Positions 1-64,000 of a DNA stretch of 64,000 nt are shown here, one piece after another. The notes beneath the pieces are model-generated. The model was given only the letters and a program-made list of their open reading frames with translations, searched no databases and had not been told where the DNA came from. Numbering within the stretch: position 1 is the stretch's first letter; each line of letters starts with the position of its first letter. The position numbers and the translations under genes were made by a program. Source of the DNA: Flavimobilis rhizosphaerae (GTDB lineage Bacteria; Actinomycetota; Actinomycetes; Actinomycetales; Cellulomonadaceae); NCBI RefSeq assembly GCF_014852685.1, contig NZ_JACZDF010000007.1, positions 62,001 through 126,000 on the forward strand, in the 5' to 3' direction.

Positions 1-84
1 GCCTACCTGCTCCTCACGACGCTCGTCGTCGTCACGCTCGCGCTCGTCGTGCGCCCGTCCCGCGACGGGGGTGAACGACGGTGA
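1..84 (+). CDS. C-terminal end of small membrane protein upstream of kdpA (possibly KdpF)
   Basis: The first 27 codons of the window read as one hydrophobic segment (AYLLLTTLVVVTLALVVRPS) followed by a short charged tail and TGA. The stop overlaps the GTG start of kdpA (GTGA), so the two are probably translationally coupled. KdpF is a tiny single-span protein encoded just before kdpA in many kdp operons, and position and size fit it. The 5' end lies outside the window and the sequence is too short for firm assignment; it could equally be the tail of another small membrane protein. Confidence 0.4.
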   Translation, partial: AYLLLTTLVVVTLALVVRPSRDGGERR

Positions 85-1643
85 CGACCAGCGTGCTCCT
101 CGCCGTCGGCCAGGCGCTCCTGCTCGTCGGCGCCCTCGCTGCGGTCCACGTACCGCTCGGCTCCTACCTCGCCCGGACGCTGACGAGCCCGCACCACACT
201 CGCGCCGAGCGCGTCGTCTACCGCGTCCTGCGCGTCGACCCCGACGCCGAGATGCGCTGGACCGCGTACCTACGCGGCATCCTCGCGCTCACGCTCGTCT
301 CGATCGTCGCCGTCATGCTTCTCGCACGCACGCAGGACCGCCTGCCGCTCGCGGGGGACGTCCCCGCGATGGCCCCGCACACCGCGTGGAACACCGCGGT
401 GAGCTTCGCGACGAACACGAACTGGCAGTCCTACGCGGGCGAGACCGCCGCGACCCCGGTGCTCCATTCCGCGGGTCTCGCCGTGCAGAACTTCGTCTCG
501 GCAGCCGTCGGCCTCGTCGTCGCGGTCGCGCTCGTGCGCGGCTTCACCCGCGCCGGGACCGACGGTCGTGTCGGCAACGTGTGGCGCGACCTCGTCCGGA
601 CCGTCGTCCGCGTGCTCCTGCCCGTCGCCGCCGTCGCGGGCCTCGTGCTCGTCGCCGGGGGAGTCGTGCAGAACCTCCACGCGCCGGCCGACGTCACGAC
701 GCTCGCGGGCGGCACGCAGACCGTCATGGGCGGGCAGATCGCCTCGCAGGAGGCCGTCAAGCTGCTCGGCACGAACGGCGGCGGGTACGTCAACGCGAAC
801 TCTGCGCACCCGTTCGAGAACCCGACGCCGTGGACGAACCTCCTCGAGATGTTCCTCATCCTCGCGATCCCCACGGCGCTGCCGAGGGCCTTCGGGATCA
901 TCGTCGGCGACCGCCGCCAGGGGCACGCGGTCCTCGCGACGATGACCACCCTGCTCGTCGGGTCCGCGACCCTTCTCACGTGGGCGGAGCTCGCCGCACC
1001 GGGGGCCGTCCCGACCGCCGCCGGCGCAGCGCTCGAGGGCAAGGAGGTGCGCTTCGGCGAGGCCGCCTCGGCGCTGTTCGCCGCCGTGACGACGGGCACG
1101 TCGACCGGCGCGGTCAACGCCGCCCACGACTCGCTCACCGCCCCCGGCGGAGGCGTCGCCCTCTTCACGATGCTCCTCGGCGAGGTCGCGCCCGGCGGTG
1201 TCGGATCGGGCCTCGCCGGCATGCTCGTTCTTGCGGTCCTCACCGTCTTCCTCGCGGGCCTCATGGTCGGCCGCACGCCCGAGTACCTCGGCAAGCGCAT
1301 CGGGCGGCACGAGATGACGCTCGTCGCCGGGTACGTCCTCACGGTGCCCGCGCTCGTCCTCCTCGGGTCCGCGACGGCCGTCCTCGTCCCCGCCGCCGAC
1401 GCAGCAGCCGGCGACCCGGAGCTGCTCGTGCGGCACCGGGGGCGGGTCGTGGGGCGCGAGCAGCTGCTGCGGGAGGTGTGGGGGCCGTCGGCGGTGCGGG
1501 ACACGCACTACCTGCGGGTGTATGTCGCGCAGCTGCGTCGCAAGCACGAGGAGGATCCGGCGGTGCCGCAGCACCTGCTGACGAGCCCGGGCATGGGGGA
1601 TCGCTCCGAGACCACCGAAGGCGTTATACCTGGCGCACTATAA
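81..1643 (+). CDS. In-frame deletion fusion of KdpA (potassium pump channel subunit) to the KdpE DNA-binding domain
   Basis: One 520-residue reading frame. Residues 1 to about 440 are KdpA, the potassium-binding channel subunit of the KdpFABC pump, with three of its four pore-loop regions visible: TNTNWQ (about 111), GTNGGGYVNANSAHP (about 230) and TTGTSTGAV (about 337). The fourth pore loop is absent. From about residue 445 the sequence becomes the winged-helix output domain of the response regulator KdpE (GREQLLREVWGPS, THYLRVYVAQLRRK, HLLTSPGMG), then a short unrelated tail. A deletion has therefore removed the end of kdpA, the normally intervening kdpB, kdpC and kdpD, and the receiver half of kdpE, ending in frame near 1400-1416. 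Potassium pumping should be lost. Whether the chimera is made is unknown. Start GTG at 81 overlaps the upstream stop. Confidence 0.85.
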   Translation: MTTSVLLAVGQALLLVGALAAVHVPLGSYLARTLTSPHHTRAERVVYRVLRVDPDAEMRWTAYLRGILALTLVSIVAVMLLARTQDRLPLAGDVPAMAPHTAWNTAVSFATNTNWQSYAGETAATPVLHSAGLAVQNFVSAAVGLVVAVALVRGFTRAGTDGRVGNVWRDLVRTVVRVLLPVAAVAGLVLVAGGVVQNLHAPADVTTLAGGTQTVMGGQIASQEAVKLLGTNGGGYVNANSAHPFENPTPWTNLLEMFLILAIPTALPRAFGIIVGDRRQGHAVLATMTTLLVGSATLLTWAELAAPGAVPTAAGAALEGKEVRFGEAASALFAAVTTGTSTGAVNAAHDSLTAPGGGVALFTMLLGEVAPGGVGSGLAGMLVLAVLTVFLAGLMVGRTPEYLGKRIGRHEMTLVAGYVLTVPALVLLGSATAVLVPAADAAAGDPELLVRHRGRVVGREQLLREVWGPSAVRDTHYLRVYVAQLRRKHEEDPAVPQHLLTSPGMGDRSETTEGVIPGAL

Positions 1644-1656
1644 GCGATCTGCTTAT
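1640..1656. promoter_or_regulatory. Perfect 17-bp palindrome in the satD promoter, probable operator
   Basis: ATAAGC-GATCT-GCTTAT: 6-bp perfect arms around a 5-bp spacer, overlapping the candidate -10 hexamer of satD and ending 9 nt before its start codon. The downstream protein has a C-terminal helix-turn-helix, so autoregulation by SatD is the simplest reading (inference). Confidence 0.55.
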
Positions 1657-1665
1657 CATGGCGTC
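1654..1665 (+). promoter_or_regulatory. Candidate leaderless promoter of satD
   Basis: TATCAT hexamer followed by exactly 6 nt and then ATG at 1666. There is no Shine-Dalgarno sequence before the ATG. Confidence 0.5.
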
Positions 1666-2340
1666 ATGAGTAGCCTGCGGTACGCCCTCATCGTCGACAT
1701 CGTCCGCTCGCGCGAGGTCCCCGACCGCGCCGCTGCGCAGACCGCCGTGCTCGACGCGTTCGCGCGCGCCCACGACGTCGTCCCGCTCGCCACCCCCCTG
1801 TGGGCGACCGTCGGCGACGAGTTCCAGGCGCTCGCGGACACCCTGCCCGCCGCACTCTGGACCGCGACCGTCGGCCGCCTCCTCCTGCCCGACGGGCTCG
1901 ACGTCCGCGTCGGGATCGGACGCGGCGAGACCCGCGACGTCGCGCAGGACGGGGACGGGCCCGCGATCAAGGACGGCTCCGCGTGGTGGGCCGCGCGCGA
2001 CGCGATCGACGAGGCCCACCGTCGCGCCGACCGCAAGGAGTCCCCGTGGGTGCGCACGTGGTTCCTCGACGGACCCGTGACCGACGAAGCGACGAGGACG
2101 AGCGGCCACGACCCGTCCGTGGCCGTCGTCGACGCGCAGCTTCTCGTCACGGACAGGATGATCGACGGCATGACCTCACCCCAGCGCTCCTACGTCGGTT
2201 CCGCCGCGCTCGGCCGCACCCAGGCCCAAGTGGCCGCGGAGCACGGCGTCACGCAACCTGCCGTCTCCCAGGGGCTGCGTCGCTCGGGCGGCACGGCGCT
2301 CCTCGCGGCGCTCGCGCTCCTCGAGGAGGCGGCCCGGTGA
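1666..2340 (+). CDS. satD: SatD family protein with C-terminal helix-turn-helix
   Basis: A 224-residue protein that matches the SatD family by its N-terminal pattern (YALIVDIVRSRE, then a GDEFQ segment near residue 49) and a C-terminal helix-turn-helix (GRTQAQVAAEHGVTQPAVSQ, about residues 184-203). Family members are thought to act as transcriptional regulators; the N-terminal half resembles nucleotide-cyclase-like folds, but I see no basis for claiming catalysis. The palindrome at 1640-1656 is a likely operator. The stop overlaps the GTG start of the next gene, a membrane protein, suggesting a two-gene unit. The ligand is unknown. Confidence 0.75.
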   Translation: MSSLRYALIVDIVRSREVPDRAAAQTAVLDAFARAHDVVPLATPLWATVGDEFQALADTLPAALWTATVGRLLLPDGLDVRVGIGRGETRDVAQDGDGPAIKDGSAWWAARDAIDEAHRRADRKESPWVRTWFLDGPVTDEATRTSGHDPSVAVVDAQLLVTDRMIDGMTSPQRSYVGSAALGRTQAQVAAEHGVTQPAVSQGLRRSGGTALLAALALLEEAAR

Positions 2341-3182
2341 CCGCGACCGTCGTCCTCGCGCTCGTCGTCGCGGCAGACGTCTCGCGGGGAGCCCGGCTCG
2401 CACCGCGGGCGCGCCGGGCGCTCGCCGCGTTCGTCGTCGCGGCCGTCGGCACGACCCTCGTCGTCGGGTTCGGCGCGCACGTCGTCACGGTCGTCGTCGG
2501 CGTGGTCGCCGCCGCCGCGTGGTCCTTGCTCGTGCCCCAGGTGGGAGCTGCCGCGGGTGCTGCCGTCGCGCCTCCTCGCGCGTGGCCCGCCGCAGCGCTC
2601 GCCGTCATCCTCGTCGCAGCCGCGCTCGTCCCTGCACCGGAGCCCGCAGGCCCTCTCGTCGACGCGTGGGCGCGGACCGTCCCCGGTCGCGCGGGCGTCC
2701 CCGTCGCGGTCGCGCTCGCCGTCCTCGTCGTGCTCGTCGGGCTCACGCGCACCGCGAACCTCGTGACGCGCGCCGCGCTCGCGCGCGCCCGCCGGGCCCC
2801 TGACGGGAACGTGCCCGTCGTCGACGACGCGGGCCGGCCGACGAACCGACGCCCGACCGGCTGGCGCCTCGCGGTGCGCGGCCGTGACGTCGCGTCCCTC
2901 AGCCCCGTCGAGGCCCCGCCGGAGCCCCGCACCGGTCCCGTCATGCGCGGCGGCCGGTACATCGGGCCCCTCGAGCGCGTCCTCGTGCTCGTGCTCGCAC
3001 TCACGGGTGCGTACGGCGTCATCGCAGCGGTCCTCGCCGCGAAGGGCGTCGTGCGCTTCCCGGAGATCTCGGCGGACCGGGCGCGCGGCACCAAGGCCGA
3101 GGAGTTCCTCGTCGGCTCGCTCGTCTCGTGGGCGTGTGCCGGCGCGGGCGTGCTGCTCGTCCGGGTGAGCGGGCTCGGCTGA
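2337..3182 (+). CDS. Multi-span membrane protein coupled to satD, function unknown
   Basis: A 281-residue integral membrane protein. The GTG start at 2337 overlaps the satD stop (GTGA), so translation is probably coupled. Hydrophobic spans are visible at about residues 1-12, 25-60 and 75-100, around 120 (VAVALAVLVVLVG), near 220 (VLVLVLALTGAYGVIAAVLA) and at the C-terminus (WACAGAGVLLVRV). A cytoplasmic segment rich in Arg and Pro lies at about 145-205. SatD genes are often paired with a membrane protein of this kind, and the pair may respond to one signal. I do not recognise a named family. The upstream in-frame extension inside satD lacks hydrophobic character and is rejected. Confidence 0.7.
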   Translation: MTATVVLALVVAADVSRGARLAPRARRALAAFVVAAVGTTLVVGFGAHVVTVVVGVVAAAAWSLLVPQVGAAAGAAVAPPRAWPAAALAVILVAAALVPAPEPAGPLVDAWARTVPGRAGVPVAVALAVLVVLVGLTRTANLVTRAALARARRAPDGNVPVVDDAGRPTNRRPTGWRLAVRGRDVASLSPVEAPPEPRTGPVMRGGRYIGPLERVLVLVLALTGAYGVIAAVLAAKGVVRFPEISADRARGTKAEEFLVGSLVSWACAGAGVLLVRVSGLG

Positions 3183-3255
3183 GGTCGTCGCCGACGCCGG
3201 CAGTGGGGGAGAGACGTGGCCCCGGACCGCTCGCGACCCGTGAAACAATCACCCC

Positions 3256-3744
3256 ATGGCCATGAGAGACATCCGCGTTCTGCCCGACCCCGTCCTGCGC
3301 ACGCCCTGCGAGCCGATCACGCAGGTCGACGACAGGGTGCGGCAGCTCGTCGCGGACCTCGTCGAGACGGTCGACGACGAGGGGCGTGCGGGTCTCGCCG
3401 CCAACCAGATCGGCGTGAGCCTTCGCGCGTTCTCGTGGAACATCGACGACGAGATCGGCTACGTCCTCAACCCGCGCATCGTCGACCTCTCGGAGGACGA
3501 GTACCAGGACGGTGACGAGGGTTGCCTCTCGGTGCCGGGCCTGTGGTTCTCGACGCGTCGCGCGTGGTACGCGAAGGTCGAGGGCGTCGACCTCGACGGC
3601 AACACGGTCGTGGTCGAGGGTGAGGAGCTCATGGCGCGCTGCCTCCAGCACGAGGTCGACCACCTCGACGGCTATCTCTACCTCGACAGGCTCGAGAAGT
3701 CGGTGCGCAAGAAGGCGATGCGCGCGCTTCGCGAGCAGCTCTGA
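3256..3744 (+). CDS. def: Peptide deformylase
   Basis: Removes the formyl group from the N-terminal methionine of new proteins. The protein has 162 residues, usual for the family. All three metal-site motifs are present: GLAANQIG (about residue 48), EGCLSVPG (about 91, with the Cys metal ligand) and QHEVDHLDG (about 134, both His ligands and the catalytic Glu). An AACAAT hexamer lies exactly 6 nt before the ATG and no Shine-Dalgarno sequence is obvious, so the message may be leaderless. It stands alone between satD's partner and a DUF3145 gene. Confidence 0.95.
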
Positions 3745-3905
3745 GCCGTCGGGAGACGGCGCGGCCGCACGTCGGTCGCGCCGGCCTCTCGCCAGGACGG
3801 GCCCCGATGGGGCATGATGGTGCCGTTGCACCGTGCAGGACCGCTGGTCACCTGTGATCTGAGGACGTTGGGGAAGACGACCCTCGAGACACAAGGAGGC
3901 CTACC

Positions 3906-4406
3906 ATGGCTGGTTCGTCGACCCGCGGTGTGCTTTTCGTGCACTCTTCGCCGCGTGCACTGTGCCCTCATGTCGAGTGGGCCACCGAGAACGTTCTTGG
4001 CGTGCGCGTCTCCCTCGACTGGATCGAGCAGCCCGTCGCGCCCGGGATGCTGCGCGCCGAGCTGTCGTGGCAGGGTGAGCCCGGCACGGGCGCACGTCTC
4101 GCGTCCGCGCTGCGTGGCTGGGCGCACCTGCGTTACGAGGTGACCGAGGAGGCGAGCCGCGGCACCGACGGCTCCCGCTGGAGCCACACCCCTGAGCTTG
4201 GGATCTTCCACGCGGCGACGGACGTCCACGGCAACGTCGTCGTGCCGGAGGACCGAGTGCGCGCGGCGCTCGAGCACGCGGACGATCCCGTGCGCATGCG
4301 GACGGAGTTGTCGCTCGCGCTCGGCCAGGCGTGGGACGACGAGCTCGAGACGTTCCGCTACGCGGGTGCGGGCGCGCCGGTCCGTTGGCTCCACCGCGTG
4401 GGCTGA
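3906..4406 (+). CDS. DUF3145 domain protein
   Basis: A 166-residue protein of the actinobacterial DUF3145 family, recognised from GVLFVHSSPRALCPHVEW at the N-terminus and the Trp-rich body (LDWIEQP, ELSWQGEPG, LRGWAHLRYEV). It is soluble, with no signal peptide or membrane span. A strong ribosome binding site (AAGGAGG, 3892-3898) precedes the ATG. The gene converges on fabF, with the long intergenic terminator array between them. The function of the family is not known to me. Confidence 0.8.
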   Translation: MAGSSTRGVLFVHSSPRALCPHVEWATENVLGVRVSLDWIEQPVAPGMLRAELSWQGEPGTGARLASALRGWAHLRYEVTEEASRGTDGSRWSHTPELGIFHAATDVHGNVVVPEDRVRAALEHADDPVRMRTELSLALGQAWDDELETFRYAGAGAPVRWLHRVG

Positions 4407-4574
4407 GCCCAGCCCCACACCTCGCCGACGGGGGAGCGCGCGCACGAGGGTCGTCTCCACCCGCGCTCGTGCTCTCTCGGACGGATCGACGCCGTGCCCT
4501 CGTTCGACGCGCGGTACGCGTCCATCCCCCGTCACCTGTGTGGCTCGAGAGCCGATCCGACCACCTCACCTGTC

Positions 4575-4650
4575 CGGATCCGCTATCGAGCGCGGCCGCA
4601 TCGCGCTCGATAGCGGATCCGTACGCGTCGCGCGTATGGATCCGCTATCG
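4575..4650. repeat. Three copies of GGATCCGCTATCG forming a 20-bp perfect stem plus one extra arm
   Basis: The 13-mer occurs at 4576-4588 (+), 4608-4620 (inverted) and 4638-4650 (+). The first two copies form a perfect 20-bp inverted repeat, 4575-4594 with 4602-4621, around a 7-nt loop. The third copy is spaced so that it can compete for pairing with the inverted one. It sits between the convergent DUF3145 gene and fabF and encodes nothing I can recognise. It could be an extra terminator, a protein binding array or a small transcript. Confidence 0.6.
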
Positions 4651-4662
4651 GACCGCCTTCCA

Positions 4663-4710
4663 GCATGCCGCAGGGCGGCGCTCCCCGGGGAGCGCCGCCC
4701 TGCGGCATGC
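4663..4710. terminator. Bidirectional terminator between DUF3145 gene and fabF
   Basis: A perfect 48-bp palindrome with 24-bp arms (4663-4686 and 4687-4710) and no unpaired centre. It is very GC-rich and lies between two convergent genes. Confidence 0.75.
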
Positions 4711-4712
4711 AC

Positions 4713-4752
4713 ACGTCGGCGTGCGCGGCCCGCAGGCCGTGCACGCCGACGT
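4713..4752 (-). terminator. Second stem-loop abutting the fabF stop codon
   Basis: Perfect 12-bp arms at 4713-4724 and 4741-4752 with a 16-nt loop. The right arm reaches into the fabF stop codon, so it would form at once behind the terminating ribosome and back up the main terminator. Confidence 0.5.
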
Positions 4753-5996
4753 CAGGCGTTCGTCACGACAAGCGCGACGTTGTGCCCGCCGAAGCCGAAC
4801 GAGTTGTTGATCGCCGCGATGTCGCCCTCGGGCAGCGCGCGCGGCGTGTCCCGGACGAGGTCGAGCACGAGCTCGGGGTCGGGGTCGGAGACGTTGATCG
4901 TCGGCGGAGCCTGACGGTCGTGGACGGCGAGCACCGTGAAGATTGTCTCGAGCGCGCCCGCACCCCCGAGCAGGTGCCCGGTCATCGACTTCGTCGCCGA
5001 GAGCGCGACGTGGTCGGCGTCGTCGCCGAGGACGCCGCGGATCGAGCGGGCCTCGATGAGGTCGCCGACGACGGTCGACGTCGCGTGCGCGTTGACGTGG
5101 ACGACCTCCTTCGCGGTGACACCCGACTCGGCGAGCGCGGCCGCCATGGCGCGGCGCTGGCCATCACCCGTCGGCTCGGGGGACGTGATGTGGTAGCCGT
5201 CGGCGGTGAGGCCGACGCCCGCGATCTTCGCGTAGACGCGCGCGCCGCGTGCCGCGGCGTGCTCGGCGGCCTCGAGGACGACGATGCCGGAGCCCTCGCC
5301 GATGACGAAGCCGTCGCGTGCGGTGTCGTAGGGGCGTGACGCCCCCGCGGGGTCGTCGTTGCGCAGCGAGAGCGTGCGCGACGCAGCGAAGGCCGCAATC
5401 GGCATGGGGTGGATCGTCGCCTCGGTGCCGCCGCACACGACGATGTCGGCGCGGCCCGAGCGGATCATCTCGAGGCCGTAGCCGATGGCCTCCGCGCCCG
5501 ACGCGCAGGCCGAGACGAGCGCGTGAGCGCCGGCGCGCGCACCGAGCTCGAGCGACACGAACGCGGTCGCCGAGTTCGGCATGAGCATGGGGACCGTCAT
5601 GGGCAGGACGCGGCGCGCACCCTTCTCGCGCAGGGTGTCCCACGCGTCAAGCGTCGTCCAGATGCCGCCGATGCCCGAGGACACGACAGTGCCGAGCCGG
5701 TCGCCGTCGACCTCGGGTGAGCCCGCGTCGGCCCACGCCTCGCGGGCCGCGATCATCGCGTACTGCGTCGAGGGGTCCATGCGCTTGATCTCGGGGCGGG
5801 GCAGCACCTCGTCGGGAGCGACCTTGATGGTCGCGCCGAACTCGACGGGGATGCCGTACTTCACGGACCAGTCGTTGTCGAAAGTCCGGGCGCCGGACTC
5901 GCCTGCGAGGGCGGCGCGCCAGGTGGAGGCCACGTCCCCACCCAGGGGGGTGGTGGCGCCGAGGCCGGTGACGACGACGTCGCGAGGGGTGGTCAT
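4752..5996 (-). CDS. fabF: 3-oxoacyl-[acyl-carrier-protein] synthase II
   Basis: Condenses malonyl-ACP with acyl-ACP in fatty acid elongation. The 414 residues match the family. The N-terminus is VVVTGLGATTPLGGD, the active-site Cys lies in VSACASGAEAIGYG (about residue 168), and the two catalytic His lie in VNAHATST and KSMTGHLLGGAGALE, followed by the C-terminal NNSFGFGGHN loop. It is the last gene of fabD-fabH-acpP-fabF, 84 nt after acpP, with its own ribosome binding site (AGGAGA before the ATG). Expected regulation is by FasR at the fabD promoter. Confidence 0.95.
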   Translation of the reverse strand: MTTPRDVVVTGLGATTPLGGDVASTWRAALAGESGARTFDNDWSVKYGIPVEFGATIKVAPDEVLPRPEIKRMDPSTQYAMIAAREAWADAGSPEVDGDRLGTVVSSGIGGIWTTLDAWDTLREKGARRVLPMTVPMLMPNSATAFVSLELGARAGAHALVSACASGAEAIGYGLEMIRSGRADIVVCGGTEATIHPMPIAAFAASRTLSLRNDDPAGASRPYDTARDGFVIGEGSGIVVLEAAEHAAARGARVYAKIAGVGLTADGYHITSPEPTGDGQRRAMAAALAESGVTAKEVVHVNAHATSTVVGDLIEARSIRGVLGDDADHVALSATKSMTGHLLGGAGALETIFTVLAVHDRQAPPTINVSDPDPELVLDLVRDTPRALPEGDIAAINNSFGFGGHNVALVVTNA

Positions 5997-6080
5997 GGTG
6001 GTCTCCTCAGGAAAGCTGGGGTCGTGCAGGGTTGGCTGGGCGCCGGTCCCGGGCCGCGTGCGGCCCGGGACGCAGACGGC

Positions 6081-6329
6081 TCAGGCCTGGGCGTTCGTGA
6101 TGAACGAGACGGCGTCGCCGACGGTGGCGAGGTTCTTGACGTCGTCGTCGGGGATGGTGACGCCGAACTTGTCCTCGGCGTGCGTGACGATCGTCATCAT
6201 CGACAGCGAGTCGATGTCGAGGTCGTCCGTGAAGGACTTCTCGGAGGTGACGGTGTCGGCCGGAAGGCCCGTCTCCTCGGCGACGATCTCGGCGAGCCCG
6301 GCGAGGACCTCGTTCTCGGTGTAAGCCAT
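6081..6329 (-). CDS. acpP: Acyl carrier protein
   Basis: An 82-residue acidic protein that carries growing acyl chains on a phosphopantetheine arm. The attachment Ser is in DIDSLSM (about Ser41). The rest follows the ACP four-helix pattern (EDKFGVTIPDDDVKNLATVGDAV). The ATG at 6329 is preceded by AAGGAGC. It lies between fabH and fabF in the type II synthase operon, so it serves those enzymes directly. Confidence 0.95.
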   Translation of the reverse strand: MAYTENEVLAGLAEIVAEETGLPADTVTSEKSFTDDLDIDSLSMMTIVTHAEDKFGVTIPDDDVKNLATVGDAVSFITNAQA

Positions 6330-6421
6330 GGGGTTGCTCCTTCGGTTGGTCGCCGCGTGCGGCGGTGGGGTGGTGAGGGTGCTGCTTCCCGTCGCCGCGG
6401 GCGGCGACGGACGTGGTGGGG

Positions 6422-7426
6422 CTACGGGACGACGATGACCTGGGCCGCGTAGACGAGGCCGGCGCCGAAGCCGATCTGGAGGAGGACGTCGCCGCTCTTC
6501 GCGGTGCCCTCGCGGACGAGGCGCTCGGTCGCGAGGGGGATCGACGCGGCCGACGTGTTGCCCGTGTCCGCGATGTCGCGGCCGACGACGACGTCGTCGC
6601 GGAGGCCGAGCTGCTTGATCATCTGGTCGATGATCCGCATGTTCGCCTGGTGGGGGACGAAGACGTCGATGTCGGCGGGCGTGAGGCCGGCGGCCTCGAC
6701 GGCTTTGAGAGCGACGGGGCCCATCTGGAAGGCGGCCCACTTGAAGACGGACGGGCCGTCCTGGCGGAGGGTCGGCCACTCGGCGCCCTCGACGCCCGCG
6801 GTTTCGTTCCACGGCGCCGTCTGACGGATGGCGTCGGCCTTCGAGCCGTCCGAGCCCCAGACCGTCGGGCCGATGCCGGGGAAGTCGGAGGGGCCGACGA
6901 TCGCGGCGCCGCCGCCGTCGCCGAGGAGGAAGGAGATCGAGCGGTCGGTCGGGTCGATGAAGTCGCTCATCTTCTCGGCGCCGATGACGAGCACGTGGCG
7001 CGCGGCACCCGAGCGGACGAGCGCGTCGGCCTGGCCGATGCCGTACGCGTAGCCCGCGCACGCGGCCGAGATGTCGTAGGCGGCGGCGGGGTTCGCGCCG
7101 ATGCGGTCGGCGACGATCGCGGCGCCCGCGGGGGTCTGCGCGAAGTACGTGACGGTCGAGAGGATGACGACGTCGATGTCGGCGCCTGTGAGACCGGCCT
7201 TCGCGAGGACGTCGAGCGCCGCGGCCTCGGCGAGGTCGAGCACGTCCGTGTCGGTGCCCGCACGGCGGCGCGTGACGATGCCCGTGCGCTGACGGATCCA
7301 CTCGTCGGAGGAGTCGATCGGGCCTGCGATGTCGTCGTTCGTCACGACGTTCTCGCCGCGGACGCCGCCGATCGCGAGGATGCGCGAGAACTGGGGGCCG
7401 GTGGCCTGGGTGAGCTGCGCGGTCAC
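6422..7426 (-). CDS. fabH: 3-oxoacyl-ACP synthase III (initiating condensing enzyme)
   Basis: Starts fatty acid synthesis by condensing an acyl-CoA primer with malonyl-ACP. The protein has 334 residues with the catalytic triad visible: Cys in ISAACAGYAYG (about 121), His in FVPHQANMR (about 255) and Asn in DTGNTSAASIP (about 285). The start overlaps the fabD stop by 4 nt (ATGA), indicating translational coupling. Actinobacterial homologues often accept branched primers, but that cannot be read from the sequence. Confidence 0.95.
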   Translation of the reverse strand: MTAQLTQATGPQFSRILAIGGVRGENVVTNDDIAGPIDSSDEWIRQRTGIVTRRRAGTDTDVLDLAEAAALDVLAKAGLTGADIDVVILSTVTYFAQTPAGAAIVADRIGANPAAAYDISAACAGYAYGIGQADALVRSGAARHVLVIGAEKMSDFIDPTDRSISFLLGDGGGAAIVGPSDFPGIGPTVWGSDGSKADAIRQTAPWNETAGVEGAEWPTLRQDGPSVFKWAAFQMGPVALKAVEAAGLTPADIDVFVPHQANMRIIDQMIKQLGLRDDVVVGRDIADTGNTSAASIPLATERLVREGTAKSGDVLLQIGFGAGLVYAAQVIVVP

Positions 7427-8400
7427 GCGGGGATCTCCTCGGTGGGGATGGTGGTGCCGGAGTGGCGGGCGACGAGGTCGCGTGCTGCGGCGAGGTCGTC
7501 GGGAGACTTCACGGCGACGAGCTCGACGCCCTTGAGGGCGCGCTTAGCGAGGCCCGTGAGGACGCCGCCGGGGGCGAGCTCGACGATCGCGGTGACGCCG
7601 AGCGACGCGAAAGTCTCCTGGCAGAGGTCCCAGCGGACGGGGGCGACGACCTGGCGGCCGAGGTGGTCGAGGACCTGCGCGGCCGTGCCGAAGCCGTGGG
7701 CGCCGCCGGTGTAGGCAGCGCCGTCGAGGTTCGAGACGAGGGGGAGCGTCGGGTCGGCGGCGTCCCACGCGGCGGCGACGGGCGCGAACTCGGCGCGCGC
7801 GGCCTCCATGAACGGCGAGTGGAACGCGCCGGCGACCTGGAGCGGGATGACGCGAGCGCGCGTCGGGGGCTGCTCGGCGAGGCGCGCAAGGCCCTCGAGC
7901 GAGCCGGCGGCGACGACCTGGCCGGCGCCGTTGACGTTCGCGGGGACGAGGCCAGCGGCCTCGATCGCGGCGAGGACCTCGGCGGGGTCGCCGCCGAGGA
8001 CAGCGCTCATGCCGGTCGCCTCGGCGGCAGCGGCGACCGCCATCGCGCGGGCGCGTCGGGCGACGAGCCCGACGGCGCCCGCGTCGGTGAGGACACCGGC
8101 GACGGCCGCGGCGGCGAGCTCACCGACCGAGTGGCCAGCGGTGACGTCGACCGTGCCCGCTGCAGGGGCGTCACCGAGCACCTCACGGAGCGCGACGAGC
8201 GAGGCGGCGACGATGAGGGGCTGGGCGACTGCCGTGTCCCGGATCGTCTCGGCGTCGGACGTCGTGCCGTGGGCGACGAGGTCGAGGTCGGCGGCGGCCC
8301 CGAGCTCGTCGAGGCGTGCACGCACGCCGTCGATCTCGAGCCACGGGGCGAACATGCCGGGGGTCTGGGAGCCCTGGCCTGGGCACAGTACGGCGATCAC
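7423..8400 (-). CDS. fabD: Malonyl-CoA:ACP transacylase
   Basis: Transfers malonyl from CoA to ACP. The 325-residue protein has the N-terminal GQGSQ motif (residues 8-12) and the nucleophile elbow GHSVG with the active-site Ser (about residue 91). It is the first gene of the operon fabD-fabH-acpP-fabF. The 88-nt gap upstream holds a FasR-type palindrome at 8469-8485. In Streptomyces coelicolor the equivalent promoter is activated by FasR, encoded immediately upstream as here. Confidence 0.95.
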   Translation of the reverse strand: MIAVLCPGQGSQTPGMFAPWLEIDGVRARLDELGAAADLDLVAHGTTSDAETIRDTAVAQPLIVAASLVALREVLGDAPAAGTVDVTAGHSVGELAAAAVAGVLTDAGAVGLVARRARAMAVAAAAEATGMSAVLGGDPAEVLAAIEAAGLVPANVNGAGQVVAAGSLEGLARLAEQPPTRARVIPLQVAGAFHSPFMEAARAEFAPVAAAWDAADPTLPLVSNLDGAAYTGGAHGFGTAAQVLDHLGRQVVAPVRWDLCQETFASLGVTAIVELAPGGVLTGLAKRALKGVELVAVKSPDDLAAARDLVARHSGTTIPTEEIPA

Positions 8401-8468
8401 TCGTCAACCTTGCCTTCCGGGGGGTGCGTGCGGCCCGTGACGACGCGCACCAAGTGTGCGAGACGACG

Positions 8469-8485
8469 TTGTGAGAAACCTACAA
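8469..8485. promoter_or_regulatory. Imperfect palindrome in the fabD promoter, candidate FasR site
   Basis: Read on the minus strand it is TTGTAGG-TTT-CTCACAA: 7-bp arms with two mismatches around a 3-bp centre. It is AT-rich against its surroundings and sits 69 nt before the fabD start and just past the fasR stop. Assignment to FasR is inference from position. Confidence 0.4.
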
Positions 8486-8488
8486 GAC

Positions 8489-9682
8489 CTAGGGAAGGCG
8501 GGGAATCTCGTGACGCTCGAGCTCGCCGAGGGCGAGCGCGACCTGGAGGACGAACGACTCCCGGGCGTCGAGCGGGTCCCAGCCTGTGAGCTCGGCGACC
8601 TTCCGGAGGCGGTAGCGCACGGTGTTGGGGTGGACGTAGAGCGAGCGCGCCGCAGCCTCGAGCGAACGCCCCGTGCCGAGGTACGCCGAGAGCGTCTCGA
8701 GGACGGAGCCCGTGCTTGCACTCAGCGGCGCGTAGGCGGTGTCGACGAGGGTCCGGCGGGCGAGCCGGTCGCCGACGAGGACGCGTTCGGGCAGGAGGTC
8801 GTCGGCGTGGACGGGGCGGGGGGCCTGCGGCCACGCGGGGGCCGCGGCGAGCGCGGCGAGGGCCGCGGCCGCGCTGCGCCCGGCCTCGGAGATCGAGCCG
8901 ACGACGGGCCCGATGACGACGGGGCCGGGGCCGAAGCGGGCGACGAGCGAGCGGGCCGCCTCGAGGAGGTTGTCGCCGCCGCCGAGGACGAGGACGACCC
9001 GGTCCGACTGGATGCCGACGAGCACGTCGTCGACGAGCCGGCGGGTCGCGCGTCGCAGCTCCGCCGAGCGCACCTCGTCGAGCCTGGTCGTCGTCGTCCC
9101 GACCATGACGAGGACGTTCGCGGCGCCCGACCAGCCGAGGGCCGCGACGCGCGAGCGGACTGCGTCGTCGTTCTCGCCGCGCATGAGCGCGTCGACCGTG
9201 AGCGCCTCGAGGCGTGCGTCCCACGCGCCGCGCATCTCGGCGGCACGCGCGTAGACCTCGGCAGCGGAGAACGCGACCTCGCGCGAGTACCGCAGGACGG
9301 CTTCCCGCAGGTCGCGCTCCTGACCGGGGACAGCGAGCCGGTCGGAGTGTGCCTCGACGACCTCGACCGCGAGGCGCACGAGCTGGAGCGTCTGCTGGAG
9401 CGAGATCGCCTGCGTGAGCTCGGGCGGCGCGGCCGAGAAGATCTCGCCGACACCCGTCGCGTTCGCTGGGTCGGTGTACCACTCGATGAACGCCGAGACC
9501 GCCGAGCTCACGACGACGCCGATCCACGAGCGGTCGTCGGCCTGCAGGTCGCGGTACCACGAGAGCTCGGCGTCGAGCTGGGCGAGCGCGGCCTTCGTGA
9601 GCATGCTCGCGCCCTCACGAACACGGCGAAGGTTCTCGTCGTCGACGTGTGCGTCGTCGGGCATGGCCAGGGGCGGGGTCAT
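8489..9682 (-). CDS. fasR: PucR-type transcriptional regulator of fatty acid synthesis, FasR-like
   Basis: A 397-residue regulator with a C-terminal PucR-type helix-turn-helix (LEAAARSLYVHPNTVRYRLR, then KVAELTGWDPLDARES, about residues 345-380) and a central GGDEF-derived CdaR-like region. It lies directly upstream of fabD in the same orientation, the arrangement of FasR in Streptomyces coelicolor, a known activator of fabDHPF. I chose the ATG at 9682 because a TATGCT hexamer lies exactly 6 nt upstream and no ribosome site is seen. The reading frame continues 31 codons further upstream, but that part has low-complexity composition. The ligand is probably an acyl-CoA (family knowledge). Confidence 0.85.
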   Translation of the reverse strand: MTPPLAMPDDAHVDDENLRRVREGASMLTKAALAQLDAELSWYRDLQADDRSWIGVVVSSAVSAFIEWYTDPANATGVGEIFSAAPPELTQAISLQQTLQLVRLAVEVVEAHSDRLAVPGQERDLREAVLRYSREVAFSAAEVYARAAEMRGAWDARLEALTVDALMRGENDDAVRSRVAALGWSGAANVLVMVGTTTTRLDEVRSAELRRATRRLVDDVLVGIQSDRVVLVLGGGDNLLEAARSLVARFGPGPVVIGPVVGSISEAGRSAAAALAALAAAPAWPQAPRPVHADDLLPERVLVGDRLARRTLVDTAYAPLSASTGSVLETLSAYLGTGRSLEAAARSLYVHPNTVRYRLRKVAELTGWDPLDARESFVLQVALALGELERHEIPRLP

Positions 9683-9694
9683 GGGGTGAGCATA
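9683..9694 (-). promoter_or_regulatory. Candidate leaderless promoter of fasR
   Basis: TATGCT (9689-9694, minus strand) followed by 6 nt and ATG at 9682. It faces away from the promoter of the next gene about 100 bp away. Confidence 0.45.
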
Positions 9695-9791
9695 CGGCCC
9701 CGGTTGTGGGGTAGCGACAAAACCCGGGGTATGCCGCTCTCGGGCGGCGAGACGGGGCGGATCTGCCCGGGACACCAGACCTTGAAGCGGA

Positions 9792-9803
9792 TATGGTCAA
9801 GTC
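9792..9803 (+). promoter_or_regulatory. Candidate leaderless promoter of the gene at 9804
   Basis: TATGGT at 9792-9797, then exactly 6 nt, then ATG. Confidence 0.45.
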
Positions 9804-10499
9804 ATGGCTGTCTTCCCGAAGTTCCGCAAGCTCTTCCAGCGACCTGCCCCGGTCTCACGGGTCGGCGCACGGCGTCCGACGAGCGCGACGCCGGCAGGGG
9901 ACGAGCCCCGGGAGGACCGGCTGCGGTCGCGGCTCGCGAGCGATCCCAACGACGTGGGTGCGTTCCGCGAGCTCGCCGAGCTCGTCCGACGCCGCGCCGA
10001 CGGCCCGCCCCCTGCCGAGGACCCGCTCGTGCCCGCGGAGGACGTCGAGACTGCGGAGCAGGAGCGCGCCCGGCGCGGTGACCTTGCCGTGTGGGCGCTC
10101 GCCGAGGAGCTCGCGGGGCACCCACGCGCCTGGTACCCGCTCGTCGAGCTGGCGAGGCTCTCGGTCGCGGAGGACCACGAGCAGGCCGTGCGCAGGCTCG
10201 TCACCGCGCACGAGCGCGACACGACCGGCACGGCCCTCGCGCACGGTCTCGGAGTTCTGCGGGACGCAGACCGACCTCACGAGGCCCTTGCGCTCGGCAC
10301 CGGGCACTGGCGTGCCCGCGAGCACGACCTCGAGGTTGGACGCCACCTCGTCCTCGCCGCGCTTGAGGCCGGTCGCCCGGACGAGGCCGAGCGTCACCTC
10401 GCGGCGATCGACCAGCACCCGGACCGGCTGCGGGCGGCGCAGATGCACACCGAGCTCCGCGCGGCGCTCGACGAGGCGTCGGACAGCTCGACGGCCTGA
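9804..10499 (+). CDS. Conserved hypothetical TPR-like protein
   Basis: A 231-residue soluble protein. After a basic N-terminus (FPKFRKLFQRP) and a Pro-rich linker, residues 35-230 are helical with repeat-like units (DPNDVGAFRELAELVRRR, HPRAWYPLVELARLSV, REHDLEVGRHLVLAALEAG, RPDEAERHLAAID) that resemble tetratricopeptide repeats. No catalytic motif is visible. Divergent from fasR and convergent on aceE. The candidate leaderless promoter supports the start. A scaffold or adaptor role is only a guess. Confidence 0.65.
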   Translation: MAVFPKFRKLFQRPAPVSRVGARRPTSATPAGDEPREDRLRSRLASDPNDVGAFRELAELVRRRADGPPPAEDPLVPAEDVETAEQERARRGDLAVWALAEELAGHPRAWYPLVELARLSVAEDHEQAVRRLVTAHERDTTGTALAHGLGVLRDADRPHEALALGTGHWRAREHDLEVGRHLVLAALEAGRPDEAERHLAAIDQHPDRLRAAQMHTELRAALDEASDSSTA

Positions 10500-10542
10500 A
10501 CCCGCGCGCGCCACGCGCGTCCGGCTGCCGCGAGACTCTCGC

Positions 10543-10592
10543 ACGAACGGCAGGAGCCCCGCACCTCACGGTGCGGGGCTCCTGCCGTTCGT
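10543..10592. terminator. Bidirectional terminator between the TPR-like gene and aceE
   Basis: Perfect 23-bp arms (10543-10565 and 10570-10592) with a TCAC loop, between two convergent genes. Confidence 0.85.
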
Positions 10593-10610
10593 CAGCGAGG
10601 ACGGGCTCCG

Positions 10611-13358
10611 TCAGGAGTCGCCGCCCACCGAGCCGGACGTGCCGGCCGTGACGTCGTGGATCCGGTACTTCTCGATCGCCTGCGCGGGGGCGTCGGCCGC
10701 GACCTCGCCGCGGGCCGCGAGGGCCTGCAGCACGCGGACGGCCGTCGAGGGCCCGTCGATCTTGAAGTAGCGGCGCGCCGCGGCGCGGGTGTCGGAGAAG
10801 CCGAAGCCGTCCGCACCGAGCACGTGGTACTCGCCAGGGATCCAGGCACGGACCTGGTCCTGCACGAGCTTGTCGTAGTCGCTCGTGGCGATGAACGGGC
10901 CCTGAGCGTCGGCGAGCTTCTGCGTGAGGTACGCCGTCCGACGCTCCTCGCCAGGGTGGAGGAAGTTGTGCTCGTCGACGGCGAGGCCGTCGCGGCGCAG
11001 CTCGAGCCAGCTCGTCACCGACCACACGTCCGCCTGGACGCCCCAGTCGGCCGCGAGGATCTCGGCGGCCTCGAGGGCCCAGAGCACACCGACGCCGGAC
11101 GAGAGGATCTGCGCGCGCGGGCCCTCTCCCTCGGCACGGTGGATGCGGTGGATGCCCTTGAGGATGCCGTCGACGTCGACGTCCGCCGGCTCGGCAGGCT
11201 GACGCATCGGCTCGTTGTAGACCGTGAGGTAGTAGACGACGTCACGGTCGCGGCCGCCGTTGTCCTGGCCGTACATGCGCTCGAGACCGTCGCGCACGAT
11301 GTGCCGGATCTCGTAGCCGTACGCGGGGTCGTAGTGGACCATGTGCGGCATCGTGCCCGCGAGGAGCGGCGAGTGGCCGTCGGCGTGCTGGAGGCCCTCG
11401 CCCGTGAGGGTCGTGCGGCCTGCGGTCGCACCGATGAGGAACCCTCGCGTCAGCTGGTCGCCGGCCGCCCAGAACTGGTCGCCCGTCCGCTGGAACCCGA
11501 ACATCGAGTAGTAGAAGTAGAACGGGATGAGCGGCTCGCCGTGCGTCGCGTACGACGTGCCGACGGCCTGGAAGGCGGAAGCCGAACCGGCCTCGTTGAT
11601 GCCTGTGTGCATGATCTGGCCGGACTCGGACTCCCGGTAGGAGAGCATGAGCTCGGCGTCGACCGGCGTGTAGTTCTGGCCGAGCGTGTTGAAGATCTTC
11701 GCGCTCGGGAAGATCGAGTCGAGACCGAAGGTCCGCGCCTCGTCCGGGATGATCGGGACGATGCGGTGGCCGAACTCCTTGTCGCGCACGAGGTCCTTGA
11801 AGAGGCGCACGAGCGCCATCGTCGTCGCGACTTCCTGCTGACCCGAGCCCTTGGCGAGCAGCTCGTAGGCCTTGTCGCCGGGCAGGGTGAGCTCGGTGTG
11901 CTTCGTGCGGCGCTCCGGGACGAACCCGCCGAGCGCGCGGCGGCGCTCGAGCATGTACTGGATCGTCGGGTCCTCGGGGCCGGGGTTGTAGTACGGCGGC
12001 ATGTACGGCTCGGCGTCGATCTGCTCGTCCGTGATCGGGATGTGCAGCGTGTCGCGCAGCGTCTTGAGCTCAGCGTTCTTGAGCTTCTTCATCTGGTGCG
12101 TCGAGTTGCGTCCCGCGAAGCCCGAGCCGAGGCCGTAGCCCTTGACGGTATGCGCGAGGATGACGGTCGGCTGGCCCGTGTGGGCACGCGCCGCGGCGTA
12201 AGCCGCGAAGATCTTGCGGTAGTCGTGGCCGCCGCGCTTGAGGGCCCAGATCTCGTCGTCCGACATGTTCTCGACGAGCGCCTTGGTGCGCGGGTCGCGG
12301 CCGAAGAAGTGCTCGCGGATGTACGCGCCGTCGTTCGCGCGGAACGTCTGGTAGTCGCCGTCGACCGTCTGGTTCATGAGGTTGACGAGCGCGCGGTCCT
12401 TGTCGGCGTTGAGCAGGACGTCCCACTCGCGGCCCCAGATGACCTTGATGACGTTCCAGCCGGCGCCGCGGAACTGTGCCTCGAGCTCCTGGATGATCTT
12501 GCCGTTGCCACGGACGGGGCCGTCGAGGCGCTGGAGGTTGCAGTTGACGACGAACGTGAGGTTGTCGAGCTGCTGCTGCGCAGCGAGCTGGAGCATGCCG
12601 CGCGACTCGGGCTCGTCCATCTCGCCGTCGCCGAGGAACGCCCAGACGTCCTGCTGCGACGTGTCCTTGATGCCGCGCTCGTGGAGGTAACGGTTCGTCC
12701 ACGCCTGATAGATCGCGGACGACGGGCCGAGGCCCATCGAGACCGTCGGGAACTCCCAGAGCTCAGGGGCGAGGCGCGGGTGCGGGTACGACGGCAGGCC
12801 GCCGCCCTCGTGCGAGTGCTCCTGGCGGAAGCCGTCGAGCTGGTGCTCGCTCAGGCGGCCCTCGAGGAGTCCGCGCGCGTAGACACCGGGGGAGGCGTGG
12901 CCCTGGAAGTAGACCTGGTCGCCGCCGCCGGGGTGGTCCTTGCCGCGGAAGAAGTGGTTGAGCCCGACCTCGTAGAGCGTCGCGACGGACGCGTACGACG
13001 AGATGTGGCCGCCGACGCCGATGCCCGGTCGCTGCGCGCGCGTCACCATGACGGCGGCGTTCCAGCGGATCCACGAGCGGTAGCGGCGCTCCATGACCTC
13101 GTCGCCCGGGAAGTAGGGCTCCTCGTGCACGCCGATCGTGTTGACGTACGGGGTTGCGAACGAGGTCGGGATCGCAACGTTGCGCTCCCGGGCCCGCTTG
13201 AGCAGGTTGAGCAGGACGTAGCGTGCGCGCGGGCCGCCACGGTCGTCGATGAGCCCGTCCAGCGCCTCGACCCATTCCGCCGTCTCGGCGGGGTCGAAGT
13301 CGGGGACCTGGCTCAGCAGGCCGTTGATGAGCGGGCGCGTCTCGTCGTGCGATGCCAC
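10611..13358 (-). CDS. aceE: Pyruvate dehydrogenase E1 component (homodimeric type)
   Basis: Decarboxylates pyruvate on thiamine diphosphate and acetylates the lipoyl arm of E2. The 915 residues match the single-chain AceE type used by actinobacteria. The thiamine-diphosphate motif starts at [10 protein letters not shown] and ends at VVNCN; the phosphate-binding and pyrimidine domains follow ([39 protein letters not shown]). I chose GTG at 13358 ([14 protein letters not shown]): AAGAGG lies 7 nt upstream, while for the in-frame ATG at 13373 the GGAG abuts the start. The matching E2 and E3 lie at 57-60 kb. Confidence 0.95.
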
Positions 13359-13583
13359 CAGAAACCTCTTCATCTCCTCGGGAGCCCGCACCCGCAGGTG
13401 CGGGAGGGGCCGGGCCGGTCCTCGGCGGTGCGGTGTGCCGCTGCCCGCGTCGGGTGGTGCCGAACCATTGTGTTCACCACAGGGCGGCAAAGTCACACCC
13501 ACGGGGCCTCCAACGGGCGTGACGTCCATGACACTCTACGTTTTGACCACCGGGCGCGGCGGGGCGCGTCGCAGGGCGGACAC

Positions 13584-13642
13584 CGGGACGGAGGCCCGTC
13601 CCGTGGACTAGGTTGGGTGCGTGGGCCCCGTTCCGGGCCCAC
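13584..13642 (+). promoter_or_regulatory. Promoter and hairpin leader of the DUF3052 gene
   Basis: The aceE-DUF3052 gap (13359-13700) is divergent and holds no gene. A TAGGTT -10-like hexamer lies at 13609-13614. The predicted transcript start, about 13621, coincides with the first base of a perfect 8-bp hairpin (13621-13628 with 13635-13642). Another 8-bp hairpin (13584-13591 with 13596-13603) lies just upstream. The aceE promoter should lie nearer 13460-13540 but I cannot fix its hexamers. Confidence 0.4.
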
Positions 13643-13700
13643 GGCGACGGCGCCCCAGGCGGCTGCCGTCGTCGGAGGATGCGAGAGAAGGCGGACACAG

Positions 13701-14135
13701 GTGGCGACGAGCACGGACCCGGGTAGCGCGACGGGCGCGACGGGTGTGGACAGGCTGGGCTTCGAGGACGGGCATCTCGTCCAGGAGTTCGGGTATGCCG
13801 AGGACGTCGACCACGACGTCCGCGATGCGATCGCCGATCTCACGGGTGCTGACCTCGCGGACGAGGACTTCGACGACGTCGTCGACGGCGCGATCGTCTG
13901 GTTCCGCGACGGTGAGGGCGAGGACCTCACGGACACCCTCGTCGACGTCCAGACGGTGCTCGACGACGGGGCGCCCATCTGGGTGTTCACGCCCAAGCCT
14001 GGGCGTCGCGGCCACGTCGGCCACAGCGACATCCAGGAGGCGGCGACGACCGCGGGCCTGCACGCGACGAGCACGTTCTCGCTCGCCGAGGACTGGTCGG
14101 CGACGAAGCTCGGCACGCGTGGCCGAGGCCGCTGA
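13701..14135 (+). CDS. DUF3052 domain protein
   Basis: A 144-residue acidic protein matching the actinobacterial DUF3052 family (LGFEDGHLVQEFGYAEDVD, DDGAPIWVFTPKPGRRGHV, SDIQEAATTAGLHATSTFSL). Family members are small cytosolic proteins of unknown function, often encoded near aceE, as here. The GTG start at 13701 has AGAAGG about 9 nt upstream. The stop lies 1 nt before the peroxiredoxin start, so the two genes form an operon. Confidence 0.8.
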   Translation: MATSTDPGSATGATGVDRLGFEDGHLVQEFGYAEDVDHDVRDAIADLTGADLADEDFDDVVDGAIVWFRDGEGEDLTDTLVDVQTVLDDGAPIWVFTPKPGRRGHVGHSDIQEAATTAGLHATSTFSLAEDWSATKLGTRGRGR

Positions 14136-14136
14136 C

Positions 14137-14598
14137 GTGACGGGCATCCCGCAGGTCGGCGAGCCGGCACCCGACTTCACGCTCCAGGACGTCCACGGCA
14201 CGCCCGTGACGCTCTCCGACCTGCGTGGCACGCCCGTGCTCGTCGTCTTCTTCCCGTTCGCGTTCTCGGGGATCTGCACGGGCGAGATGTGCGAGATCCG
14301 CGACAACCTCGAGGACTTCGAGGACGCGGGCGTCCGCGTGCTGGCGATCTCGTGCGACCCCGTCTACTCGTTGCGCGCGTGGTCCGAGCAGGAGGGCTAC
14401 GACTTCGACCTGCTGAGCGACTTCTGGCCGCACGGCGAGGTCGCGCGGGCGTACGGCGTGCTCGACGAGAACCGAGGCCTCGCGATCCGCGGCAGCTTCC
14501 TCGTCGACGAGGACGGTGTCATCCGATGGAGCATCGTCAACGCTCCCGGCGAGAAGCGCGCGTTCTCCGGCTACCACCAGGCGCTCACGCTCGTCTGA
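14137..14598 (+). CDS. AhpE-type one-Cys peroxiredoxin
   Basis: Reduces hydroperoxides with a peroxidatic cysteine. The 153-residue thioredoxin fold has the active-site segment FFPFAFSGICTGEMCEIRD (Cys about 46), close to mycobacterial AhpE. A second Cys sits four residues later (CTGEMC), and another occurs at SCDPVY. The GTG at 14137 follows the DUF3052 stop by 1 nt; an in-frame GTG at 14119 would add six residues. A mycoredoxin-like protein at 27.3 kb is a plausible reductant by analogy with mycobacteria. Confidence 0.85.
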   Translation: MTGIPQVGEPAPDFTLQDVHGTPVTLSDLRGTPVLVVFFPFAFSGICTGEMCEIRDNLEDFEDAGVRVLAISCDPVYSLRAWSEQEGYDFDLLSDFWPHGEVARAYGVLDENRGLAIRGSFLVDEDGVIRWSIVNAPGEKRAFSGYHQALTLV

Positions 14599-14729
14599 GC
14601 TGCGCTGAGCTGCGCTGAGGCGCGGCACGACGACGGACGACCTCCCGGGCGGCCGGCGCTCGGCGTGCTCAGGATGCGGGAGGTTGCGCGACGCGCCGAC
14701 GCCGAACGGGTATCGTGTGACCGCTTCAA

Positions 14730-14803
14730 GGGCCTGTAGCTCAGCTGGTTAGAGCGCCACGCTTACACCGTGGACGTCGGGGGTTCGAGTCCCTCCGGGC
14801 CCA
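14730..14803 (+). tRNA. tRNA-Val, anticodon TAC
   Basis: A 74-nt cloverleaf: acceptor 14730-14736 pairs with 14796-14802, discriminator A at 14803, D arm GCTC/GAGC, anticodon stem CCACG/CGTGG with loop CTTACAC (anticodon TAC), and T loop TTCGAGT. No CCA is encoded. Its 3' part, 14754-14806, is the left copy of the attachment repeat of the downstream prophage remnant. The gene is intact. Confidence 0.95.
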
Positions 14804-14806
14804 CCC
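14754..14806 (+). repeat. attL: left copy of the 53-bp attachment repeat
   Basis: Identical to 19373-19425. It lies inside the intact tRNA-Val gene and runs 3 nt past the discriminator base. Confidence 0.9.
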
Positions 14807-14855
14807 TTCGAAAACGGCAGGATTCCGCGGTTCACGCGGTGTCCGGCAGGCCAGA

Positions 14856-15440
14856 TCAGCGGTTGCAGGCACGATCTGAGGTTCCCCAGGAGCCGCGGGA
14901 CATGACTTCGGAATCGGCTTCCTCGCGACCCTTGACGGGGTCGTCGATGATGAGGATGTCGACGGGCCGGCCGGTGAACTGGCCTCCCACACCGCCGGTG
15001 AACACGCCGCCGTCGTGGCCGGCCAGCTGCCATTCGTTCTGCGCTGACAGGTCTGATCGGACCGTGAGGCCGAGTGTGTCGCCGTGTTGTGCGATGTCGT
15101 CGCGAATGGCGCGGCCCCACCGGCGGGCGATGTTCGATTCGTGCGACGCGATGCCGACGCGCAGGTCCGGGTTTTGGGTGAGTGCCCACAGGGGGAAACG
15201 TCGTGAGGCGCGCGGGCTCTTGCCCTCCTGTGGCGGCATGGAAATGACGAGCCGCGAGTCGGGTGTGTTGAACGCTTCGACGAGGGCGGCGTCGATGACG
15301 TCGAGCGCCGGGGTTTGCCGGGACTTGGGATCGATCGCGCGAGCGAGTTCGCCCGGTGTTTCCCAGCGGGGGTGGGATGGCGGGTCGAACATGCGTGCGG
15401 CGTGCTCCGCCCACGAGGCTGTGGCCGTGTGCGCCGTCAT
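14856..15440 (-). pseudogene. Truncated phage terminase large subunit
   Basis: 194 residues containing only the N-terminal ATPase half of a terminase large subunit. Visible are a Walker A-like loop (ISMPPQEGKSPRASRR), the following LRVGIASHESNIARRWGR strand-helix, and a Walker B (DILIIDDPVKG). Intact proteins of this kind have about 450-500 residues with a C-terminal nuclease; here family similarity ends after EEADSEVM (near 14895-14900) and about 14 unrelated codons reach a stop. The ATG at 15440 (MTAHTATASWAEHAARMF) is the natural start. The break lies about 90 bp from attL, so a deletion removed the rest of the gene and the late region. Confidence 0.75.
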
Positions 15441-15457
15441 GCCGCGATACTCGGAGC

Positions 15458-15859
15458 ATGTGGCGTCGACGGGGTAAGCGATGGAAGTCCGCGAACGTGC
15501 TCCGAACGACGAGCGCGAGCGGCAAGAAGGTTGGCGACTACGGCCCACTGAGCGAGGACCGCTGGAACGATGGCACGCCACCGATGCATGGCTTCAAGGC
15601 GGGGACGGCGACGGAGCGCGTCCGTGAACTCGATCTGGGCGACCGCATCAGGGTCGAGCGCCGCGAGAAGCACTGGTACGCCGTCGGCCCCGGCGGTGAC
15701 TATGGCCAGCTTCGCTGGCGCGCTGGGGACTCCCCGATCATGACGAAGTCGGGTGTCGCGGTTCACCTTCCTGCGAGCGGGACGCTCGAGATCTCTTGGC
15801 TCGAGGTCTCCGCTGAGAACGAAGTGATCGACGTAGGTGGCGTCGTCTATCCCGACTGA
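15458..15859 (+). CDS. Hypothetical protein of the prophage remnant
   Basis: A 133-residue soluble protein lying between the two terminase genes but on the opposite strand, starting 17 nt from the terminase start and ending 3 nt from the small subunit stop. Its C-terminal two thirds look like a real beta-rich domain (DRIRVERREKHWYAVGPGGD, GTLEISWLEVSAENEVIDV). GGAG lies very close to the ATG. I recognise no family. The opposite orientation suggests a cargo-type gene rather than a packaging component. Confidence 0.5.
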   Translation: MWRRRGKRWKSANVLRTTSASGKKVGDYGPLSEDRWNDGTPPMHGFKAGTATERVRELDLGDRIRVERREKHWYAVGPGGDYGQLRWRAGDSPIMTKSGVAVHLPASGTLEISWLEVSAENEVIDVGGVVYPD

Positions 15860-15861
15860 CA

Positions 15862-16479
15862 TCAGGCGCCACCGCTAGCCAGCAGCCTCAGCCGTGCCGG
15901 AACGACGGTTGCCACCTTCTGCTGCTGCTCGATCGTGAGTCCAAGGTCATCCAGGATCGCGCGGATCACAGCCGCGACCTGCTCACCCTGAGCCTCCGCC
16001 AACCGCACCCGACGCTCCTCCACACCCGCACGCAGCGCCGCGGAACACACCGCCACCAGGTGCGCACGCTCCTTCTCGTACAGCGTGTACCAAACAGACG
16101 GGACACTCGCCTCCGTCACCTCCGACGCCGGATACCCATCCGCGTCCAGCACGCCCGACTTCTCCTTCGTCTTCCCCCACACGAGCTGCTGCCGCACAAA
16201 CTCCTTCACCCGGTCCCGAAGCCAGTCGACGTGGCCGGCCGTCCACCGCACCTCTTCGAGGAGCGCTTCCGACGGGGAGATGTCGCGCTGGATGCCGAGC
16301 ATTTCGACGGCCTTCTGCGCCTGCCGGGCGGCCTTCTCCTCCTCCACCCTGCGTGCCGCGGCCGCGCGAGCCTTCTTCGATCCCGACCCGTGTGCGAGGC
16401 ACGTCTTGGCGCCCTTGATGGCCCACTTCTTGCAGCGCTCACCGGATCGTTTGCTGGTGGCGGTGCATTGGCGGTCCAT
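15862..16479 (-). CDS. Probable phage terminase small subunit
   Basis: A 205-residue protein. The N-terminus carries a Cys/His cluster (CTATSKRSGERC, then CLAHG) followed by a long basic helix (KKARAAAARRVEEEKAARQAQK). That layout is typical of small terminase subunits in actinophages and precedes the large subunit gene as usual. The ATG at 16479 (MDRQCT) has GGAG 4-5 nt upstream. An alternative GTG at 16509 would overlap the candidate operator repeats at 16488-16527, so I prefer the shorter form. It looks intact but has no complete partner. Confidence 0.6.
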   Translation of the reverse strand: MDRQCTATSKRSGERCKKWAIKGAKTCLAHGSGSKKARAAAARRVEEEKAARQAQKAVEMLGIQRDISPSEALLEEVRWTAGHVDWLRDRVKEFVRQQLVWGKTKEKSGVLDADGYPASEVTEASVPSVWYTLYEKERAHLVAVCSAALRAGVEERRVRLAEAQGEQVAAVIRAILDDLGLTIEQQQKVATVVPARLRLLASGGA

Positions 16480-16487
16480 GTGTCTCC

Positions 16488-16527
16488 GATCCGAGGGGTT
16501 GTGTGTCACGGAATGTGATCCGAGGGG
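16488..16527. promoter_or_regulatory. Candidate repressor site upstream of the terminase genes
   Basis: GTGTCACGGAAT at 16503-16514 repeats one arm of the palindrome at 19021-19049. It is flanked by two copies of GATCCGAGGGG (16488-16498 and 16517-16527). Confidence 0.45.
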
Positions 16528-16547
16528 GTGGTTTCGTGATACAGAAA

Positions 16548-16583
16548 ACTCCCCCCGGCCCGTGGTGTGGGGTCGGGGGGAGT
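16548..16583 (-). terminator. Terminator after the 74-residue prophage gene
   Basis: 13-bp arms (16548-16560 and 16571-16583) with one G-T pair and a 10-nt loop. It lies 16 nt past the stop of the minus-strand gene at 16599. Confidence 0.6.
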
Positions 16584-16598
16584 GTCCGTGTGGGGGTG

Positions 16599-16823
16599 TC
16601 AGTCGAGGATGACGATCTCCTCGAATCCTGGTCCGCTGATCTCGAGCTGCTGCCTGACGACCCTGAGGGTCACCGACGTACTGCTTGACGTGTTTGCTAC
16701 CCCGCTGGCGAAGTGCTCGATCCGCTCGATGGTGCCTGTCGCGGTCGACCCGTTGGTGGAGGTTACTTGGGCCATGTGCCCGATGTGGCGGCGGGTGAGA
16801 TCCTGCGTCCTGACTCTTGCCAT
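16599..16823 (-). CDS. Small hypothetical prophage protein
   Basis: 74 residues. The N-terminus is basic (MARVRTQDLTRRHIGHMAQV), then comes a Thr/Ser-rich middle (STNGSTATGTIERIEHF) and a beta-rich end (SVTLRVVRQQLEISGPGFEEIVILD). A good ribosome binding site (GGGAAGGGAA) precedes the ATG, and a terminator follows, so it looks like its own transcription unit. It resembles small regulatory or structural phage proteins only in size. No family recognised. Longer in-frame starts upstream lack coding character. Confidence 0.5.
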   Translation of the reverse strand: MARVRTQDLTRRHIGHMAQVTSTNGSTATGTIERIEHFASGVANTSSSTSVTLRVVRQQLEISGPGFEEIVILD

Positions 16824-16983
16824 GTGAGTTCCCTTCCCTGTTGCCCCCTGGGTGTGGGCGTGTGGGTCACACCGTAGCGGGAGGGACGGACAACGGCGGG
16901 TACCGCTGTGGGCGGCTTCCCGATCGATTGCAGGGACCAGGGGATGGGCGCGGCGAGACTCAGGCGTTGGGCTCACGGTCCGC

Positions 16984-16995
16984 TACGGTTCGCCC
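16984..16995 (+). promoter_or_regulatory. Candidate leaderless promoter of the gene at 16996
   Basis: TACGGT followed by exactly 6 nt and ATG. Confidence 0.4.
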
Positions 16996-17307
16996 ATGTT
17001 CCTTGGTGTGGTGGCGGCCCTGGCGGCTGCAGTGGGTACGGGGTTGCAGGCGTGGCAGGCGTTCGTCGACATGGCGGCGACGGAGGACGCGGTCTTAGCT
17101 GTTGCCGTGCAGGATCTTCGTGATGAGGTCCCTCGGCGGAGGGTCCGTCTGCGGCGTGAGCAACGCGCGATCGTGAAGCAGCTCTTGGAGGAGAGCCCGA
17201 CTGAGCGTGCTGCGTGGCGTCGTCTGCGGAGGTTCCTGTACTCGTGGGGCCTGCTGTGCATCGCGGCGCTCTACGTGCTCGTCGAGCAGGTGTTGGCGGT
17301 GCTCTAA
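16996..17307 (+). CDS. Small two-span membrane protein of the prophage remnant
   Basis: 103 residues with an N-terminal hydrophobic helix (FLGVVAALAAAVGTGLQAW), a charged coiled middle (DLRDEVPRRRVRLRREQRAIVKQ) and a C-terminal span (FLYSWGLLCIAALYVLVEQVLAVL). It runs opposite to the phage genes, and its stop overlaps the stop of the sliding clamp gene (17304-17307). A superinfection-exclusion or other lysogenic-conversion role would fit such a gene, but nothing in the sequence proves it. Confidence 0.5.
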   Translation: MFLGVVAALAAAVGTGLQAWQAFVDMAATEDAVLAVAVQDLRDEVPRRRVRLRREQRAIVKQLLEESPTERAAWRRLRRFLYSWGLLCIAALYVLVEQVLAVL

Positions 17308-18400
17308 CTGGAGAAGCGGATGGGGACGAGCAGGTATCGGTAGTCGTCAACGGGCTCCGAGTTGGCGTTGACCCCGGTGAAGAGCACGGGCTTCGACGGG
17401 TGTGTGAACCCGATCTGGGCGTGGGGGTGTCGAGTGCGGTGAGGCCGTCGATGAGGAACGTCGGGTTGAACGCGACCGACATGTCGTCGCCTTCGGTCTC
17501 ACACGGCAGGGTCTCGGTGGCGTCGGCGGAGTCGTTGCTGCCCGCCGTGAGCGTCACCTCTGTTGCGGTGAATGCGAGGCGGATGGGGGTGTTGCGTTCG
17601 GCGACGAGGGACACGCGCTTGACGGCGTCGACGAGTTCGGACACGTTGACGTGCGCGACCGTGGGTGTCTCGTCGGGGAAGAGGCGGCGGACGGGCGGGT
17701 AGTCGCTGTCGACGGGGACGGTGGTGATGGTGGTGGCGCCGTACGTGAGTGCGATGAGCCGGTCGGTGAGGGCGATCTGGACGGGGCCGGTGCGGCCCTT
17801 GACGGCGTCGAGGAGTGCCTTGGCGCGGACCTGCCACGTGCCGGCCATGGTGCCGGGGTGGGGGAGGGTGCGGTGCGCGAGCCGGTACCGGTCGGTAGCG
17901 AGGATGTCGATGGCACCGTCGACGGCTTCAACGCGGAGTGCGGCGAGCATCGGCAGCGTGTCGTCACGGGACACTGCGACAGCGGCCTGGGTGAGGGCGT
18001 GCGCGAACTCGCCAGCGTCGAGCTCTGTCGTCAGTGGCGGGATCTCCGGGAGGGAGGGGAAGTCCTCGACGGGCATCGTCAGCAGCGAGAAGCGCGCGGC
18101 GCCAGCCTTGATGACGACCGTGCTGCCGGTGACCTCGAGGGTGACGGGCTTGTTCGGGAGGGACTTGACGACGTCGGCGAGCAGCCTGCCCTGGACGAGT
18201 ACGCGCCCGGGGGCGTCGACGTCGGCGCGGATCGTCGAGCGGTGGCTGGTCTCGTAGTCGAACGCCTTGAGCGTGAGGGACGTGGCGTCGGCTTCGAGGA
18301 GGATGCCAGCGAGGACGGGGGCGGCTGGTCGGGCCGGGATGATGCGGGCGGCAGCGTGCGTGGCGTCAGCGAGGACGTCGCGGTCGATGGTGAGCTTCAC
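17304..18400 (-). pseudogene. dnaN: Phage DNA polymerase sliding clamp (DnaN-like), frameshifted near the 3' end
   Basis: A beta-clamp: VKLTIDRDVLADATHAAARI at the start, then the three-domain clamp pattern with LPMLAALRVEA and LATDRYRLAHRTL in domain II. It is clearly different from a chromosomal clamp by setting, inside the prophage remnant. After GLTALDTP the reading frame shifts at a run of five G (17423-17427, plus strand). In the next frame the expected clamp end follows (HAQIGFTHPSKPVLFTG, then YRYLLVPIRF) to a TAG at 17304-17306. One missing base explains this. It is either a real mutation or an error in a homopolymer. GTG at 18400 has AGGAAG upstream and overlaps the preceding stop. 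Confidence 0.8.
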
Positions 18401-18600
18401 GGGAGTCGCTTCCTGTAGGTGAGGTAGATGGTGAGGGCGGTGATGGGGAGGGCGGGCCATGCCCAGGCGATGAGGGCGCCGGCGATGGCGTAGCGCGCTT
18501 CGGTGGTGCGGCCTTCTTCGGTCCAGAGGCGGGAGGCGGCGATCATGCATGCGGCCCACCCTGCGGTGATGAGTGCCCAGAGGATGATGAGGGCGGTCAT
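18397..18600 (-). CDS. Small two-span membrane protein in the prophage early cassette
   Basis: 67 residues: a first span (ALIILWALITAGWAACMIAAS), a short charged turn (RLWTEEGRTTEAR) and a second span (AIAGALIAWAWPALPITALTIYL), then a basic tail. Its start overlaps the stop of the previous tiny gene (ATGA) and its stop overlaps the GTG of the clamp gene (GTGA). Function unknown. Confidence 0.55.
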   Translation of the reverse strand: MTALIILWALITAGWAACMIAASRLWTEEGRTTEARYAIAGALIAWAWPALPITALTIYLTYRKRLP

Positions 18601-18665
18601 GCTGCGTTGAGGATGTAGATCGCGGCGGCGACGAGGACGATCGCGAGTGCGTCGACGATGGTCAT
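18597..18665 (-). CDS. 22-residue membrane peptide in the prophage early cassette
   Basis: MTIVDALAIVLVAAAIYILN plus AA: almost entirely one transmembrane helix. It overlaps its neighbours by ATGA on both sides, which argues that it is translated even though very short. Confidence 0.45.
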   Translation of the reverse strand: MTIVDALAIVLVAAAIYILNAA

Positions 18666-18817
18666 GACGCTTCCCCACGCATGTGGGCGTTCCGGCATGC
18701 GCGCTTGGCGCCGGGGGCGAGGTGCGTCAGCTTGCAGTACGGGCACGTCCGCTTCATGACGTAGCAGTCGCGGCACTCGTTGGGGGACTGGCATGGGTCA
18801 GGGCAGGTGTCGTTCAT
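18662..18817 (-). CDS. 51-residue Cys-rich zinc-ribbon-like protein
   Basis: Contains seven Cys in pairs: CPDPC, CRDC and CPYC, plus a later Cys and several His (LTHLAP, NAHM). The CxxC pairs predict one or two zinc sites. ATGA overlaps join it to both neighbours. Phage early cassettes often carry such small putative nucleic-acid-binding proteins. No named family recognised. Confidence 0.55.
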   Translation of the reverse strand: MNDTCPDPCQSPNECRDCYVMKRTCPYCKLTHLAPGAKRACRNAHMRGEAS

Positions 18818-18993
18818 GGCTTCTCCTCGAGGACGATGCGGCGACTCTCGCAGTCAGCGGCGATGAGCCTGCGGATGTACGTGGACACGGGGACGGGGCC
18901 GCGTGCGAGGTCGACCATGCGACGTCCGTCTTCGGTGAGGCGGACGTGGATGAATATCGTTCGCGGGGTTGATCCGTCGGGGGTGCGTGCCAC
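18814..18993 (-). CDS. 59-residue ribbon-helix-helix-like protein
   Basis: After a short basic start the sequence IFIHVRLTEDGRRMVDLAR and then VPVSTYIRRLIAADCE follows the strand-helix-helix pattern of ribbon-helix-helix DNA-binding proteins. The only available start is GTG at 18993, because an in-frame stop lies 9 codons upstream. The stop overlaps the next gene (ATGA). It is the first gene of the overlapping cassette and a candidate regulator of the nearby palindrome at 19021-19049. Confidence 0.5.
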   Translation of the reverse strand: MARTPDGSTPRTIFIHVRLTEDGRRMVDLARGPVPVSTYIRRLIAADCESRRIVLEEKP

Positions 18994-19020
18994 TCCGGGA
19001 GTGTGAGGTGGGGGGTATTA

Positions 19021-19049
19021 CGTGTCACGGAATCGGATTCCGTGACACG
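19021..19049. promoter_or_regulatory. 29-bp perfect palindrome upstream of the early cassette, probable operator
   Basis: 14-bp perfect arms (19021-19034 and 19036-19049) around one central base. One arm, GTGTCACGGAAT, recurs at 16503-16514. It lies between the dnaB stump and the cassette, where a terminator or repressor site could act. Confidence 0.55.
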
Positions 19050-19052
19050 GAT

Positions 19053-19208
19053 TCAGGCGGCCATGTCGACGATCCGCGAGTAGTGCATCTGATGCGCCAG
19101 CGTCACGGTTCCCGTCCCGCCGTTGCGTTGCTTCGCGATGATGAAGTCGATCTCGCCCGCGCGTGAGGACTCGTTGTCGACGGCGTCTGGTCGGTGCAGG
19201 AGCACGAC
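19053..19208 (-). pseudogene. dnaB: C-terminal stump of replicative DNA helicase DnaB
   Basis: About 50 codons ending at TGA 19053: AVVLLHRPDAVDNESSRAGE, then IDFIIAKQRNGGTGTVTLAH and YSRIVDMA. This is the unmistakable end of DnaB-type helicases. All upstream domains, including the Walker A loop, are missing; at about 19205 the sequence changes to the integrase stump on the other strand. Confidence 0.8.
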
Positions 19209-19352
19209 GGCGCATCCGCCGCGATCACCCTGGACGTGTACGCGGGACTGTTCGAGCAGGAGCTCGAGACGGTGTCGGCGCGGATGAGCGCGTACATCGG
19301 CGAGCAGCGTCACCACACAGAGAGCACACAAAGCCAGGTCTCGTGGCGCTGA
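19206..19352 (+). pseudogene. C-terminal stump of a phage tyrosine integrase
   Basis: The plus strand reads ASAAITLDVYAGLFEQELET and VSARMSAYIGEQ to TGA at 19350-19352. ITLDxYxxLF is the typical segment with the catalytic Tyr near the end of tyrosine recombinases. The rest of the gene is gone. It ends 20 bp before attR, the usual place for the integrase gene, which supports the element boundary. Confidence 0.75.
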
Positions 19353-19372
19353 CCTGCGCAGACGCACCCCAG

Positions 19373-19425
19373 GCGCCACGCTTACACCGTGGACGTCGGG
19401 GGTTCGAGTCCCTCCGGGCCCACCC
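19373..19425 (+). repeat. attR: right copy of the 53-bp attachment repeat
   Basis: Perfect copy of 14754-14806. It lacks the 5' half of the tRNA and cannot form a cloverleaf. Confidence 0.9.
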
Positions 19426-19464
19426 AAGTCCCGTGACGTGCTCCGCGGCCGCTACGTTCGTGGG

Positions 19465-20084
19465 ATGGACTACTTCGCAGGTGACGAGCGCAGCAGCTAC
19501 GAGCGGATGATGGCCGGTGACTTCTAAGTCGCTGATGATCCACGGATCGGCGAGGCGGTCGCGCAGGCTTCCGAGGCGATCCACCATTACGCGGAGCTGA
19601 GCCGCACGGACCCGGCCGCGGCACGCGCGGTTCTCGCGGGGTTGCTCGGCTCGCTCGGTGCGGAGTCGCGCATCCGCGCGCCGTTCGTCGTCGACCTGGG
19701 CGTCAACGTCCACGTCGAGGCGCGGACGTTCGTCAACTACAACCTCGTCGCGCTCGACGTCGCCCCGATCCGTCTCGGTGACGACGTGCTCGTCGCCCGA
19801 ACGTCCAGCTGCTCACGCCCGTCCACCCGCTGCAGCCGACGCCGCGCCGCGACTAGCTCGAGAGCGCGCTGCCCATCACGATCGGCGACAACGTGTGGCT
19901 CGGCGGCGGGGTCGTCGTGTGCCCGGGCGTGACGATCGGCGAGAACACCGTCGTCGGGGCGGGTTCGGTCGTCACGCGCGACCTGCCCGCGGGCGTGCTC
20001 GCGGTGGGCAACCCGGCGCGCGTCGTGCGGGAGCTCACCGACGACGATTTCGACGCTCGGCGCGGGCCGCGCGGGCGGGCGTGA
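19465..20084 (+). pseudogene. maa: Maltose/galactoside O-acetyltransferase, inactivated by three lesions
   Basis: Reads as a hexapeptide-repeat acetyltransferase (DYFAGDERSSYERMMAGD, RTFVNYNLVALDVAPIRLGD, then [20 protein letters not shown] and [20 protein letters not shown]). It carries an in-frame TAA at 19525-19527 where DLYVADDP is expected, a one-base deletion near 19793-19796 (VGPNVQLLTPVHPLQ reads only after adding a base), and a TAG at 19854-19856. TACGTT lies exactly 6 nt before the ATG. It starts 40 bp outside attR, so it is chromosomal, not part of the element. Confidence 0.85.
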
Positions 20085-20118
20085 GGAACATCGCGGCCCT
20101 CGTCGGGGTTGACCTCGC

Positions 20119-21096
20119 ATGACGCTCTTCTCGATGCTCGACCTTGCGACGTCCGCCCCGGGTCGGACGGTGCGCGAGGCTCTCCTGGACATCGTCCCTG
20201 CCGCTCGCGCGGCCGAGGCGGCCGGCTACCACCGCGTCTGGTACGCGGAGCACCACAACATGCGCGGCGTCGCGTCGTCTGCGACGTCCGTGCTCGTCGG
20301 GCACGTCGCGGCGCACACCTCGTCGATCCGGGTCGGGGCGGGTGGCGTCATGCTGCCGAACCATTCGCCGCTCGCGATCGCCGAGCAGTTCGGCACGCTC
20401 GCCGAGCTCTACCCGGGCCGGATCGACCTGGGGCTCGGGCGTGCGCCGGGGGGTGATCTCGCGATGCTTGCGGCCCTGCGGCGTCGGCCGGAGGACTCCG
20501 AGCGGTTCCCGACGGACGTCGTCGAGCTCGCGTCGTACCTCGGTGACGGGCTGCCCGCCGAGGCTGTCAACGCGTACCCGGGCCGCGGCACGAACGTGCC
20601 GCTCTACATCCTCGGGTCCTCGCTCTTCGGCGCGAAGCTTGCCGCTCAGCTCGGGCTGCCGTACGCGTTCGCGTCACACTTCGCGCCCGACGCGCTCGAA
20701 GCGGCGCTCGCCACCTACCGGCAGGACTTCCGCCCGTCGGCGTCGTGCCCCGAGCCGTACGCGATCGTCGCGGCGAACGTCGTCGCCGCCGACGACGCGG
20801 ACGACGCGGCGCGCACGTTCCGCGCCGTCCTGCGGGAGCGGGTGAGGCGTTTCGTGCTGAGGCCGGGCGTCGAACTCTCCGACGCGGACGTCGAGTCGAT
20901 CCTCGACGGCCCGCACGGCGAGCGCATCCACCACATGATGTCGGTGAGCGCGGTCGGGACGGTCGCGGACGTCCGCGACCACCTCGGGGCGCTCGTCGAG
21001 CGCACGGGCGCGGACGAGCTCATCGTCGCCCACCAGGTGCCGGACCTCGCGGCGCGGGTCCGCAGCATCGAGCTGCTCGCGGAGGCGCTCGCCTGA
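20119..21096 (+). CDS. LLM-class flavin-dependent oxidoreductase
   Basis: A 325-residue luciferase-like monooxygenase family protein: [10 protein letters not shown], the strand-helix unit [33 protein letters not shown] and LGLGRAPGG. The family uses FMN or F420 in a TIM barrel. The substrate cannot be predicted. It stands between the dead acetyltransferase and a lipoprotein gene, with 34 nt to the former, so it may once have been co-transcribed with it. Confidence 0.85.
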
Positions 21097-21137
21097 GACG
21101 GGGTCCCTCTCAGGTCGCGGGCGTGAGCAGGCCCACC

Positions 21138-21150
21138 TAACATCGCGCGC
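21138..21150 (+). promoter_or_regulatory. Candidate leaderless promoter of the lipoprotein gene
   Basis: TAACAT at 21138-21143, 7 nt, then ATG at 21151. No ribosome site. Confidence 0.4.
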
Positions 21151-22020
21151 ATGTCCGACATGAACTCGCTCCTGAAGTGCCTCGCCCCTGGGCCGACCCG
21201 GTCGGTCCTCGTGCGTGCCGTCGCACTGCCTGCCCTCGTGGTTGCGCTTGTCGGCGGTTGCGCGGCGGGCCCGGCCGCGGAAGGCGTGAGCGCCTCGTCG
21301 ACGGTCGCCGCGAGCACCGCGGCCGAGGGAGGCGTGTCTCTCCCGGAGGGCTCTGGGCCGACGCAGGACGTACCTGCGGGGCCGGTGATGCCCGCAAGCT
21401 GTTCATCGATCGCGATGGTCGAGGGCGCCCGCATCGCCGCCGCAGACTTCGCGCAGTGTCTCGAGGACTTCGCGCGGGCTGCCCGCACGGGCACACGCAC
21501 CATCAAGGTGACGGCTGACTCCGAGCCTGGGCACTACCAGTGGCTTCATGCCGACGACGGCACGTACGGGATGGTCACGGGCGGTGACTCGCTCATCGTC
21601 ATCACCCCGACGGACGCGTGGATGCGCGTCGGCGGCAAGGTGGTCAAGGCAGATCCCAACGGCGACAGCGAAGCGATGTGGGTGGCCGACATGACGGACC
21701 AATCGCGTCGGATGTTCCAGCCCGACTTCTACAACAACATCCTCGGGCTCTCGTCCGAGTGGGTCGTCGAGGGGCGGGAGGAGGTCGAGGTCGCGGGTGG
21801 CACAGCGCGCTCGCTGTGGCGCATCGTGTCCGCGACCCCGATCGAGCTCGTCAAGGGCTTCGCGACCGAGGTCACCTACTACACGGAGGTCCCGGGTCCG
21901 ACCGCCAAGATCGTCACGACGGACGGCACGGCGGTCTCCGAGGTGATCTACGAGGACTGGGGCGAGCCGATCGACACCGACGCGATCGAAGAGATCATCG
22001 GGAAGGCCATCACCGGCTGA
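21151..22020 (+). CDS. Secreted lipoprotein, LprG/LppX-like in size, function unknown
   Basis: 289 residues. The N-terminus has a basic segment, a hydrophobic core (AVALPALVVALVGGC) and a lipobox LVGGC with Cys about 31, then a Ser/Ala/Thr-rich linker. The mature part (from about residue 85) is a single domain containing CSSIAMVEGARIAAADFAQC and strands such as IKVTADSEPGHYQWLHAD and TPTDAWMRVGGKVV. It resembles periplasmic lipid-carrier lipoproteins in layout, but I cannot assign it. A terminator follows. Confidence 0.7.
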   Translation: MSDMNSLLKCLAPGPTRSVLVRAVALPALVVALVGGCAAGPAAEGVSASSTVAASTAAEGGVSLPEGSGPTQDVPAGPVMPASCSSIAMVEGARIAAADFAQCLEDFARAARTGTRTIKVTADSEPGHYQWLHADDGTYGMVTGGDSLIVITPTDAWMRVGGKVVKADPNGDSEAMWVADMTDQSRRMFQPDFYNNILGLSSEWVVEGREEVEVAGGTARSLWRIVSATPIELVKGFATEVTYYTEVPGPTAKIVTTDGTAVSEVIYEDWGEPIDTDAIEEIIGKAITG

Positions 22021-22046
22021 GGCCCGCCAGGACCGGGAACCCGACG

Positions 22047-22093
22047 ACCGTGAGGGGCCGTGCACGCCATCTGCGTGCACGGCCCCTCACGGT
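22047..22093. terminator. Bidirectional terminator between the lipoprotein gene and pdxY
   Basis: Perfect 21-bp arms (22047-22067 and 22073-22093) with a CATCT loop, between convergent genes. Confidence 0.85.
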
Positions 22094-22108
22094 GGGACCC
22101 GGTGGGGT

Positions 22109-22960
22109 TCAGCGCACCTGGCGGACCTCGAACTGCAGCTGCGGGTGCGCGTAGAACTCCTGCGCGGCGACGAGCTCGAGCTCGCGGCGTCCGGACTCGT
22201 GCGTCGTGCGGAGCAGGTCGAACACCGACGACGTCGTGCGGGCGAGCGCCTCGGCGGCGTTGCGTGTGCGCACGTAGTACGCGGTGAAGAGCGCTGCCGT
22301 GACGTCGCCCGAGCCGTTGGCCTTGAGCGGCAGGTACGGGGTCGTCACGAGCCACGCACCCTCGGGCGTGACGGCGAGCATCTCGATCGTGCCGGGCTCC
22401 CGGTCGGGACGCTCGACGCTCGTCACGAGGACGACCGACGGGCCCATCGCGCGCGCGAGGTCGGCCGACTCGAGCGTCGAGGCGAGCGTGTCGGGCTCCG
22501 TGCCGGTGAGGAACCCGAGCTCGAACTGGTTGGGCGTGATGATGTCCGCCGCGGGCACGACGCGGTCGCGCAGCAGCACGGGGATCGCGGGGGCGACGAA
22601 GCAGCCGCTCTTCGCGTTGCCCATGACGGGGTCGCACGCGTAGAGCGCGGCCGGGTTGGCGGCCTTGACGCGGGCGACCGCGTCGAGGATGACGTCGGCG
22701 ATGCCTTCGCCGCCCTGGTAGCCCGAGAGGATCGCGTCGGTGTCGGCGAACGCGCCGCGCTCCTCGATGCCCGTGACGACGTCGCGGACGTCGGCCGGGT
22801 CGATGAGCGGTCCGCGCCACGCGCCGTAGCCCGTGTGGTTGGAGAAGTTCACGGTGTGGACGGGCATGACCTCGACGCCGATGCGCTGCAGCGGGAACAC
22901 CGCCGCGGAGTTGCCGACGTGGCCGTACGCGACGGAGGACTGGATGGAGAGGATCTTCAC
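22109..22960 (-). CDS. pdxY: Pyridoxal kinase
   Basis: Phosphorylates pyridoxal in the vitamin B6 salvage pathway. The 283 residues match PdxY: ILSIQSSVAYGHVGNSAAVF at the N-terminus, VNFSNHTGYGAWRG, CDPVMG, and the C-terminal anion-hole/catalytic motif NGSGDVTAALF (about residue 225). GTG at 22960 is preceded at exactly 6 nt by TACCCT, without a ribosome site, so the transcript is probably leaderless. Confidence 0.9.
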   Translation of the reverse strand: MKILSIQSSVAYGHVGNSAAVFPLQRIGVEVMPVHTVNFSNHTGYGAWRGPLIDPADVRDVVTGIEERGAFADTDAILSGYQGGEGIADVILDAVARVKAANPAALYACDPVMGNAKSGCFVAPAIPVLLRDRVVPAADIITPNQFELGFLTGTEPDTLASTLESADLARAMGPSVVLVTSVERPDREPGTIEMLAVTPEGAWLVTTPYLPLKANGSGDVTAALFTAYYVRTRNAAEALARTTSSVFDLLRTTHESGRRELELVAAQEFYAHPQLQFEVRQVR

Positions 22961-22972
22961 CCCGGAAGGGTA
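22961..22972 (-). promoter_or_regulatory. Candidate leaderless promoter of pdxY
   Basis: TACCCT (22967-22972, minus strand), 6 nt, then GTG at 22960. Confidence 0.45.
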
Positions 22973-23107
22973 CGACCCCGGGGGCCCGCCCCGCCGGGAC
23001 GGTCGGCCCGTGGAACCGCCCCGCCTGCGTCGCGGGGTGTCCGAGAGGCGTGCGACGTGCGTCGATGGGACCCAAGGACGTGGCGGTCGGCCCGTGCTCG
23101 GGTGACG

Positions 23108-25888
23108 ATGGACACCATGGACGACGCCACGCAGTCAGCGCACGCGCAGCCGGACCCGTCGCAGCCCGGCGCTGCGCTCCCCGACGGGTCGCCGGGGGAG
23201 CGTGCCGGGCACGTCCCGTGGGCGCAGTCCACGGGGCAGGTCCTCGCGGAGCTCGGCACGGGCCCGGACGGACTCACGGCCGACGACGCGGCACGGCTGC
23301 TCGCGCAGCACGGAGCGAACCGTCTGCCCCCGCCCGAGCGTGACCCGCTGTGGAAGAGGATCCTCGTCCACTTCGACGACGTGCTCATCTACGTCCTCCT
23401 CGTCGCGGCGGTCCTCAAGGCGGTCGTCGGTGACTGGGTCGACTTCGCGGTGGTCCTTGCCGTGGCGGTCATCAACGCGGGCATTGGCTTCGTCCAGGAG
23501 GGCAAGGCGGAGTCGGCGCTCGCGTCGTTGCGCACGATGCTCTCGACGCACGCGGAGGCACTGCGCGGCGGGCAGTGGTCGAAGATCGACGCGGACGACC
23601 TCGTGCCGGGTGACATCGTGCGCGTGCGGGCGGGTGACCGCGTGCCGGCCGACGTGCGGGTGCTCGACGCGACGAACCTCCGCATCGAGGAGTCGGCGCT
23701 CACGGGCGAGTCGGTGCCCGCGGAGAAGCATCCGGGCGCGGTCGAGCCCGACGCGGGCGTGGGCGACCGGACGAGCATGATGTTCTCGAGCACGCTCGTC
23801 GCGGCCGGTCAGGGGTCGGGGGTCGTCGTCGCGACGGGCCAGCACACCGAGATCGGTCGGATCCAGACGATGATGTCCGAGGTGACGGACGTCAAGACGC
23901 CCCTCACGCGCCAGCTCGACCGTTTCGGCAAGGTCATCGCGGTGGCGATCCTGGGGCTCGGCGCGTTCATGGTGCTCGTCGGGAGGCTCGTCCACGATCA
24001 GCCGGTCGACGAGCTGCTCTCGGCGGGGATCGGTTTCGCGGTCGCTGCGGTTCCGGAGGGCCTGCCGGCGCTCGTGACGATCACGCTCGCGCTCGGGGTG
24101 CAGCAGATGGCGCGGCGCCGCGCGATCACGCGCAAGCTGCCGGCGGTCGAGACGCTCGGGTCGGTGACGACGATCTGCTCGGACAAGACGGGGACGCTCA
24201 CGCGCAACGAGATGACGGCGCGCACCGTGCTCACGGCGGACCTCACGGTCGACGTCGAGGGGCTCGGCTACGCGCCCGAGGGCCGGCTCACGGCCGGTGA
24301 CGCCGAGGTGGTGCGCGGTGAGCACGTGGCGTTCGACGCGCTCACGGACGTCATGGCGCTGTGCAACGACGCGCGCGTCGAGCAGGGCGACGACGGCCGC
24401 TGGGGCCTCGTCGGCGAGCCGACCGAGGGCGCTCTCGCGGTGCTCGGGCTCAAGGCTGGCGCGGCGTCGGGGGAGTGGGAGCGGCTCGCTGTGCTGCCGT
24501 TCGAGTCGGCGACAAAGTACATGGCGACCCTCGACCGGCGCGGGGAGGAGTCGACGGTCATCCACATCAAGGGCGCTCCTGACCGTGTGCTCGAGCGCTG
24601 CTCGGCGCAGACGTCGGCGACGGGCGGCCGGGAGCCGCTCGACCGCGACCTGTGGCTCGAGCGGATCGACGAGCTCGGGTCGCGCGGTCTGCGTGTGCTC
24701 GCTGCGGCGCGCAAGCCTGCGGAGCCGGGGGCGACGACGGTCGCCGCGGACGATGTCGCGGACGGGCTCGAGCTGTGCGGGCTCGTCGGGATCGTCGACC
24801 CGCCCCGGCCCGAGGCGATCGAGGCGATCGCGGAGTGTCACGCGGCGGGGATCGGCGTGAAGATGATCACGGGCGACCACGCGGGCACGGCGTTCGCGAT
24901 CGCGCAGGAGATGGGGATCGCTCGGCCGGGTGCGCGGGTGCTCACGGGCGCCGAGCTCGAGGAGCTGACGACGTCCGAGCTCCGCAAGGTCGTGCGGGAC
25001 GTCGACGTCTACGCGCGCACGAGCCCCGAGCACAAGATCCGCATCGTCGCGGCGCTCCAGTCGCACGGCGAGATCGTCGCGATGACGGGTGACGGCGTCA
25101 ACGACGCGCCCGCGCTCACGCAGGCGGACGTGGGTGTGGCGATGGGTATCAAGGGCACCGAGGTGACGAAGGACGCCGCGGAGGTCGTGCTCGCGGACGA
25201 CAACTTCGCGACGATCGAGCGCGCGGTCGAGGAGGGACGACGGATCTACGACAACATCCGCAAGTCCGTGCTGTTCCTCCTGCCGACCAACGGCGCGCAG
25301 TCGCTCGTCGTGCTCGTCGCGGTGCTCGCGGGGCTCACGATGCCGCTGCTGCCGGTCCAGGTGCTGTGGATCAACATGATCACGGCGGTGACGCTGTCGC
25401 TCGCGCTCGCGTACGAGCAGGCGGAGCCGGGCATCATGCGACGGCCTCCGCGCGACTCGCGGAGCGGGATCCTCGATGCTGCGGCGGTCAACAAGATCGT
25501 CGTCGCGTCGCTCGCGATCGGTGCTGCGGCGCTCGGTGTGTTCATGTGGCTCGAGCGGGCGGGGGAGCCGCTCGCGGTCGCGCGGACGACGGCCGTGACG
25601 ACGCTCGCGCTCGCGCAGCTCGCGTACCTCTTCAGCTGTCGGTTCCTCGACCGGTCGAGCCTCACGCTGGCCGTGCTCCGGGGCAACCGGGTGCTGTGGC
25701 TCTCGGCGGGGGCGCTGCTCGTGCTTCAGATGGTGTTCGTCTATGCGCCGTTCATGCACGTGTGGTTCTCGTCGGCGTCGATCGGTGCGGCGCACTGGGG
25801 TGTCGCGGTGGCGGTGTCGGTGGGTGTGCTGCTCGTCGTCGAGCTCGCGAAGGTCGTGAGCCGGGGCCTGACGAGAAAGCGGCACTGA
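23108..25888 (+). CDS. P2-type cation-transporting ATPase
   Basis: A 926-residue P-type ATPase that pumps a cation across the membrane. The N-terminal cation ATPase domain ([20 protein letters not shown]) is followed by the actuator loop LTGES, the PEGLP membrane motif (about residue 316), the phosphorylation motif DKTGTLT (about 359), the nucleotide-binding domain, the hinge TGDGVNDAP (about 660) and four or more C-terminal membrane helices. The overall plan fits the Ca/Mn/Na-like P2 group rather than heavy-metal pumps: there is no CPC motif and no metal-binding domain. The ion is unknown. ATG at 23108 chosen; GTG two codons earlier is also possible. Confidence 0.85.
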
Positions 25889-25897
25889 CGCACTGGC

Positions 25898-25940
25898 ATT
25901 CATCGTCGCGCGCCGATAGGATCGCTGCATGACGATGAAT
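25898..25940. promoter_or_regulatory. Leaderless promoter and 10-bp inverted repeat of the ArsR-type gene
   Basis: ATTCATCGTC (25898-25907) is repeated inverted at 25931-25940. Between them TAGGAT (25917-25922) lies exactly 6 nt before the ATG at 25929. The second arm overlaps codons 1-4, so a bound repressor would cover the transcription start. Confidence 0.5.
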
Positions 25941-26291
25941 CTCGCGGGCGTGGAGGTCGATGCCGCGGCGACGGCCACGTACGCCCACCTCTTCGACGCG
26001 CTCTCCGACCCCACCCGCCTCGCGATCCTCCAGCACCTCGCGACGGGCGAGCACCGCGTGCGCGACCTCGTCGAGCACCTCGGCCTCGCGCAGTCGACCG
26101 TGAGCGCGCACCTCGCGTGCCTCAAGGAGTGCGGGCTCGTCGCGGCCCGGCCCGAGGGCCGCTCGACGGTCCTCAGCCTCGCCGCACCCGCACCCCTCGC
26201 CGCACTCCTCCGGGCGACCGAGGACCTCCTCGGCGCGACGGGTGCACGCGTGAGCCTGTGCAGCCACCTCGTGCGACCGGAGGCGAGCTGA
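25929..26291 (+). CDS. ArsR/SmtB-family metal-sensing repressor, CmtR-like
   Basis: A 120-residue winged-helix repressor: LFDALSDPTRLAILQHLATG, recognition helix LAQSTVSAHLACLKECGLV, wing RPEGRSTVLSLA. The Cys pair LACLKECG in the recognition helix and a third Cys near the C-terminus (VSLCSHL) match the ligand layout of CmtR, the Cd/Pb sensor of mycobacteria. The classical ELCVCDL site is absent (HRVRDL). It lies 1 nt before a cation diffusion facilitator gene, its probable target. The ion (Cd, Pb, or Zn) is inferred only. Confidence 0.85.
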   Translation: MTMNLAGVEVDAAATATYAHLFDALSDPTRLAILQHLATGEHRVRDLVEHLGLAQSTVSAHLACLKECGLVAARPEGRSTVLSLAAPAPLAALLRATEDLLGATGARVSLCSHLVRPEAS

Positions 26292-26292
26292 C

Positions 26293-27222
26293 ATGAGCCA
26301 CGGGCACGACCACAGCCACGTGGGCGACCCCGCGGCGCCCGGGCACCGCCGCCGCATCGCGATCGCCCTCGGGGTCACGGCGACGATCCTCGTCGCCCAG
26401 GCCGTCGGGGCTCTCCTCACGGGCAGCCTCGCGCTCCTCACCGACACCGCCCACATGCTCACGGACGCCGGCGGGCTCGCGGTCGCGCTCGTCGCCGCGA
26501 CGCTCATGGCGCGCCCTCCCACCGAGCGGCTCACCTGGGGCTTCCGGCGCGTCGAGGTCCTCGCCGCGCTCACGCAGGCGGCGGTGCTCCTTGCGGTCGG
26601 CGTCTACGCGGCCGTCGAGGGCGTCCGACGCCTCTGGACGCCGCCCGAGATCGCACCAACCGAGCTCCTCGTCTTCGGCGTCGTCGGGCTCGTCGGCAAC
26701 ATCGTCGCGATCGCGGTGCTCGCGTCGGGCCGCGACGCGAACCTCAACATGCGCGCCGCGTTCCTCGAGGTCGTCAACGACGCGCTCGGCTCCGTGGGCG
26801 TCATCGTCGCCGCGATCGTCATCCGCACGACGGGCTGGCTCCAGGCGGACGCTCTCGCGGGCCTGCTCATCGCGGCGCTCATCGTGCCACGCGCCGTGAC
26901 GATCCTCCGCGAGGCCGGCGGCATCCTCCTCGAGCAGACCCCGCGCGGCCTCGACCTCGGCGAGGTGCGAGAACACATGCTCGGTGTCGACCATGTCGTC
27001 GACGTCCACGACCTCCATGCGTCGACCGTCGCGACCGGGCTGCCCGTCATCTCGGCGCACGTCGTCGTCGACGACGAGTGCTTCCGGACCGGCCACGCGC
27101 CGGAGATCCTCCAGCGCCTCGCCGAGTGCGTCGCGACGCACTTCCCCGTCGCGCTCGAGCACTCGACGTTCCAGATCGAGACGGCCGAGCACGCCGCCCA
27201 GGAGACCCATCGGCACGGCTGA
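26293..27222 (+). CDS. Cation diffusion facilitator (metal exporter)
   Basis: 309 residues with a His-rich N-terminus (MSHGHDHSHVGD), six membrane helices and a cytoplasmic C-terminal domain, as in CzcD/ZitB. The transport site HxxxD in helix 2 is present (TDTAHMLTDAGG). In helix 5 the usual HxxxD reads ExxxD (LEVVNDALGSVG), so one His is replaced by Glu. This may alter metal preference. GGAGG precedes the ATG, and the gene is 1 nt after the ArsR-type repressor. Confidence 0.9.
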   Translation: MSHGHDHSHVGDPAAPGHRRRIAIALGVTATILVAQAVGALLTGSLALLTDTAHMLTDAGGLAVALVAATLMARPPTERLTWGFRRVEVLAALTQAAVLLAVGVYAAVEGVRRLWTPPEIAPTELLVFGVVGLVGNIVAIAVLASGRDANLNMRAAFLEVVNDALGSVGVIVAAIVIRTTGWLQADALAGLLIAALIVPRAVTILREAGGILLEQTPRGLDLGEVREHMLGVDHVVDVHDLHASTVATGLPVISAHVVVDDECFRTGHAPEILQRLAECVATHFPVALEHSTFQIETAEHAAQETHRHG

Positions 27223-27295
27223 CGCGTCGGCCGACGTACCGTGGAGGGAAACGCGTGCCCGCACGGGTGCGCACCTGAGACCGGAGGAGGACCCC

Positions 27296-27535
27296 ATGGC
27301 CGGGACCATCACCATGTACGGCGCCGACTGGTGCGGCGACTGCACGCGCGCCAAGGCGCTGCTCGACCGCGAGGGCGTCGCGTACACGTACGTCGACGTC
27401 GAGGCCGACGAGGCCGCGCGCGAGCGCGCGATCGAGATCGCCGGGCGTCAGAACATCCCCGTCATCGTCTTCGATGACGGTTCGCACCTCGTCGAGCCGT
27501 CGAACCCCGAGCTGCTCGCCAAGGTGCGCGGCTGA
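27296..27535 (+). CDS. Mycoredoxin/glutaredoxin-like thiol oxidoreductase
   Basis: 79 residues with a thioredoxin fold: TITMYGADWCGDCTRAKALL (active site CGDC), the cis-Pro loop QNIPVIV, and DGSHLVEPSNPELLAKV at the end. Actinobacteria use mycoredoxins with mycothiol to reduce mixed disulfides and one-Cys peroxiredoxins. The strong GGAGGAGG site before the ATG at 27296 fixes the start. The gene follows the metal exporter by 73 nt in the same direction. Confidence 0.85.
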   Translation: MAGTITMYGADWCGDCTRAKALLDREGVAYTYVDVEADEAARERAIEIAGRQNIPVIVFDDGSHLVEPSNPELLAKVRG

Positions 27536-27625
27536 GTCGAGCGTGACGCCCGCGGCGCGCGTGCGCCGCGCCGGGGCGACGTCCACGGTGTCAGCGTGGC
27601 GCTCGCAGACCCGGCCCGACAGATC

Positions 27626-27657
27626 CACGGCGGCCCCTCGACAGAGGGGCCGCCGTG
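27626..27657. terminator. Bidirectional terminator between the mycoredoxin gene and ddh
   Basis: Perfect 14-bp arms (27626-27639 and 27644-27657) with a GACA loop, between convergent genes. Confidence 0.8.
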
Positions 27658-27680
27658 CGTCTCCGCCGGAAGGGCTGGAC

Positions 27681-28667
27681 TCAGAGCAGGTCGCGCCGGA
27701 GGTCGGCGGCCGAGCGCGGCGAGAGCAGCGCGGGCGGCACGTCGAGGAGCGTCACCGCGCCCGTCTCGCCGCGCGCCTGGAGCCGCGCGACCGCGCGCGC
27801 CGAGGCGACGAGGACGGCCGCGGTGAGCTCGGGGTTCGACTCGAGCCGGAGCGAGTACTCGACGACCTGGCGCGTCCCCGCGGAGGTCTCGGCGGCGCGG
27901 ATGACGAAGCCGCCGTGGGGCATGCCGGCGTGGTTGCGGGCGAGCTCGTCGGCGTCGACGAACGTCACGGTCGTGTCGTAGTCGGCGAAGTAGTCGGGCA
28001 TCGTGACGATCGCCTCGCGCACGGCGGCGCCGTCCGCGCCCGGCTCGAGGACGACGAAGCACTCGCGCGTGTGCTTCTCGCGCGTCGTGAGCGTCGGGCG
28101 CGCACCCGAGCGCACGGCGTCGACGGCGGCCGGCACGGGGTGCGTGTACTGGACGCCGGCCGCGACGCCCGGCACGCGCCGGATCGCGTCGGAGTGGCCC
28201 TGCGAGAGGCCGCGGCCCCAGAACGTGTAGGTGTCGCCATCGGGCAGGAGCGCCTCGCCGTAGAGGCGGTTGATCGAGAAGAGCCCCGGGTCCCACCCCG
28301 CCGAGATCAGCGCGACGTTGCCGCCCGCGCGCGCCGCGGCGTCGACGCGCTCGAAGTGCTCGGGGATGCGCGCGTGCGTGTCGAACGAGTCGACGACGGG
28401 CAGGAAGCGCGCGATCGCGGGCGTCTGCTCGGGCAGGTCGCTGCGGGAACCGCCGCAGCAGATCGCGACGTCGATGCCGTCGGCGTCGCTCTCGAGCGCG
28501 TCGAGAGGCCGGACTCTCGCGCCGGGGGTGACGGGGGTGACTGCGGCGGGGTCGCGCCGTGTGTAGATGCCGACGAGCTCGGCGTCGGCGGTCTTGAGGA
28601 GCGCGGCCTCGACGCCGCGGCCGAGGTTGCCGTGGCCGACGATCGCGATGCGCAGGGGGCTGGTCAT
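27681..28667 (-). CDS. ddh: meso-Diaminopimelate dehydrogenase
   Basis: Catalyses the NADPH-dependent one-step route from tetrahydrodipicolinate to meso-diaminopimelate for lysine and cell wall. The 328 residues match the Corynebacterium type: IAIVGHGNLGRGVEAAL (NADP fold), VVDSFDTHARIPEHF, SAGWDPGLFSINR, and TFWGRGLSQGHSDAIRRVPG. The gene stands alone, facing away from the GH94 unit. Its presence adds a bypass to the acetylase or succinylase pathway; which pathway else is used cannot be seen here. Confidence 0.9.
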   Translation of the reverse strand: MTSPLRIAIVGHGNLGRGVEAALLKTADAELVGIYTRRDPAAVTPVTPGARVRPLDALESDADGIDVAICCGGSRSDLPEQTPAIARFLPVVDSFDTHARIPEHFERVDAAARAGGNVALISAGWDPGLFSINRLYGEALLPDGDTYTFWGRGLSQGHSDAIRRVPGVAAGVQYTHPVPAAVDAVRSGARPTLTTREKHTRECFVVLEPGADGAAVREAIVTMPDYFADYDTTVTFVDADELARNHAGMPHGGFVIRAAETSAGTRQVVEYSLRLESNPELTAAVLVASARAVARLQARGETGAVTLLDVPPALLSPRSAADLRRDLL

Positions 28668-28771
28668 GGGGAGTCCGTCCGTGCTCGGGGAAGGTTCGGT
28701 AGGTCACGCTACCGGTCTGCGCGATCCTGGTGCCGCGTGTCGCGCAGCAGGTCTGTGCTCCGACGACAAAG

Positions 28772-28788
28772 ACTGTTAGGCTTCCTAA
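28772..28788. promoter_or_regulatory. Perfect palindrome upstream of the chitobiose unit, possible sugar-repressor operator
   Basis: TGTTAGG-CTT-CCTAACA, 7-bp perfect arms, 78 nt before the start at 28866 and in the divergent gap with ddh. TTAGG/CCTAA arms resemble operators of ROK-family sugar repressors (family knowledge). No regulator gene is adjacent. Confidence 0.45.
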
Positions 28789-28865
28789 CAAAGACCGGCC
28801 GTCGGCCGCCGAAGGTCGCTGACATTTCTGATGTCCCAGGCCGAGCACGGGAAGCGAGACCAACG

Positions 28866-31058
28866 ATGCACAAGCCCAACCCGAACGCGGCGCCGTCCGG
28901 CGGTGCCTCAGCCGTCGTCCTCGCTGCGGGTGCCGACGACGAGTCCCGTGCGCTCCTCACGAGCACGCTCGGCGACGCGACCGTCGTCGAACTGGCCCTC
29001 GCCAACGTGCGCGCAGTGCTCCCCGCCGACCGCATCGTCGTCGTCGTCGCCCAGGGCGACACCGAGATCCGCGCACTCCTCGGCGACGACCTCACCTACG
29101 TCGAGCAGGACGCCCCCCTCGGCACCGGCCACGCGCTCACGTGCGCGCGGGCTGCGATCCCCGCCGACACCTCGGCGCTCCTCGTCGCCTACGCCGACAC
29201 CCCGCTCCTGCGCCCCGAGTCGCTCCGCGGCCTGCTCAACCGCCACGACCTGCTCGGGGCCGACCTCGCGCTCCTCACGGCCGTCGTCGAGAAGCCGCTG
29301 CCGTACGGGCGCGTCACGCGCGACGCCTCCGGCCAGATCACCGGCATCGTCGAGCGCTCCGACCTCACCCCGTCGACCGACGACGCCCTCGAGATCAACG
29401 TCGGTGCCTACGCGGCCGCCCCCTCGACGATCCTCGCCGAGGTCGACGCGCTCGCCGGCGCGGGGGAGCACCGCCTCACGGTCGCCGTCCGACGCCTCAT
29501 CGACGACGGAGCCAAGGTCGTCACCTACAAGATCGTCGACACGGACGAGGTCCAGGGCATCAACTCCCGCGACGAGCTCGACGCTGCCGCCGACATCGTC
29601 CTGCGCCGCCTCTTCATGCCACGCAAGAACACCGACACACACATCGTCTTCGGTACGGGCGGCTGGCGCGCGGTCATCGGCGAGGGCTACACGCTCGGCA
29701 ACGTCCGCAAGCTCTGCCAGGCCATCGCGAACGAGGCGACCCGCAAGGGCATCGACCACCTCGGCGTCGTCATCGGCGGCGACCGCCGCTTCCTCTCGCG
29801 CGAGTCGGCCGAGGCCGCCGCGGAGGTCTTCGCCGGCAACAACATCCCCGTGACCCTCCTGCCGGACGACGTCCCCACCCCGCTCGTGACATTCGCCGCG
29901 CCCTACCTCGGCGCCGCGTACGGCATCATCATCACGAGCTCGCACAACCCGCCCGAGTGGAACGGCATGAAGGTCTTCCGCGCGGACGGCTCCCTGCCGC
30001 TCGATGACGAGACCGACCGCTTCCAGGACGAGGCCAATGCGTTGCGCGCCGCCGAGGTCATCACCCTCGACCTCGACCTCGCCCGCAGGGCCGGCGTCGT
30101 CGTCGACCGCACCCTCACGGAGCCGTACGTCGACGCGATCGAGGAGATCATCGACATCGACGCCGTCCGCGGCTCGGGCCTGCGCGTCGTCGTCGACCCC
30201 ATGTACGGCACGTCGCAGCTGACGCTCGGCACGATCCTCACCGACATGCGCGTGCGCGCCGAGTTCATCCACGCGACCCACAACCCGCTCTTCGGCGGTG
30301 TCGCCCCCGCCCCGGACCTCGAGCGGCTTTCGGCGCTCATCCAGATGATCAAGAACGGCGACGGTCGCTACGACCTCGGCATGGCGACCGACGGCGACTC
30401 CGACCGCATCGGCATCGTCGACGAGACCGGCGAGTACATCTCGACGAACGACCTCCTGCTGCTCCTCTACTGGTACCTCCACGAGGTCCGCGGAGAGAAG
30501 GGCGGCGTCGTCCGGAACATCGCGACGACCCACCTGCTCGACCGCCTCGCCGCGCACTTCGGCGAGAAGTCGTTCGAGTGCAAGGTCGGCTTCAAGCACG
30601 TCATCGCGGGCATGGAGGAGATCGGCGCCGTCCTCGGCGGCGAGTCCTCGGGCGGCCTCACCATCCGCGGCTGGATCCTCGGCAAGGACGGCATCTTCGC
30701 GTGCGCTCTCGTCGCCGAGATGCTCGCCCGCACGGGCAAGCGCATCTCCGAGCTGCGCGAGATGATCTACGAGATCACGGGACGCCTCCACACCGAGGAA
30801 GCGGGCGTTCCCGCAACCCCGGACATGCGCATCGCCGTCCCGCGCCGCCTCGCAGCCGCGCCCCTCACGCACGTCGGCGCGTACCCCGTCGTCGGGATCG
30901 ACCACACCGACGGCACGAAGATCCTCCTCGAGAACGACAACTGGGCACTCCTGCGGTTCTCGGGGACCGAGCCCGTCCTGCGGATGTTCGTCGAGGCGGA
31001 CACCCCCGAGAAGGCCACCGAGCTCATGGACTGGCTCAAGGGTTTCGTCACCGCCTGA
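28866..31058 (+). CDS. Fusion of a nucleotidyltransferase-like domain with a phosphohexomutase
   Basis: A 730-residue two-domain protein. Residues 18-250 follow the GlmU-type sugar nucleotidyltransferase fold (VVLAAG, APLGTGHAL, YADTPLL, LPYGRV, EINVGAYA), but the signature that should follow VVLAAG (GxGTRMxSxLPK) is replaced by ADDESRALLTSTLGD, so the nucleotide-binding Arg and Lys are missing. Residues about 257-730 are a complete alpha-phosphohexomutase: FGTGGWRAVIG, active Ser in TSSHNP, metal loop DGDSDR, sugar loop GGESSGG and phosphate loop RFSGTEP. The next gene, 56 nt away, encodes a chitobiose-type phosphorylase, so the mutase probably converts GlcNAc-1-phosphate to GlcNAc-6-phosphate. 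Whether the first domain is catalytic or regulatory is open. Confidence 0.8.
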   Translation: MHKPNPNAAPSGGASAVVLAAGADDESRALLTSTLGDATVVELALANVRAVLPADRIVVVVAQGDTEIRALLGDDLTYVEQDAPLGTGHALTCARAAIPADTSALLVAYADTPLLRPESLRGLLNRHDLLGADLALLTAVVEKPLPYGRVTRDASGQITGIVERSDLTPSTDDALEINVGAYAAAPSTILAEVDALAGAGEHRLTVAVRRLIDDGAKVVTYKIVDTDEVQGINSRDELDAAADIVLRRLFMPRKNTDTHIVFGTGGWRAVIGEGYTLGNVRKLCQAIANEATRKGIDHLGVVIGGDRRFLSRESAEAAAEVFAGNNIPVTLLPDDVPTPLVTFAAPYLGAAYGIIITSSHNPPEWNGMKVFRADGSLPLDDETDRFQDEANALRAAEVITLDLDLARRAGVVVDRTLTEPYVDAIEEIIDIDAVRGSGLRVVVDPMYGTSQLTLGTILTDMRVRAEFIHATHNPLFGGVAPAPDLERLSALIQMIKNGDGRYDLGMATDGDSDRIGIVDETGEYISTNDLLLLLYWYLHEVRGEKGGVVRNIATTHLLDRLAAHFGEKSFECKVGFKHVIAGMEEIGAVLGGESSGGLTIRGWILGKDGIFACALVAEMLARTGKRISELREMIYEITGRLHTEEAGVPATPDMRIAVPRRLAAAPLTHVGAYPVVGIDHTDGTKILLENDNWALLRFSGTEPVLRMFVEADTPEKATELMDWLKGFVTA

Positions 31059-31114
31059 CCGGCACGTCCCACCACTGACCACAGACCACCCCTCACGAAG
31101 GACCATCACCCACG

Positions 31115-33529
31115 ATGAAGTACGGCCACTTCGACACTGCCGTCGACGAATACGTGATCGAGCGCCCGGACGTCCCGGTCTCCTGGACCAACTACCTCGG
31201 CTCGAAGAACCTCTGCACGGTGCTCTCGCACAACGGCGGGGGCTACTCGTACTACAAGAGCTCGCAGCAGGGTCGCATCACACGCTTCCGTCCGAACAGC
31301 GTGCCCCTCGACCGCCCCGGTCACTACGTCTACCTCCGGGACGACGCTGACGGTGACTTCTGGTCCGTCTCGTGGCAGCCGGTCGGCAAGCCGCTCGAGG
31401 GCGAAGGCGCAGCCAGCTACACGACGCGGCACGGGCTCGGCTACTCGACGTTCGAGGCGTCGTACAAGGGGATCGATGCGTCGCAGACGATCTTCATCCC
31501 CGTCGACGACGACGTCGAGATCTGGGACACGACCGTGACGAACGCGTCCGATGTCGAGCGGACGCTCACGGTCGGCTCGTACGTGGAGTTCTCGTTCCAC
31601 ACGATCACGATCGACAACCAGAACCTCCAGATGTCGCTGTACTCGTCGGGCACGTCCTACGAGGACGGCATCATCGAGTACGACTTCTACTACGAGCCGT
31701 GGACCTATCACTTCTTCGCGTCGTCGGAGGAGCCCAGCTCGTACGACTCGCTGCGCGAGAACTTCATCGGCCCGTACCGTGACGAGGCGAACCCCATCGC
31801 CATCGAGCGGGGTGAGGGGTCGAACACGAGCGCGACGACGCAGAACCACTGCGGCGCGCTGCTCCACAAGGTCACGCTCGCGCCAGGCGAGAGCAAGCGA
31901 CTCGTCTTCATGCTCGGCTACGGCTCGCGCGACGTGGCCGGCCGCGCCATGAAGGCCAAGTACTCGATCCCCGCGAACGTCGACGCCGAGCGTGCCCGCT
32001 TGCGGGCCTTCTGGCGCGCCAAGCAGGACAAGCTGCAGATCCGTACGCCCCACGAGGGCATGAACACGATGATCAACTCCTGGACGCTGCTCCAGGCGGA
32101 GACGTGCGTGCAGTGGTCGCGCTTCGCGTCGTTCGTCGAGGTCGGCGGGCGTGCCGGGCTCGGCTACCGCGACACGGCGCAGGACGTCATGAGCGTCATC
32201 CACTCCAACCCGACGAAGACGCTCCAGCGCATCGTCGAGCTGCTCCGCGCGCAGGTGTCCTCGGGCTACGGGCTCCACCTCTTCGACCCGGAGGCGTTCA
32301 ACCCGGACGCCGAGCCGCTCCCCGACGTCCCGTCGCCGACGATCGTCCCGCGCGGCAATGCGGCCGACCTCATCCACGGCCTCGAGGACACGTGCTCGGA
32401 CGACCACCTGTGGCTCGTGCCGTCGGTCGTCGAGTACGTCAAGGAGACGGGCGACCTCGCGTTCCTCGACCGCGTCATCCCCTTCGCGGACGGGCCCGAG
32501 GCCACCGTGTACGAGCATCTCGTTGCGGCGCTCGACTTCTCGTCGAAGCAGATCGGCGCGAACGGCGTCGCCCTCGGCCTGCGCGCCGACTGGAACGACT
32601 GCCTCAACCTCGGCGGCGGCGAGACGTCGCTCGTGACGTTCCTCCACGCGTGGGCCATCGGCGCGTTCCTCGAGATCGCCCGCCCGCTCGGGCGCACGGC
32701 CGACGTCGAGCGCTTCGAGGCCGAGCGCGAGCGCATCGCCAAGGTTGCCGACACCCAGCTGTGGGACGGCGAGTGGTGGATCCGCGGCTACACGCGCGAC
32801 GGCGTGAAGATCGGCTCGAAGGAGAACGAGGAGGGCAAGATCTTCCTCGAGCACCAGGCGTGGCCCGTCATCGCCGGCATCACCTCCCAGGAGCGCGGCA
32901 TCACGTCGATGAACTCCGTGACGAAGCTCCTCGGCTCCGAGTACGGCTCGCACCTCAACTGGCCCGCGTTCACGAAGGTCGACGACACGGTCGGCTTCGT
33001 CACGCGCGTCTACCCGGGCATCAAGGAGAACGCGGCGATCTTCTCGCACCCGAACGCCTGGCCGATCATCGCCGAGGCGCTGCTCGGGCGCGGTGACGAG
33101 GCGGTTGCGCTCTACGACGCGATCCTCCCGTACAACCAGAACGAGAACATCGAGGTCCGTGGCGCCGAGCCGTACGCCTACGTCCAGTTCATCTACGGCC
33201 GCGACCACGAGTGGTTCGGCAAGGCCCAGAACCCGTGGCTCACGGGGACGGCCGGCTGGATGTACACGGCGGCCACGAAGTACATCCTCGGTGTGCGCCT
33301 CACGCTCGACGGCCTCGTCGTCTCCCCGTCGATCCCGAAGGACTGGGACGGCTTCGAGGTGACGCGTCAGTGGCGCGACGCGACGTACGAGATCGTCGTG
33401 ACGAACCCGAACCACGTGAGCTCGGGCGTCGCCTCGATCACGGTCGACGGTGTCGACCTGGACCCGACGGCAGCGATCCCGGCCGCTCCGGCTGGCTCGG
33501 TCGTCAAGGTCGAGGTCGTCCTCGGCTAA
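31115..33529 (+). CDS. GH94 phosphorylase, N,N'-diacetylchitobiose phosphorylase-like
   Basis: 804 residues covering the full GH94 plan. As far as I can recall those sequences, similarity to Vibrio ChbP is higher than to cellobiose phosphorylase along the whole chain: MKYGHFDTAVDEYVI, SWTNYLGSKNLCTVLSHNGG, FRPNSVPLDRPGHYVYLRDD, FVEVGGRAGLGYRDTAQDVM, ADWNDCLNLGGGE (catalytic Asp region), FVTRVYPGIKENAAIFSHPN. ChbP splits (GlcNAc)2 with phosphate to GlcNAc-1-phosphate and GlcNAc. There is no signal peptide, so the disaccharide must be imported, and no transporter is nearby. It ends its operon at a terminator. Confidence 0.8.
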   Translation: MKYGHFDTAVDEYVIERPDVPVSWTNYLGSKNLCTVLSHNGGGYSYYKSSQQGRITRFRPNSVPLDRPGHYVYLRDDADGDFWSVSWQPVGKPLEGEGAASYTTRHGLGYSTFEASYKGIDASQTIFIPVDDDVEIWDTTVTNASDVERTLTVGSYVEFSFHTITIDNQNLQMSLYSSGTSYEDGIIEYDFYYEPWTYHFFASSEEPSSYDSLRENFIGPYRDEANPIAIERGEGSNTSATTQNHCGALLHKVTLAPGESKRLVFMLGYGSRDVAGRAMKAKYSIPANVDAERARLRAFWRAKQDKLQIRTPHEGMNTMINSWTLLQAETCVQWSRFASFVEVGGRAGLGYRDTAQDVMSVIHSNPTKTLQRIVELLRAQVSSGYGLHLFDPEAFNPDAEPLPDVPSPTIVPRGNAADLIHGLEDTCSDDHLWLVPSVVEYVKETGDLAFLDRVIPFADGPEATVYEHLVAALDFSSKQIGANGVALGLRADWNDCLNLGGGETSLVTFLHAWAIGAFLEIARPLGRTADVERFEAERERIAKVADTQLWDGEWWIRGYTRDGVKIGSKENEEGKIFLEHQAWPVIAGITSQERGITSMNSVTKLLGSEYGSHLNWPAFTKVDDTVGFVTRVYPGIKENAAIFSHPNAWPIIAEALLGRGDEAVALYDAILPYNQNENIEVRGAEPYAYVQFIYGRDHEWFGKAQNPWLTGTAGWMYTAATKYILGVRLTLDGLVVSPSIPKDWDGFEVTRQWRDATYEIVVTNPNHVSSGVASITVDGVDLDPTAAIPAAPAGSVVKVEVVLG

Positions 33530-33538
33530 CGTTCCACC

Positions 33539-33582
33539 GACGCCCGGTCCGGCGCACCCCGCGGTGCGTCGGGCCGGGCGTC
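33539..33582 (+). terminator. Terminator after the GH94 gene
   Basis: 20-bp arms (33539-33558 and 33563-33582) with two G-T pairs and a CCGC loop, 10 nt past the stop. Confidence 0.8.
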
Positions 33583-33640
33583 GTCGTTCGTGCCGTCGTG
33601 CCTGGCCGCACGGCGCTCGACGGTGGGGGAGGATGTCGCC

Positions 33641-34492
33641 ATGAGACTCGACCTCACGGGCACGTCGGTGCTCGTCACGGGTGGCGCCCTCGGCATGGGC
33701 CGCCTCTACGCCGAGCGGGCGCTGCGCGAGGGCGCCGCGCACGTCGACCTGTGGGACCGCGATGCGGGACGGCTCGCGTCGACGGCCGCCGAGCTCGCGG
33801 CGTCCGCCCCGGGCGCGCACGTGTCGACGACCCTCGTCGACATGGGCGACGTGTCCGCTGTCGTGGCGGCCGCGGAGACGCACCTCGCGGAGCGCGGGGC
33901 GCCTCACGTCGTCATCAACAACGCCGGCGTCGTGCGGGGTGCGCTGTTCTGGGAGCACGACGTCGATCGTGACGTCGTCGGCACGATGGCGATCAACGCG
34001 GTCGGGCCCATGGTGCTCGTGCGCACCCTCCTGCCCGCGATGCTCGCCGACGGTGCCGATCGTCGGATCCTCAACGTCGCGTCGGCCGCGGCGACCCTCG
34101 CGAACCCGCGGATGAGCGTGTACGCGGCCTCGAAGTGGGCGCTGCTCGGCTGGTCCGACTCGCTGCGGCTCGAGCTCGAGCGCACGGGCAACGGGCATGT
34201 GCGCGTGACGACGTTCTGCCCGTCCTACATCTCGACCGGTATGTTCGAGGGCGCGAAGAGTCCGTTGCTCACGCCGCTCATGACGCCCGAGGTCGCGGTC
34301 GACCGTGCGTGGCGCGCGATGCTCGCGGGGCGCGCGCAGCGGCTCACCCCGTGGACGGTTGGGCTCGGGAAAACGGTGCGCGGGCTGCTGCCGCTCGCCG
34401 CGTGGGACGTCGTCGCGGACAGGGTTTTCAAGGTCTACGGGTCGATGGACGACTTCCGAGGCCGCGCATCCGCTCCTGCGGGAAGGGACTGA
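33641..34492 (+). CDS. Short-chain dehydrogenase/reductase
   Basis: 283 residues: NAD(P)-binding VLVTGGALGMGRLYAERAL, NNAG motif (INNAGVVRGALFWEHD), and catalytic Ser-Tyr-Lys in NVASAAATLANPRMSVYAASK. The C-terminus is longer than in simple SDRs and may form a membrane-associated helix (TVRGLLPLAAWDVVADRVF). GGGGGAGG lies upstream of the ATG at 33641. It resembles lipid-metabolising SDRs, but the substrate is unknown. It is followed after 5 nt by a Nif3-like gene. Confidence 0.85.
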   Translation: MRLDLTGTSVLVTGGALGMGRLYAERALREGAAHVDLWDRDAGRLASTAAELAASAPGAHVSTTLVDMGDVSAVVAAAETHLAERGAPHVVINNAGVVRGALFWEHDVDRDVVGTMAINAVGPMVLVRTLLPAMLADGADRRILNVASAAATLANPRMSVYAASKWALLGWSDSLRLELERTGNGHVRVTTFCPSYISTGMFEGAKSPLLTPLMTPEVAVDRAWRAMLAGRAQRLTPWTVGLGKTVRGLLPLAAWDVVADRVFKVYGSMDDFRGRASAPAGRD

Positions 34493-34497
34493 GAAGC

Positions 34498-35349
34498 ATG
34501 TCGCAGCCGACCCTCGGCGAGGTCGTCGACCTCGTCCACTCCTGGTACCCGCCTGCGACCGCCGAGGGGTGGGACGCCGTCGGGCTCGTCGCGGGGGACC
34601 CCGCGGAGCCGGTGCGGCGGATCCTCGTCGCGCTCGACCCGGTCGCGGCGGTCGTCGACGAGGCGCTCGCGTGGGACGCGGACCTCGTGCTCACGCACCA
34701 TCCGCTCCTGCTGCGCGGCGTGCACGCCGTGACGGCCGACGACCCCAAGGGCGCGATCGTCCATCGGCTCGTGCGTGGCGGGTGCGCGCTCCTCGCGTCG
34801 CACACGAACGCGGACGTCGCCGACGGCGGCGTCGCGGAGGCGCTTGCGGGCCTGCTCGGGCTCACGGGCGTCCGGCCCGTCGTCCCTGACTCACCGGGCG
34901 GCGCGACCGGCGCCGGCCGGATGGGCGAGCTGCCCTCTCCCGCCACGCTGCGCGCGTTCGCGGCGCATGCGGCCGCTGTCCTTCCGGCGACGCCGCAGGG
35001 GCTGCGTGTCGCGGGCGACCTCGACGCCGAGGTGCGGACGATCGCGGTGCTGCCGGGCTCGGACGACACACGTTTCGCGGAGGCTGCCGCGGCGGGGGCC
35101 GACGTCTACGTGTCCTCCGACCTCAAGCACCACCCGGTCTCCGAGCAGCGCGAGCGAGCGCTCCTCGGCGACGGGCGGCCCTTCGTCGTCGACACCGCCC
35201 ACTGGGCGAGCGAGTCGCCGTGGCTGCGGGTCGTCGCGGCCCGGCTCGCGGCAGCGCTCGCCGCGCAGGGGCACGACGTCGAGGTGCGCGTGAGCGAGCT
35301 GCGCACCGACCCGTGGACCGCGCGCGTCGCGTCCCCGGGGCACCCCTAG
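34498..35349 (+). CDS. Nif3/YbgI family dinuclear metal protein
   Basis: 283 residues with the family's metal ligands: VLTHHPLLLRGVH (about residue 64), SHTNADVADGG (about 101) and SDLKHHPVSEQ with DTAHWASE near the C-terminus. Homologues are hexameric metal-binding proteins sometimes annotated GTP cyclohydrolase 1 type 2; that activity is poorly supported for most members. Adjacent to the coiled-coil protein gene at 35476, a pairing common in actinobacteria. Confidence 0.85.
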   Translation: MSQPTLGEVVDLVHSWYPPATAEGWDAVGLVAGDPAEPVRRILVALDPVAAVVDEALAWDADLVLTHHPLLLRGVHAVTADDPKGAIVHRLVRGGCALLASHTNADVADGGVAEALAGLLGLTGVRPVVPDSPGGATGAGRMGELPSPATLRAFAAHAAAVLPATPQGLRVAGDLDAEVRTIAVLPGSDDTRFAEAAAAGADVYVSSDLKHHPVSEQRERALLGDGRPFVVDTAHWASESPWLRVVAARLAAALAAQGHDVEVRVSELRTDPWTARVASPGHP

Positions 35350-35475
35350 TTCCCCAGCGGCACCCTCCCGTGCGCAGCGGTCCGAGGTGGGGGCCGGACC
35401 CGATAGCGTGGACCCCAGCACGCACCGGCGCAGGCCTCCTGGCCCGCGCCACCACTCCGACCCGAGGAGAACCTC

Positions 35476-36216
35476 ATGGCGACCGCTCCCGCCGCGGACC
35501 AGGCTCGGCTGCTCGACGTCCAGGCGCTCGACACGCGACTCGACCAGATCGCGCACAAGCGGTCGCACCACCCGACGCTCGCGCGGATCGCAGAGCTCGA
35601 CGGTCAGCTTGCCGACCTTCACGCGTCGCTCGTCGCGTCGCGCACTGCGGTCGCAGACCTGCGTCGTGAGCTCACCAAGGCGGAGGACGACGTCACGCAG
35701 GTGCGTGAGCGCGCCGAGCGCAACCAGAAGCGGCTCGACTCCGGTGCTGTCTCGGCGAAGGACGCGGCAGCGCTCCTCAGCGAGAACGAGTCACTCGCGA
35801 AGCGTCAGGAGGTGCTCGAGGAGATCGAGCTCGACGTCATGGAGCGCCTCGAGGCCCACGAGACCGCCCTCGCGGGCGTCGAGCAGGCGCACAACGAGCT
35901 CGTTGCGGCACGTGAGGGCGTCGTCGCCGAGCGCGACGCCGCGTACGCCGAGCTCGACGGGGAAGCCCGTGACGTCGCGGCCCAGCGTGCGACCACGGTC
36001 GACGGGCTCGACACGACTCTCGTGACGACGTACGAGAAGCTGCGCGCCCGCCTCGGCGGCGTCGCGGTCGCCGCGCTGCGTCATGGCCGGTCGGAGGCGT
36101 CGGGCATGCCGGTGAGCCCCGTCGAGCTCTCGCGCATCAAGGCTCTCGGCCCCGACGAGCTCGTCTACTGCGAGGACACGGGCCGGCTGCTCGTGCGCGG
36201 CGAGGACGCGTTCTGA
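35476..36216 (+). CDS. Coiled-coil protein with degenerate C4-type zinc ribbon
   Basis: 246 residues. Residues 5-190 are a long coiled coil (heptads through LDGQLADLHASLVASRTAVA and ELTKAEDDVTQVRERAERNQ). The C-terminus has the layout of the family's zinc ribbon, but of the usual four Cys only one remains (VYCEDTGRLLVRGED); the first pair reads HGRSEASG. So no zinc site can form by the normal scheme. Ribosome site GAGGAG precedes the ATG. Probable partner of the upstream Nif3-like protein. Function unknown. Confidence 0.75.
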   Translation: MATAPAADQARLLDVQALDTRLDQIAHKRSHHPTLARIAELDGQLADLHASLVASRTAVADLRRELTKAEDDVTQVRERAERNQKRLDSGAVSAKDAAALLSENESLAKRQEVLEEIELDVMERLEAHETALAGVEQAHNELVAAREGVVAERDAAYAELDGEARDVAAQRATTVDGLDTTLVTTYEKLRARLGGVAVAALRHGRSEASGMPVSPVELSRIKALGPDELVYCEDTGRLLVRGEDAF

Positions 36217-36218
36217 CC

Positions 36219-36941
36219 GTGCCCGGTCCGCACCAGCCTGTGCCCGCGTCGACCCCGTCGCAGCACGCGGCCTCCGGCGGCATGCGCCGGGGTGCGTCGA
36301 CGGGCGAGCCCGCAACGTTCGTCGTCGTCCGGCACGGCCGCACCGCAGGGACCGAGGCCGGCCTCTGGACGGGTGGGACCCAGCCCGGTCCGGGCCTGTC
36401 GTCCGGCGGGAGGATCGACGCCGCGCGGGCGGCCGACCTCGTGGCGCGCATCGGTCGCGACCGGTGGGCCGACCTGCCACGCGTCAGCGAGATCCTCGCG
36501 TCGCCGACGGTCCGCACCCAGGAGACCGCGGCCGCCATCGGGAGGCGGCTCGGGCTCCACGTCGCGACCGAGCCCGACCTGCGCGAGGTCGACCTCGGTG
36601 CGTGGGACGGCCTCACGGGCGAGCAGATCGACGCGCTCGTGCCGGGCGCCGTCCGCACCTGGCACGCCGAGGGGACGCTCGCCGCGCCCGACGGGGAGTC
36701 GCCCGCTGAGGTCGCGGAGCGGGTCGACGCGCTTCTTGCGCGTCTCGTCCCGGGTCGTGAGGGGCGGGCGGCGGTGCTCGTCGGCCACACGATCGTCGTG
36801 CGGTCCGTCGTCGCGTCGGTGCTCGGGTTGCCCGCGTCGTCGATCAGTCGCGTGCGGATCCCGCCCGGCGGCGTCGTCATCGTGCGACGTTGGGCGGACG
36901 GTGTCGGGGAGCTCGTCGCCAGCGGCGTCGTCCCAGGCTGA
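36219..36941 (+). CDS. Histidine phosphatase family protein
   Basis: 240 residues with the phosphohistidine motif VVVRHGRT (about residue 38), TRTxET-type helix (SPTVRTQETAAAIG), the acid/base region DLREVDLGAWDGLTGEQI and the second catalytic His in VLVGHTIVVRS. In many actinobacteria the equivalent gene after the C4-type protein encodes a bifunctional RNase H/acid phosphatase; here the RNase H half is absent and only a 30-residue disordered start precedes the phosphatase. The GTG start lies 2 nt after the upstream stop. Cobalamin phosphatase (CobC) is an alternative. Confidence 0.8.
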   Translation: MPGPHQPVPASTPSQHAASGGMRRGASTGEPATFVVVRHGRTAGTEAGLWTGGTQPGPGLSSGGRIDAARAADLVARIGRDRWADLPRVSEILASPTVRTQETAAAIGRRLGLHVATEPDLREVDLGAWDGLTGEQIDALVPGAVRTWHAEGTLAAPDGESPAEVAERVDALLARLVPGREGRAAVLVGHTIVVRSVVASVLGLPASSISRVRIPPGGVVIVRRWADGVGELVASGVVPG

Positions 36942-36976
36942 GGCCCGGGACCGGGCCAGGTGAGGTCGCCGTGGCG

Positions 36977-37747
36977 TTAGACGACGAGCTCGAGCGTCGA
37001 CGCGCCCCCACGCCCCGCATGGAGCGTCGCCTCGCGCAGCGCGCCGCCGACCATCTCGGTCGCGGCCTCGAGCAGCCCGGCCGCGGTCGTCGGCGGCTCA
37101 CCCGCGCGGCGCAGCAGGTGACCGGTGAGCAGGCCGCGCGTGTGCTTGGCGTTGTGCGAGACGACCGAGCGGCGCCCGTCGAGCTCGCGGAGGACCTTGA
37201 CGGTGACGTGCTCGGCGCCGCGCGGCCGGTAGGCCGCCGCGTAGGCCGCCGAGCGGCAGTCGACGACGACGTCGCCCGCGGCGCGTTCGTCGAGGCAGCG
37301 CAGCGGATCGCGCCAGAAGCGCGCGAGCGGGCCGACGCCCGGAAGGTCGGTGCCCATCGAGAGACGGTAGGCGGGGATCGCGTCGGTCGGGGTGACGACG
37401 CCCCAGAGGGCGGACACCGTGAGGACGGAGCGGAGACGCGCTGCGGCCCGCGCGTCCGTGAGCGTGCCGCCGAGGTCTGCCGCCGCGTAGAGGACGCCTG
37501 TGTAGACGCGCGCCGCTGGTGCGGTGGGTGCGATCTCGAGGTCGACGTTGCGTGCGACCTCGCCCGCGAGGCTTGCACCGACACCGAGGACCTCGAGGGC
37601 GTCCGGGAGCGCGGAGACCGTGGCGAGGGCCTCGAGGACCTTGCGCCGCTCGGCGGTGAGGTCGGGGAGGGTGAGGGCGTCGAGGTCGACGGGGGAGCCG
37701 GTCGTCGGGGCGGACTTGCCCTCGGAGGGCGGCAGCAGGACGATCAC
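36977..37747 (-). CDS. yaaA: YaaA family peroxide stress protein
   Basis: 256 residues: VIVLLPPSEGKS at the start, LYAAADLGG, SALWGVVTPTDAIPAYRLSMG, LARFWRDPL, and the basic end segment SHNAKHTRGLLTGHLLR. In E. coli YaaA lowers free iron under peroxide stress and binds DNA. GTG at 37747 is chosen because family similarity begins there and TACGCT lies 7 nt upstream; the longer frame runs antisense into the RNase P RNA gene. Confidence 0.85.
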   Translation of the reverse strand: MIVLLPPSEGKSAPTTGSPVDLDALTLPDLTAERRKVLEALATVSALPDALEVLGVGASLAGEVARNVDLEIAPTAPAARVYTGVLYAAADLGGTLTDARAAARLRSVLTVSALWGVVTPTDAIPAYRLSMGTDLPGVGPLARFWRDPLRCLDERAAGDVVVDCRSAAYAAAYRPRGAEHVTVKVLRELDGRRSVVSHNAKHTRGLLTGHLLRRAGEPPTTAAGLLEAATEMVGGALREATLHAGRGGASTLELVV

Positions 37748-37760
37748 GCGAACCAGCGTA
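37748..37760 (-). promoter_or_regulatory. Candidate leaderless promoter of yaaA
   Basis: TACGCT (37755-37760, minus strand), 7 nt, then GTG at 37747. It is divergent from rnpB, whose -10-like TAGTGT lies at 37790-37795. Confidence 0.4.
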
Positions 37761-37802
37761 GTCGGTGCGGAGGACCGCCCGGAGCGGGGTAGTGTGGGGC
37801 CT

Positions 37803-38180
37803 GCAGACGAGCCGGCCGGGCGGCCGCGTGACGCCTTCGGGCGTCCCGAGGAACGTCCGGGCTCCATAGAGCAGGGTGGTGGGTAACGCCCACCCGGGGT
37901 GACCCGCGGGACAGTGCCACAGAGAACAGACCGCCCGTCCTCGGACGGGTAAGGGTGAAACGGTGGTGTAAGAGACCACCAGCGTGCCGGGTGACCGGTG
38001 CGGCTCGGTAAACCCCACCCGGAGCAAGACCAGACAGGATGTGTTCGAGGGTTGCTCGCCCGAGCATCCGGGTAGGTCGCTCGAGCCGTGCGGTGACGCA
38101 CGGCCTAGATGGATGGCCGTCACCTGCACGAGGGCGACCTCGGCAGGCACAGAACCCGGCGTACAGGCCGGCTCGTCTGC
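37803..38180 (+). ncRNA. rnpB: RNase P RNA, bacterial class A
   Basis: The ends pair over 15 bases: 37803-37817 with 38166-38180. Inside are the conserved elements GAGGAACGTCCGGGCTCCATAG near 37852-37873 (P4 strand), the ACAGTGCCACAGAGAACAGACC-type core at about 37911-37932, GGGTGAAACGGTGGTGTAAGAGACC and, near the 3' end, ACAGAACCCGGCGTACAGGCC completing P4. The RNA cuts tRNA precursors. TAGTGT at 37790-37795 is a likely -10. Exact ends are set from the terminal helix only. Confidence 0.9.
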
Positions 38181-38483
38181 TCCACCTCATGAGCGCGCAC
38201 TGTTCGGGCACGCTCCGCCGGGGCATCATCGGGGCGAACCGCTCGGACCGGCCGTGCACGTCGACTCGCACGCCAGGTGTCGTCGCTCCATCAGGCCGTC
38301 GTCGAGTCACCGACGGCGCACGCCGCTCAGGTGGCGGCGCCGGACGGGCCCGACACCGAGCGGTGAGAACCCCCGTGCCGCTCCGGCGCCTGCCCGACGC
38401 GTGAGAGTCATGTAACGGTCAAGGCGTGTTCTTGCTCGAGTCGGTTGCGTGTGGCAGTGTCGACCACGGAGCAGGAGGTGGCC
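38181..38483. other. Gene-free interval between rnpB and the STAS gene
   Basis: About 300 bp. Short open frames here have no coding character and no ribosome sites. It must hold the rnpB 3' end and the promoter of the STAS gene, possibly around TTGCTC (38433-38438), but I cannot define either. No strong palindrome seen. Confidence 0.4.
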
Positions 38484-38858
38484 ATGACATCCACGGGGTT
38501 CGACGACGAGCACCACGGCACCATCGAGATCCGTGTCGACGACGACCGCGCGAGGCTCGTCCTCCGCGGTGAGATCGACGGGGCACGGCGCGACGAGGCG
38601 AGCCGGGCGCTTGCCGCGGTCGTCACGGCAGCCGTGCCGGTCGAGATCGAGACGGCCGAGGTGACGTTCATCGACTCCTCGGGGATCGCGTTCCTCGTGC
38701 AGGTTCAGGCGATCGGTGCCGACGAAGGCTTCCCCGTGACCCTCGTCGAACCGTCGGAGATCGTCATCGACGTCCTACGGATGATCGGCCTCGACGACCG
38801 GTTCGGGATTGAGCCGAGCGCGAGCGAGGTGAGCGAGCTCACCCGCCTCGTCAGCTGA
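38484..38858 (+). CDS. STAS-domain anti-anti-sigma factor
   Basis: 124 residues forming one STAS domain: IEIRVDDDRARLVLRGEIDG, the phosphorylation loop VTFIDSSGIAFLVQVQ (Ser about 65) and IDVLRMIGLDDRFGI. Proteins of this type, such as SpoIIAA, bind an anti-sigma kinase and are switched off by phosphorylation of that Ser. No kinase or sigma factor is adjacent. GGAGGTG lies 5 nt before the ATG at 38484; an upstream GTG at 38463 is less likely. Confidence 0.85.
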   Translation: MTSTGFDDEHHGTIEIRVDDDRARLVLRGEIDGARRDEASRALAAVVTAAVPVEIETAEVTFIDSSGIAFLVQVQAIGADEGFPVTLVEPSEIVIDVLRMIGLDDRFGIEPSASEVSELTRLVS

Positions 38859-38888
38859 CCACTCCAGCGCCTGGACGGGTTGAGCCCG

Positions 38889-39659
38889 TCAGAGGCGAGC
38901 ACCGCCCGCGAGGGCCGCAGCGCCGACGATCCCGGCACGGTTGCGCAGCGTCGCCGGGACGATGGGCGCCGTGAGGTCGAGGAGCGGCAGGAAGCGTTCG
39001 TGGTGCTTGGAGATGCCGCCGCCCACGACGAGGAGGTCGGGGGAGAAGAGCATCTCGAGCGTCGAGTAGTACCGCTGGAGGCGTTCGGCCCACTGGGGGT
39101 AGGAGAGGTCCTCGCGCTCGCGCGCCGACTCCGCGGCGCGCGACTCGGCGTCGAATCCGTCGATCTCGAGGTGACCGAGCTCGGTGTTCGGCACGAGCGT
39201 CCCGTCGACGATGATCGCCGAGCCGATGCCGGTGCCGAGCGTCGTGACGATGATCGTGCCGGCTACCCCGCGGGCTGCCCCGAAGAGTGCCTCGCCGTAG
39301 CCGGCCGCGTCCGCGTCGTTGACGGCGTGCACGGGCCGGCCGAGCGCGTCGGAGAGGACGTCGGAGAGGTGGACGCCCGTCCACGACTCGTCGAGGTTCG
39401 CGATGAACGTGATGCGCCCGTGGTGGATCGGCCCGGGGAACGCGACTCCGACGGGTGTCCCGGACGGCAGGTCGAACCCGTCGACGAGCTCGCGGACGAC
39501 GGCCGCGACGGCGGCCGGGGTCGACACGCCGGGGGTGGGGATGCGGACGCGGTCCGCGGTGAACTCGCCCGTCGTGAGGTCGACGGGGGCGCCCTTGATG
39601 CCTGATCCGCCGATGTCGATGCCGAAGGCGATCTGGGGGGTGGTGTCGAGGTGGCTCAT
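38889..39659 (-). CDS. ppgK: Polyphosphate glucokinase
   Basis: Phosphorylates glucose from polyphosphate or ATP; an actinobacterial ROK-fold kinase. 256 residues: [19 protein letters not shown] (phosphate 1), [12 protein letters not shown], the catalytic Asp in [25 protein letters not shown] (phosphate 2), ELGHLEIDG and [12 protein letters not shown]. The ATG at 39659 overlaps the map stop (ATGA), so the two are coupled. In this saccharolytic setting it would feed free glucose into glycolysis. Confidence 0.92.
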
Positions 39660-40528
39660 GGCAGCGTGAGGATCTCCGTCCCGGTCTCGGTGACGAGGAC
39701 GGTGTGCTCGAACTGCGCGGTGCGCGAGCCGTCCTTCGTGAGGACTGTCCAGCCGTCCTCCCACTGCACCCATTCGTGGGTGCCGAGGGTGAGCATCGGC
39801 TCGATCGTGAAGACCATGCCGGGCTCGATGACGTCCGCGTACGCGGGCGCCGAGTCGTAGTGCGGGATGATGAGTCCCGAGTGGAAGGACTCGCCGACGC
39901 CGTGGCCGGTGAAGTCCCGCACGACGCCGTAGCCGAAGCGTGCGGCGTACTTCTCGATGACGCGGCCGATGACGTTGACCTCGCGGCCTGGGCGGACGGC
40001 CTTGATGCCGCGCATCATGGCCTCGCGGGTGCGCTCGACGAGCAGCGCGTCGTCCTCGCTGATCTCGCCGACCGCGAACGTCGCGTTGTTGTCGCCGTGG
40101 ACGCCGTCGATGTACGCGGTGATGTCGATGTTGACGATGTCGCCCTCGACGAGCACGGTCGAGTCGGGGATGCCGTGGCAGATGACCTCGTTGACGGAGG
40201 TGCACAGCGACTTGGGGTAGCTGCGGTACCCCAGCGTCGACGGGTAGGCGCCGTGGTCGCAGAGGAACTCGTGGCCCACACGGTCGATCTCGTCGGTCGT
40301 CACGCCCGGTGCCACTGCTGCGCCTGCGACCTCGAGCGCCTGAGCGGCGAGGCGCGCGGCGACGCGGATGCGTTCGATCGTCTCGGGCGTCTTGATCTCG
40401 GACCCCGTGAAGGGTCGCGGCGCGGGACGGTCGACGTACTCGGGCCGGGCGATCGAGGCGGGGACGGCGCGGCGGGGGCTGACGGCCCCGGGTTCGAGCG
40501 GGTCGCGGGAACGTCGGGGTGTCGTCAT
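39656..40528 (-). CDS. map: Methionine aminopeptidase, type I
   Basis: Removes N-terminal Met after deformylation. 290 residues with the five metal ligands in order: [17 protein letters not shown] (two Asp), [14 protein letters not shown] (His), TIEPML (Glu) and [11 protein letters not shown] (Glu). The roughly 40-residue N-terminal extension carries a Pro-rich segment ([20 protein letters not shown]), as in mycobacterial MapB. The ATG at 40528 has TAGAAT 7 nt upstream and no ribosome site. Coupled to ppgK. Confidence 0.93.
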
Positions 40529-40541
40529 GCAGGTGATTCTA
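40529..40541 (-). promoter_or_regulatory. Candidate leaderless promoter of map-ppgK
   Basis: TAGAAT (40536-40541, minus strand), 7 nt, then ATG at 40528. Confidence 0.45.
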
Positions 40542-40620
40542 CGTGCGCCGACGCGCGGACGGGCCCTGCCGACACGGTGGGCGGCTTCCCGCGCGCGGGA
40601 ACGCGCGGAGGGAGTAACCT

Positions 40621-40655
40621 GTGCCCCGCAAGGGGCGCAGCCCGGCGACCGCCGG
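40621..40655 (+). other. Two adjacent stem-loops in the leader of the gene at 40699
   Basis: First hairpin: 40621-40627 with 40632-40638, loop GCAA (a GNRA tetraloop). Second: CCGGC 40642-40646 with GCCGG 40651-40655. Both lie in the 5' region of the small acidic protein gene. Their closeness and the GNRA loop suggest a structured RNA leader; no known riboswitch class could be matched. Confidence 0.4.
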
Positions 40656-40698
40656 CGCTGATCCACGGCGCAGGCGCGCCACTGACGAAGAGGTCACG

Positions 40699-40914
40699 AT
40701 GGGGCACGGGCCCGACGACGACGTCGCGTTCTTCTACAACCTCACGACGGGTGAGGTCGAGCACGGGCGGCAGCACGCCGCTCAGCACCTCATGGGTCCG
40801 TACCCGACGCGCGAGGCCGCTGCTGCGGCGCTCGAGAGCGCCCGCGCCCGCACGGAGGCGTGGGACGCCGCGGACGAGGCGGAGCGCGACGAGTGGGACG
40901 ACGACGATGAGTGA
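40699..40914 (+). CDS. Small acidic conserved protein
   Basis: 71 residues: DDDVAFFYNLTTGEVEHGRQ, then GPYPTREAAAAALESARAR and an acidic tail (AERDEWDDDDE). The pattern, a tyrosine-rich strand then a GPYPTREEA-type helix, is shared by small proteins found widely in actinobacteria next to map or amino acid genes, with SPOR-like character. AAGAGG precedes the ATG. The stop overlaps the next start by 8 nt. Confidence 0.7.
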   Translation: MGHGPDDDVAFFYNLTTGEVEHGRQHAAQHLMGPYPTREAAAAALESARARTEAWDAADEAERDEWDDDDE

Positions 40915-41848
40915 CGCGCGCACCGCGAGCCCGCTCACGGTCGTGGTGGCGGCGGTCACGGCGCTCGTCGTCCTCGTGTGCGCGATCGCGGCCGCGTCGA
41001 TGCTCACGGGCCGTCCCGACGCTGCGGCCACTGCCGGTGCGACCGTGCCGAGCGTCCCTGACGGGCCGGCCGTCACCGCGGTCTCGCGTGATGACGCCGC
41101 GGGGCGTCCCGCGCCGGGCGACGAGCCGACGGAGGCGTCGGGCACCGCGCTCGAGATTGCGGCGGCAGCGGTCACGGGGGCGCTCGGGAGCAGCACGTGC
41201 GAGGACGCCGCCGCCGACACGGCCGCGCTCCTCGCAGCGATCAGTGGGCTCGGCGAGGCCGCGACGTGGATCGACCGAGGTGTGCTCGACGGTGCCGTCG
41301 GCCAGCCGGTCGAGGTCTTCGCGGAACGTTGCGGCTCGGCGCACGCGTCGGCCGTCGTCGGTGCGCTCGGGCTGCCCGCGGTCGTCTCCGGGCCGCTCGC
41401 CGCATACGTCGCCAACGGTGGCGCACGCTCGAGCGTCGACGCGGCGGCGGCGCGCGACGAGCTCGCGGTGGGCGTGCCCGCGAACCTGCTCGTCGGTGAG
41501 TCTGCGTCGCGCAGCGTCCAGCAGTTCATGCTTCCGTCGGGCAACATCGCGTGCGCGATCGGGGGGGACGGCGCACGGTGCGAGATCGCGGACGCCGACT
41601 TCGGCACGGACCCTGCGGGTGCGTGCATGGGGCGCTGGGGCGGCCTCGTCACCGTCGGCTCGGGCCCGGGGTCGCCCGGGTGCCTCGAGGGCTGGTCGGC
41701 TCTCGGCGGCGGCACGGTCCTGCGCTACGGCGAGTCGACGCGTGCGGGAGGGTTCTCGTGCGCGTCCTCGGCCGAGGGTGTCGCCTGTCGCAACGACGCG
41801 ACCGGGCACGGGTTCTGGCTCCGGTCGAGCGCGTTCCTCGTCTTCTGA
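40907..41848 (+). CDS. Membrane-anchored exported protein with Cys-rich C-terminal domain
   Basis: 313 residues. An N-terminal span (LTVVVAAVTALVVLVCAIAAASML) is followed by a low-complexity linker (to about 80), a helical domain with two Cys, and a C-terminal domain starting QQFMLPSGNIACAIGGDGARC with six Cys up to the end (FSCASSAEGVACRNDATGHG). SPSGNIxC is the hallmark of DUF6636-like extracellular domains, where the Cys form disulfides. The ATG at 40907 overlaps the previous gene. A terminator follows. Confidence 0.7.
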   Translation: MSDARTASPLTVVVAAVTALVVLVCAIAAASMLTGRPDAAATAGATVPSVPDGPAVTAVSRDDAAGRPAPGDEPTEASGTALEIAAAAVTGALGSSTCEDAAADTAALLAAISGLGEAATWIDRGVLDGAVGQPVEVFAERCGSAHASAVVGALGLPAVVSGPLAAYVANGGARSSVDAAAARDELAVGVPANLLVGESASRSVQQFMLPSGNIACAIGGDGARCEIADADFGTDPAGACMGRWGGLVTVGSGPGSPGCLEGWSALGGGTVLRYGESTRAGGFSCASSAEGVACRNDATGHGFWLRSSAFLVF

Positions 41849-41867
41849 CGGGGGCTAGACCACGGTT

Positions 41868-41903
41868 GAGCGCCCGGCCCCGCACGCGCGGGGCCGGGCG
41901 CTC
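41868..41903. terminator. Bidirectional terminator before panB
   Basis: Perfect 16-bp arms (41868-41883 and 41888-41903) with an ACGC loop, between convergent genes. Confidence 0.85.
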
Positions 41904-41913
41904 GATTGTGAGG

Positions 41914-42750
41914 TCAGCTCGTGTACGTGTGCTCGGGCCCGGGGAACGTTCCTCCTGTGACCTCGGCGACGTAGTCTTTCGCGGCCTGCGAGAGCGCCGC
42001 ACCGACCTGCCCGAACTGCTTGGCGAAGCGCGGCGACCACTCACCCATGCCAGCCATGTCGAGCCACACGAGGACCTGGCCGTCGCAGTCGGCCCCGGCG
42101 CCGATGCCAATCGTCGGGACGTGGAGGATCTCGGTGACGTCGCGCGCGACGGGAGCGGGCACCATCTCGAGGACCACGGCGATCGCGCCGGCTTCCTGGA
42201 GCGCCAGCGCGTCGGATTTCAGCTGCTCGGCCGCGTCGCCGCGCCCCTGGATGCGCTTGCCGCCGAGGACGTTCTCGGACTGCGGGGTGAAGCCGAGGTG
42301 GCCGACGACCGGGATGCCGGACTGCGTGAGGAGCCGCACCTGGTCGGTGATGCGGCGTCCGCCCTCGATCTTCACGGCGTGGACGCCCGCCTCCTTCATC
42401 ATGCGGACGGCGCTCGCGTGAGCCTGCTCGGGCGATGCTTCGTACGTGCCGAAGGGGAGGTCCGCGACGACGAGCGCGCGGCGTGCGCCGCGTGCCACGG
42501 CGCGCGCGGCCGGGATCATCTCCTCGAGCGTCACGGGCAGCGTGTTCTCGTGGCCGAGCATGTTGTCGGCCATGGAGTCGCCGACGAGGAGCATGTCGAC
42601 GCCCGCGTCGTCGAAGATGCGCGCGGTGGGCAGGTCGTACGCGGTGAGCATCGTGAGCCGGCGCCCGTGCTCCTTGGCCTCCCTCAGATGGTGGACGCGT
42701 ACCCGGCGGGGCGGTGTCGTCATGCCGGGCGTGGGAGTGGGGTCGCTCAT
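41914..42750 (-). CDS. panB: 3-Methyl-2-oxobutanoate hydroxymethyltransferase
   Basis: First committed step of pantothenate synthesis, adding a hydroxymethyl group from methylene-tetrahydrofolate to 2-oxoisovalerate. 278 residues: LTMLTAYDLPTARIFDDAGV, MLLVGDSMADNMLGHENTLP (metal Asp), VKIEGG (substrate Lys/Glu), GHLGFTPQ and PTIGIGAGADCDGQVLVW. The start overlaps the nadE stop by 4 nt, linking CoA and NAD precursor synthesis in one unit. Confidence 0.95.
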   Translation of the reverse strand: MSDPTPTPGMTTPPRRVRVHHLREAKEHGRRLTMLTAYDLPTARIFDDAGVDMLLVGDSMADNMLGHENTLPVTLEEMIPAARAVARGARRALVVADLPFGTYEASPEQAHASAVRMMKEAGVHAVKIEGGRRITDQVRLLTQSGIPVVGHLGFTPQSENVLGGKRIQGRGDAAEQLKSDALALQEAGAIAVVLEMVPAPVARDVTEILHVPTIGIGAGADCDGQVLVWLDMAGMGEWSPRFAKQFGQVGAALSQAAKDYVAEVTGGTFPGPEHTYTS

Positions 42751-44453
42751 GGCTGCTCCAGGTTCGGGGTCGTGGTGCTCGGGGTGGGGGCCACGTCAGG
42801 GGTCGGTGGGGTCTCGCGCCGCCGGCTGGTCACCGGCAGGCGACGGTCGCGGCCGAACGCGACCGCGCTGATCTTGGGTCCCGGCGGGTACTGTCGGCGC
42901 TTCCACTCGGCGCGGTCGACGAGCCGCAGGACGAGGGCGATCGTCGCGGGGTCGTGCCCGGCGGCGGCGAGGGCGTCGTGGCCGAGGTTGCGGCCCACGT
43001 AGTCCTCGAGGACAGCGTCGAGGCGGTCATACGGCGGCAGGGAGTCCTGGTCGACCTGCCCGGGGCGCAGCTCGGCCGACGGCGGCTTCGTGATGGACGA
43101 CTCGGGGATCGGGGGGATCTCACCGTGGTCGAGCGCATGGTCGTCGCGCCAGCGGGCGAGCGCCCACACGCGGGACTTGAGGACGTCCTTGATCGGGGCG
43201 TAGCCGCCGACGGCGTCGCCGTAGATCGTCGAGTAGCCGACGGCGAGCTCGGACTTGTTGCCCGTCGCGAGCGTGAGGTGGCCCTCCGCGTTCGAGAGGG
43301 ACATGAGGATCGTGCCGCGGACGCGCGCCTGGAGGTTCTCGGCGGCGACGCCGTCGAGCGGCAGGTCGCGCATGAACGCGTCGACGGTTCCGCCGATCGG
43401 CTGGACGCGGTAGTCGGCACCGATCCGCTGCGCAAGGTCGGCCGCGTCGTCCTTCGAGTGCTGCGAGGAGTAGGCCGACGGCATGGAGACCCCGACGACG
43501 TTCTCGCCCCCGATCGCGTCGGCCGCCATGACGGCGACGAGCGCGGAGTCGATGCCGCCCGAGAGACCGAGGACGACCGAGCGGAAGCCGTTCTTACGGA
43601 TGTAGCCGGAGAGGCCGGCGACGCAGGCGCGGTAGACCTCCTCGTCGGGGTGGAGCGGAGGAGCGACGCGTCCGCGGCGCAGCGCGCCGCCGCGTGTCGG
43701 CACGTCGTGGACGAGGAGGTCGGGCGTGAACTGCGGCGAGCGGGCGACGACCTCGCCCGCGACGTCGAGGACGAAGCTGCCGCCCTCGAGGACGAGGTCG
43801 TCCTGGCCTCCGACCTGGTTGACGTAGGCGACGGGTGCACCGAGGGTCGCAGCGACGCGGCGTGCGTGCGCGAGCCGCTCGAGGTCCTTGCCCTCCTCGT
43901 ACGGGGAGCCGTTGACGACGACGACGAGGTCGAGGTGAGCGTCCGCGAGCTCGGCGACGGGGCCGTCCGCCCGCCACAGGTCCTCGCAGACGAGCAGGCC
44001 GACGCGGTGTCCGTCGACGTCGAGCACGGTCGTCGTCGTGCCCGCGGCGAAGATCCGGGCCTCGTCGAAGACGCCGTACGTCGGCAGGTGGCGCTTGTCG
44101 TACGTCGCGACGACGCGGCCGTCGCGGAGCGCGACGGCCCGGTTCGTGGGCCGGGGCCCGTCGGGCGTCGTCGTCGTGCCAAGGGTGCCGACGATGACCG
44201 TGACGTCGCCGTGCCCGGCCTCGGCGAGGTCGCGCGCGAGCACGTCGACCGCGGTCCCGGCGTCGTCGCGGAACGCGGCGCGCAGCGCGAGGTCCTCGAC
44301 GGGGTAGCCGGTGAGCGTCATCTCGGGCAGGGCGACGAGGCGTGCGCCGTCGGCCGCGGCGGCGGCGACCGCGTCGAGGACGAGGCGGGCGTTGCCCTCG
44401 AGGTCACCGACGCACGTGTCGGCCTGGGCGAGCGCGATGCGCAGATCTAGCAT
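42747..44453 (-). CDS. nadE: Glutamine-dependent NAD+ synthetase
   Basis: 568 residues in two parts. Residues 1-270 form a nitrilase-type glutaminase with Glu in LPEMTLTGYP, Lys in YDKRHLPTYG and Cys in LLVCEDLW. Residues 285-540 are the synthetase with the ATP loop VLGLSGGIDSALVA. It amidates nicotinic acid adenine dinucleotide. TAGGCT lies exactly 6 nt before the ATG at 44453, without a ribosome site, so the nadE-panB message is probably leaderless. Confidence 0.95.
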   Translation of the reverse strand: MLDLRIALAQADTCVGDLEGNARLVLDAVAAAAADGARLVALPEMTLTGYPVEDLALRAAFRDDAGTAVDVLARDLAEAGHGDVTVIVGTLGTTTTPDGPRPTNRAVALRDGRVVATYDKRHLPTYGVFDEARIFAAGTTTTVLDVDGHRVGLLVCEDLWRADGPVAELADAHLDLVVVVNGSPYEEGKDLERLAHARRVAATLGAPVAYVNQVGGQDDLVLEGGSFVLDVAGEVVARSPQFTPDLLVHDVPTRGGALRRGRVAPPLHPDEEVYRACVAGLSGYIRKNGFRSVVLGLSGGIDSALVAVMAADAIGGENVVGVSMPSAYSSQHSKDDAADLAQRIGADYRVQPIGGTVDAFMRDLPLDGVAAENLQARVRGTILMSLSNAEGHLTLATGNKSELAVGYSTIYGDAVGGYAPIKDVLKSRVWALARWRDDHALDHGEIPPIPESSITKPPSAELRPGQVDQDSLPPYDRLDAVLEDYVGRNLGHDALAAAGHDPATIALVLRLVDRAEWKRRQYPPGPKISAVAFGRDRRLPVTSRRRETPPTPDVAPTPSTTTPNLEQP

Positions 44454-44465
44454 GGCTCCAGCCTA
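44454..44465 (-). promoter_or_regulatory. Candidate leaderless promoter of nadE-panB
   Basis: TAGGCT (44460-44465, minus strand), 6 nt, then ATG at 44453. Confidence 0.45.
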
Positions 44466-44554
44466 GGACGTGCCGGCGACCGACGACGCAGGTGGATGCC
44501 GTCCGACGCGGGGTACGCAACGTGCTCGTAACACTTGTCGGGCAGGATGGGCGC

Positions 44555-45892
44555 ATGGACAAGCAGCAGGAGTTCGTGCTTCGCACCGTCGAGGAGCGCG
44601 ACATCCGATTCATCCGTCTCTGGTTCACCGACGTCCTCGGCATGCTCAAGTCCGTCGCGATCGCCCCGGCCGAGCTCGAGGGCGCTTTCGCCGAGGGCAT
44701 CGGGTTCGACGGGTCCGCGATCGAGGGCCTCACGCGCGTCTATGAGGCCGACATGGTCGCGCGCCCCGACCCGTCGACGTTCCAGACGCTGCCGTGGCGC
44801 GGGGACCGCAACGGCACGGCGCGGATGTTCTGCGATCTCCTCAACCCGGACGGTACGCATTCGCTCGCGGACTCCCGCCATGTCCTCAAGCGTGCGATGG
44901 ACCGTGCGGCCGCCAAGGGCTTCACGTTCTACACGCACCCCGAGATCGAGTTCTACCTCTTCAAGGCTCCGCTCTCCGCCGGTGATCCGCTCGTGCCGGT
45001 CGACCAGGCCGGCTACTTCGACCACGTCGCACGCGGCAACGCGCACGACTTCCGTCGTGCTGCGATCCAGATGCTCGAGTCCATGGGCATCTCGGTCGAG
45101 TTCTCGCACCACGAGGCGGGTCCGGGCCAGAACGAGATCGACCTGCGTTACGCGGACGCCCTGACGACCGCCGACAACGTCATGACGTTCCGCACGGTCA
45201 TCAAGGAGGTCGCGCTCGAGCAGGGCGTGTACGCGTCGTTCATGCCGAAGCCGATGGCGGAGCACCCCGGTTCGGGCATGCACACCCACCTCTCGCTGTT
45301 CGAGGGCGACCGCAACGCGTTCCACGAGCCGGGCGCGCAGCACGAGCTGAGCAGGACGGGACGCGCGTTCATCGCGGGCCTCCTCACGCACGCGGCGGAG
45401 ATCACGGCGATCACCAACCAGTACGTCAACTCCTACAAGCGGCTGTGGGGCGGCGCCGAGGCGCCGAGCTACATCTGCTGGGGCCACAACAACCGCTCCT
45501 CGCTCGTGCGCGTGCCGATGTACAAGCCGGGCAAGGGGAACTCCTCGCGCATCGAGTACCGGGCGCTCGACTCGGCGGCGAACCCGTATCTCGCGTTCGC
45601 GGTCCTGCTTGCCGCGGGGCTCAAGGGCATCGAGGAGGGGTACGAGCTGCCCGAGGGGTCGGCGGAGGACGTATGGCTCCTCACGGACGCCGAGCGGCGT
45701 GCGGCCGGCATCGAACCACTGCCGCAGTCGCTCGACGAGGCCGTGCGCCTCATGGAGCGCTCGGAGCTCGTCGCCGAGACGCTCGGCGAGCACGTCTTCG
45801 ACTTCGTGCTCCGCAACAAGCGTCAGGAGTGGGAGGCGTACCGCTCGCAGGTGACGCCGTTCGAGCTCGAGCGCTTCCTGCCCGTCCTGTGA
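44555..45892 (+). CDS. glnA2: Glutamine synthetase, GlnA2 type
   Basis: 445 residues of a type I-alpha-like glutamine synthetase: IRLWFTDVLGMLKSVAI, GFDGSAIEG, EIEFYLF, the ATP region HHEAGPGQNEIDLRYADAL, MPKPMAEHPGSGMHTHLSLF and NRSSLVRVPMYKPG. The Tyr adenylylation motif near the C-terminus seen in GlnA1 is not present. It precedes glnE by 16 nt, the same order as in mycobacteria and Streptomyces, where GlnA2 is a minor enzyme. CAGGAT lies 6 nt before the ATG. Confidence 0.92.
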   Translation: MDKQQEFVLRTVEERDIRFIRLWFTDVLGMLKSVAIAPAELEGAFAEGIGFDGSAIEGLTRVYEADMVARPDPSTFQTLPWRGDRNGTARMFCDLLNPDGTHSLADSRHVLKRAMDRAAAKGFTFYTHPEIEFYLFKAPLSAGDPLVPVDQAGYFDHVARGNAHDFRRAAIQMLESMGISVEFSHHEAGPGQNEIDLRYADALTTADNVMTFRTVIKEVALEQGVYASFMPKPMAEHPGSGMHTHLSLFEGDRNAFHEPGAQHELSRTGRAFIAGLLTHAAEITAITNQYVNSYKRLWGGAEAPSYICWGHNNRSSLVRVPMYKPGKGNSSRIEYRALDSAANPYLAFAVLLAAGLKGIEEGYELPEGSAEDVWLLTDAERRAAGIEPLPQSLDEAVRLMERSELVAETLGEHVFDFVLRNKRQEWEAYRSQVTPFELERFLPVL

Positions 45893-45908
45893 GCGTGGCG
45901 GTCGGCGG

Positions 45909-48900
45909 GTGAGCGTCCCGGTGCCTGGTGCGGGGGGCGGTCGGCGCGAGTCGGCCGGCGCACGTCTACGCCGCGCGGGCTTCCTCGAGGTGGCGCGGGC
46001 CGAGTCGTTCCTCGCCGATGCTGCCCTTGCTCGCGTCGTCGTCGACACGGATGCGCTCGTCGTGGCGCTCGCTCCGGTCGCGGACCCCGATGCGGCGCTG
46101 CTCGCACTCGTGAGGCTTGCGGAGGCCGTCGCGGGGCGCCCCGAGGAGGCGGCGCTCCGTCGTGCGCTCGCGACCGACGACGACGCCCGCGCGCGGCTGC
46201 TGGCGGTCCTCGGCGCGTCGGTCGCGCTCGGCGACGAGCTCGTCCGGCACCCCGACGTCCTCGGGGACGTGCTCGACGACGCCACGCCTCTCGGCGTCGA
46301 CTCTGGTGCCGTGCGCGCCGAGCTGCTGCGGGCGGTCGGAGCGGACCCGTCGGCGGACGTGCCGGTCGCACTCGTCGGGGCGCTCACGGCCGGTGGCTCC
46401 GGGGAGGCGGCCTCGTCCGCTGATCTCGCGTCGGTGACCGACGCGATGCGTCGCGCCTACCGTCGGCGGCTTGCGCGGATCGCCGCACGGGACCTCGCGT
46501 CGCCCTCGCCCGAGGACGTCATGCCTGCTGTCTCGGCGGCACTCTCGGACCTTGCGGCGGCCGCGCTCGAGGCGGCCCTCGCGATCGCCCGGGCGGGCCT
46601 GCCTGGGCATGGTGCCGGGACGCGTCTCGCGGTCGTCGCGATGGGCAAGTGCGGGGCCCGCGAGCTCAACTACGTCTCGGACGTCGACGTCATCCATGTG
46701 GCCGAGCCCGTCGACGGCGGCGACGAGACCGTCGCCCTCCAGGACGGTGCGCGACTCGCGGCGGCGCTCGCGCGCATCTGTGCGCAGCCGTCGGGGGAGC
46801 CCCCGCTGTGGACGGTCGACGCAGCGCTGCGGCCCGAGGGCAAGGACGGGCCGCTCGTGCGGACCGTCGCGTCGCACCGCGCGTACTACGAGCGGTGGGC
46901 GAAGACGTGGGAGTTCCAGGCGCTCCTCAAGGCACGTCCTGTGGCGGGCGACGCCGCGCTGGGCCAGGCGTACCTCGACGCGGTCTCGCCGATGGTGTGG
47001 CAGGCGGTGGCGCGGGAGAACTTCGTCGCCGACGCGCAGGCCATGCGCCGCCGCGTCGAGAACCACGTCCCGGCCGCCGAGGCGGACCGGCAGGTGAAGC
47101 TCGGCAAGGGCGGTCTGCGTGACGTGGAGTTCACCGTCCAGCTCCTCCAGCTCGTGCACGGGCGCACCGACAGCTCGATCCGTGCGGCGACGACGCTCAC
47201 GGCGCTCGACGCTCTCACCGACGCCGGCTACGTCGGGCGTGACGACCGGGACGAGATGGCACGCTGCTACCGCTTCCTGCGCGTGCTCGAGCACCGCCTG
47301 CAGCTGTCCGGCCTCGCTCGCACGCACCTCCTGCCGACCGCGGAGACCGACCTGCGACGACTCGCGCGCTCGGTCGGGTTGCGTGCGGGGGGTGCTGACG
47401 GTCTGCTAGCCGCCTGGCGTGACACCCGTCACGTGGTGCGCACGATGCACGAGCGTCTCTACTACCGGCCGCTCCTGCCCGCGGTCGCGCGCCTCTCAGC
47501 GACCGAGGTGTCGCTACGCCCGGAGGATGCTCGCGCGCGGCTCGCGGCAATCGGCTACCGCGACCCGGCGGGCGCGGCGCGGCACATCGCAGCGCTCACC
47601 GAGGGCGTCTCACGGCGTGCCTCGATCCAGCGGCAGCTGCTGCCCGTCATGCTCGGCTGGTTCGCCGAGGGCGCGGACCCTGACGCGGGGCTGCTCGCGT
47701 TCCGCGTCCTGTCCGACGAGCTGGGCTCGAGCCACTGGTACCTCAAGCTGCTGCGCGACTCGGGAACGGCCGCGCACCGGCTCGCACGGCTGCTCGCTGG
47801 TGCGCGCTACCTCGCGGACGCGCTTGCACGCTCGCCCGAGTCCGTGTCGTGGCTCGGCGACGACGCCGAGCTCGCGCCGCCCGGTGCGGAGCGGCTCGCG
47901 ATCGAGATCGACGCGGTGCTCACGCGTTCGGACGAGGTTGAGTTCGCGACGCAGTCGGTCCGCGCCCTGCGTCGACGTGAACTGGCCCGGACCGGCGCGG
48001 GCGAGGCGCTCGGACTCGTCGACGTCCTCGGCGCGGTTCGTGCGATCTCCGGGGTCACCGACGTCGTGCTGGCGTCGGCGCTGCGCATCGCTCACCACGC
48101 GGTCCGAGCGGAGCGCGGGCTCGACGGGCCGCTCGCGGACGTCCTCGTCGTCGGCATGGGGCGGCTCGGCGGTCACGAGTCGGGCTACGGCTCGGACGCT
48201 GACGTGCAGTTCGTCCACCGGGCGCGCGCAGGCGTCGACGAGTCCGACGCGCACGCGTACGCGACCGCGGTCTGCGCTCGGCTGCGCCAGCTGCTCGGGG
48301 AGGTCGGTCCGGAGCCGTCGCTCGAGGTCGATGCGACACTGCGTCCCGAGGGGCGCAACGGGCCGCTCGTGAGGTCCGTCGCGTCGTTCGCCGAGTACCA
48401 CTCACGGTGGTCCCTCGTGTGGGAGGCGCAGGCCCTCCTGCGGGCGCGCTGCGTCGCGGGCCCCGAGGAGCTGTGGGACGAGGTGGCTGCGATCGTCGAC
48501 CCGATCCGCTACCCGGCGGAGCTGTCGCCCGAGAAGGCGCGGGAGGTCCGCCGGATCAAGGCACGTGTCGAGGCTGAACGGATGCCGCGGGGGAGCGACC
48601 CGGCGCGCAACGTCAAGCTCGGACGCGGGGGCCTCGCGGACGTCGAGTGGACCGTCCAGCTGCTTCAGCTCGAGCATGCGAGGCGGGTGCCAGGCCTGCG
48701 GACGACATCGACGCTCGACGCTCTCGACGTCCTCGCCCACGAGGGTCTTGTCGAGGCCACTGACGCCGAGGTCCTGCGCGAGGCGTGGCTCCTCGCATCG
48801 TCGGTCCGTCACGCGAACGTGCTGTGGTCGGGGCGTGCGGACGGTGCGGGCACGGACGTGCTGCCCGCGGCGCGGCGTGACCTCGAGGGCATCGCGCGAC

Positions 48901-48995
48901 TTCTCGGGCGCGACGCGAATGACCTCGAGGAGACGTACCTGCGGACCGCGCGCCGTTGCCGCGCGGTCGTCGACCGCATCTTCTACGGCGCCTGA
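45909..48995 (+). CDS. glnE: Bifunctional glutamine synthetase adenylyltransferase/adenylyl-removing enzyme
   Basis: 1028 residues with the duplicated nucleotidyltransferase layout. The N-terminal site is MGKCGARELNYVSDVDVIHV (about residue 240) and the C-terminal site is MGRLGGHESGYGSDADVQFV (about 750), each followed by a helical DUF294-like/PII-uridylyl region (NRVEN-type, LGKGGLRDVEFTVQLLQL and LGRGGLADVEWTVQLLQL). It adds and removes AMP on the regulatory Tyr of glutamine synthetase in response to nitrogen. The 3' end overlaps the convergent transporter gene by 13 nt. Confidence 0.95.
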   Translation: MSVPVPGAGGGRRESAGARLRRAGFLEVARAESFLADAALARVVVDTDALVVALAPVADPDAALLALVRLAEAVAGRPEEAALRRALATDDDARARLLAVLGASVALGDELVRHPDVLGDVLDDATPLGVDSGAVRAELLRAVGADPSADVPVALVGALTAGGSGEAASSADLASVTDAMRRAYRRRLARIAARDLASPSPEDVMPAVSAALSDLAAAALEAALAIARAGLPGHGAGTRLAVVAMGKCGARELNYVSDVDVIHVAEPVDGGDETVALQDGARLAAALARICAQPSGEPPLWTVDAALRPEGKDGPLVRTVASHRAYYERWAKTWEFQALLKARPVAGDAALGQAYLDAVSPMVWQAVARENFVADAQAMRRRVENHVPAAEADRQVKLGKGGLRDVEFTVQLLQLVHGRTDSSIRAATTLTALDALTDAGYVGRDDRDEMARCYRFLRVLEHRLQLSGLARTHLLPTAETDLRRLARSVGLRAGGADGLLAAWRDTRHVVRTMHERLYYRPLLPAVARLSATEVSLRPEDARARLAAIGYRDPAGAARHIAALTEGVSRRASIQRQLLPVMLGWFAEGADPDAGLLAFRVLSDELGSSHWYLKLLRDSGTAAHRLARLLAGARYLADALARSPESVSWLGDDAELAPPGAERLAIEIDAVLTRSDEVEFATQSVRALRRRELARTGAGEALGLVDVLGAVRAISGVTDVVLASALRIAHHAVRAERGLDGPLADVLVVGMGRLGGHESGYGSDADVQFVHRARAGVDESDAHAYATAVCARLRQLLGEVGPEPSLEVDATLRPEGRNGPLVRSVASFAEYHSRWSLVWEAQALLRARCVAGPEELWDEVAAIVDPIRYPAELSPEKAREVRRIKARVEAERMPRGSDPARNVKLGRGGLADVEWTVQLLQLEHARRVPGLRTTSTLDALDVLAHEGLVEATDAEVLREAWLLASSVRHANVLWSGRADGAGTDVLPAARRDLEGIARLLGRDANDLEETYLRTARRCRAVVDRIFYGA

Positions 48996-50185
48996 GGCGA
49001 CCCGGTCCCGTCGGCGTCCGCCGCGATCGTCGGGACCCGCACGACACCGTCGTCAGGGTCCGCGGTGCCCTTCCACCCGTCGGCGGGCTCGTGCTCGCGG
49101 AGCATCGCCGAGTCGACGAGCTCGTGCCGACGCAGGTACGTCGATGCGACGGCCTGGATCGTCGCGGCGACGGGCAGCGCGAGGAACGCGCCGAGCGCCC
49201 CGAAGACGGCGCCGAACGCGAGGACGACGACGAACGCGACCGCCGGGTTCATCTCGAGGGCCTTCTGCGAGATCTTCGGCGAGAAGATGTAGTTCTCGAT
49301 CTGCTGGTAGACGACGATGAAGACGAGCACCGCGAGCGCCTTCATGGGGCTCTGCGCGAGCGCGAGAAGGACCGGCAGCGCGCCACCGATGTACGTGCCG
49401 ATCGTCGGCACGAACTGCGAGACGATGCCCGTGAAGAGGGCGAGCGGCAGCGAGTACGGGATGCCGAGGATGATGAGGAAGACGAGCGTGAACGCCGTCG
49501 AGAGGAACGCGAGCACGAGCCGCGAGTTGATGAAGCCCGAGACCTTCACCTGCGTGATCTCCCACAGGTGGAGGACCGTCACCTGGTTGCGGGGCGCGAG
49601 CCACGAGCAGATCGCGGCCCGGAACTTCGGGCCGGCGGCGCACAGGTAGTAGACGACGAGGCCGATCGTCATGACGGCGAAGATGAAGCCGAGCAGCGAG
49701 CTGCCGATGCCGAGCGCCGACGACGCGATGTCGTCGCCCCAACCGTCGATCGCCTGACCGAGAAGCTTCTCCTTCTCGGGCAGCTCGGCGCCGAAGCTCT
49801 CGGACGCCCACGTGCGGATGTTCTCGTAGGTCTGGGGGACGGACTTGCCGAGCTCGATGACCTGCGTGACGAACATCGTCCCGAACATTGCGATCATCGC
49901 GACGATCGCGAGGAACGCACCGCCCATGACGACGCCCGTCGCGGCGCCGCGCTTCCATCGGTGGCGCACGAGCCACGCGATCATCGGCTCGAGCATGAGC
50001 GAGATGAACAGCGCGATGACGAGGTTCGTGAAGAGGGCCGTGAGCATGCCCATCGCGCGCCACGCGAGGACGCCGACGATGACGGCGACGACGCACATGA
50101 CGAGCGCCTTCGGCAGCCAGCGCGGGGGCCGTGACGCAGGGTCGACCTCGTCGAGGTAGCGCGGCTGGACGTCGGGAGCAGTCAC
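48983..50185 (-). CDS. AI-2E family transporter-like membrane protein
   Basis: 400 residues with about seven or eight hydrophobic spans: paired N-terminal helices (ALVMCVVAVIVGVLAWRAM, LVIALFISLMLEPMIAWLV), a central amphipathic region (VIELGKSVPQTYENIRTWAS) and C-terminal helices with the family segments IGTYIGGALPVLLALAQ and IENYIFSPKISQKALEMNP. The family includes the AI-2 exporter TqsA and Na+/H+ antiporters, so the substrate is open. GTG at 50185 is favoured by GGAGG 5 nt upstream over TTG at 50197. Confidence 0.85.
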   Translation of the reverse strand: MTAPDVQPRYLDEVDPASRPPRWLPKALVMCVVAVIVGVLAWRAMGMLTALFTNLVIALFISLMLEPMIAWLVRHRWKRGAATGVVMGGAFLAIVAMIAMFGTMFVTQVIELGKSVPQTYENIRTWASESFGAELPEKEKLLGQAIDGWGDDIASSALGIGSSLLGFIFAVMTIGLVVYYLCAAGPKFRAAICSWLAPRNQVTVLHLWEITQVKVSGFINSRLVLAFLSTAFTLVFLIILGIPYSLPLALFTGIVSQFVPTIGTYIGGALPVLLALAQSPMKALAVLVFIVVYQQIENYIFSPKISQKALEMNPAVAFVVVLAFGAVFGALGAFLALPVAATIQAVASTYLRRHELVDSAMLREHEPADGWKGTADPDDGVVRVPTIAADADGTGSPQAP

Positions 50186-50236
50186 GGGGTCCTCCAACGG
50201 AGCATGGTGCGGGCAGAGCGAACCTACCGCAACGAC

Positions 50237-50275
50237 GGCGGGGCCCGCGCGCAGGATCTGCGTGCGGGCCCCGCC
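50237..50275 (-). terminator. Terminator of glnA1
   Basis: 17-bp stem (50237-50253 with 50259-50275), one G-T pair, loop GGATC, 19 nt beyond the glnA1 stop. Confidence 0.8.
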
Positions 50276-50293
50276 AGGAACGGCTACGTGATG

Positions 50294-51718
50294 TCAGCAG
50301 TCGTAGTAGAGCTCGAACTCGTGCGGCGTCGGACGCAGCTGGATGGGGTCGAGCTCGCGCGTGCGCTTGTAGTCGATCCACGTCTCGATGAGGTCGGGCG
50401 TGAAGACGCCGCCGACGGTGAGGAAGTCGTGGTCTTCCTCGAGGGCCTTGAGCGCCTCGTTGAGGCTGCCCGGGACCTGCTGGATGAGCGCGTGCTCCTC
50501 CGGGGGCAGCTCGTAGAGGTCCTTGTCGATCGGCTCCGGGGGCTCGATGCGGTTCTTGATGCCGTCGATGCCCGCGAGAAGCTGGGCCGCGAACGCGAGG
50601 TACGGGTTGGCTGACGGGTCCGGGACGCGGAACTCGACGCGCTTCGCCTTGGGGTTGGAGCCCGTCACCGGGATGCGGATGCACGCGGAGCGGTTGCGGG
50701 CCGAGTACACGAGGTTGACCGGGGCCTCGTAGCCGGGCACGAGGCGACGGTAGGAGTTCACCGACGGGTTCGTGAAGGCGAGCAGCGCGGGCGCGTGCTT
50801 GAGGAGACCGCCGATGTACCAGCGCGCGATGTCGGAGAGGCCGCCGTAGCCGGCCTCGTCGTAGAAGAGCGGCTTGCCGTCCTTCCACAGCGACTGGTGG
50901 GAGTGCATGCCCGAGCCGTTGTCCCCGAAGAGGGGCTTCGGCATGAAGGTCACGGACTTGCCGGCCTCCCACGCGACGTTCTTGATGACGTACTTGAACT
51001 TCATGAGGTCGTCCGCAGCCGCGGTGAGCGTGGAGAACCTGTAGTTGATCTCCTGCTGCCCGGCCGTGCCGACCTCGTGGTGGGCGCGCTCGACCTCGAG
51101 GCCCACCTCGTTGAGGACCGCGCACATGTCGTCACGCAGGTCGGCCATCTGGTCGTTGGGGGAGACGGGGAAGTAGCCACCCTTGTAGCGCGTCTTGTAC
51201 CCGAGGTTGCCGCCCTCCTCCTCGCGGCCGGTGTTCCACGCGGCTTCCTTGGAGTCGAGCGAGTAGAACGCGGAGTGCTGCGTCGTCGCGAAGCGCACGT
51301 CGTCGAAGACGTAGAACTCGGCCTCGGGAGCGAAGAACGCAGTGTCGGCGATGCCCGTCGAGCGCAGGTAGGCCTCGGCCTTGAACGCGACGTTGCGCGG
51401 GTCGCGCGAGTAGGCCTCGTCCGTGAAGGGGTCGACGATCGAGAAGTTCACGATGAGCGTCTTGCGCTTGCGGAACGGGTCGACGTACGCGGTCGTCACA
51501 TCGGGGATGAGCTTCATGTCCGACTCGTGGATGGCCTGGAAGCCGCGGATCGAGGACCCGTCGAACATCATGCCGTCCGTGAAGGCGGACTCCTCGAACT
51601 GCGCGATCGGAATGTTGAAGTGCTGCATCACTCCGGGCAGGTCGCAGAAGCGCACGTCGACGAACTCGACGCCCTCGTTACGCGTGAAGGCGATGGCCTC
51701 CTCGGCGGTGGTGAACAT
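50294..51718 (-). CDS. glnA: Glutamine synthetase type I (GlnA1)
   Basis: Main ammonia-assimilating enzyme. 474 residues: [32 protein letters not shown], the ATP-binding region [48 protein letters not shown] and the adenylylation loop [12 protein letters not shown] with Tyr about 402. It should therefore be controlled by GlnE, encoded 1.3 kb away on the other strand. AAGGAGCTACGG precedes the ATG at 51718. The long in-frame extension upstream is not coding. Confidence 0.95.
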
Positions 51719-51872
51719 CCGTAGCTCCTTGGGGAGAGTGGGGCGCCCTCGATCGGGCATGTCCCAACCTAGGAGGGCGCGATTTCTCGACCGTGACCCT
51801 GATGTTTCGGACGTGTTACGCGTGCGGCCCGCACGTGAGTTTCGTGTGAACGGAAGCCCCGTGCGGCCCACG

Positions 51873-51884
51873 TAGGCTGGTGCC
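51873..51884 (+). promoter_or_regulatory. Candidate leaderless promoter of the RDD gene
   Basis: TAGGCT at 51873-51878, 6 nt, then GTG at 51885. Confidence 0.4.
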
Positions 51885-52319
51885 GTGGTCTCGAGAGAAG
51901 ACATCGGTTCATGGTTGGAGGGCGCCCCGGCGGGCGACGGCCCGGCGGGCGAGAGGCTCGGGCTTCCCGCGGAGGGCCCGGGCTCGCTCGCGACCCTCGG
52001 GCGGCGCGTGCCCGCGCTGTTCCTCGACTGGTTCGCGTGCATGGGCGTGTCGGCGCTGTTGTTCGACGGGAACGCGACCGCGACGCTGCTCGTGTTCCTC
52101 GCCGAGAACGTCGTGCTCGTCGGGCTTCTCGGCTTCACCCTCGGTCACAGGATCTTCGGCATCGGTGTGCGCCGGCTCGACCGCGCGCCGTTCGTCGGGC
52201 CGCTGCGTGCCGCGGTGCGGTCGGTCCTCCTGTGCCTCGTCATCCCCGCCGTCGTGTGGGACGGCGACGGTCGTGGCCTGCACGACCGCGGTGCGGGCAC
52301 GGTGCTCGTGCGTCTCTGA
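51885..52319 (+). CDS. RDD family membrane protein
   Basis: 144 residues. The family's Arg-Asp core reads [21 protein letters not shown]; a second hydrophobic segment ([20 protein letters not shown]) runs into [13 protein letters not shown], followed by [19 protein letters not shown] and [15 protein letters not shown], all typical of RDD proteins. Three membrane spans are expected. The role of such small RDD proteins is not established. Adjacent glnA1 is divergent. Confidence 0.8.
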
Positions 52320-52330
52320 CAGCGTCCGGA

Positions 52331-52390
52331 CGCTCCGACGACGTGAGGCGCCCACCCCGCCTGGGGTGGGCGCCTCACGCCGTCGGAGCG
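52331..52390. terminator. Nested bidirectional terminator between RDD and DUF4191 genes
   Basis: Inner perfect 16-bp stem (52343-52358 with 52363-52378, loop GCCT) inside an outer perfect 10-bp stem (52331-52340 with 52381-52390). Confidence 0.85.
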
Positions 52391-52397
52391 GGGTGGA

Positions 52398-53132
52398 TCA
52401 GCGGCCGCGCATGCCCTTGCGGTCGACGCGCATGCGCGTGGGGTCGATGCCCTTGGGGATCGGCAGTCGCGCGGTCCCGAGCGCCTGGAGGCGCTTGAGG
52501 ACGACGGAGATCTCGTGCTTGTTGATCGCCGGCTTGAGCTTCGTCACGTGGCGGACGAGCTTGGGCAGAGGGATCTGCCCGGGCTCGCGGCCGATCTGGA
52601 CGACCGTCACAGGGACGTTCGGCAGGACGCGCACCGTACGCTTGCGCTCGTTCTCGCCGACACGCTGTGCGCGCGCCGCGGGCGCCTCGACGAAGAGGAC
52701 GACGCCCGGGCGACCGACGCCCCGGAACACCGCGTCGTGCGTGCGCGGGTCGATGAAGACGGGCTCCTGGTCGAACGTCCAGCCGCGCCGGATCGTGCCG
52801 AGCGCGGCGAGCGACGCCCCGGGCTGGCCTTCGATCCGTGCGTACGCGGCCCTCTCGGCGCGTCGCGCGAGGACGAACATCGCGCCGAGAACGGCGGTCG
52901 GCACGCCGAGGATGCCCCAGAACCAGAGGTTCTCGAACACGATGCCGAGGACGATCGCGACGGCGAGGATGCCAGCGAAGGTCCCGAGGATCCACCAGCG
53001 CACGGCGGGGTCCTGCGTGACCGTCATCTTGTAGGCGTCCCACACCTGGTGGTACCACCGGCGCTTCTTCACCTTGGTCTTCTTCGTGGCCGCCTGCGCG
53101 GGCGCAGCGGCGTCATCCTTCTTGCGGGCCAT
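52398..53132 (-). CDS. DUF4191 family membrane protein
   Basis: 244 residues: a basic N-terminus (MARKKDDAAAP, KKTKVKKRRW), two adjacent spans (WWILGTFAGILAVAIVLGIV and FWGILGVPTAVLGAMFVLA), and a cytoplasmic domain starting RAERAAYARIEGQPGASLAA and containing FIDPRTHDAVFRGVGRPGV and KHEISVVLKRLQALG. This is the DUF4191 plan found beside lipA in actinobacteria, as here. Function unknown. TAGACT lies 7 nt before the ATG at 53132. Confidence 0.8.
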   Translation of the reverse strand: MARKKDDAAAPAQAATKKTKVKKRRWYHQVWDAYKMTVTQDPAVRWWILGTFAGILAVAIVLGIVFENLWFWGILGVPTAVLGAMFVLARRAERAAYARIEGQPGASLAALGTIRRGWTFDQEPVFIDPRTHDAVFRGVGRPGVVLFVEAPAARAQRVGENERKRTVRVLPNVPVTVVQIGREPGQIPLPKLVRHVTKLKPAINKHEISVVLKRLQALGTARLPIPKGIDPTRMRVDRKGMRGR

Positions 53133-53145
53133 GATCGCCAGTCTA
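53133..53145 (-). promoter_or_regulatory. Candidate leaderless promoter of the DUF4191 gene
   Basis: TAGACT (53140-53145, minus strand), 7 nt, then ATG at 53132. Confidence 0.4.
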
Positions 53146-53167
53146 GTGCCGTTCGAGGGTGTCCCGG

Positions 53168-54181
53168 TCAGGACGTCGGCTGCTGGGAGAGGAGGTGAGC
53201 GGCTTCCTGGCGCGACGTCGTCGGTTCGGCAAGGTGCGCGAGCTCGGCAGGGATCTCGAGGCCGCGGCGCGTCATGGCCTGTCCCCAGAGGCGACCCGCG
53301 CGGTAGGAGGAGCGGACGAGCGGTCCGGACATCACGCCGAGGAAGCCGGTCGACTCGGCGACCTCCGAGAGGTGCACGAACTCCTCGGGCTTGACCCAGC
53401 GATCGACGGGGTGGTGTCGCGGGCTCGGGCGGAGGTACTGGGTGATCGTCAGGAGGTCGGTACCGGCCTCGTGGAGCGCGACGATCGCCTCCTCGGCCTC
53501 CTCGGTCGTCTCGCCCATGCCGAGAATGAGGTTCGACTTCGTGACGAAGCCGGCCTCGCGCGCCTGCGTGAGCACGGACAGGGAGCGGTCGTACCGGAAG
53601 CCGGGCCGGATCTGCTTGAAAATGCGTGGCACGGTCTCGAGGTTGTGCGCGAGCACCTCGGGGCGCGACGAGAAGACCTCGGCGAGAAGCTCGGGCACCG
53701 CGTTGAAGTCGGGGATGAGCAGCTCGACGCCAGTGCCCGGGTTGAGGGCGTGGATCTGCCGCACCGTCTCGGCGTAGAGCCAAGCACCGCCGTCGGGCAG
53801 GTCGTCACGGGCGACACCCGTGATCGTCGAGTACTTGAGGCCCATCTGGCGCACCGACTCCGCGACTCGCCGGGGCTCGTCACGGTCGAGCGCGGCGGGC
53901 TTTCCCGTGTCGATCTGGCAGAAGTCGCAGCGACGCGTGCACTCGGAGCCACCGATGAGGAACGTCGCCTCGCGGTCCTCCCAGCACTCGTAGATGTTGG
54001 GGCAGCCGGCTTCCTCGCACACGGTGTGGAGCCCGCCCGAGCGCACGAGATCCTTGAGCTCGGAGTACTCCGGGCCCATCGTCGCGCGGGTCTTGATCCA
54101 GCCCGGCTTCTTCTCGATCGGGACGGCGGCGTTGCGCGCCTCGACCCGCAGCATGCGGCGGCCCTCGGGTGCGATCGTCAC
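53168..54181 (-). CDS. lipA: Lipoyl synthase
   Basis: Radical SAM enzyme that inserts two sulfurs into protein-bound octanoate. 337 residues with the auxiliary cluster motif [12 protein letters not shown] (about residue 55) and the radical SAM cluster motif CTRRCDFC (about 81). The C-terminal [10 protein letters not shown] segment supplies the conserved Ser-Tyr. GTG at 54181 has AGGAGAG upstream. Works directly after LipB, encoded next. Confidence 0.95.
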
Positions 54182-54275
54182 GTGCTCTCCTGGGTTCTCA
54201 GGGACGGAGGTCCCAGCGTACGTCGGGGGCTGTCGTCGCGGGCGGGGATCCGGTTGCCGGACGCTGCCCCGCAGG

Positions 54276-54956
54276 TCAGGCGGACGACTCCTCGAGCGTC
54301 CGTCGGACGAGGTCGGAGGGCCCGGAAGCGCGCAACGGCGCCAGTTCGCGGGCGAGGTGGTCGACGAGCCGGTCGGCGACGCCAGCGGGTGTGAGCGGGA
54401 CGCCCGTCGCACGCGTGAGGGACGTCACGTCGGCATCATCGATGCCGCAGGGAACGATCCGGTCGAACGCGGTGAGGTCCGGGTCGACGTTGAGCGCGAG
54501 CCCGTGCATCGTCACGCCCTTGGCGACCCGGCAGCCGATCGCGGCGACCTTCGCGTCGGGCGCGCCGGGCACCCACACTCCGCTGCGCCCGTCGACGCGG
54601 ACGGTTGCGAGGCCGTGGTCCGTGCACAGCGTGATGATCGCCTCCTCGAGGGCGCGCACGTACGCGACGACGTCGACCGGTTCCGCGAGACGCAGGATCG
54701 GGTACACGACGAGCTGTCCGGGGCCGTGCCACGTGATGCGTCCGCCGCGGTCGATCTCAACGACGCGCGTGCCGTCCGTCGGCAGGTCACTGCGCCGGGT
54801 ACGACGTCCGGCCGTGTAGACGCCGGCGTGCTCGAGCACGAGGAGCGTGTCGGGCCGGCGGCCCTCGAGGACGTCCGAGTGGACGCGACGTTGCAGCTCC
54901 CAGGTCTCCTCGAAGTCGCGCAGCTGCGTCCCGAGACCGAGGTCGACGACATCCAT
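54276..54956 (-). CDS. lipB: Octanoyltransferase
   Basis: Moves octanoate from ACP to lipoyl domains. 226 residues: [38 protein letters not shown], the catalytic Lys in [16 protein letters not shown] and the catalytic Cys in [23 protein letters not shown] lies exactly 6 nt before the ATG at 54956 and no ribosome site is seen. Together with LipA it supplies the cofactor to the two lipoyl domains of the E2 at 57-58.7 kb. Confidence 0.95.
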
Positions 54957-54968
54957 GCCGCCACGGTA
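54957..54968 (-). promoter_or_regulatory. Candidate leaderless promoter of lipB
   Basis: TACCGT (54963-54968, minus strand), 6 nt, then ATG at 54956. Confidence 0.45.
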
Positions 54969-55065
54969 ACCCGTGGCGGCCCGGACCGTCGGCGCGGTCC
55001 GCGGCCCGTGCACCGGAGCCTGTGGATGACGCCCACGCACGGCCGCGACGCGCTTGGATGCAGGG

Positions 55066-56928
55066 ATGGACGACGAGCGCAGAGTGTTGCCCGAGCCCGA
55101 CGATGCGGCGCGTGCCGACCTCAGACCGCCGAGATCATCGGGGCCGGACGTCTGGCGCGTCGTCGGGGCGACGTCCGGGGCCGTCCCCGACCCGACGCCC
55201 GGGCGGGATGCCCCCGTGAACCAGCCGGACGTCGACGAGGCATTGCTGCGCCTCGGCCTCCGCCTTGTCGACGACCGCGACACGACAGGGCCGTGGATGG
55301 CGGAGAGCAACGACGGCGTCGTGCACGACGTGACGGCGCTCGCCGTCGAGAGCGTCGAACGGTGGGAGGTGCTGCGCCCGCGGACGACGGCGCTCCTCGG
55401 ACTCGAGCACGAGAACGTCGTCCCGCTCGTCGGTGCTCTGCCGGTCGGTGATCCCGACGCCGAGGCCCCGCGCACGCTCGTCCTCGTGTGGCTCCCTGCC
55501 TTGGCGCAGCGACGTCCGGACGTCGCCCGTGCGGCGACGGCACGCGAGCTGCTCGACGTGCTCGTCACGGCGTGCCGGGGAACGGTCGCGCTCCGCGCGT
55601 GCGGGATCGACGTGCCTGGGGCCGCAGCCGTGGCGTCGCTCTGTGCCGCCGGCGCATGGCAGGAGCGTCCGCAGCTCCATCCCTGGCTCTGGTGCGGGGA
55701 GCCCCCCGCGGCGTCCTCCGACCTGTCCGACGTCACCCGTGCGGTGGCCGGCGCGGTGGCCCGGCAGGCCGAGCGGGACGGCACGGCGCTTCCGCGCCGG
55801 GTCCGGGACCTGCTCACCGCAGGGACGGGGCCTGCGGCACCCGCGCCCGGCGACCTCGCGGTGCGCGCGATCGAGCTCCTCGGCGACGCGTCGGTGACGA
55901 CGAGTCCCTCGACGTCCGGGGTCGCTGGGGCAGCGGCACATGGTGAAGCCTTGGGCGGCGACTGGCGCGAGATCGTCAGAGGCGGCCCCGCCCCGCTCGT
56001 CGTCGCACCGCCGCAGGCGCGACGTCACGGCAGGCTCCGGCCGCCGGAGCCGGGGGAGAGGAGGACGCACGACCCCGCTGCCGGCAGCACCGCGGCGCCC
56101 GCGACGACGCTCCCGGCGCGGCCGACAGCCCCGACCCGTGTGGCCGCAAGCTCGACGGGGCAAAGAGGACGACGCCCATCGGACGCGCAGGCCTCCTCAG
56201 CCCAGGTTCCGGGTGCGCCCGGGCGGACGGCCGCAGCACGAACCCCCGGTGGAGCATCCTTGCGGGGCCTGCGACGTCCAAGCGGCCGCGGGCGCCGACA
56301 TGGCGTCGTCGTGGGCGTCGTGCTCCTCGTGGCCGGCGGAGTCGGCGTGGCAGTGCACGGCGCGCCGTTCGGCGATGCGCCGAGGAGCCGTCCCGCGGCC
56401 GCGTCCGCGACGCCGCAGGTGACTGCGGCGCCACCGTCGCAGCCCGAGGACCACCCGGTCGCCGCAGGCGCGCCAGCGCCCGGGGCGCACGCATCGGGCA
56501 CGGATCCTGTCCCGGAGGACACGGAGGTGTCCGGACCCGGAGACCCCGCCGCCGCCGCCCGCCGGGCGACCGTCGGTCGGGTCGAGCTGCTGGCGGCCCT
56601 TGCCCCCGTGCCCGCGTCGCGGCGGACGCAGGCCGCGGCGGACGTCGATGCGCGCCTCGGCGAGCTCGTCGCCGCGGGGCCGGTGCGGGACGCCGACCGT
56701 GCGTTCGTCGAGCGAGTGCTCAGCGGGGATGAGGTGCCGCCGCAGGTCCGCGCCGAGGTGAGGGCCGCCGAGGTCGTCAGCCAGGACTCGGCGTCGGCGA
56801 CCGTCGCCATGACGTACGCGCTCGTCCCTGGCGGCGGGGCGATGCAGCAGACCCTCCGGCTCGTGCTCGACGGCGGCGGGTGGAAGGTCGTCTCGGTCAC
56901 TGACTCGTCGGGGGAGCCCCGGACCTGA
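55066..56928 (+). CDS. Membrane protein with degenerate kinase-like cytoplasmic domain
   Basis: 620 residues. Residues about 55-275 resemble a protein kinase fold stripped of its active-site motifs (LLGLEHENVVPLVGALPVGD looks like the alphaC-beta4 region, LVLVWLPALAQRRPDV like the hinge). I see no Gly-rich loop, HRD or DFG. A Pro/Ala/Arg-rich linker follows, then one membrane span (VVVGVVLLVAGGVGVAVHG, about 430), and an extracellular part ending in a domain like SnoaL/DUF4878-type folds (ATVAMTYALVPGGGAMQQTL, WKVVSVTDSSG). The plan recalls MviN-type pseudokinases or sensor pseudokinases of cell wall control in actinobacteria, but the partner is unknown. TTGGAT lies 6 nt before the ATG. Confidence 0.6.
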   Translation: MDDERRVLPEPDDAARADLRPPRSSGPDVWRVVGATSGAVPDPTPGRDAPVNQPDVDEALLRLGLRLVDDRDTTGPWMAESNDGVVHDVTALAVESVERWEVLRPRTTALLGLEHENVVPLVGALPVGDPDAEAPRTLVLVWLPALAQRRPDVARAATARELLDVLVTACRGTVALRACGIDVPGAAAVASLCAAGAWQERPQLHPWLWCGEPPAASSDLSDVTRAVAGAVARQAERDGTALPRRVRDLLTAGTGPAAPAPGDLAVRAIELLGDASVTTSPSTSGVAGAAAHGEALGGDWREIVRGGPAPLVVAPPQARRHGRLRPPEPGERRTHDPAAGSTAAPATTLPARPTAPTRVAASSTGQRGRRPSDAQASSAQVPGAPGRTAAARTPGGASLRGLRRPSGRGRRHGVVVGVVLLVAGGVGVAVHGAPFGDAPRSRPAAASATPQVTAAPPSQPEDHPVAAGAPAPGAHASGTDPVPEDTEVSGPGDPAAAARRATVGRVELLAALAPVPASRRTQAAADVDARLGELVAAGPVRDADRAFVERVLSGDEVPPQVRAEVRAAEVVSQDSASATVAMTYALVPGGGAMQQTLRLVLDGGGWKVVSVTDSSGEPRT

Positions 56929-56940
56929 GTCCCGGCATGC

Positions 56941-56982
56941 ACGAAGCCCGTCGTGCCGCTAGTGCGGCACGACGGGCTTCGT
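56941..56982. terminator. Bidirectional terminator before the E2 gene
   Basis: Perfect 19-bp arms (56941-56959 and 56964-56982) with a TAGT loop, between convergent genes. Confidence 0.85.
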
Positions 56983-56993
56983 TCACGCTCGTG

Positions 56994-58751
56994 TCAGAGA
57001 CCGACCTCGGACTCGAACGCGCCCTCCTCGATGCGGCGCTTGACCGCCATGAGGTAGCGCGACGCGTCCGCGCCGTCGACCAGGCGGTGGTCGTACGACA
57101 GGGAGAGGTAGCAGATCTGACGGATCGCGATGACGTCCTGGCCGTCCTCGTCCTGGATGACCGCGGGACGCTTGACGATCGTGCCCGTGCCGAGGATCGC
57201 GGACGTGCCGCCGGGGACGATGGGCGTGTCGATGAGCGCGCCGCCCGACCCCGTGTTGGTGATCGTGAACGTCGCACCGCCGAGCTCGTCCGGCGTCACC
57301 TTGTTGTCCCGCGTCCGCGTGGCGAGGTCCGCGATCTTGCGGGAGAGGCCAGCGAGGTTGAGGTCGCCCGCGTCGTGGATGACGGGGACGAGCAGGCCGC
57401 GCGGGGTGTCGACCGCGATGCCGACGTTCTCCTGGCCGTGGTACGTGATGACGTCGTCCGCGAGCACGCCGTTGATCTTCGGGAAGGCCTTGAGGGCCTC
57501 GACCGCCGCAAGCGTGAAGAACGGCAGGAACGTGAGGTTCGCGCCTTCGCGTGCCTTGAAGCCGTCCTTCGCCTTCGCACGCAGTCGTGCGACCTTCGTG
57601 ACGTCAACCTCGACGACAGTCGTCAGTTGAGCCTGCGTCTGCAGGGCCTCGACCATGCGGGTCGCAATGATCTTGCGGAGGCGGCTGGCCTTCTCGGTCG
57701 TGCCGCGCAGCGGGGAGACCTCGAGCTTCGTCGACGGCTTCGCGGCCGCAGCGGGCGCGGCGGCGGGAGCCGGGGCGGCCTGTGCGGCGGCAGCCTTGGC
57801 GGCCGCCTCGAGGACGTCCTCCTTGCGGATACGACCGCCGACGCCCGTGCCCGTGAGCGACGCGACGTCGACACCCTTCTCGGCCGCGAGCTTGCGGACG
57901 AGCGGGGTGAGGTAGCCCGATGCCTGCTGGGCGGCTGCCGACGGCGCCGGTGCGGCAGGCTCGGATGCCGGCGCCGCGGCCGGGGCCGGTGCAGGCGCGG
58001 CTGCGGCCGGTGCCGGAGCTGCAGCAGGGGCCGGCGCGGGGGCGGGCGCCGGAGCGGCTGCGGCGGGTGCCGGAGCGGCGGCAGGTGCCGGAGCGGCGGC
58101 GGGCGCGGCGCCCGAGCCGACGACGGCGAGCGCCGTCCCGACCTCGACCGTCTCGTCCTCCTGGACGAGGATCTGCTGGAGCGTGCCAGCGACGGGCGAG
58201 GGGATCTCGGTGTCGACCTTGTCGGTCGAGACCTCGAGGAGCGGCTCGTCGACCTCGACCGCGTCGCCGACCTGCTTGAGCCAGCGGGTGACGGTTCCCT
58301 CGGTCACCGATTCGCCGAGCGCGGGCATGACGACCTGCTCACCCTCGCCGCCGGACGCGCTCGCCGGCGCGTCGGACGACGGTGCGGGTGCTGCCTCGGG
58401 CGCAGCCTCGGCGACAGCGGTCGCCGAGGCGTCCGGGGCGGGCTGGGCCGGAGCGGCCTCGGCAGGTGCGGCCTCGGCGGGCGCAGCCTCCGCGGCCGCC
58501 TCGCCACTGCCCGAGCCGTCGCCGACGAACGCGAGGTCGGTGCCGACCTCGACGGTCTCGTCCTCCTCGACGAGGATCTTCTCGAGCACGCCCGCGACGG
58601 GCGAGGGGATCTCGGTGTCGACCTTGTCGGTCGAGACCTCGAGCAAGGGCTCGTCGACCTCGACGCGCTCGCCAACCTGCTTGAGCCAGCGGGTGACGGT
58701 TCCCTCGGTGACGGACTCGCCCAGCGCGGGCATCTTGACGGCTTCAGACAT
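56994..58751 (-). CDS. sucB: Dihydrolipoamide acyltransferase (E2) with two lipoyl domains
   Basis: 585 residues. Two lipoyl domains (lipoyl Lys in [16 protein letters not shown] at about 43 and 165) are separated and followed by Ala/Pro-rich flexible linkers. Then come a peripheral subunit-binding domain ([20 protein letters not shown] and [11 protein letters not shown]) and the catalytic acyltransferase domain ending in [16 protein letters not shown] (catalytic His and Asp). Domain plan and the adjacent lpd gene fit the actinobacterial E2 used with AceE; by name such proteins are variously called SucB, AceF or DlaT. CTGAGGAGAG precedes the ATG. lpd lies 32 nt upstream in the same direction. 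Confidence 0.9.
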
Positions 58752-58783
58752 GGTTCTGTCTCTCCTCAGGTTTCCGGCTGGGA

Positions 58784-60166
58784 TCAGTTGTGAGCGTGGA
58801 GCGGCTTGCCCGCGAGAGCGAGGAACGCCTCGCCGAGGGCCTCGTTCTGCGTGGGGTGGGCGTGGACGAGGTTCGCGACGTCCTCGGGGTAGGCCTCCCA
58901 GTTGACGATGAGCTGGCCCTCGCCGATGAGCTCACCGACGCGCGACCCGATCATGTGGACGCCGACGACGGGACCGTCCTTGCGGCGCACGAGCTTGATG
59001 AAGCCCTGGGTCGCGAGGATCTGGCTCTTGCCGTTGCCGCCGAGGTTGTACTCGAGGGCCTCGACCTGGTCGTCGCCGTAGAGCTCCTTGGCCTTTGCCT
59101 CGGTGACGCCGACGGAGCCGACCTCGGGCTCGCAGTAGGTGACGCGCGGGATTCCCGACTCGTCGATGGGCAGCGGCGACAGGCCGGCGATCTGCTCGGC
59201 GACGAAGATGCCCTGCGCGAAGCCGCGGTGGGCGAGCTGCAGGCCCGGGACGATGTCGCCCGCGGCGTAGATGTTGCCGACACCCGTGTGGAGGCGCTCG
59301 TCGACGATGACGAAGCCGCGGTCCATCGTGATGCCCTGGGCCTCGAAGCCGAGGTCCGCGGTGCGCGGGCCGCGGCCTACGGCGACGAGCAGGATCTCGG
59401 CGTCGAACGTCTTGCCGGACTCGAGTGTGACGTGGACGCCGCCCTCGTCCTGCGTGACACCGGAGAAGCGGTCGCCGACGGAGAAGTTGATGCCGCGCTT
59501 GCGGAACTGGCGCTCGAGCGCCTTCGAGATGGCCTCGTCCTCGGCGGGGACGAGGTGGGGCAGGCCCTCGACGACGGTGACGTCGGCACCGAACGACTTC
59601 CAGACCGACGCGAACTCGACGCCGATGACTCCGCCGCCGAGCACGATCGCCGAGCCGGGGACGTAGTCGAGGTGGAGTGCCTGGTCGGACGTCATGACGC
59701 GTCCGCCGATCTCGAGGCCCGGGAGCGAGCGAGCGTAGGAGCCGGTCGCGAGGACGATGTTGCGGCCCTTGATGACCTGGCCGTTCACCTCGACGGCGTC
59801 GGGGCCGACGAGCTTGCCGTGGCCCTCGACGAGCGTCACCTGGCGCGACTTCACAAGGCCCTGGAGACCCTTGTAGAGGCGCGAGATCACGCCCTCCTTG
59901 TAGGAGTTGACGCCTGCCATGTCGATGCCCTTGAGCTCGGTGTTGACACCGAACTTGGAGCCCTCGCGGGCATTGTCGGCGAGCTCGGCGGCGTGCAGGA
60001 GCGCCTTCGTCGGGATGCAGCCGTTGTGGAGGCACGTGCCACCCAGCTTGTTCTCCTCGACGAGCGCGACGGAGAGGCCCAGCTGGGCTCCGCGCAGGGC
60101 GGTGGCGTAGCCGCCGCTTCCTCCGCCGAGGACGACGATGTCGAAAGTGCCGTTGGTGTCGGCCAC
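58784..60166 (-). CDS. lpdA: Dihydrolipoyl dehydrogenase (E3)
   Basis: Reoxidises dihydrolipoyl groups with FAD and NAD+. 460 residues: FAD fold [20 protein letters not shown], redox disulfide [17 protein letters not shown] (Cys about 44 and 49), NAD fold [19 protein letters not shown] loop NIYAAGDI, and the C-terminal catalytic His-Glu in [20 protein letters not shown] lies 6 nt before the GTG at 60166. First gene of the lpd-E2 operon. Confidence 0.95.
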
Positions 60167-60305
60167 GTGCAGCTCCTTAGATGCGAACGGTCGGCGGTCA
60201 CGCCGACTTCATCTTGTCATCAGTAGGACTCTCGGCCCAACCGGATCGGCCGCGGCGTGCTGTGATGCCGCTGACACCCACCGTGAGGGTGACGCCGTCG
60301 CTCGC

Positions 60306-60317
60306 TACGATCGCGGG
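60306..60317 (+). promoter_or_regulatory. Candidate leaderless promoter of the gene at 60318
   Basis: TACGAT, exactly 6 nt, then ATG. Confidence 0.45.
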
Positions 60318-60662
60318 ATGAGCTTCTTCCGTCGCCGTCCGCGTGACGGCGGTCCAGCCCGGTCCGGCCGGGAGGGGCGGGCCACCGTCGCGCACCTCTC
60401 GGAGTTCGTCGCGTCCCGCACGGGCGTCGAGGCCTACGTCGAACCGCCGACGCGTGACACCCCCGCGACCGTGCTCCTCGTCGCGACGACGGGGGAGTGG
60501 ACGCGACGAGCCACGCCCGACGAGCGCACGGCGTTCGACGTCGCAGGGTCGCTCGGCGTCCCGGTGTACAACGTGCGGTTCACGGGGTACCCCCAGCGCT
60601 ACCGCGACTGGGGCACGCGCCAGAAGGGCCGCCGCCTCACCCAGGACCCACCGACAGCGTAG
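60318..60662 (+). CDS. Small conserved hypothetical protein
   Basis: 114 residues: basic N-terminus (MSFFRRRPRDGG), then VAHLSEFVASRTGVEAYVEP, TPATVLLVATTGEWTRRATP and GSLGVPVYNVRFTGYPQRYRDWG. This pattern is shared by short actinobacterial proteins often labelled oxidoreductase without evidence. No catalytic motif or membrane span is visible. Divergent from lpd, convergent with pepA. Confidence 0.7.
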   Translation: MSFFRRRPRDGGPARSGREGRATVAHLSEFVASRTGVEAYVEPPTRDTPATVLLVATTGEWTRRATPDERTAFDVAGSLGVPVYNVRFTGYPQRYRDWGTRQKGRRLTQDPPTA

Positions 60663-60675
60663 GCCGTCGCCGACG

Positions 60676-60716
60676 ACGAAGGCGTGCCCCCGCACCGAGC
60701 GGGAGCACGCCTTCGT
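60676..60716. terminator. Bidirectional terminator before pepA
   Basis: 18-bp arms (60676-60693 and 60699-60716) with one mismatch and an ACCGA loop, between convergent genes. Confidence 0.75.
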
Positions 60717-60735
60717 GGTCGTGCGAGCGGGAGGC

Positions 60736-62199
60736 TCAGGCCTTCGCGGAGCGGCCCTCGACGAACGCGAGCAGCGTGCGCACACCCACGCCCGTGCCTC
60801 CGACCGGGGTGTAGCCGTACGCGGCGCCCTCGTTGAACGCGGGGCCCGCGATGTCGAGGTGCGCCCACGGCGTGCCGTCCGTGAACTCCTGGAGGAAGAG
60901 CCCGGCCGTGAGCATGCCTCCGGCGCGTCCGCCGATGTTCGCGATGTCCGCGACCTTCGAGTCGAGCGAGGGGCGCAGCTCGGCGGGCAGGGGCATGGGC
61001 CAGAACTGCTCGCCCGCGGCCTCGGCAGCCGCGACGACCTCGCCGCGGACGTCGTCGGTGCCCATGACGCCCGAGACGCGGTCGCCGAGCGCGATGATCT
61101 GCGCGCCCGTGAGCGTCGCGATGTCGAGGACGACGTCCGTGCCGTCCTCGACGGCCGCGACGAGCCCGTCCGCCATGACGAGGCGACCCTCGGCGTCGGT
61201 GTTGAGGACCTCGACGGTCTTGCCGCCACGCATCGTCACGACGTCGGCGGGACGTTGGGCGCCGCCACCGGGCATGTTCTCGGCGAGGCACAGGTAGCCG
61301 GTGACGGCGACGTCGCTGCCGAGACGCGCCGCGGCGACGACGGTCGAGAGGACGGCTGCGGCACCGGCCATGTCGGACTTCATGGCCTCCATGCCCTTGG
61401 CGGGCTTGATGGAGATGCCGCCCGTGTCGAAGGTGATCCCCTTGCCGACGAGCGCGACGCGCGCGGCGGGACGGCTCGGCGTGTAGGCGAGCTTGACGAG
61501 GCGGGGACCGCGCGTCGAGCCCTGGCCGACACCAGCGATGCCCCCGTAGCCGCCCGCGACGAGCGCCTTCTCGTCGAGGATCGTGACCTTGACGCCCGTG
61601 CCCTTGGCCGCGGCCTTGGCTGCGTCGGCGAACGCTGCGGGGAAGAGGTCGTTCGGGGCTGCGTTGACGAGGTCGCGGGCCGCGTTGATCGCGGACGTGA
61701 CGATCTCGGCGCGCTCGACCGCGTCCTTCGCGGCACGGGTCCGCGCAGCGGGTGAGGCGAGCTCGAGGACGGTCGCGGGCGTCGTCTCGTCGGCCGTGCG
61801 GTAGCGGTTGAAGACGTACGCGCCGAGGAGGGCGCCCTCGGCGATGGCGCCGACCGCGTCGGCGTCGTCGGCGGGGAGCGCGAGGACGGTCCTGCCGCCG
61901 CCGAGCGTGCGCACTGCCGCGCCCGCGGCGCGGCGGAGGGCCTCGGCGTCAGGGGCCGACGTGCCGACGCCTGCGAGGGCGAGGACGCCAGCCTCGACGC
62001 CGGTGGGTGCCGGGACGCGCACGACCTCGTCGAGCGCGCCGGAGACGCCGAGGGCCCGGGCGTGGGCGGCGAGGCCGCGCACGGAGTCGGGCACGTCGCC
62101 GAGGACGACGACGGCGTCATCGACGACCGCCGTCGCGACGACGAGCGCGTCGGCGGCGAGGGAGAAGGGGTTCTTGCCGGTGAGAGTCAGGTCAGCCAC
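60736..62199 (-). CDS. pepA: Leucyl aminopeptidase (M17 family)
   Basis: 487 residues. The C-terminal half has the two-metal site: GKGITFDTGGISIKPAKGME (Lys and Asp ligands), MKSDMAGAAAVL and the signature NTDAEGRLVMADG with Asp, Glu and catalytic Arg. The N-terminal half is the variable hexamer-forming domain. It releases N-terminal amino acids from peptides. GTG at 62199 has TAGCAT exactly 6 nt upstream and no ribosome site. Confidence 0.93.
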   Translation of the reverse strand: MADLTLTGKNPFSLAADALVVATAVVDDAVVVLGDVPDSVRGLAAHARALGVSGALDEVVRVPAPTGVEAGVLALAGVGTSAPDAEALRRAAGAAVRTLGGGRTVLALPADDADAVGAIAEGALLGAYVFNRYRTADETTPATVLELASPAARTRAAKDAVERAEIVTSAINAARDLVNAAPNDLFPAAFADAAKAAAKGTGVKVTILDEKALVAGGYGGIAGVGQGSTRGPRLVKLAYTPSRPAARVALVGKGITFDTGGISIKPAKGMEAMKSDMAGAAAVLSTVVAAARLGSDVAVTGYLCLAENMPGGGAQRPADVVTMRGGKTVEVLNTDAEGRLVMADGLVAAVEDGTDVVLDIATLTGAQIIALGDRVSGVMGTDDVRGEVVAAAEAAGEQFWPMPLPAELRPSLDSKVADIANIGGRAGGMLTAGLFLQEFTDGTPWAHLDIAGPAFNEGAAYGYTPVGGTGVGVRTLLAFVEGRSAKA

Positions 62200-62211
62200 C
62201 CCTCGATGCTA
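62200..62211 (-). promoter_or_regulatory. Candidate leaderless promoter of pepA
   Basis: TAGCAT (62206-62211, minus strand), 6 nt, then GTG at 62199. Confidence 0.45.
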
Positions 62212-62320
62212 GCCCGAGTGTCCGACATCCGGACGGGACCCCGGGCACATCCGTGCGTCGGTGCAGGCGGGGACCGGAGGTCCGCCCCCTGCGCACGCCG
62301 CGACCGGTACTCTCGGAGCC

Positions 62321-62680
62321 GTGCTCCTGCCCCTCATGATCGTCGTGCTCGTGCTGTGCGCGCTTCTCGGCGCGTGGGCCGCATGGTTCGCCGTCCGCGA
62401 CCGCGCGGTCATCCTCAAGCAGCTATGGGGAGCGGCCGTCGTCGAGGGCATGCTCGTCGTCCAGCTCGTCGTCGCCGTCGTCCTGCTCGTGCAGGGGTGG
62501 CACGGCGACCCCGTGATGATCTGGGGCTACCTCGTCGTCGTGCTCCTCGTTCTGCCGTTCGCCGCGTTCGTCGCGTTCGCGGAGCGGTCGCGGTGGAGCT
62601 CGATCGTCCTGCTCGTCGCCACGGTGACGGTCGCGTTCCTCGAGCTCCGGCTCTGGCAGATCTGGCAGCTCGGCGTATGA
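62321..62680 (+). CDS. Small multi-span membrane protein
   Basis: 119 residues with four hydrophobic helices: LLPLMIVVLVLCALLGAWAA, VVEGMLVVQLVVAVVLLVQ, MIWGYLVVVLLVLPFAAFVAF and SIVLLVATVTVAFLELRLWQ. The GTG at 62321 begins right at the first span; TACTCT lies 7 nt upstream, though CGGAG could also serve as ribosome site. The stop overlaps the next start (ATGA). Conserved beside pyrD in related genomes to my recollection; function unknown. Confidence 0.65.
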   Translation: MLLPLMIVVLVLCALLGAWAAWFAVRDRAVILKQLWGAAVVEGMLVVQLVVAVVLLVQGWHGDPVMIWGYLVVVLLVLPFAAFVAFAERSRWSSIVLLVATVTVAFLELRLWQIWQLGV

Positions 62681-63138
62681 GGGAGCTGCCCGCGGCCCAG
62701 CGCGCCGACCGCCCTGCGACGAGGTCCGGCATGGGCATGCTCATGATCACCCTCTACGGGATCTTTGCCGTCGCCTCGACCGCGCGCGCCACCTATCAGG
62801 TGGCGACGAAGCTCGACGAGGCGCCCGTCGCCTACCTCCTGTCCGCGCTTGCCGCGGTCCTCTACGTCGTCGCGACCGTCGCCCTGCTGCGCGCCACGCC
62901 ACGGGCGCGGGCCGTCGCCTGGACGAGCGTGACGGTCGAGCTCGCCGGCGTCGTCGGCGTCGGGGTGCTCTCGTTCGTGCGACCTGAGCTCTTCCCCGAG
63001 GCGACGGTGTGGTCGCACCTCGGCGAGGGCTACGGGTACGTGCCTCTCGTCCTGCCGCTGCTCGGCCTGTGGTGGCTCGCCCGCACCAGGCCGGGCGCGG
63101 GCGCGCCGGCGCCCGTCACCCCGACACCGACCCCCTGA
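62677..63138 (+). CDS. Membrane protein coupled to the preceding gene
   Basis: 153 residues with four spans (MGMLMITLYGIFAVASTARA, AYLLSALAAVLYVVATVALL, VTVELAGVVGVGVLSFV, YVPLVLPLLGLWWLA) and a Pro-rich C-terminal tail. The ATG overlaps the previous stop, so the two membrane proteins are probably made together and may form a complex. The pyrD start follows 31 nt later. No named family recognised. Confidence 0.65.
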   Translation: MRELPAAQRADRPATRSGMGMLMITLYGIFAVASTARATYQVATKLDEAPVAYLLSALAAVLYVVATVALLRATPRARAVAWTSVTVELAGVVGVGVLSFVRPELFPEATVWSHLGEGYGYVPLVLPLLGLWWLARTRPGAGAPAPVTPTPTP

Positions 63139-63168
63139 GCCGCACGACCCCGACCGAGGAGCCTCCGC

Positions 63169-64000
63169 GTGTACCACCTGCTGTTCGACCACGTCTTCAA
63201 GAAGATGGACCCCGAGCGCATCCACCATCTCGCGCACGGTGCGATCAGGCTCGCCGGACGCACGCCGGGCGTCCGCGACGTTCTCGGGGCACGGTTCCGT
63301 GCACGGCCGGGGGTGCGTGCGTTCGGGCGTACGCTCGCGGGGCCGCTCGGGCTCGCGGGCGGCTTCGACAAGGACGGCACCGCGGTCGAAGGGCTCACCG
63401 CGCTCGGCTTCTCGTTCATCGAGGTCGGCACGATCACGGCGCACGCGCAGCCGGGCAACGAGCAGCCACGGCTGTGGCGGCACACGGACCAGCGCGCGCT
63501 GCGCAACCGGATGGGTTTCAACAACCTCGGCGCCCAGGCTGCCGCCGCCGAGCTCCGCAGGCTGCGGTCGACGGCGAACGGCCGGCGGGCCGTCGTCGGG
63601 GTGAACATCGGCAAGACGAAGGTCACCCCTGCCGAGGAGGCTGCGGGCGACTATGCGACGAGCGCGCGAGCCCTCGCCCCGTATGCGGACTACCTCGTCG
63701 TCAACGTGTCCTCGCCGAACACTCCCGGTCTGCGCGACCTGCAGTCGGTCGACGCGCTGCGCCCGATCCTCGTCGCGGTCCGCGAGGCTGCGGACGTGGC
63801 GGTGCCGACCCGCAGCGTCCCGCTGCTCGTGAAGATCGCGCCGGATCTCGCCGACGAGGACGTCGACGCGGTCGCCGACCTCGTCACGGAGCTCGGTCTC
63901 GATGGCGTTGTCGCGGTCAACACGACGATCGCGCACGACCTCGGTCCGGGTGGGCTCTCCGGCCCGCCCGAGCTCGAACGGGGCGTCGAGGTCGTCGCGC
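63169..64000 (+). CDS. pyrD: Dihydroorotate dehydrogenase (quinone), 3' end outside the window
   Basis: 277 codons are visible, with no stop before the window ends. The class 2 enzyme oxidises dihydroorotate with membrane quinone in pyrimidine synthesis. Visible: the N-terminal helical quinone-binding extension ([18 protein letters not shown]), [52 protein letters not shown], the catalytic Ser in [15 protein letters not shown], and [12 protein letters not shown] at 63169 is preceded by GAGGAG. Confidence 0.93.

Follow-up and report, generated by a model that had tools for sequence, protein, structure and literature searches.

A chitobiose phosphorylase gene paired with a proposed GlcNAc-1-P mutase that carries an apparently disarmed GlmU-like domain in Flavimobilis rhizosphaerae

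Why should a phosphohexomutase encoded next to a chitobiose phosphorylase carry, in the same polypeptide, a domain of the GlmU type? The question is raised by two genes of Flavimobilis rhizosphaerae located at positions 28866–33529 of the stretch of contig NZ_JACZDF010000007.1 that we analyzed (64,000 nucleotides, hereafter the window). The first-pass annotation had placed a two-gene unit at this site, and open reading frames and Pfam domains bear out its coordinates (Table 1). The first gene, the fusion gene, starts with an ATG and is separated by 56 bases from the second, which codes for a GH94 protein. Pfam detected the four PGM_PMM domains (I–IV) and NTP_transf_3/NTP_transferase in the fusion protein, and together with NCBIfam delimited a GlmU/NTP_transferase-type region and a full phosphohexomutase with the approximate limits given in Table 1. 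The GH94 protein matched PF17167 (553 bits) and PF06165 (262 bits), i.e., the catalytic and supersandwich domains. Chance is excluded as the origin of the pair because E-values of the domain matches reach 5e-166 and the two genes are kept together across other genera and phyla. We also rejected an artefact of gene calling or assembly, since the fusion recurs in many independent assemblies belonging to three phyla.

Table 1. Features of the gene pair and its upstream region (positions in the window; residues of the encoded proteins)
Feature	Position	Strand	Basis
Perfect inverted repeat, candidate operator	28774–28790	+	Exact match; function putative
Fusion gene: GlmU-type pseudo-nucleotidyltransferase + phosphohexomutase (proposed GlcNAc-1-P mutase), 730 aa	28866–31058	+	Pfam/NCBIfam
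Nucleotidyltransferase-like domain, residues 14–250; retained ligand residues Q81, G86, D111, G148, E163, N178, N233	28905–29615	+	Sequence, hhalign, AF2/Foldseek
Degenerate signature loop, residues 23–33 (ADDESRALLTS), where GlmU has GxGTRM(x)nK	28932–28964	+	Alignment, model
Phosphohexomutase, residues 258–728	29637–31049	+	Pfam PGM_PMM I–IV, invariant columns, tree, fold
Phosphohexomutase motifs: TSSHN (phospho-Ser S359), DGDSDR (509–514), GESSG (592–596), RFSGTEP (697–703)			
GH94 chitobiose phosphorylase (ChbP), 804 aa; catalytic Asp495, Val632	31115–33529	+	Pfam, tree, active-site residues

Sequence comparisons support placing the GH94 protein in the chitobiose phosphorylase (ChbP) group and not with the cellobiose phosphorylases (CBP). 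Its best solved relative is the ChbP of Vibrio proteolyticus (1v7v, 1038 bits), while every other solved GH94 enzyme, CBPs included, gave at most 515 bits. In a tree of 51 sequences it fell in an actinobacterial group inside the ChbP family, to which the enzymes of V. furnissii and V. proteolyticus also belong, and CBP was found far away on a very long branch. The alignment showed D495 and V632 (D492 and V631 in V. proteolyticus) to be invariant in the window protein and in 48 of 48 other ChbPs; D492 is the catalytic Asp, residue roles being those of the V. proteolyticus structure. The position of V632 is occupied by Tyr in CBP, including the other GH94 protein of this genome, a clear CBP with 1552 bits to 2cqs. 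The prior assignment as ChbP-like, for which grouping with CBPs had been named as the refuting outcome, has therefore held at the level of bit scores, tree and active-site residues. On the same grounds, and given the separate CBP in the genome, the reading of the window protein as a CBP was rejected. The PDB entry 8bou, although deposited as an N,N'-diacetylchitobiose phosphorylase, gave 515 bits to the window ChbP, no better than the CBPs, and may represent a different GH94 specificity.

The mutase half of the fusion protein has all the motifs of the alpha-D-phosphohexomutase superfamily (TxSHN, DGDxDR, GExSG and RxSGTEP) besides the four domains, so that the complete phosphohexomutase formerly described in the gene preceding GH94 is confirmed. 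The model of the full-length fusion retrieved only mutases among the 50 Foldseek matches listed. In the mutase tree the fusion mutases formed one clade (100), which joined the stand-alone mutases adjacent to ChbP and those of GH112 lacto-N-biose phosphorylase clusters in a single clade of 45 sequences (99). All 45 share GESSG and RFSGTEP, in contrast with the GEQSG of the GlmM-type mutase of this genome and the GEESG of other actinobacterial relatives; the genome encodes three phosphohexomutase-family proteins in addition to the fusion. The GH112 clusters were found in three genomes of the same order (L056–L058 in G188, G211 and G179) and their mutases are 43–46% identical to the fusion mutase. 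Besides a nucleotidyltransferase with intact GLGTRM and a regulator of the ROK family, they encode a GHMP kinase, and the combination of GH112 and GHMP kinase would be expected to represent another phosphorylase pathway flowing through GlcNAc-1-P. GlcNAc-1-P, as a common substrate, would account for both the ChbP and the GH112 setting.

The nucleotidyltransferase domain is the part for which the first reading needs correction. Its GlmU-like character stands, both in sequence (it matches GlmU among PDB sequences with 1e-27, and hhalign gave a probability of 99.7% against the GlmU of the same genome) and in fold: the AF2 model of the domain alone has a pLDDT of 90.9, its 37 best Foldseek matches are all GlmU, and the TM-scores by query length against the best of these are 0.82–0.86. 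However, the catalytic signature loop is absent, which had gone unnoticed. The GxGTRM...K loop is missing in all 26 fusions of our alignment, with R18 and K25 (E. coli numbering) gone. The numbering follows the E. coli GlmU row of the alignment, and the GlmU of this genome (L029, LAAGQGTRMRSATSK), canonical and with the Arg and Lys of its signature loop kept, yields the same residue mapping. Compared with GlmU, the actinobacterial fusions have a loop shortened by three to four residues and the remaining fusions one of unrelated sequence, and most fusions lack a Lys anywhere in the loop. The loop of the window protein was modelled by AF2 as a short helix (residues 25–31). As a positive control, the separate nucleotidyltransferases of the GH112 clusters keep GLGTRM...K. 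A motif of the GXGXRXnK type is the pyrophosphorylase signature (PMC5982138).

Unlike the loop, the rest of the pocket is largely retained. The metal ligands D105 and N227, the uridine contacts Q76 and G81, and G140 are kept in 26 of 26 fusions, and the GlcNAc contacts E154 and N169 in 20 of them; contacts of this kind with uridine, ribose and GlcNAc have been described for the GlmU of Mycobacterium tuberculosis (PMC9105790). The six remaining fusions, all from family f20 (L014–L019), have the GlcNAc-binding stretch (the E154–N169 region) deleted, which counts against ligand sensing in that branch and can be seen as a second step of either decay or re-use. For close pairs of sequences, the dN/dS was 0.06–0.16 in the domain vs. 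0.01–0.09 in the mutase (more distant pairs gave 0.42–0.56, values that are less reliable). The domain is therefore under purifying selection, weaker than that on the mutase but clear, and close-pair values so far below 1 disfavor the idea of decaying junk. Because the phosphate-handling loop is missing, the domain is predicted not to make UDP-GlcNAc. The route to this nucleotide sugar that had been proposed as an outlet of the pathway is not supported, given the loss of GxGTRM and the catalytic Lys in 26 of 26 fusion domains, both of which the genome's own GlmU retains, and we would warn against annotating these fusions as bifunctional UDP-GlcNAc synthases.

How widely is the arrangement found? 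We surveyed 80 ChbP loci from named genomes and found the fusion next to ChbP in nine, a stand-alone mutase in 53 and neither in 18, several of the latter being cut off by contig ends; none of the 80 had both. The stand-alone mutase directly followed ChbP in 51 of the 80 loci, including those of Vibrio (V. furnissii), Photobacterium and Lachnospiraceae. Within the order, 297 genomes were examined and four families (f1, f9, f13 and f20) had members with the full fusion; the genomes with the fusion also encode ChbP. Extending the sample to 397 genomes of the phylum brought mutase-only relatives and no further fusions. The named carriers are Sanguibacter, Cellulosimicrobium, a Cellulomonas sp., a Propionibacteriaceae MAG, three Chloroflexota MAGs and one Alphaproteobacteria MAG (MAG taxonomy as deposited), i.e., the fusion clade spans Actinomycetota, Chloroflexota and one alphaproteobacterial MAG. 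The fusion precedes ChbP in all cases but one (L072, where it follows it), and the two genes are adjacent wherever the neighborhood could be read, with a single exception. In genome G220 the fusion (L047, contig C22) is followed by a ComEC-like sequence, read from the DNA, and ChbP (L144) lies on contig C13, 103 bases from the end of that other contig. Since the sister genome G263 shows the usual fusion-ChbP order, the most likely explanation is an assembly misjoin at a GC-rich stretch. No larger conserved cluster was seen around the pair; across families only these two genes are kept together.

Taken together, these data make it probable that we are dealing with a two-gene cytoplasmic unit for the catabolism of the chitin disaccharide, in which a pseudo-nucleotidyltransferase domain regulates or stabilizes the mutase. 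Imported (GlcNAc)2 would be split by ChbP with inorganic phosphate into GlcNAc-1-P and GlcNAc, and the fused mutase would convert the GlcNAc-1-P into GlcNAc-6-P. The other half would be phosphorylated to GlcNAc-6-P by a kinase, proposed to be of the ROK type, and both would be burned via NagA and NagB. One ATP would thereby be saved per disaccharide. The flow from chitobiose to GlcNAc-6-P, already part of the first reading, appears well founded in view of the ChbP grouping, the complete mutase and the mutase clade. The genome has four GH18 (chitinase-family) genes, a NagB match above the curated cut-off and a NagA-like match below it (185 of 225 bits). A cluster elsewhere in the same genome (L170, G000:C15:238500-248500) contains a ROK protein, an ABC substrate-binding protein, nagB and a second ROK protein, and is a candidate for the importer and kinase of chitobiose/GlcNAc. 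A search of the genome for the chitobiose-specific binding protein (TIGR03851) gave no match above the cut-off.

Upstream of the fusion gene there is an inverted repeat, TGTTAGG-CTT-CCTAACA, that overlaps a TAGGCT box resembling a -10 element and may act as an operator. It is the only exact one in the window, where 0.18 would be expected with up to three mismatches, and the genome of 3.06 Mb has a single copy of its core (TTAGGNNNCCTAA). The same repeat precedes the fusion in G197, a sister genome, and three genomes of family f9 have a form with wider spacing (GTTAGG-N7-CCTAAC) at this place. We searched for a set of genes co-regulated through this palindrome and found none, the exact core being unique in the genome. 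The divergent gene that shares this upstream region (27681–28667, minus strand) codes for a meso-diaminopimelate dehydrogenase (TIGR01921, 411 bits), and a ROK-family match located ca. 6 kb after ChbP (39159–39626, minus strand) is a possible regulator.

The role of the N-terminal domain admits several explanations. We prefer that the mutase has retained it as a module for ligand binding or for structure, and more precisely that sensing of UDP-GlcNAc (or GlcNAc-1-P) tunes the enzyme, setting how much chitin-derived GlcNAc-1-P would go to catabolism and how much would reach the wall by way of the intact GlmU encoded separately. In its most specific form, bound UDP-GlcNAc would switch the fused mutase, so that GlcNAc-1-P from chitin would be burned as long as the cell has ample wall precursor and would remain available to GlmU when the precursor runs short; we put this forward tentatively, as one possibility that may well prove wrong, UDP-GlcNAc as the signal being a guess modelled on GMPPA. 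A purely structural appendage, serving folding, dimerization or docking to ChbP and with no ligand role, is likewise conceivable but not what we would expect. It would fit the faster evolution of the domain compared to the mutase, the adjacency of the gene to ChbP and the persistence of the f20 domain despite the lost GlcNAc contacts, but the uridine and metal residues have been kept almost completely over three phyla, beyond what a scaffold needs.

That the domain might after all be active, making UDP-GlcNAc from ChbP-derived GlcNAc-1-P and bypassing the kinase and GlmM/GlmU, we regard as unlikely. The GlmU fold and the retention of D105/N227 and Q76/G81, with E154/N169 in 20 of 26, speak for it, and 23 of the 26 fusions have an Arg about five residues beyond the place of R18, which leaves room for a remodelled catalytic loop. 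Nevertheless, GxGTRM and Lys 25 were found in none of the 26, mostly with no Lys in the loop at all, the loop is modelled as a helix, the f20 members have lost the sugar lobe and an intact GlmU is encoded elsewhere in the genome. Less likely still, and very improbable in our opinion, is that the unit handles another disaccharide (e.g., cellobiose or a GlcNAc-containing heterodisaccharide) with the mutase acting as a general phosphoglucomutase. GH94 specificity can change through few residues; however, the ChbP active-site residues are conserved in 48 of 48 sequences, the genome has a separate CBP and three other phosphohexomutase-family proteins, and the mutase carries a clade signature common to GlcNAc-1-P pathways.

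Chitin ranks with the most abundant polymers, and organisms that use it by phosphorolysis save ATP. The flow from (GlcNAc)2 through GlcNAc-1-P to GlcNAc-6-P has already been proposed (PMC4814513; PMC7700177), and combining ChbP with a mutase for GlcNAc-1-P is known both as a pathway idea and as a gene pairing, ordinary by itself. V. furnissii (L113) has the same phosphorylase family, a GESSG/RFSGTEP mutase and the same predicted flow, but its mutase, of ca. 470 aa, is encoded after ChbP and lacks a nucleotidyltransferase domain, whereas in the window the mutase gene comes first and its product includes the GlmU-like domain. Only the covalent fusion, the coupling in one polypeptide that the first-pass annotation had pointed to, appears to be undescribed: the mostly open-access literature searched contained no account of a fusion linked to ChbP or of the lost loop. 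From the uridyltransferase of GlmU, with which they share the fold, the metal and uridine residues and mostly the GlcNAc pocket, the fusions differ in the lost loop (26 of 26), in having no left-handed beta-helix acetyltransferase domain and in being joined to a mutase instead. The GH112 clusters also combine a glycoside phosphorylase with a relative of the same mutase, but their nucleotidyltransferase, with its loop intact, is encoded by a gene of its own, and they include a GHMP kinase. SCO1388 of Streptomyces coelicolor likewise has a nucleotidyltransferase and a phosphohexomutase (phosphomannomutase) in one chain; it is, however, of the GDP-mannose pyrophosphorylase type, with GXGXRXnK intact and no link to a glycoside phosphorylase in that description (PMC5982138), while the window fusion has lost the loop. 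The best working model is GMPPA, an inactive paralogue of GDP-mannose pyrophosphorylase, which binds GDP-mannose and acts as an inhibitor of GMPPB (PMC11228364), i.e., a non-catalytic nucleotidyltransferase that binds the product nucleotide sugar, as the domain of the fusion may do. GMPPA is a separate subunit that regulates a paralogous pyrophosphorylase, whereas the fusion domain shares its chain with its partner, a mutase. A conserved and apparently disarmed GlmU domain sits on the enzyme that would decide if GlcNAc-1-P coming from chitin is burned. Should this domain sense UDP-GlcNAc, bacteria would have a regulatory pseudo-nucleotidyltransferase, a valve of the GMPPA kind placed where chitin catabolism and peptidoglycan synthesis meet, that would link chitin feeding directly, at the molecular level, with wall building.
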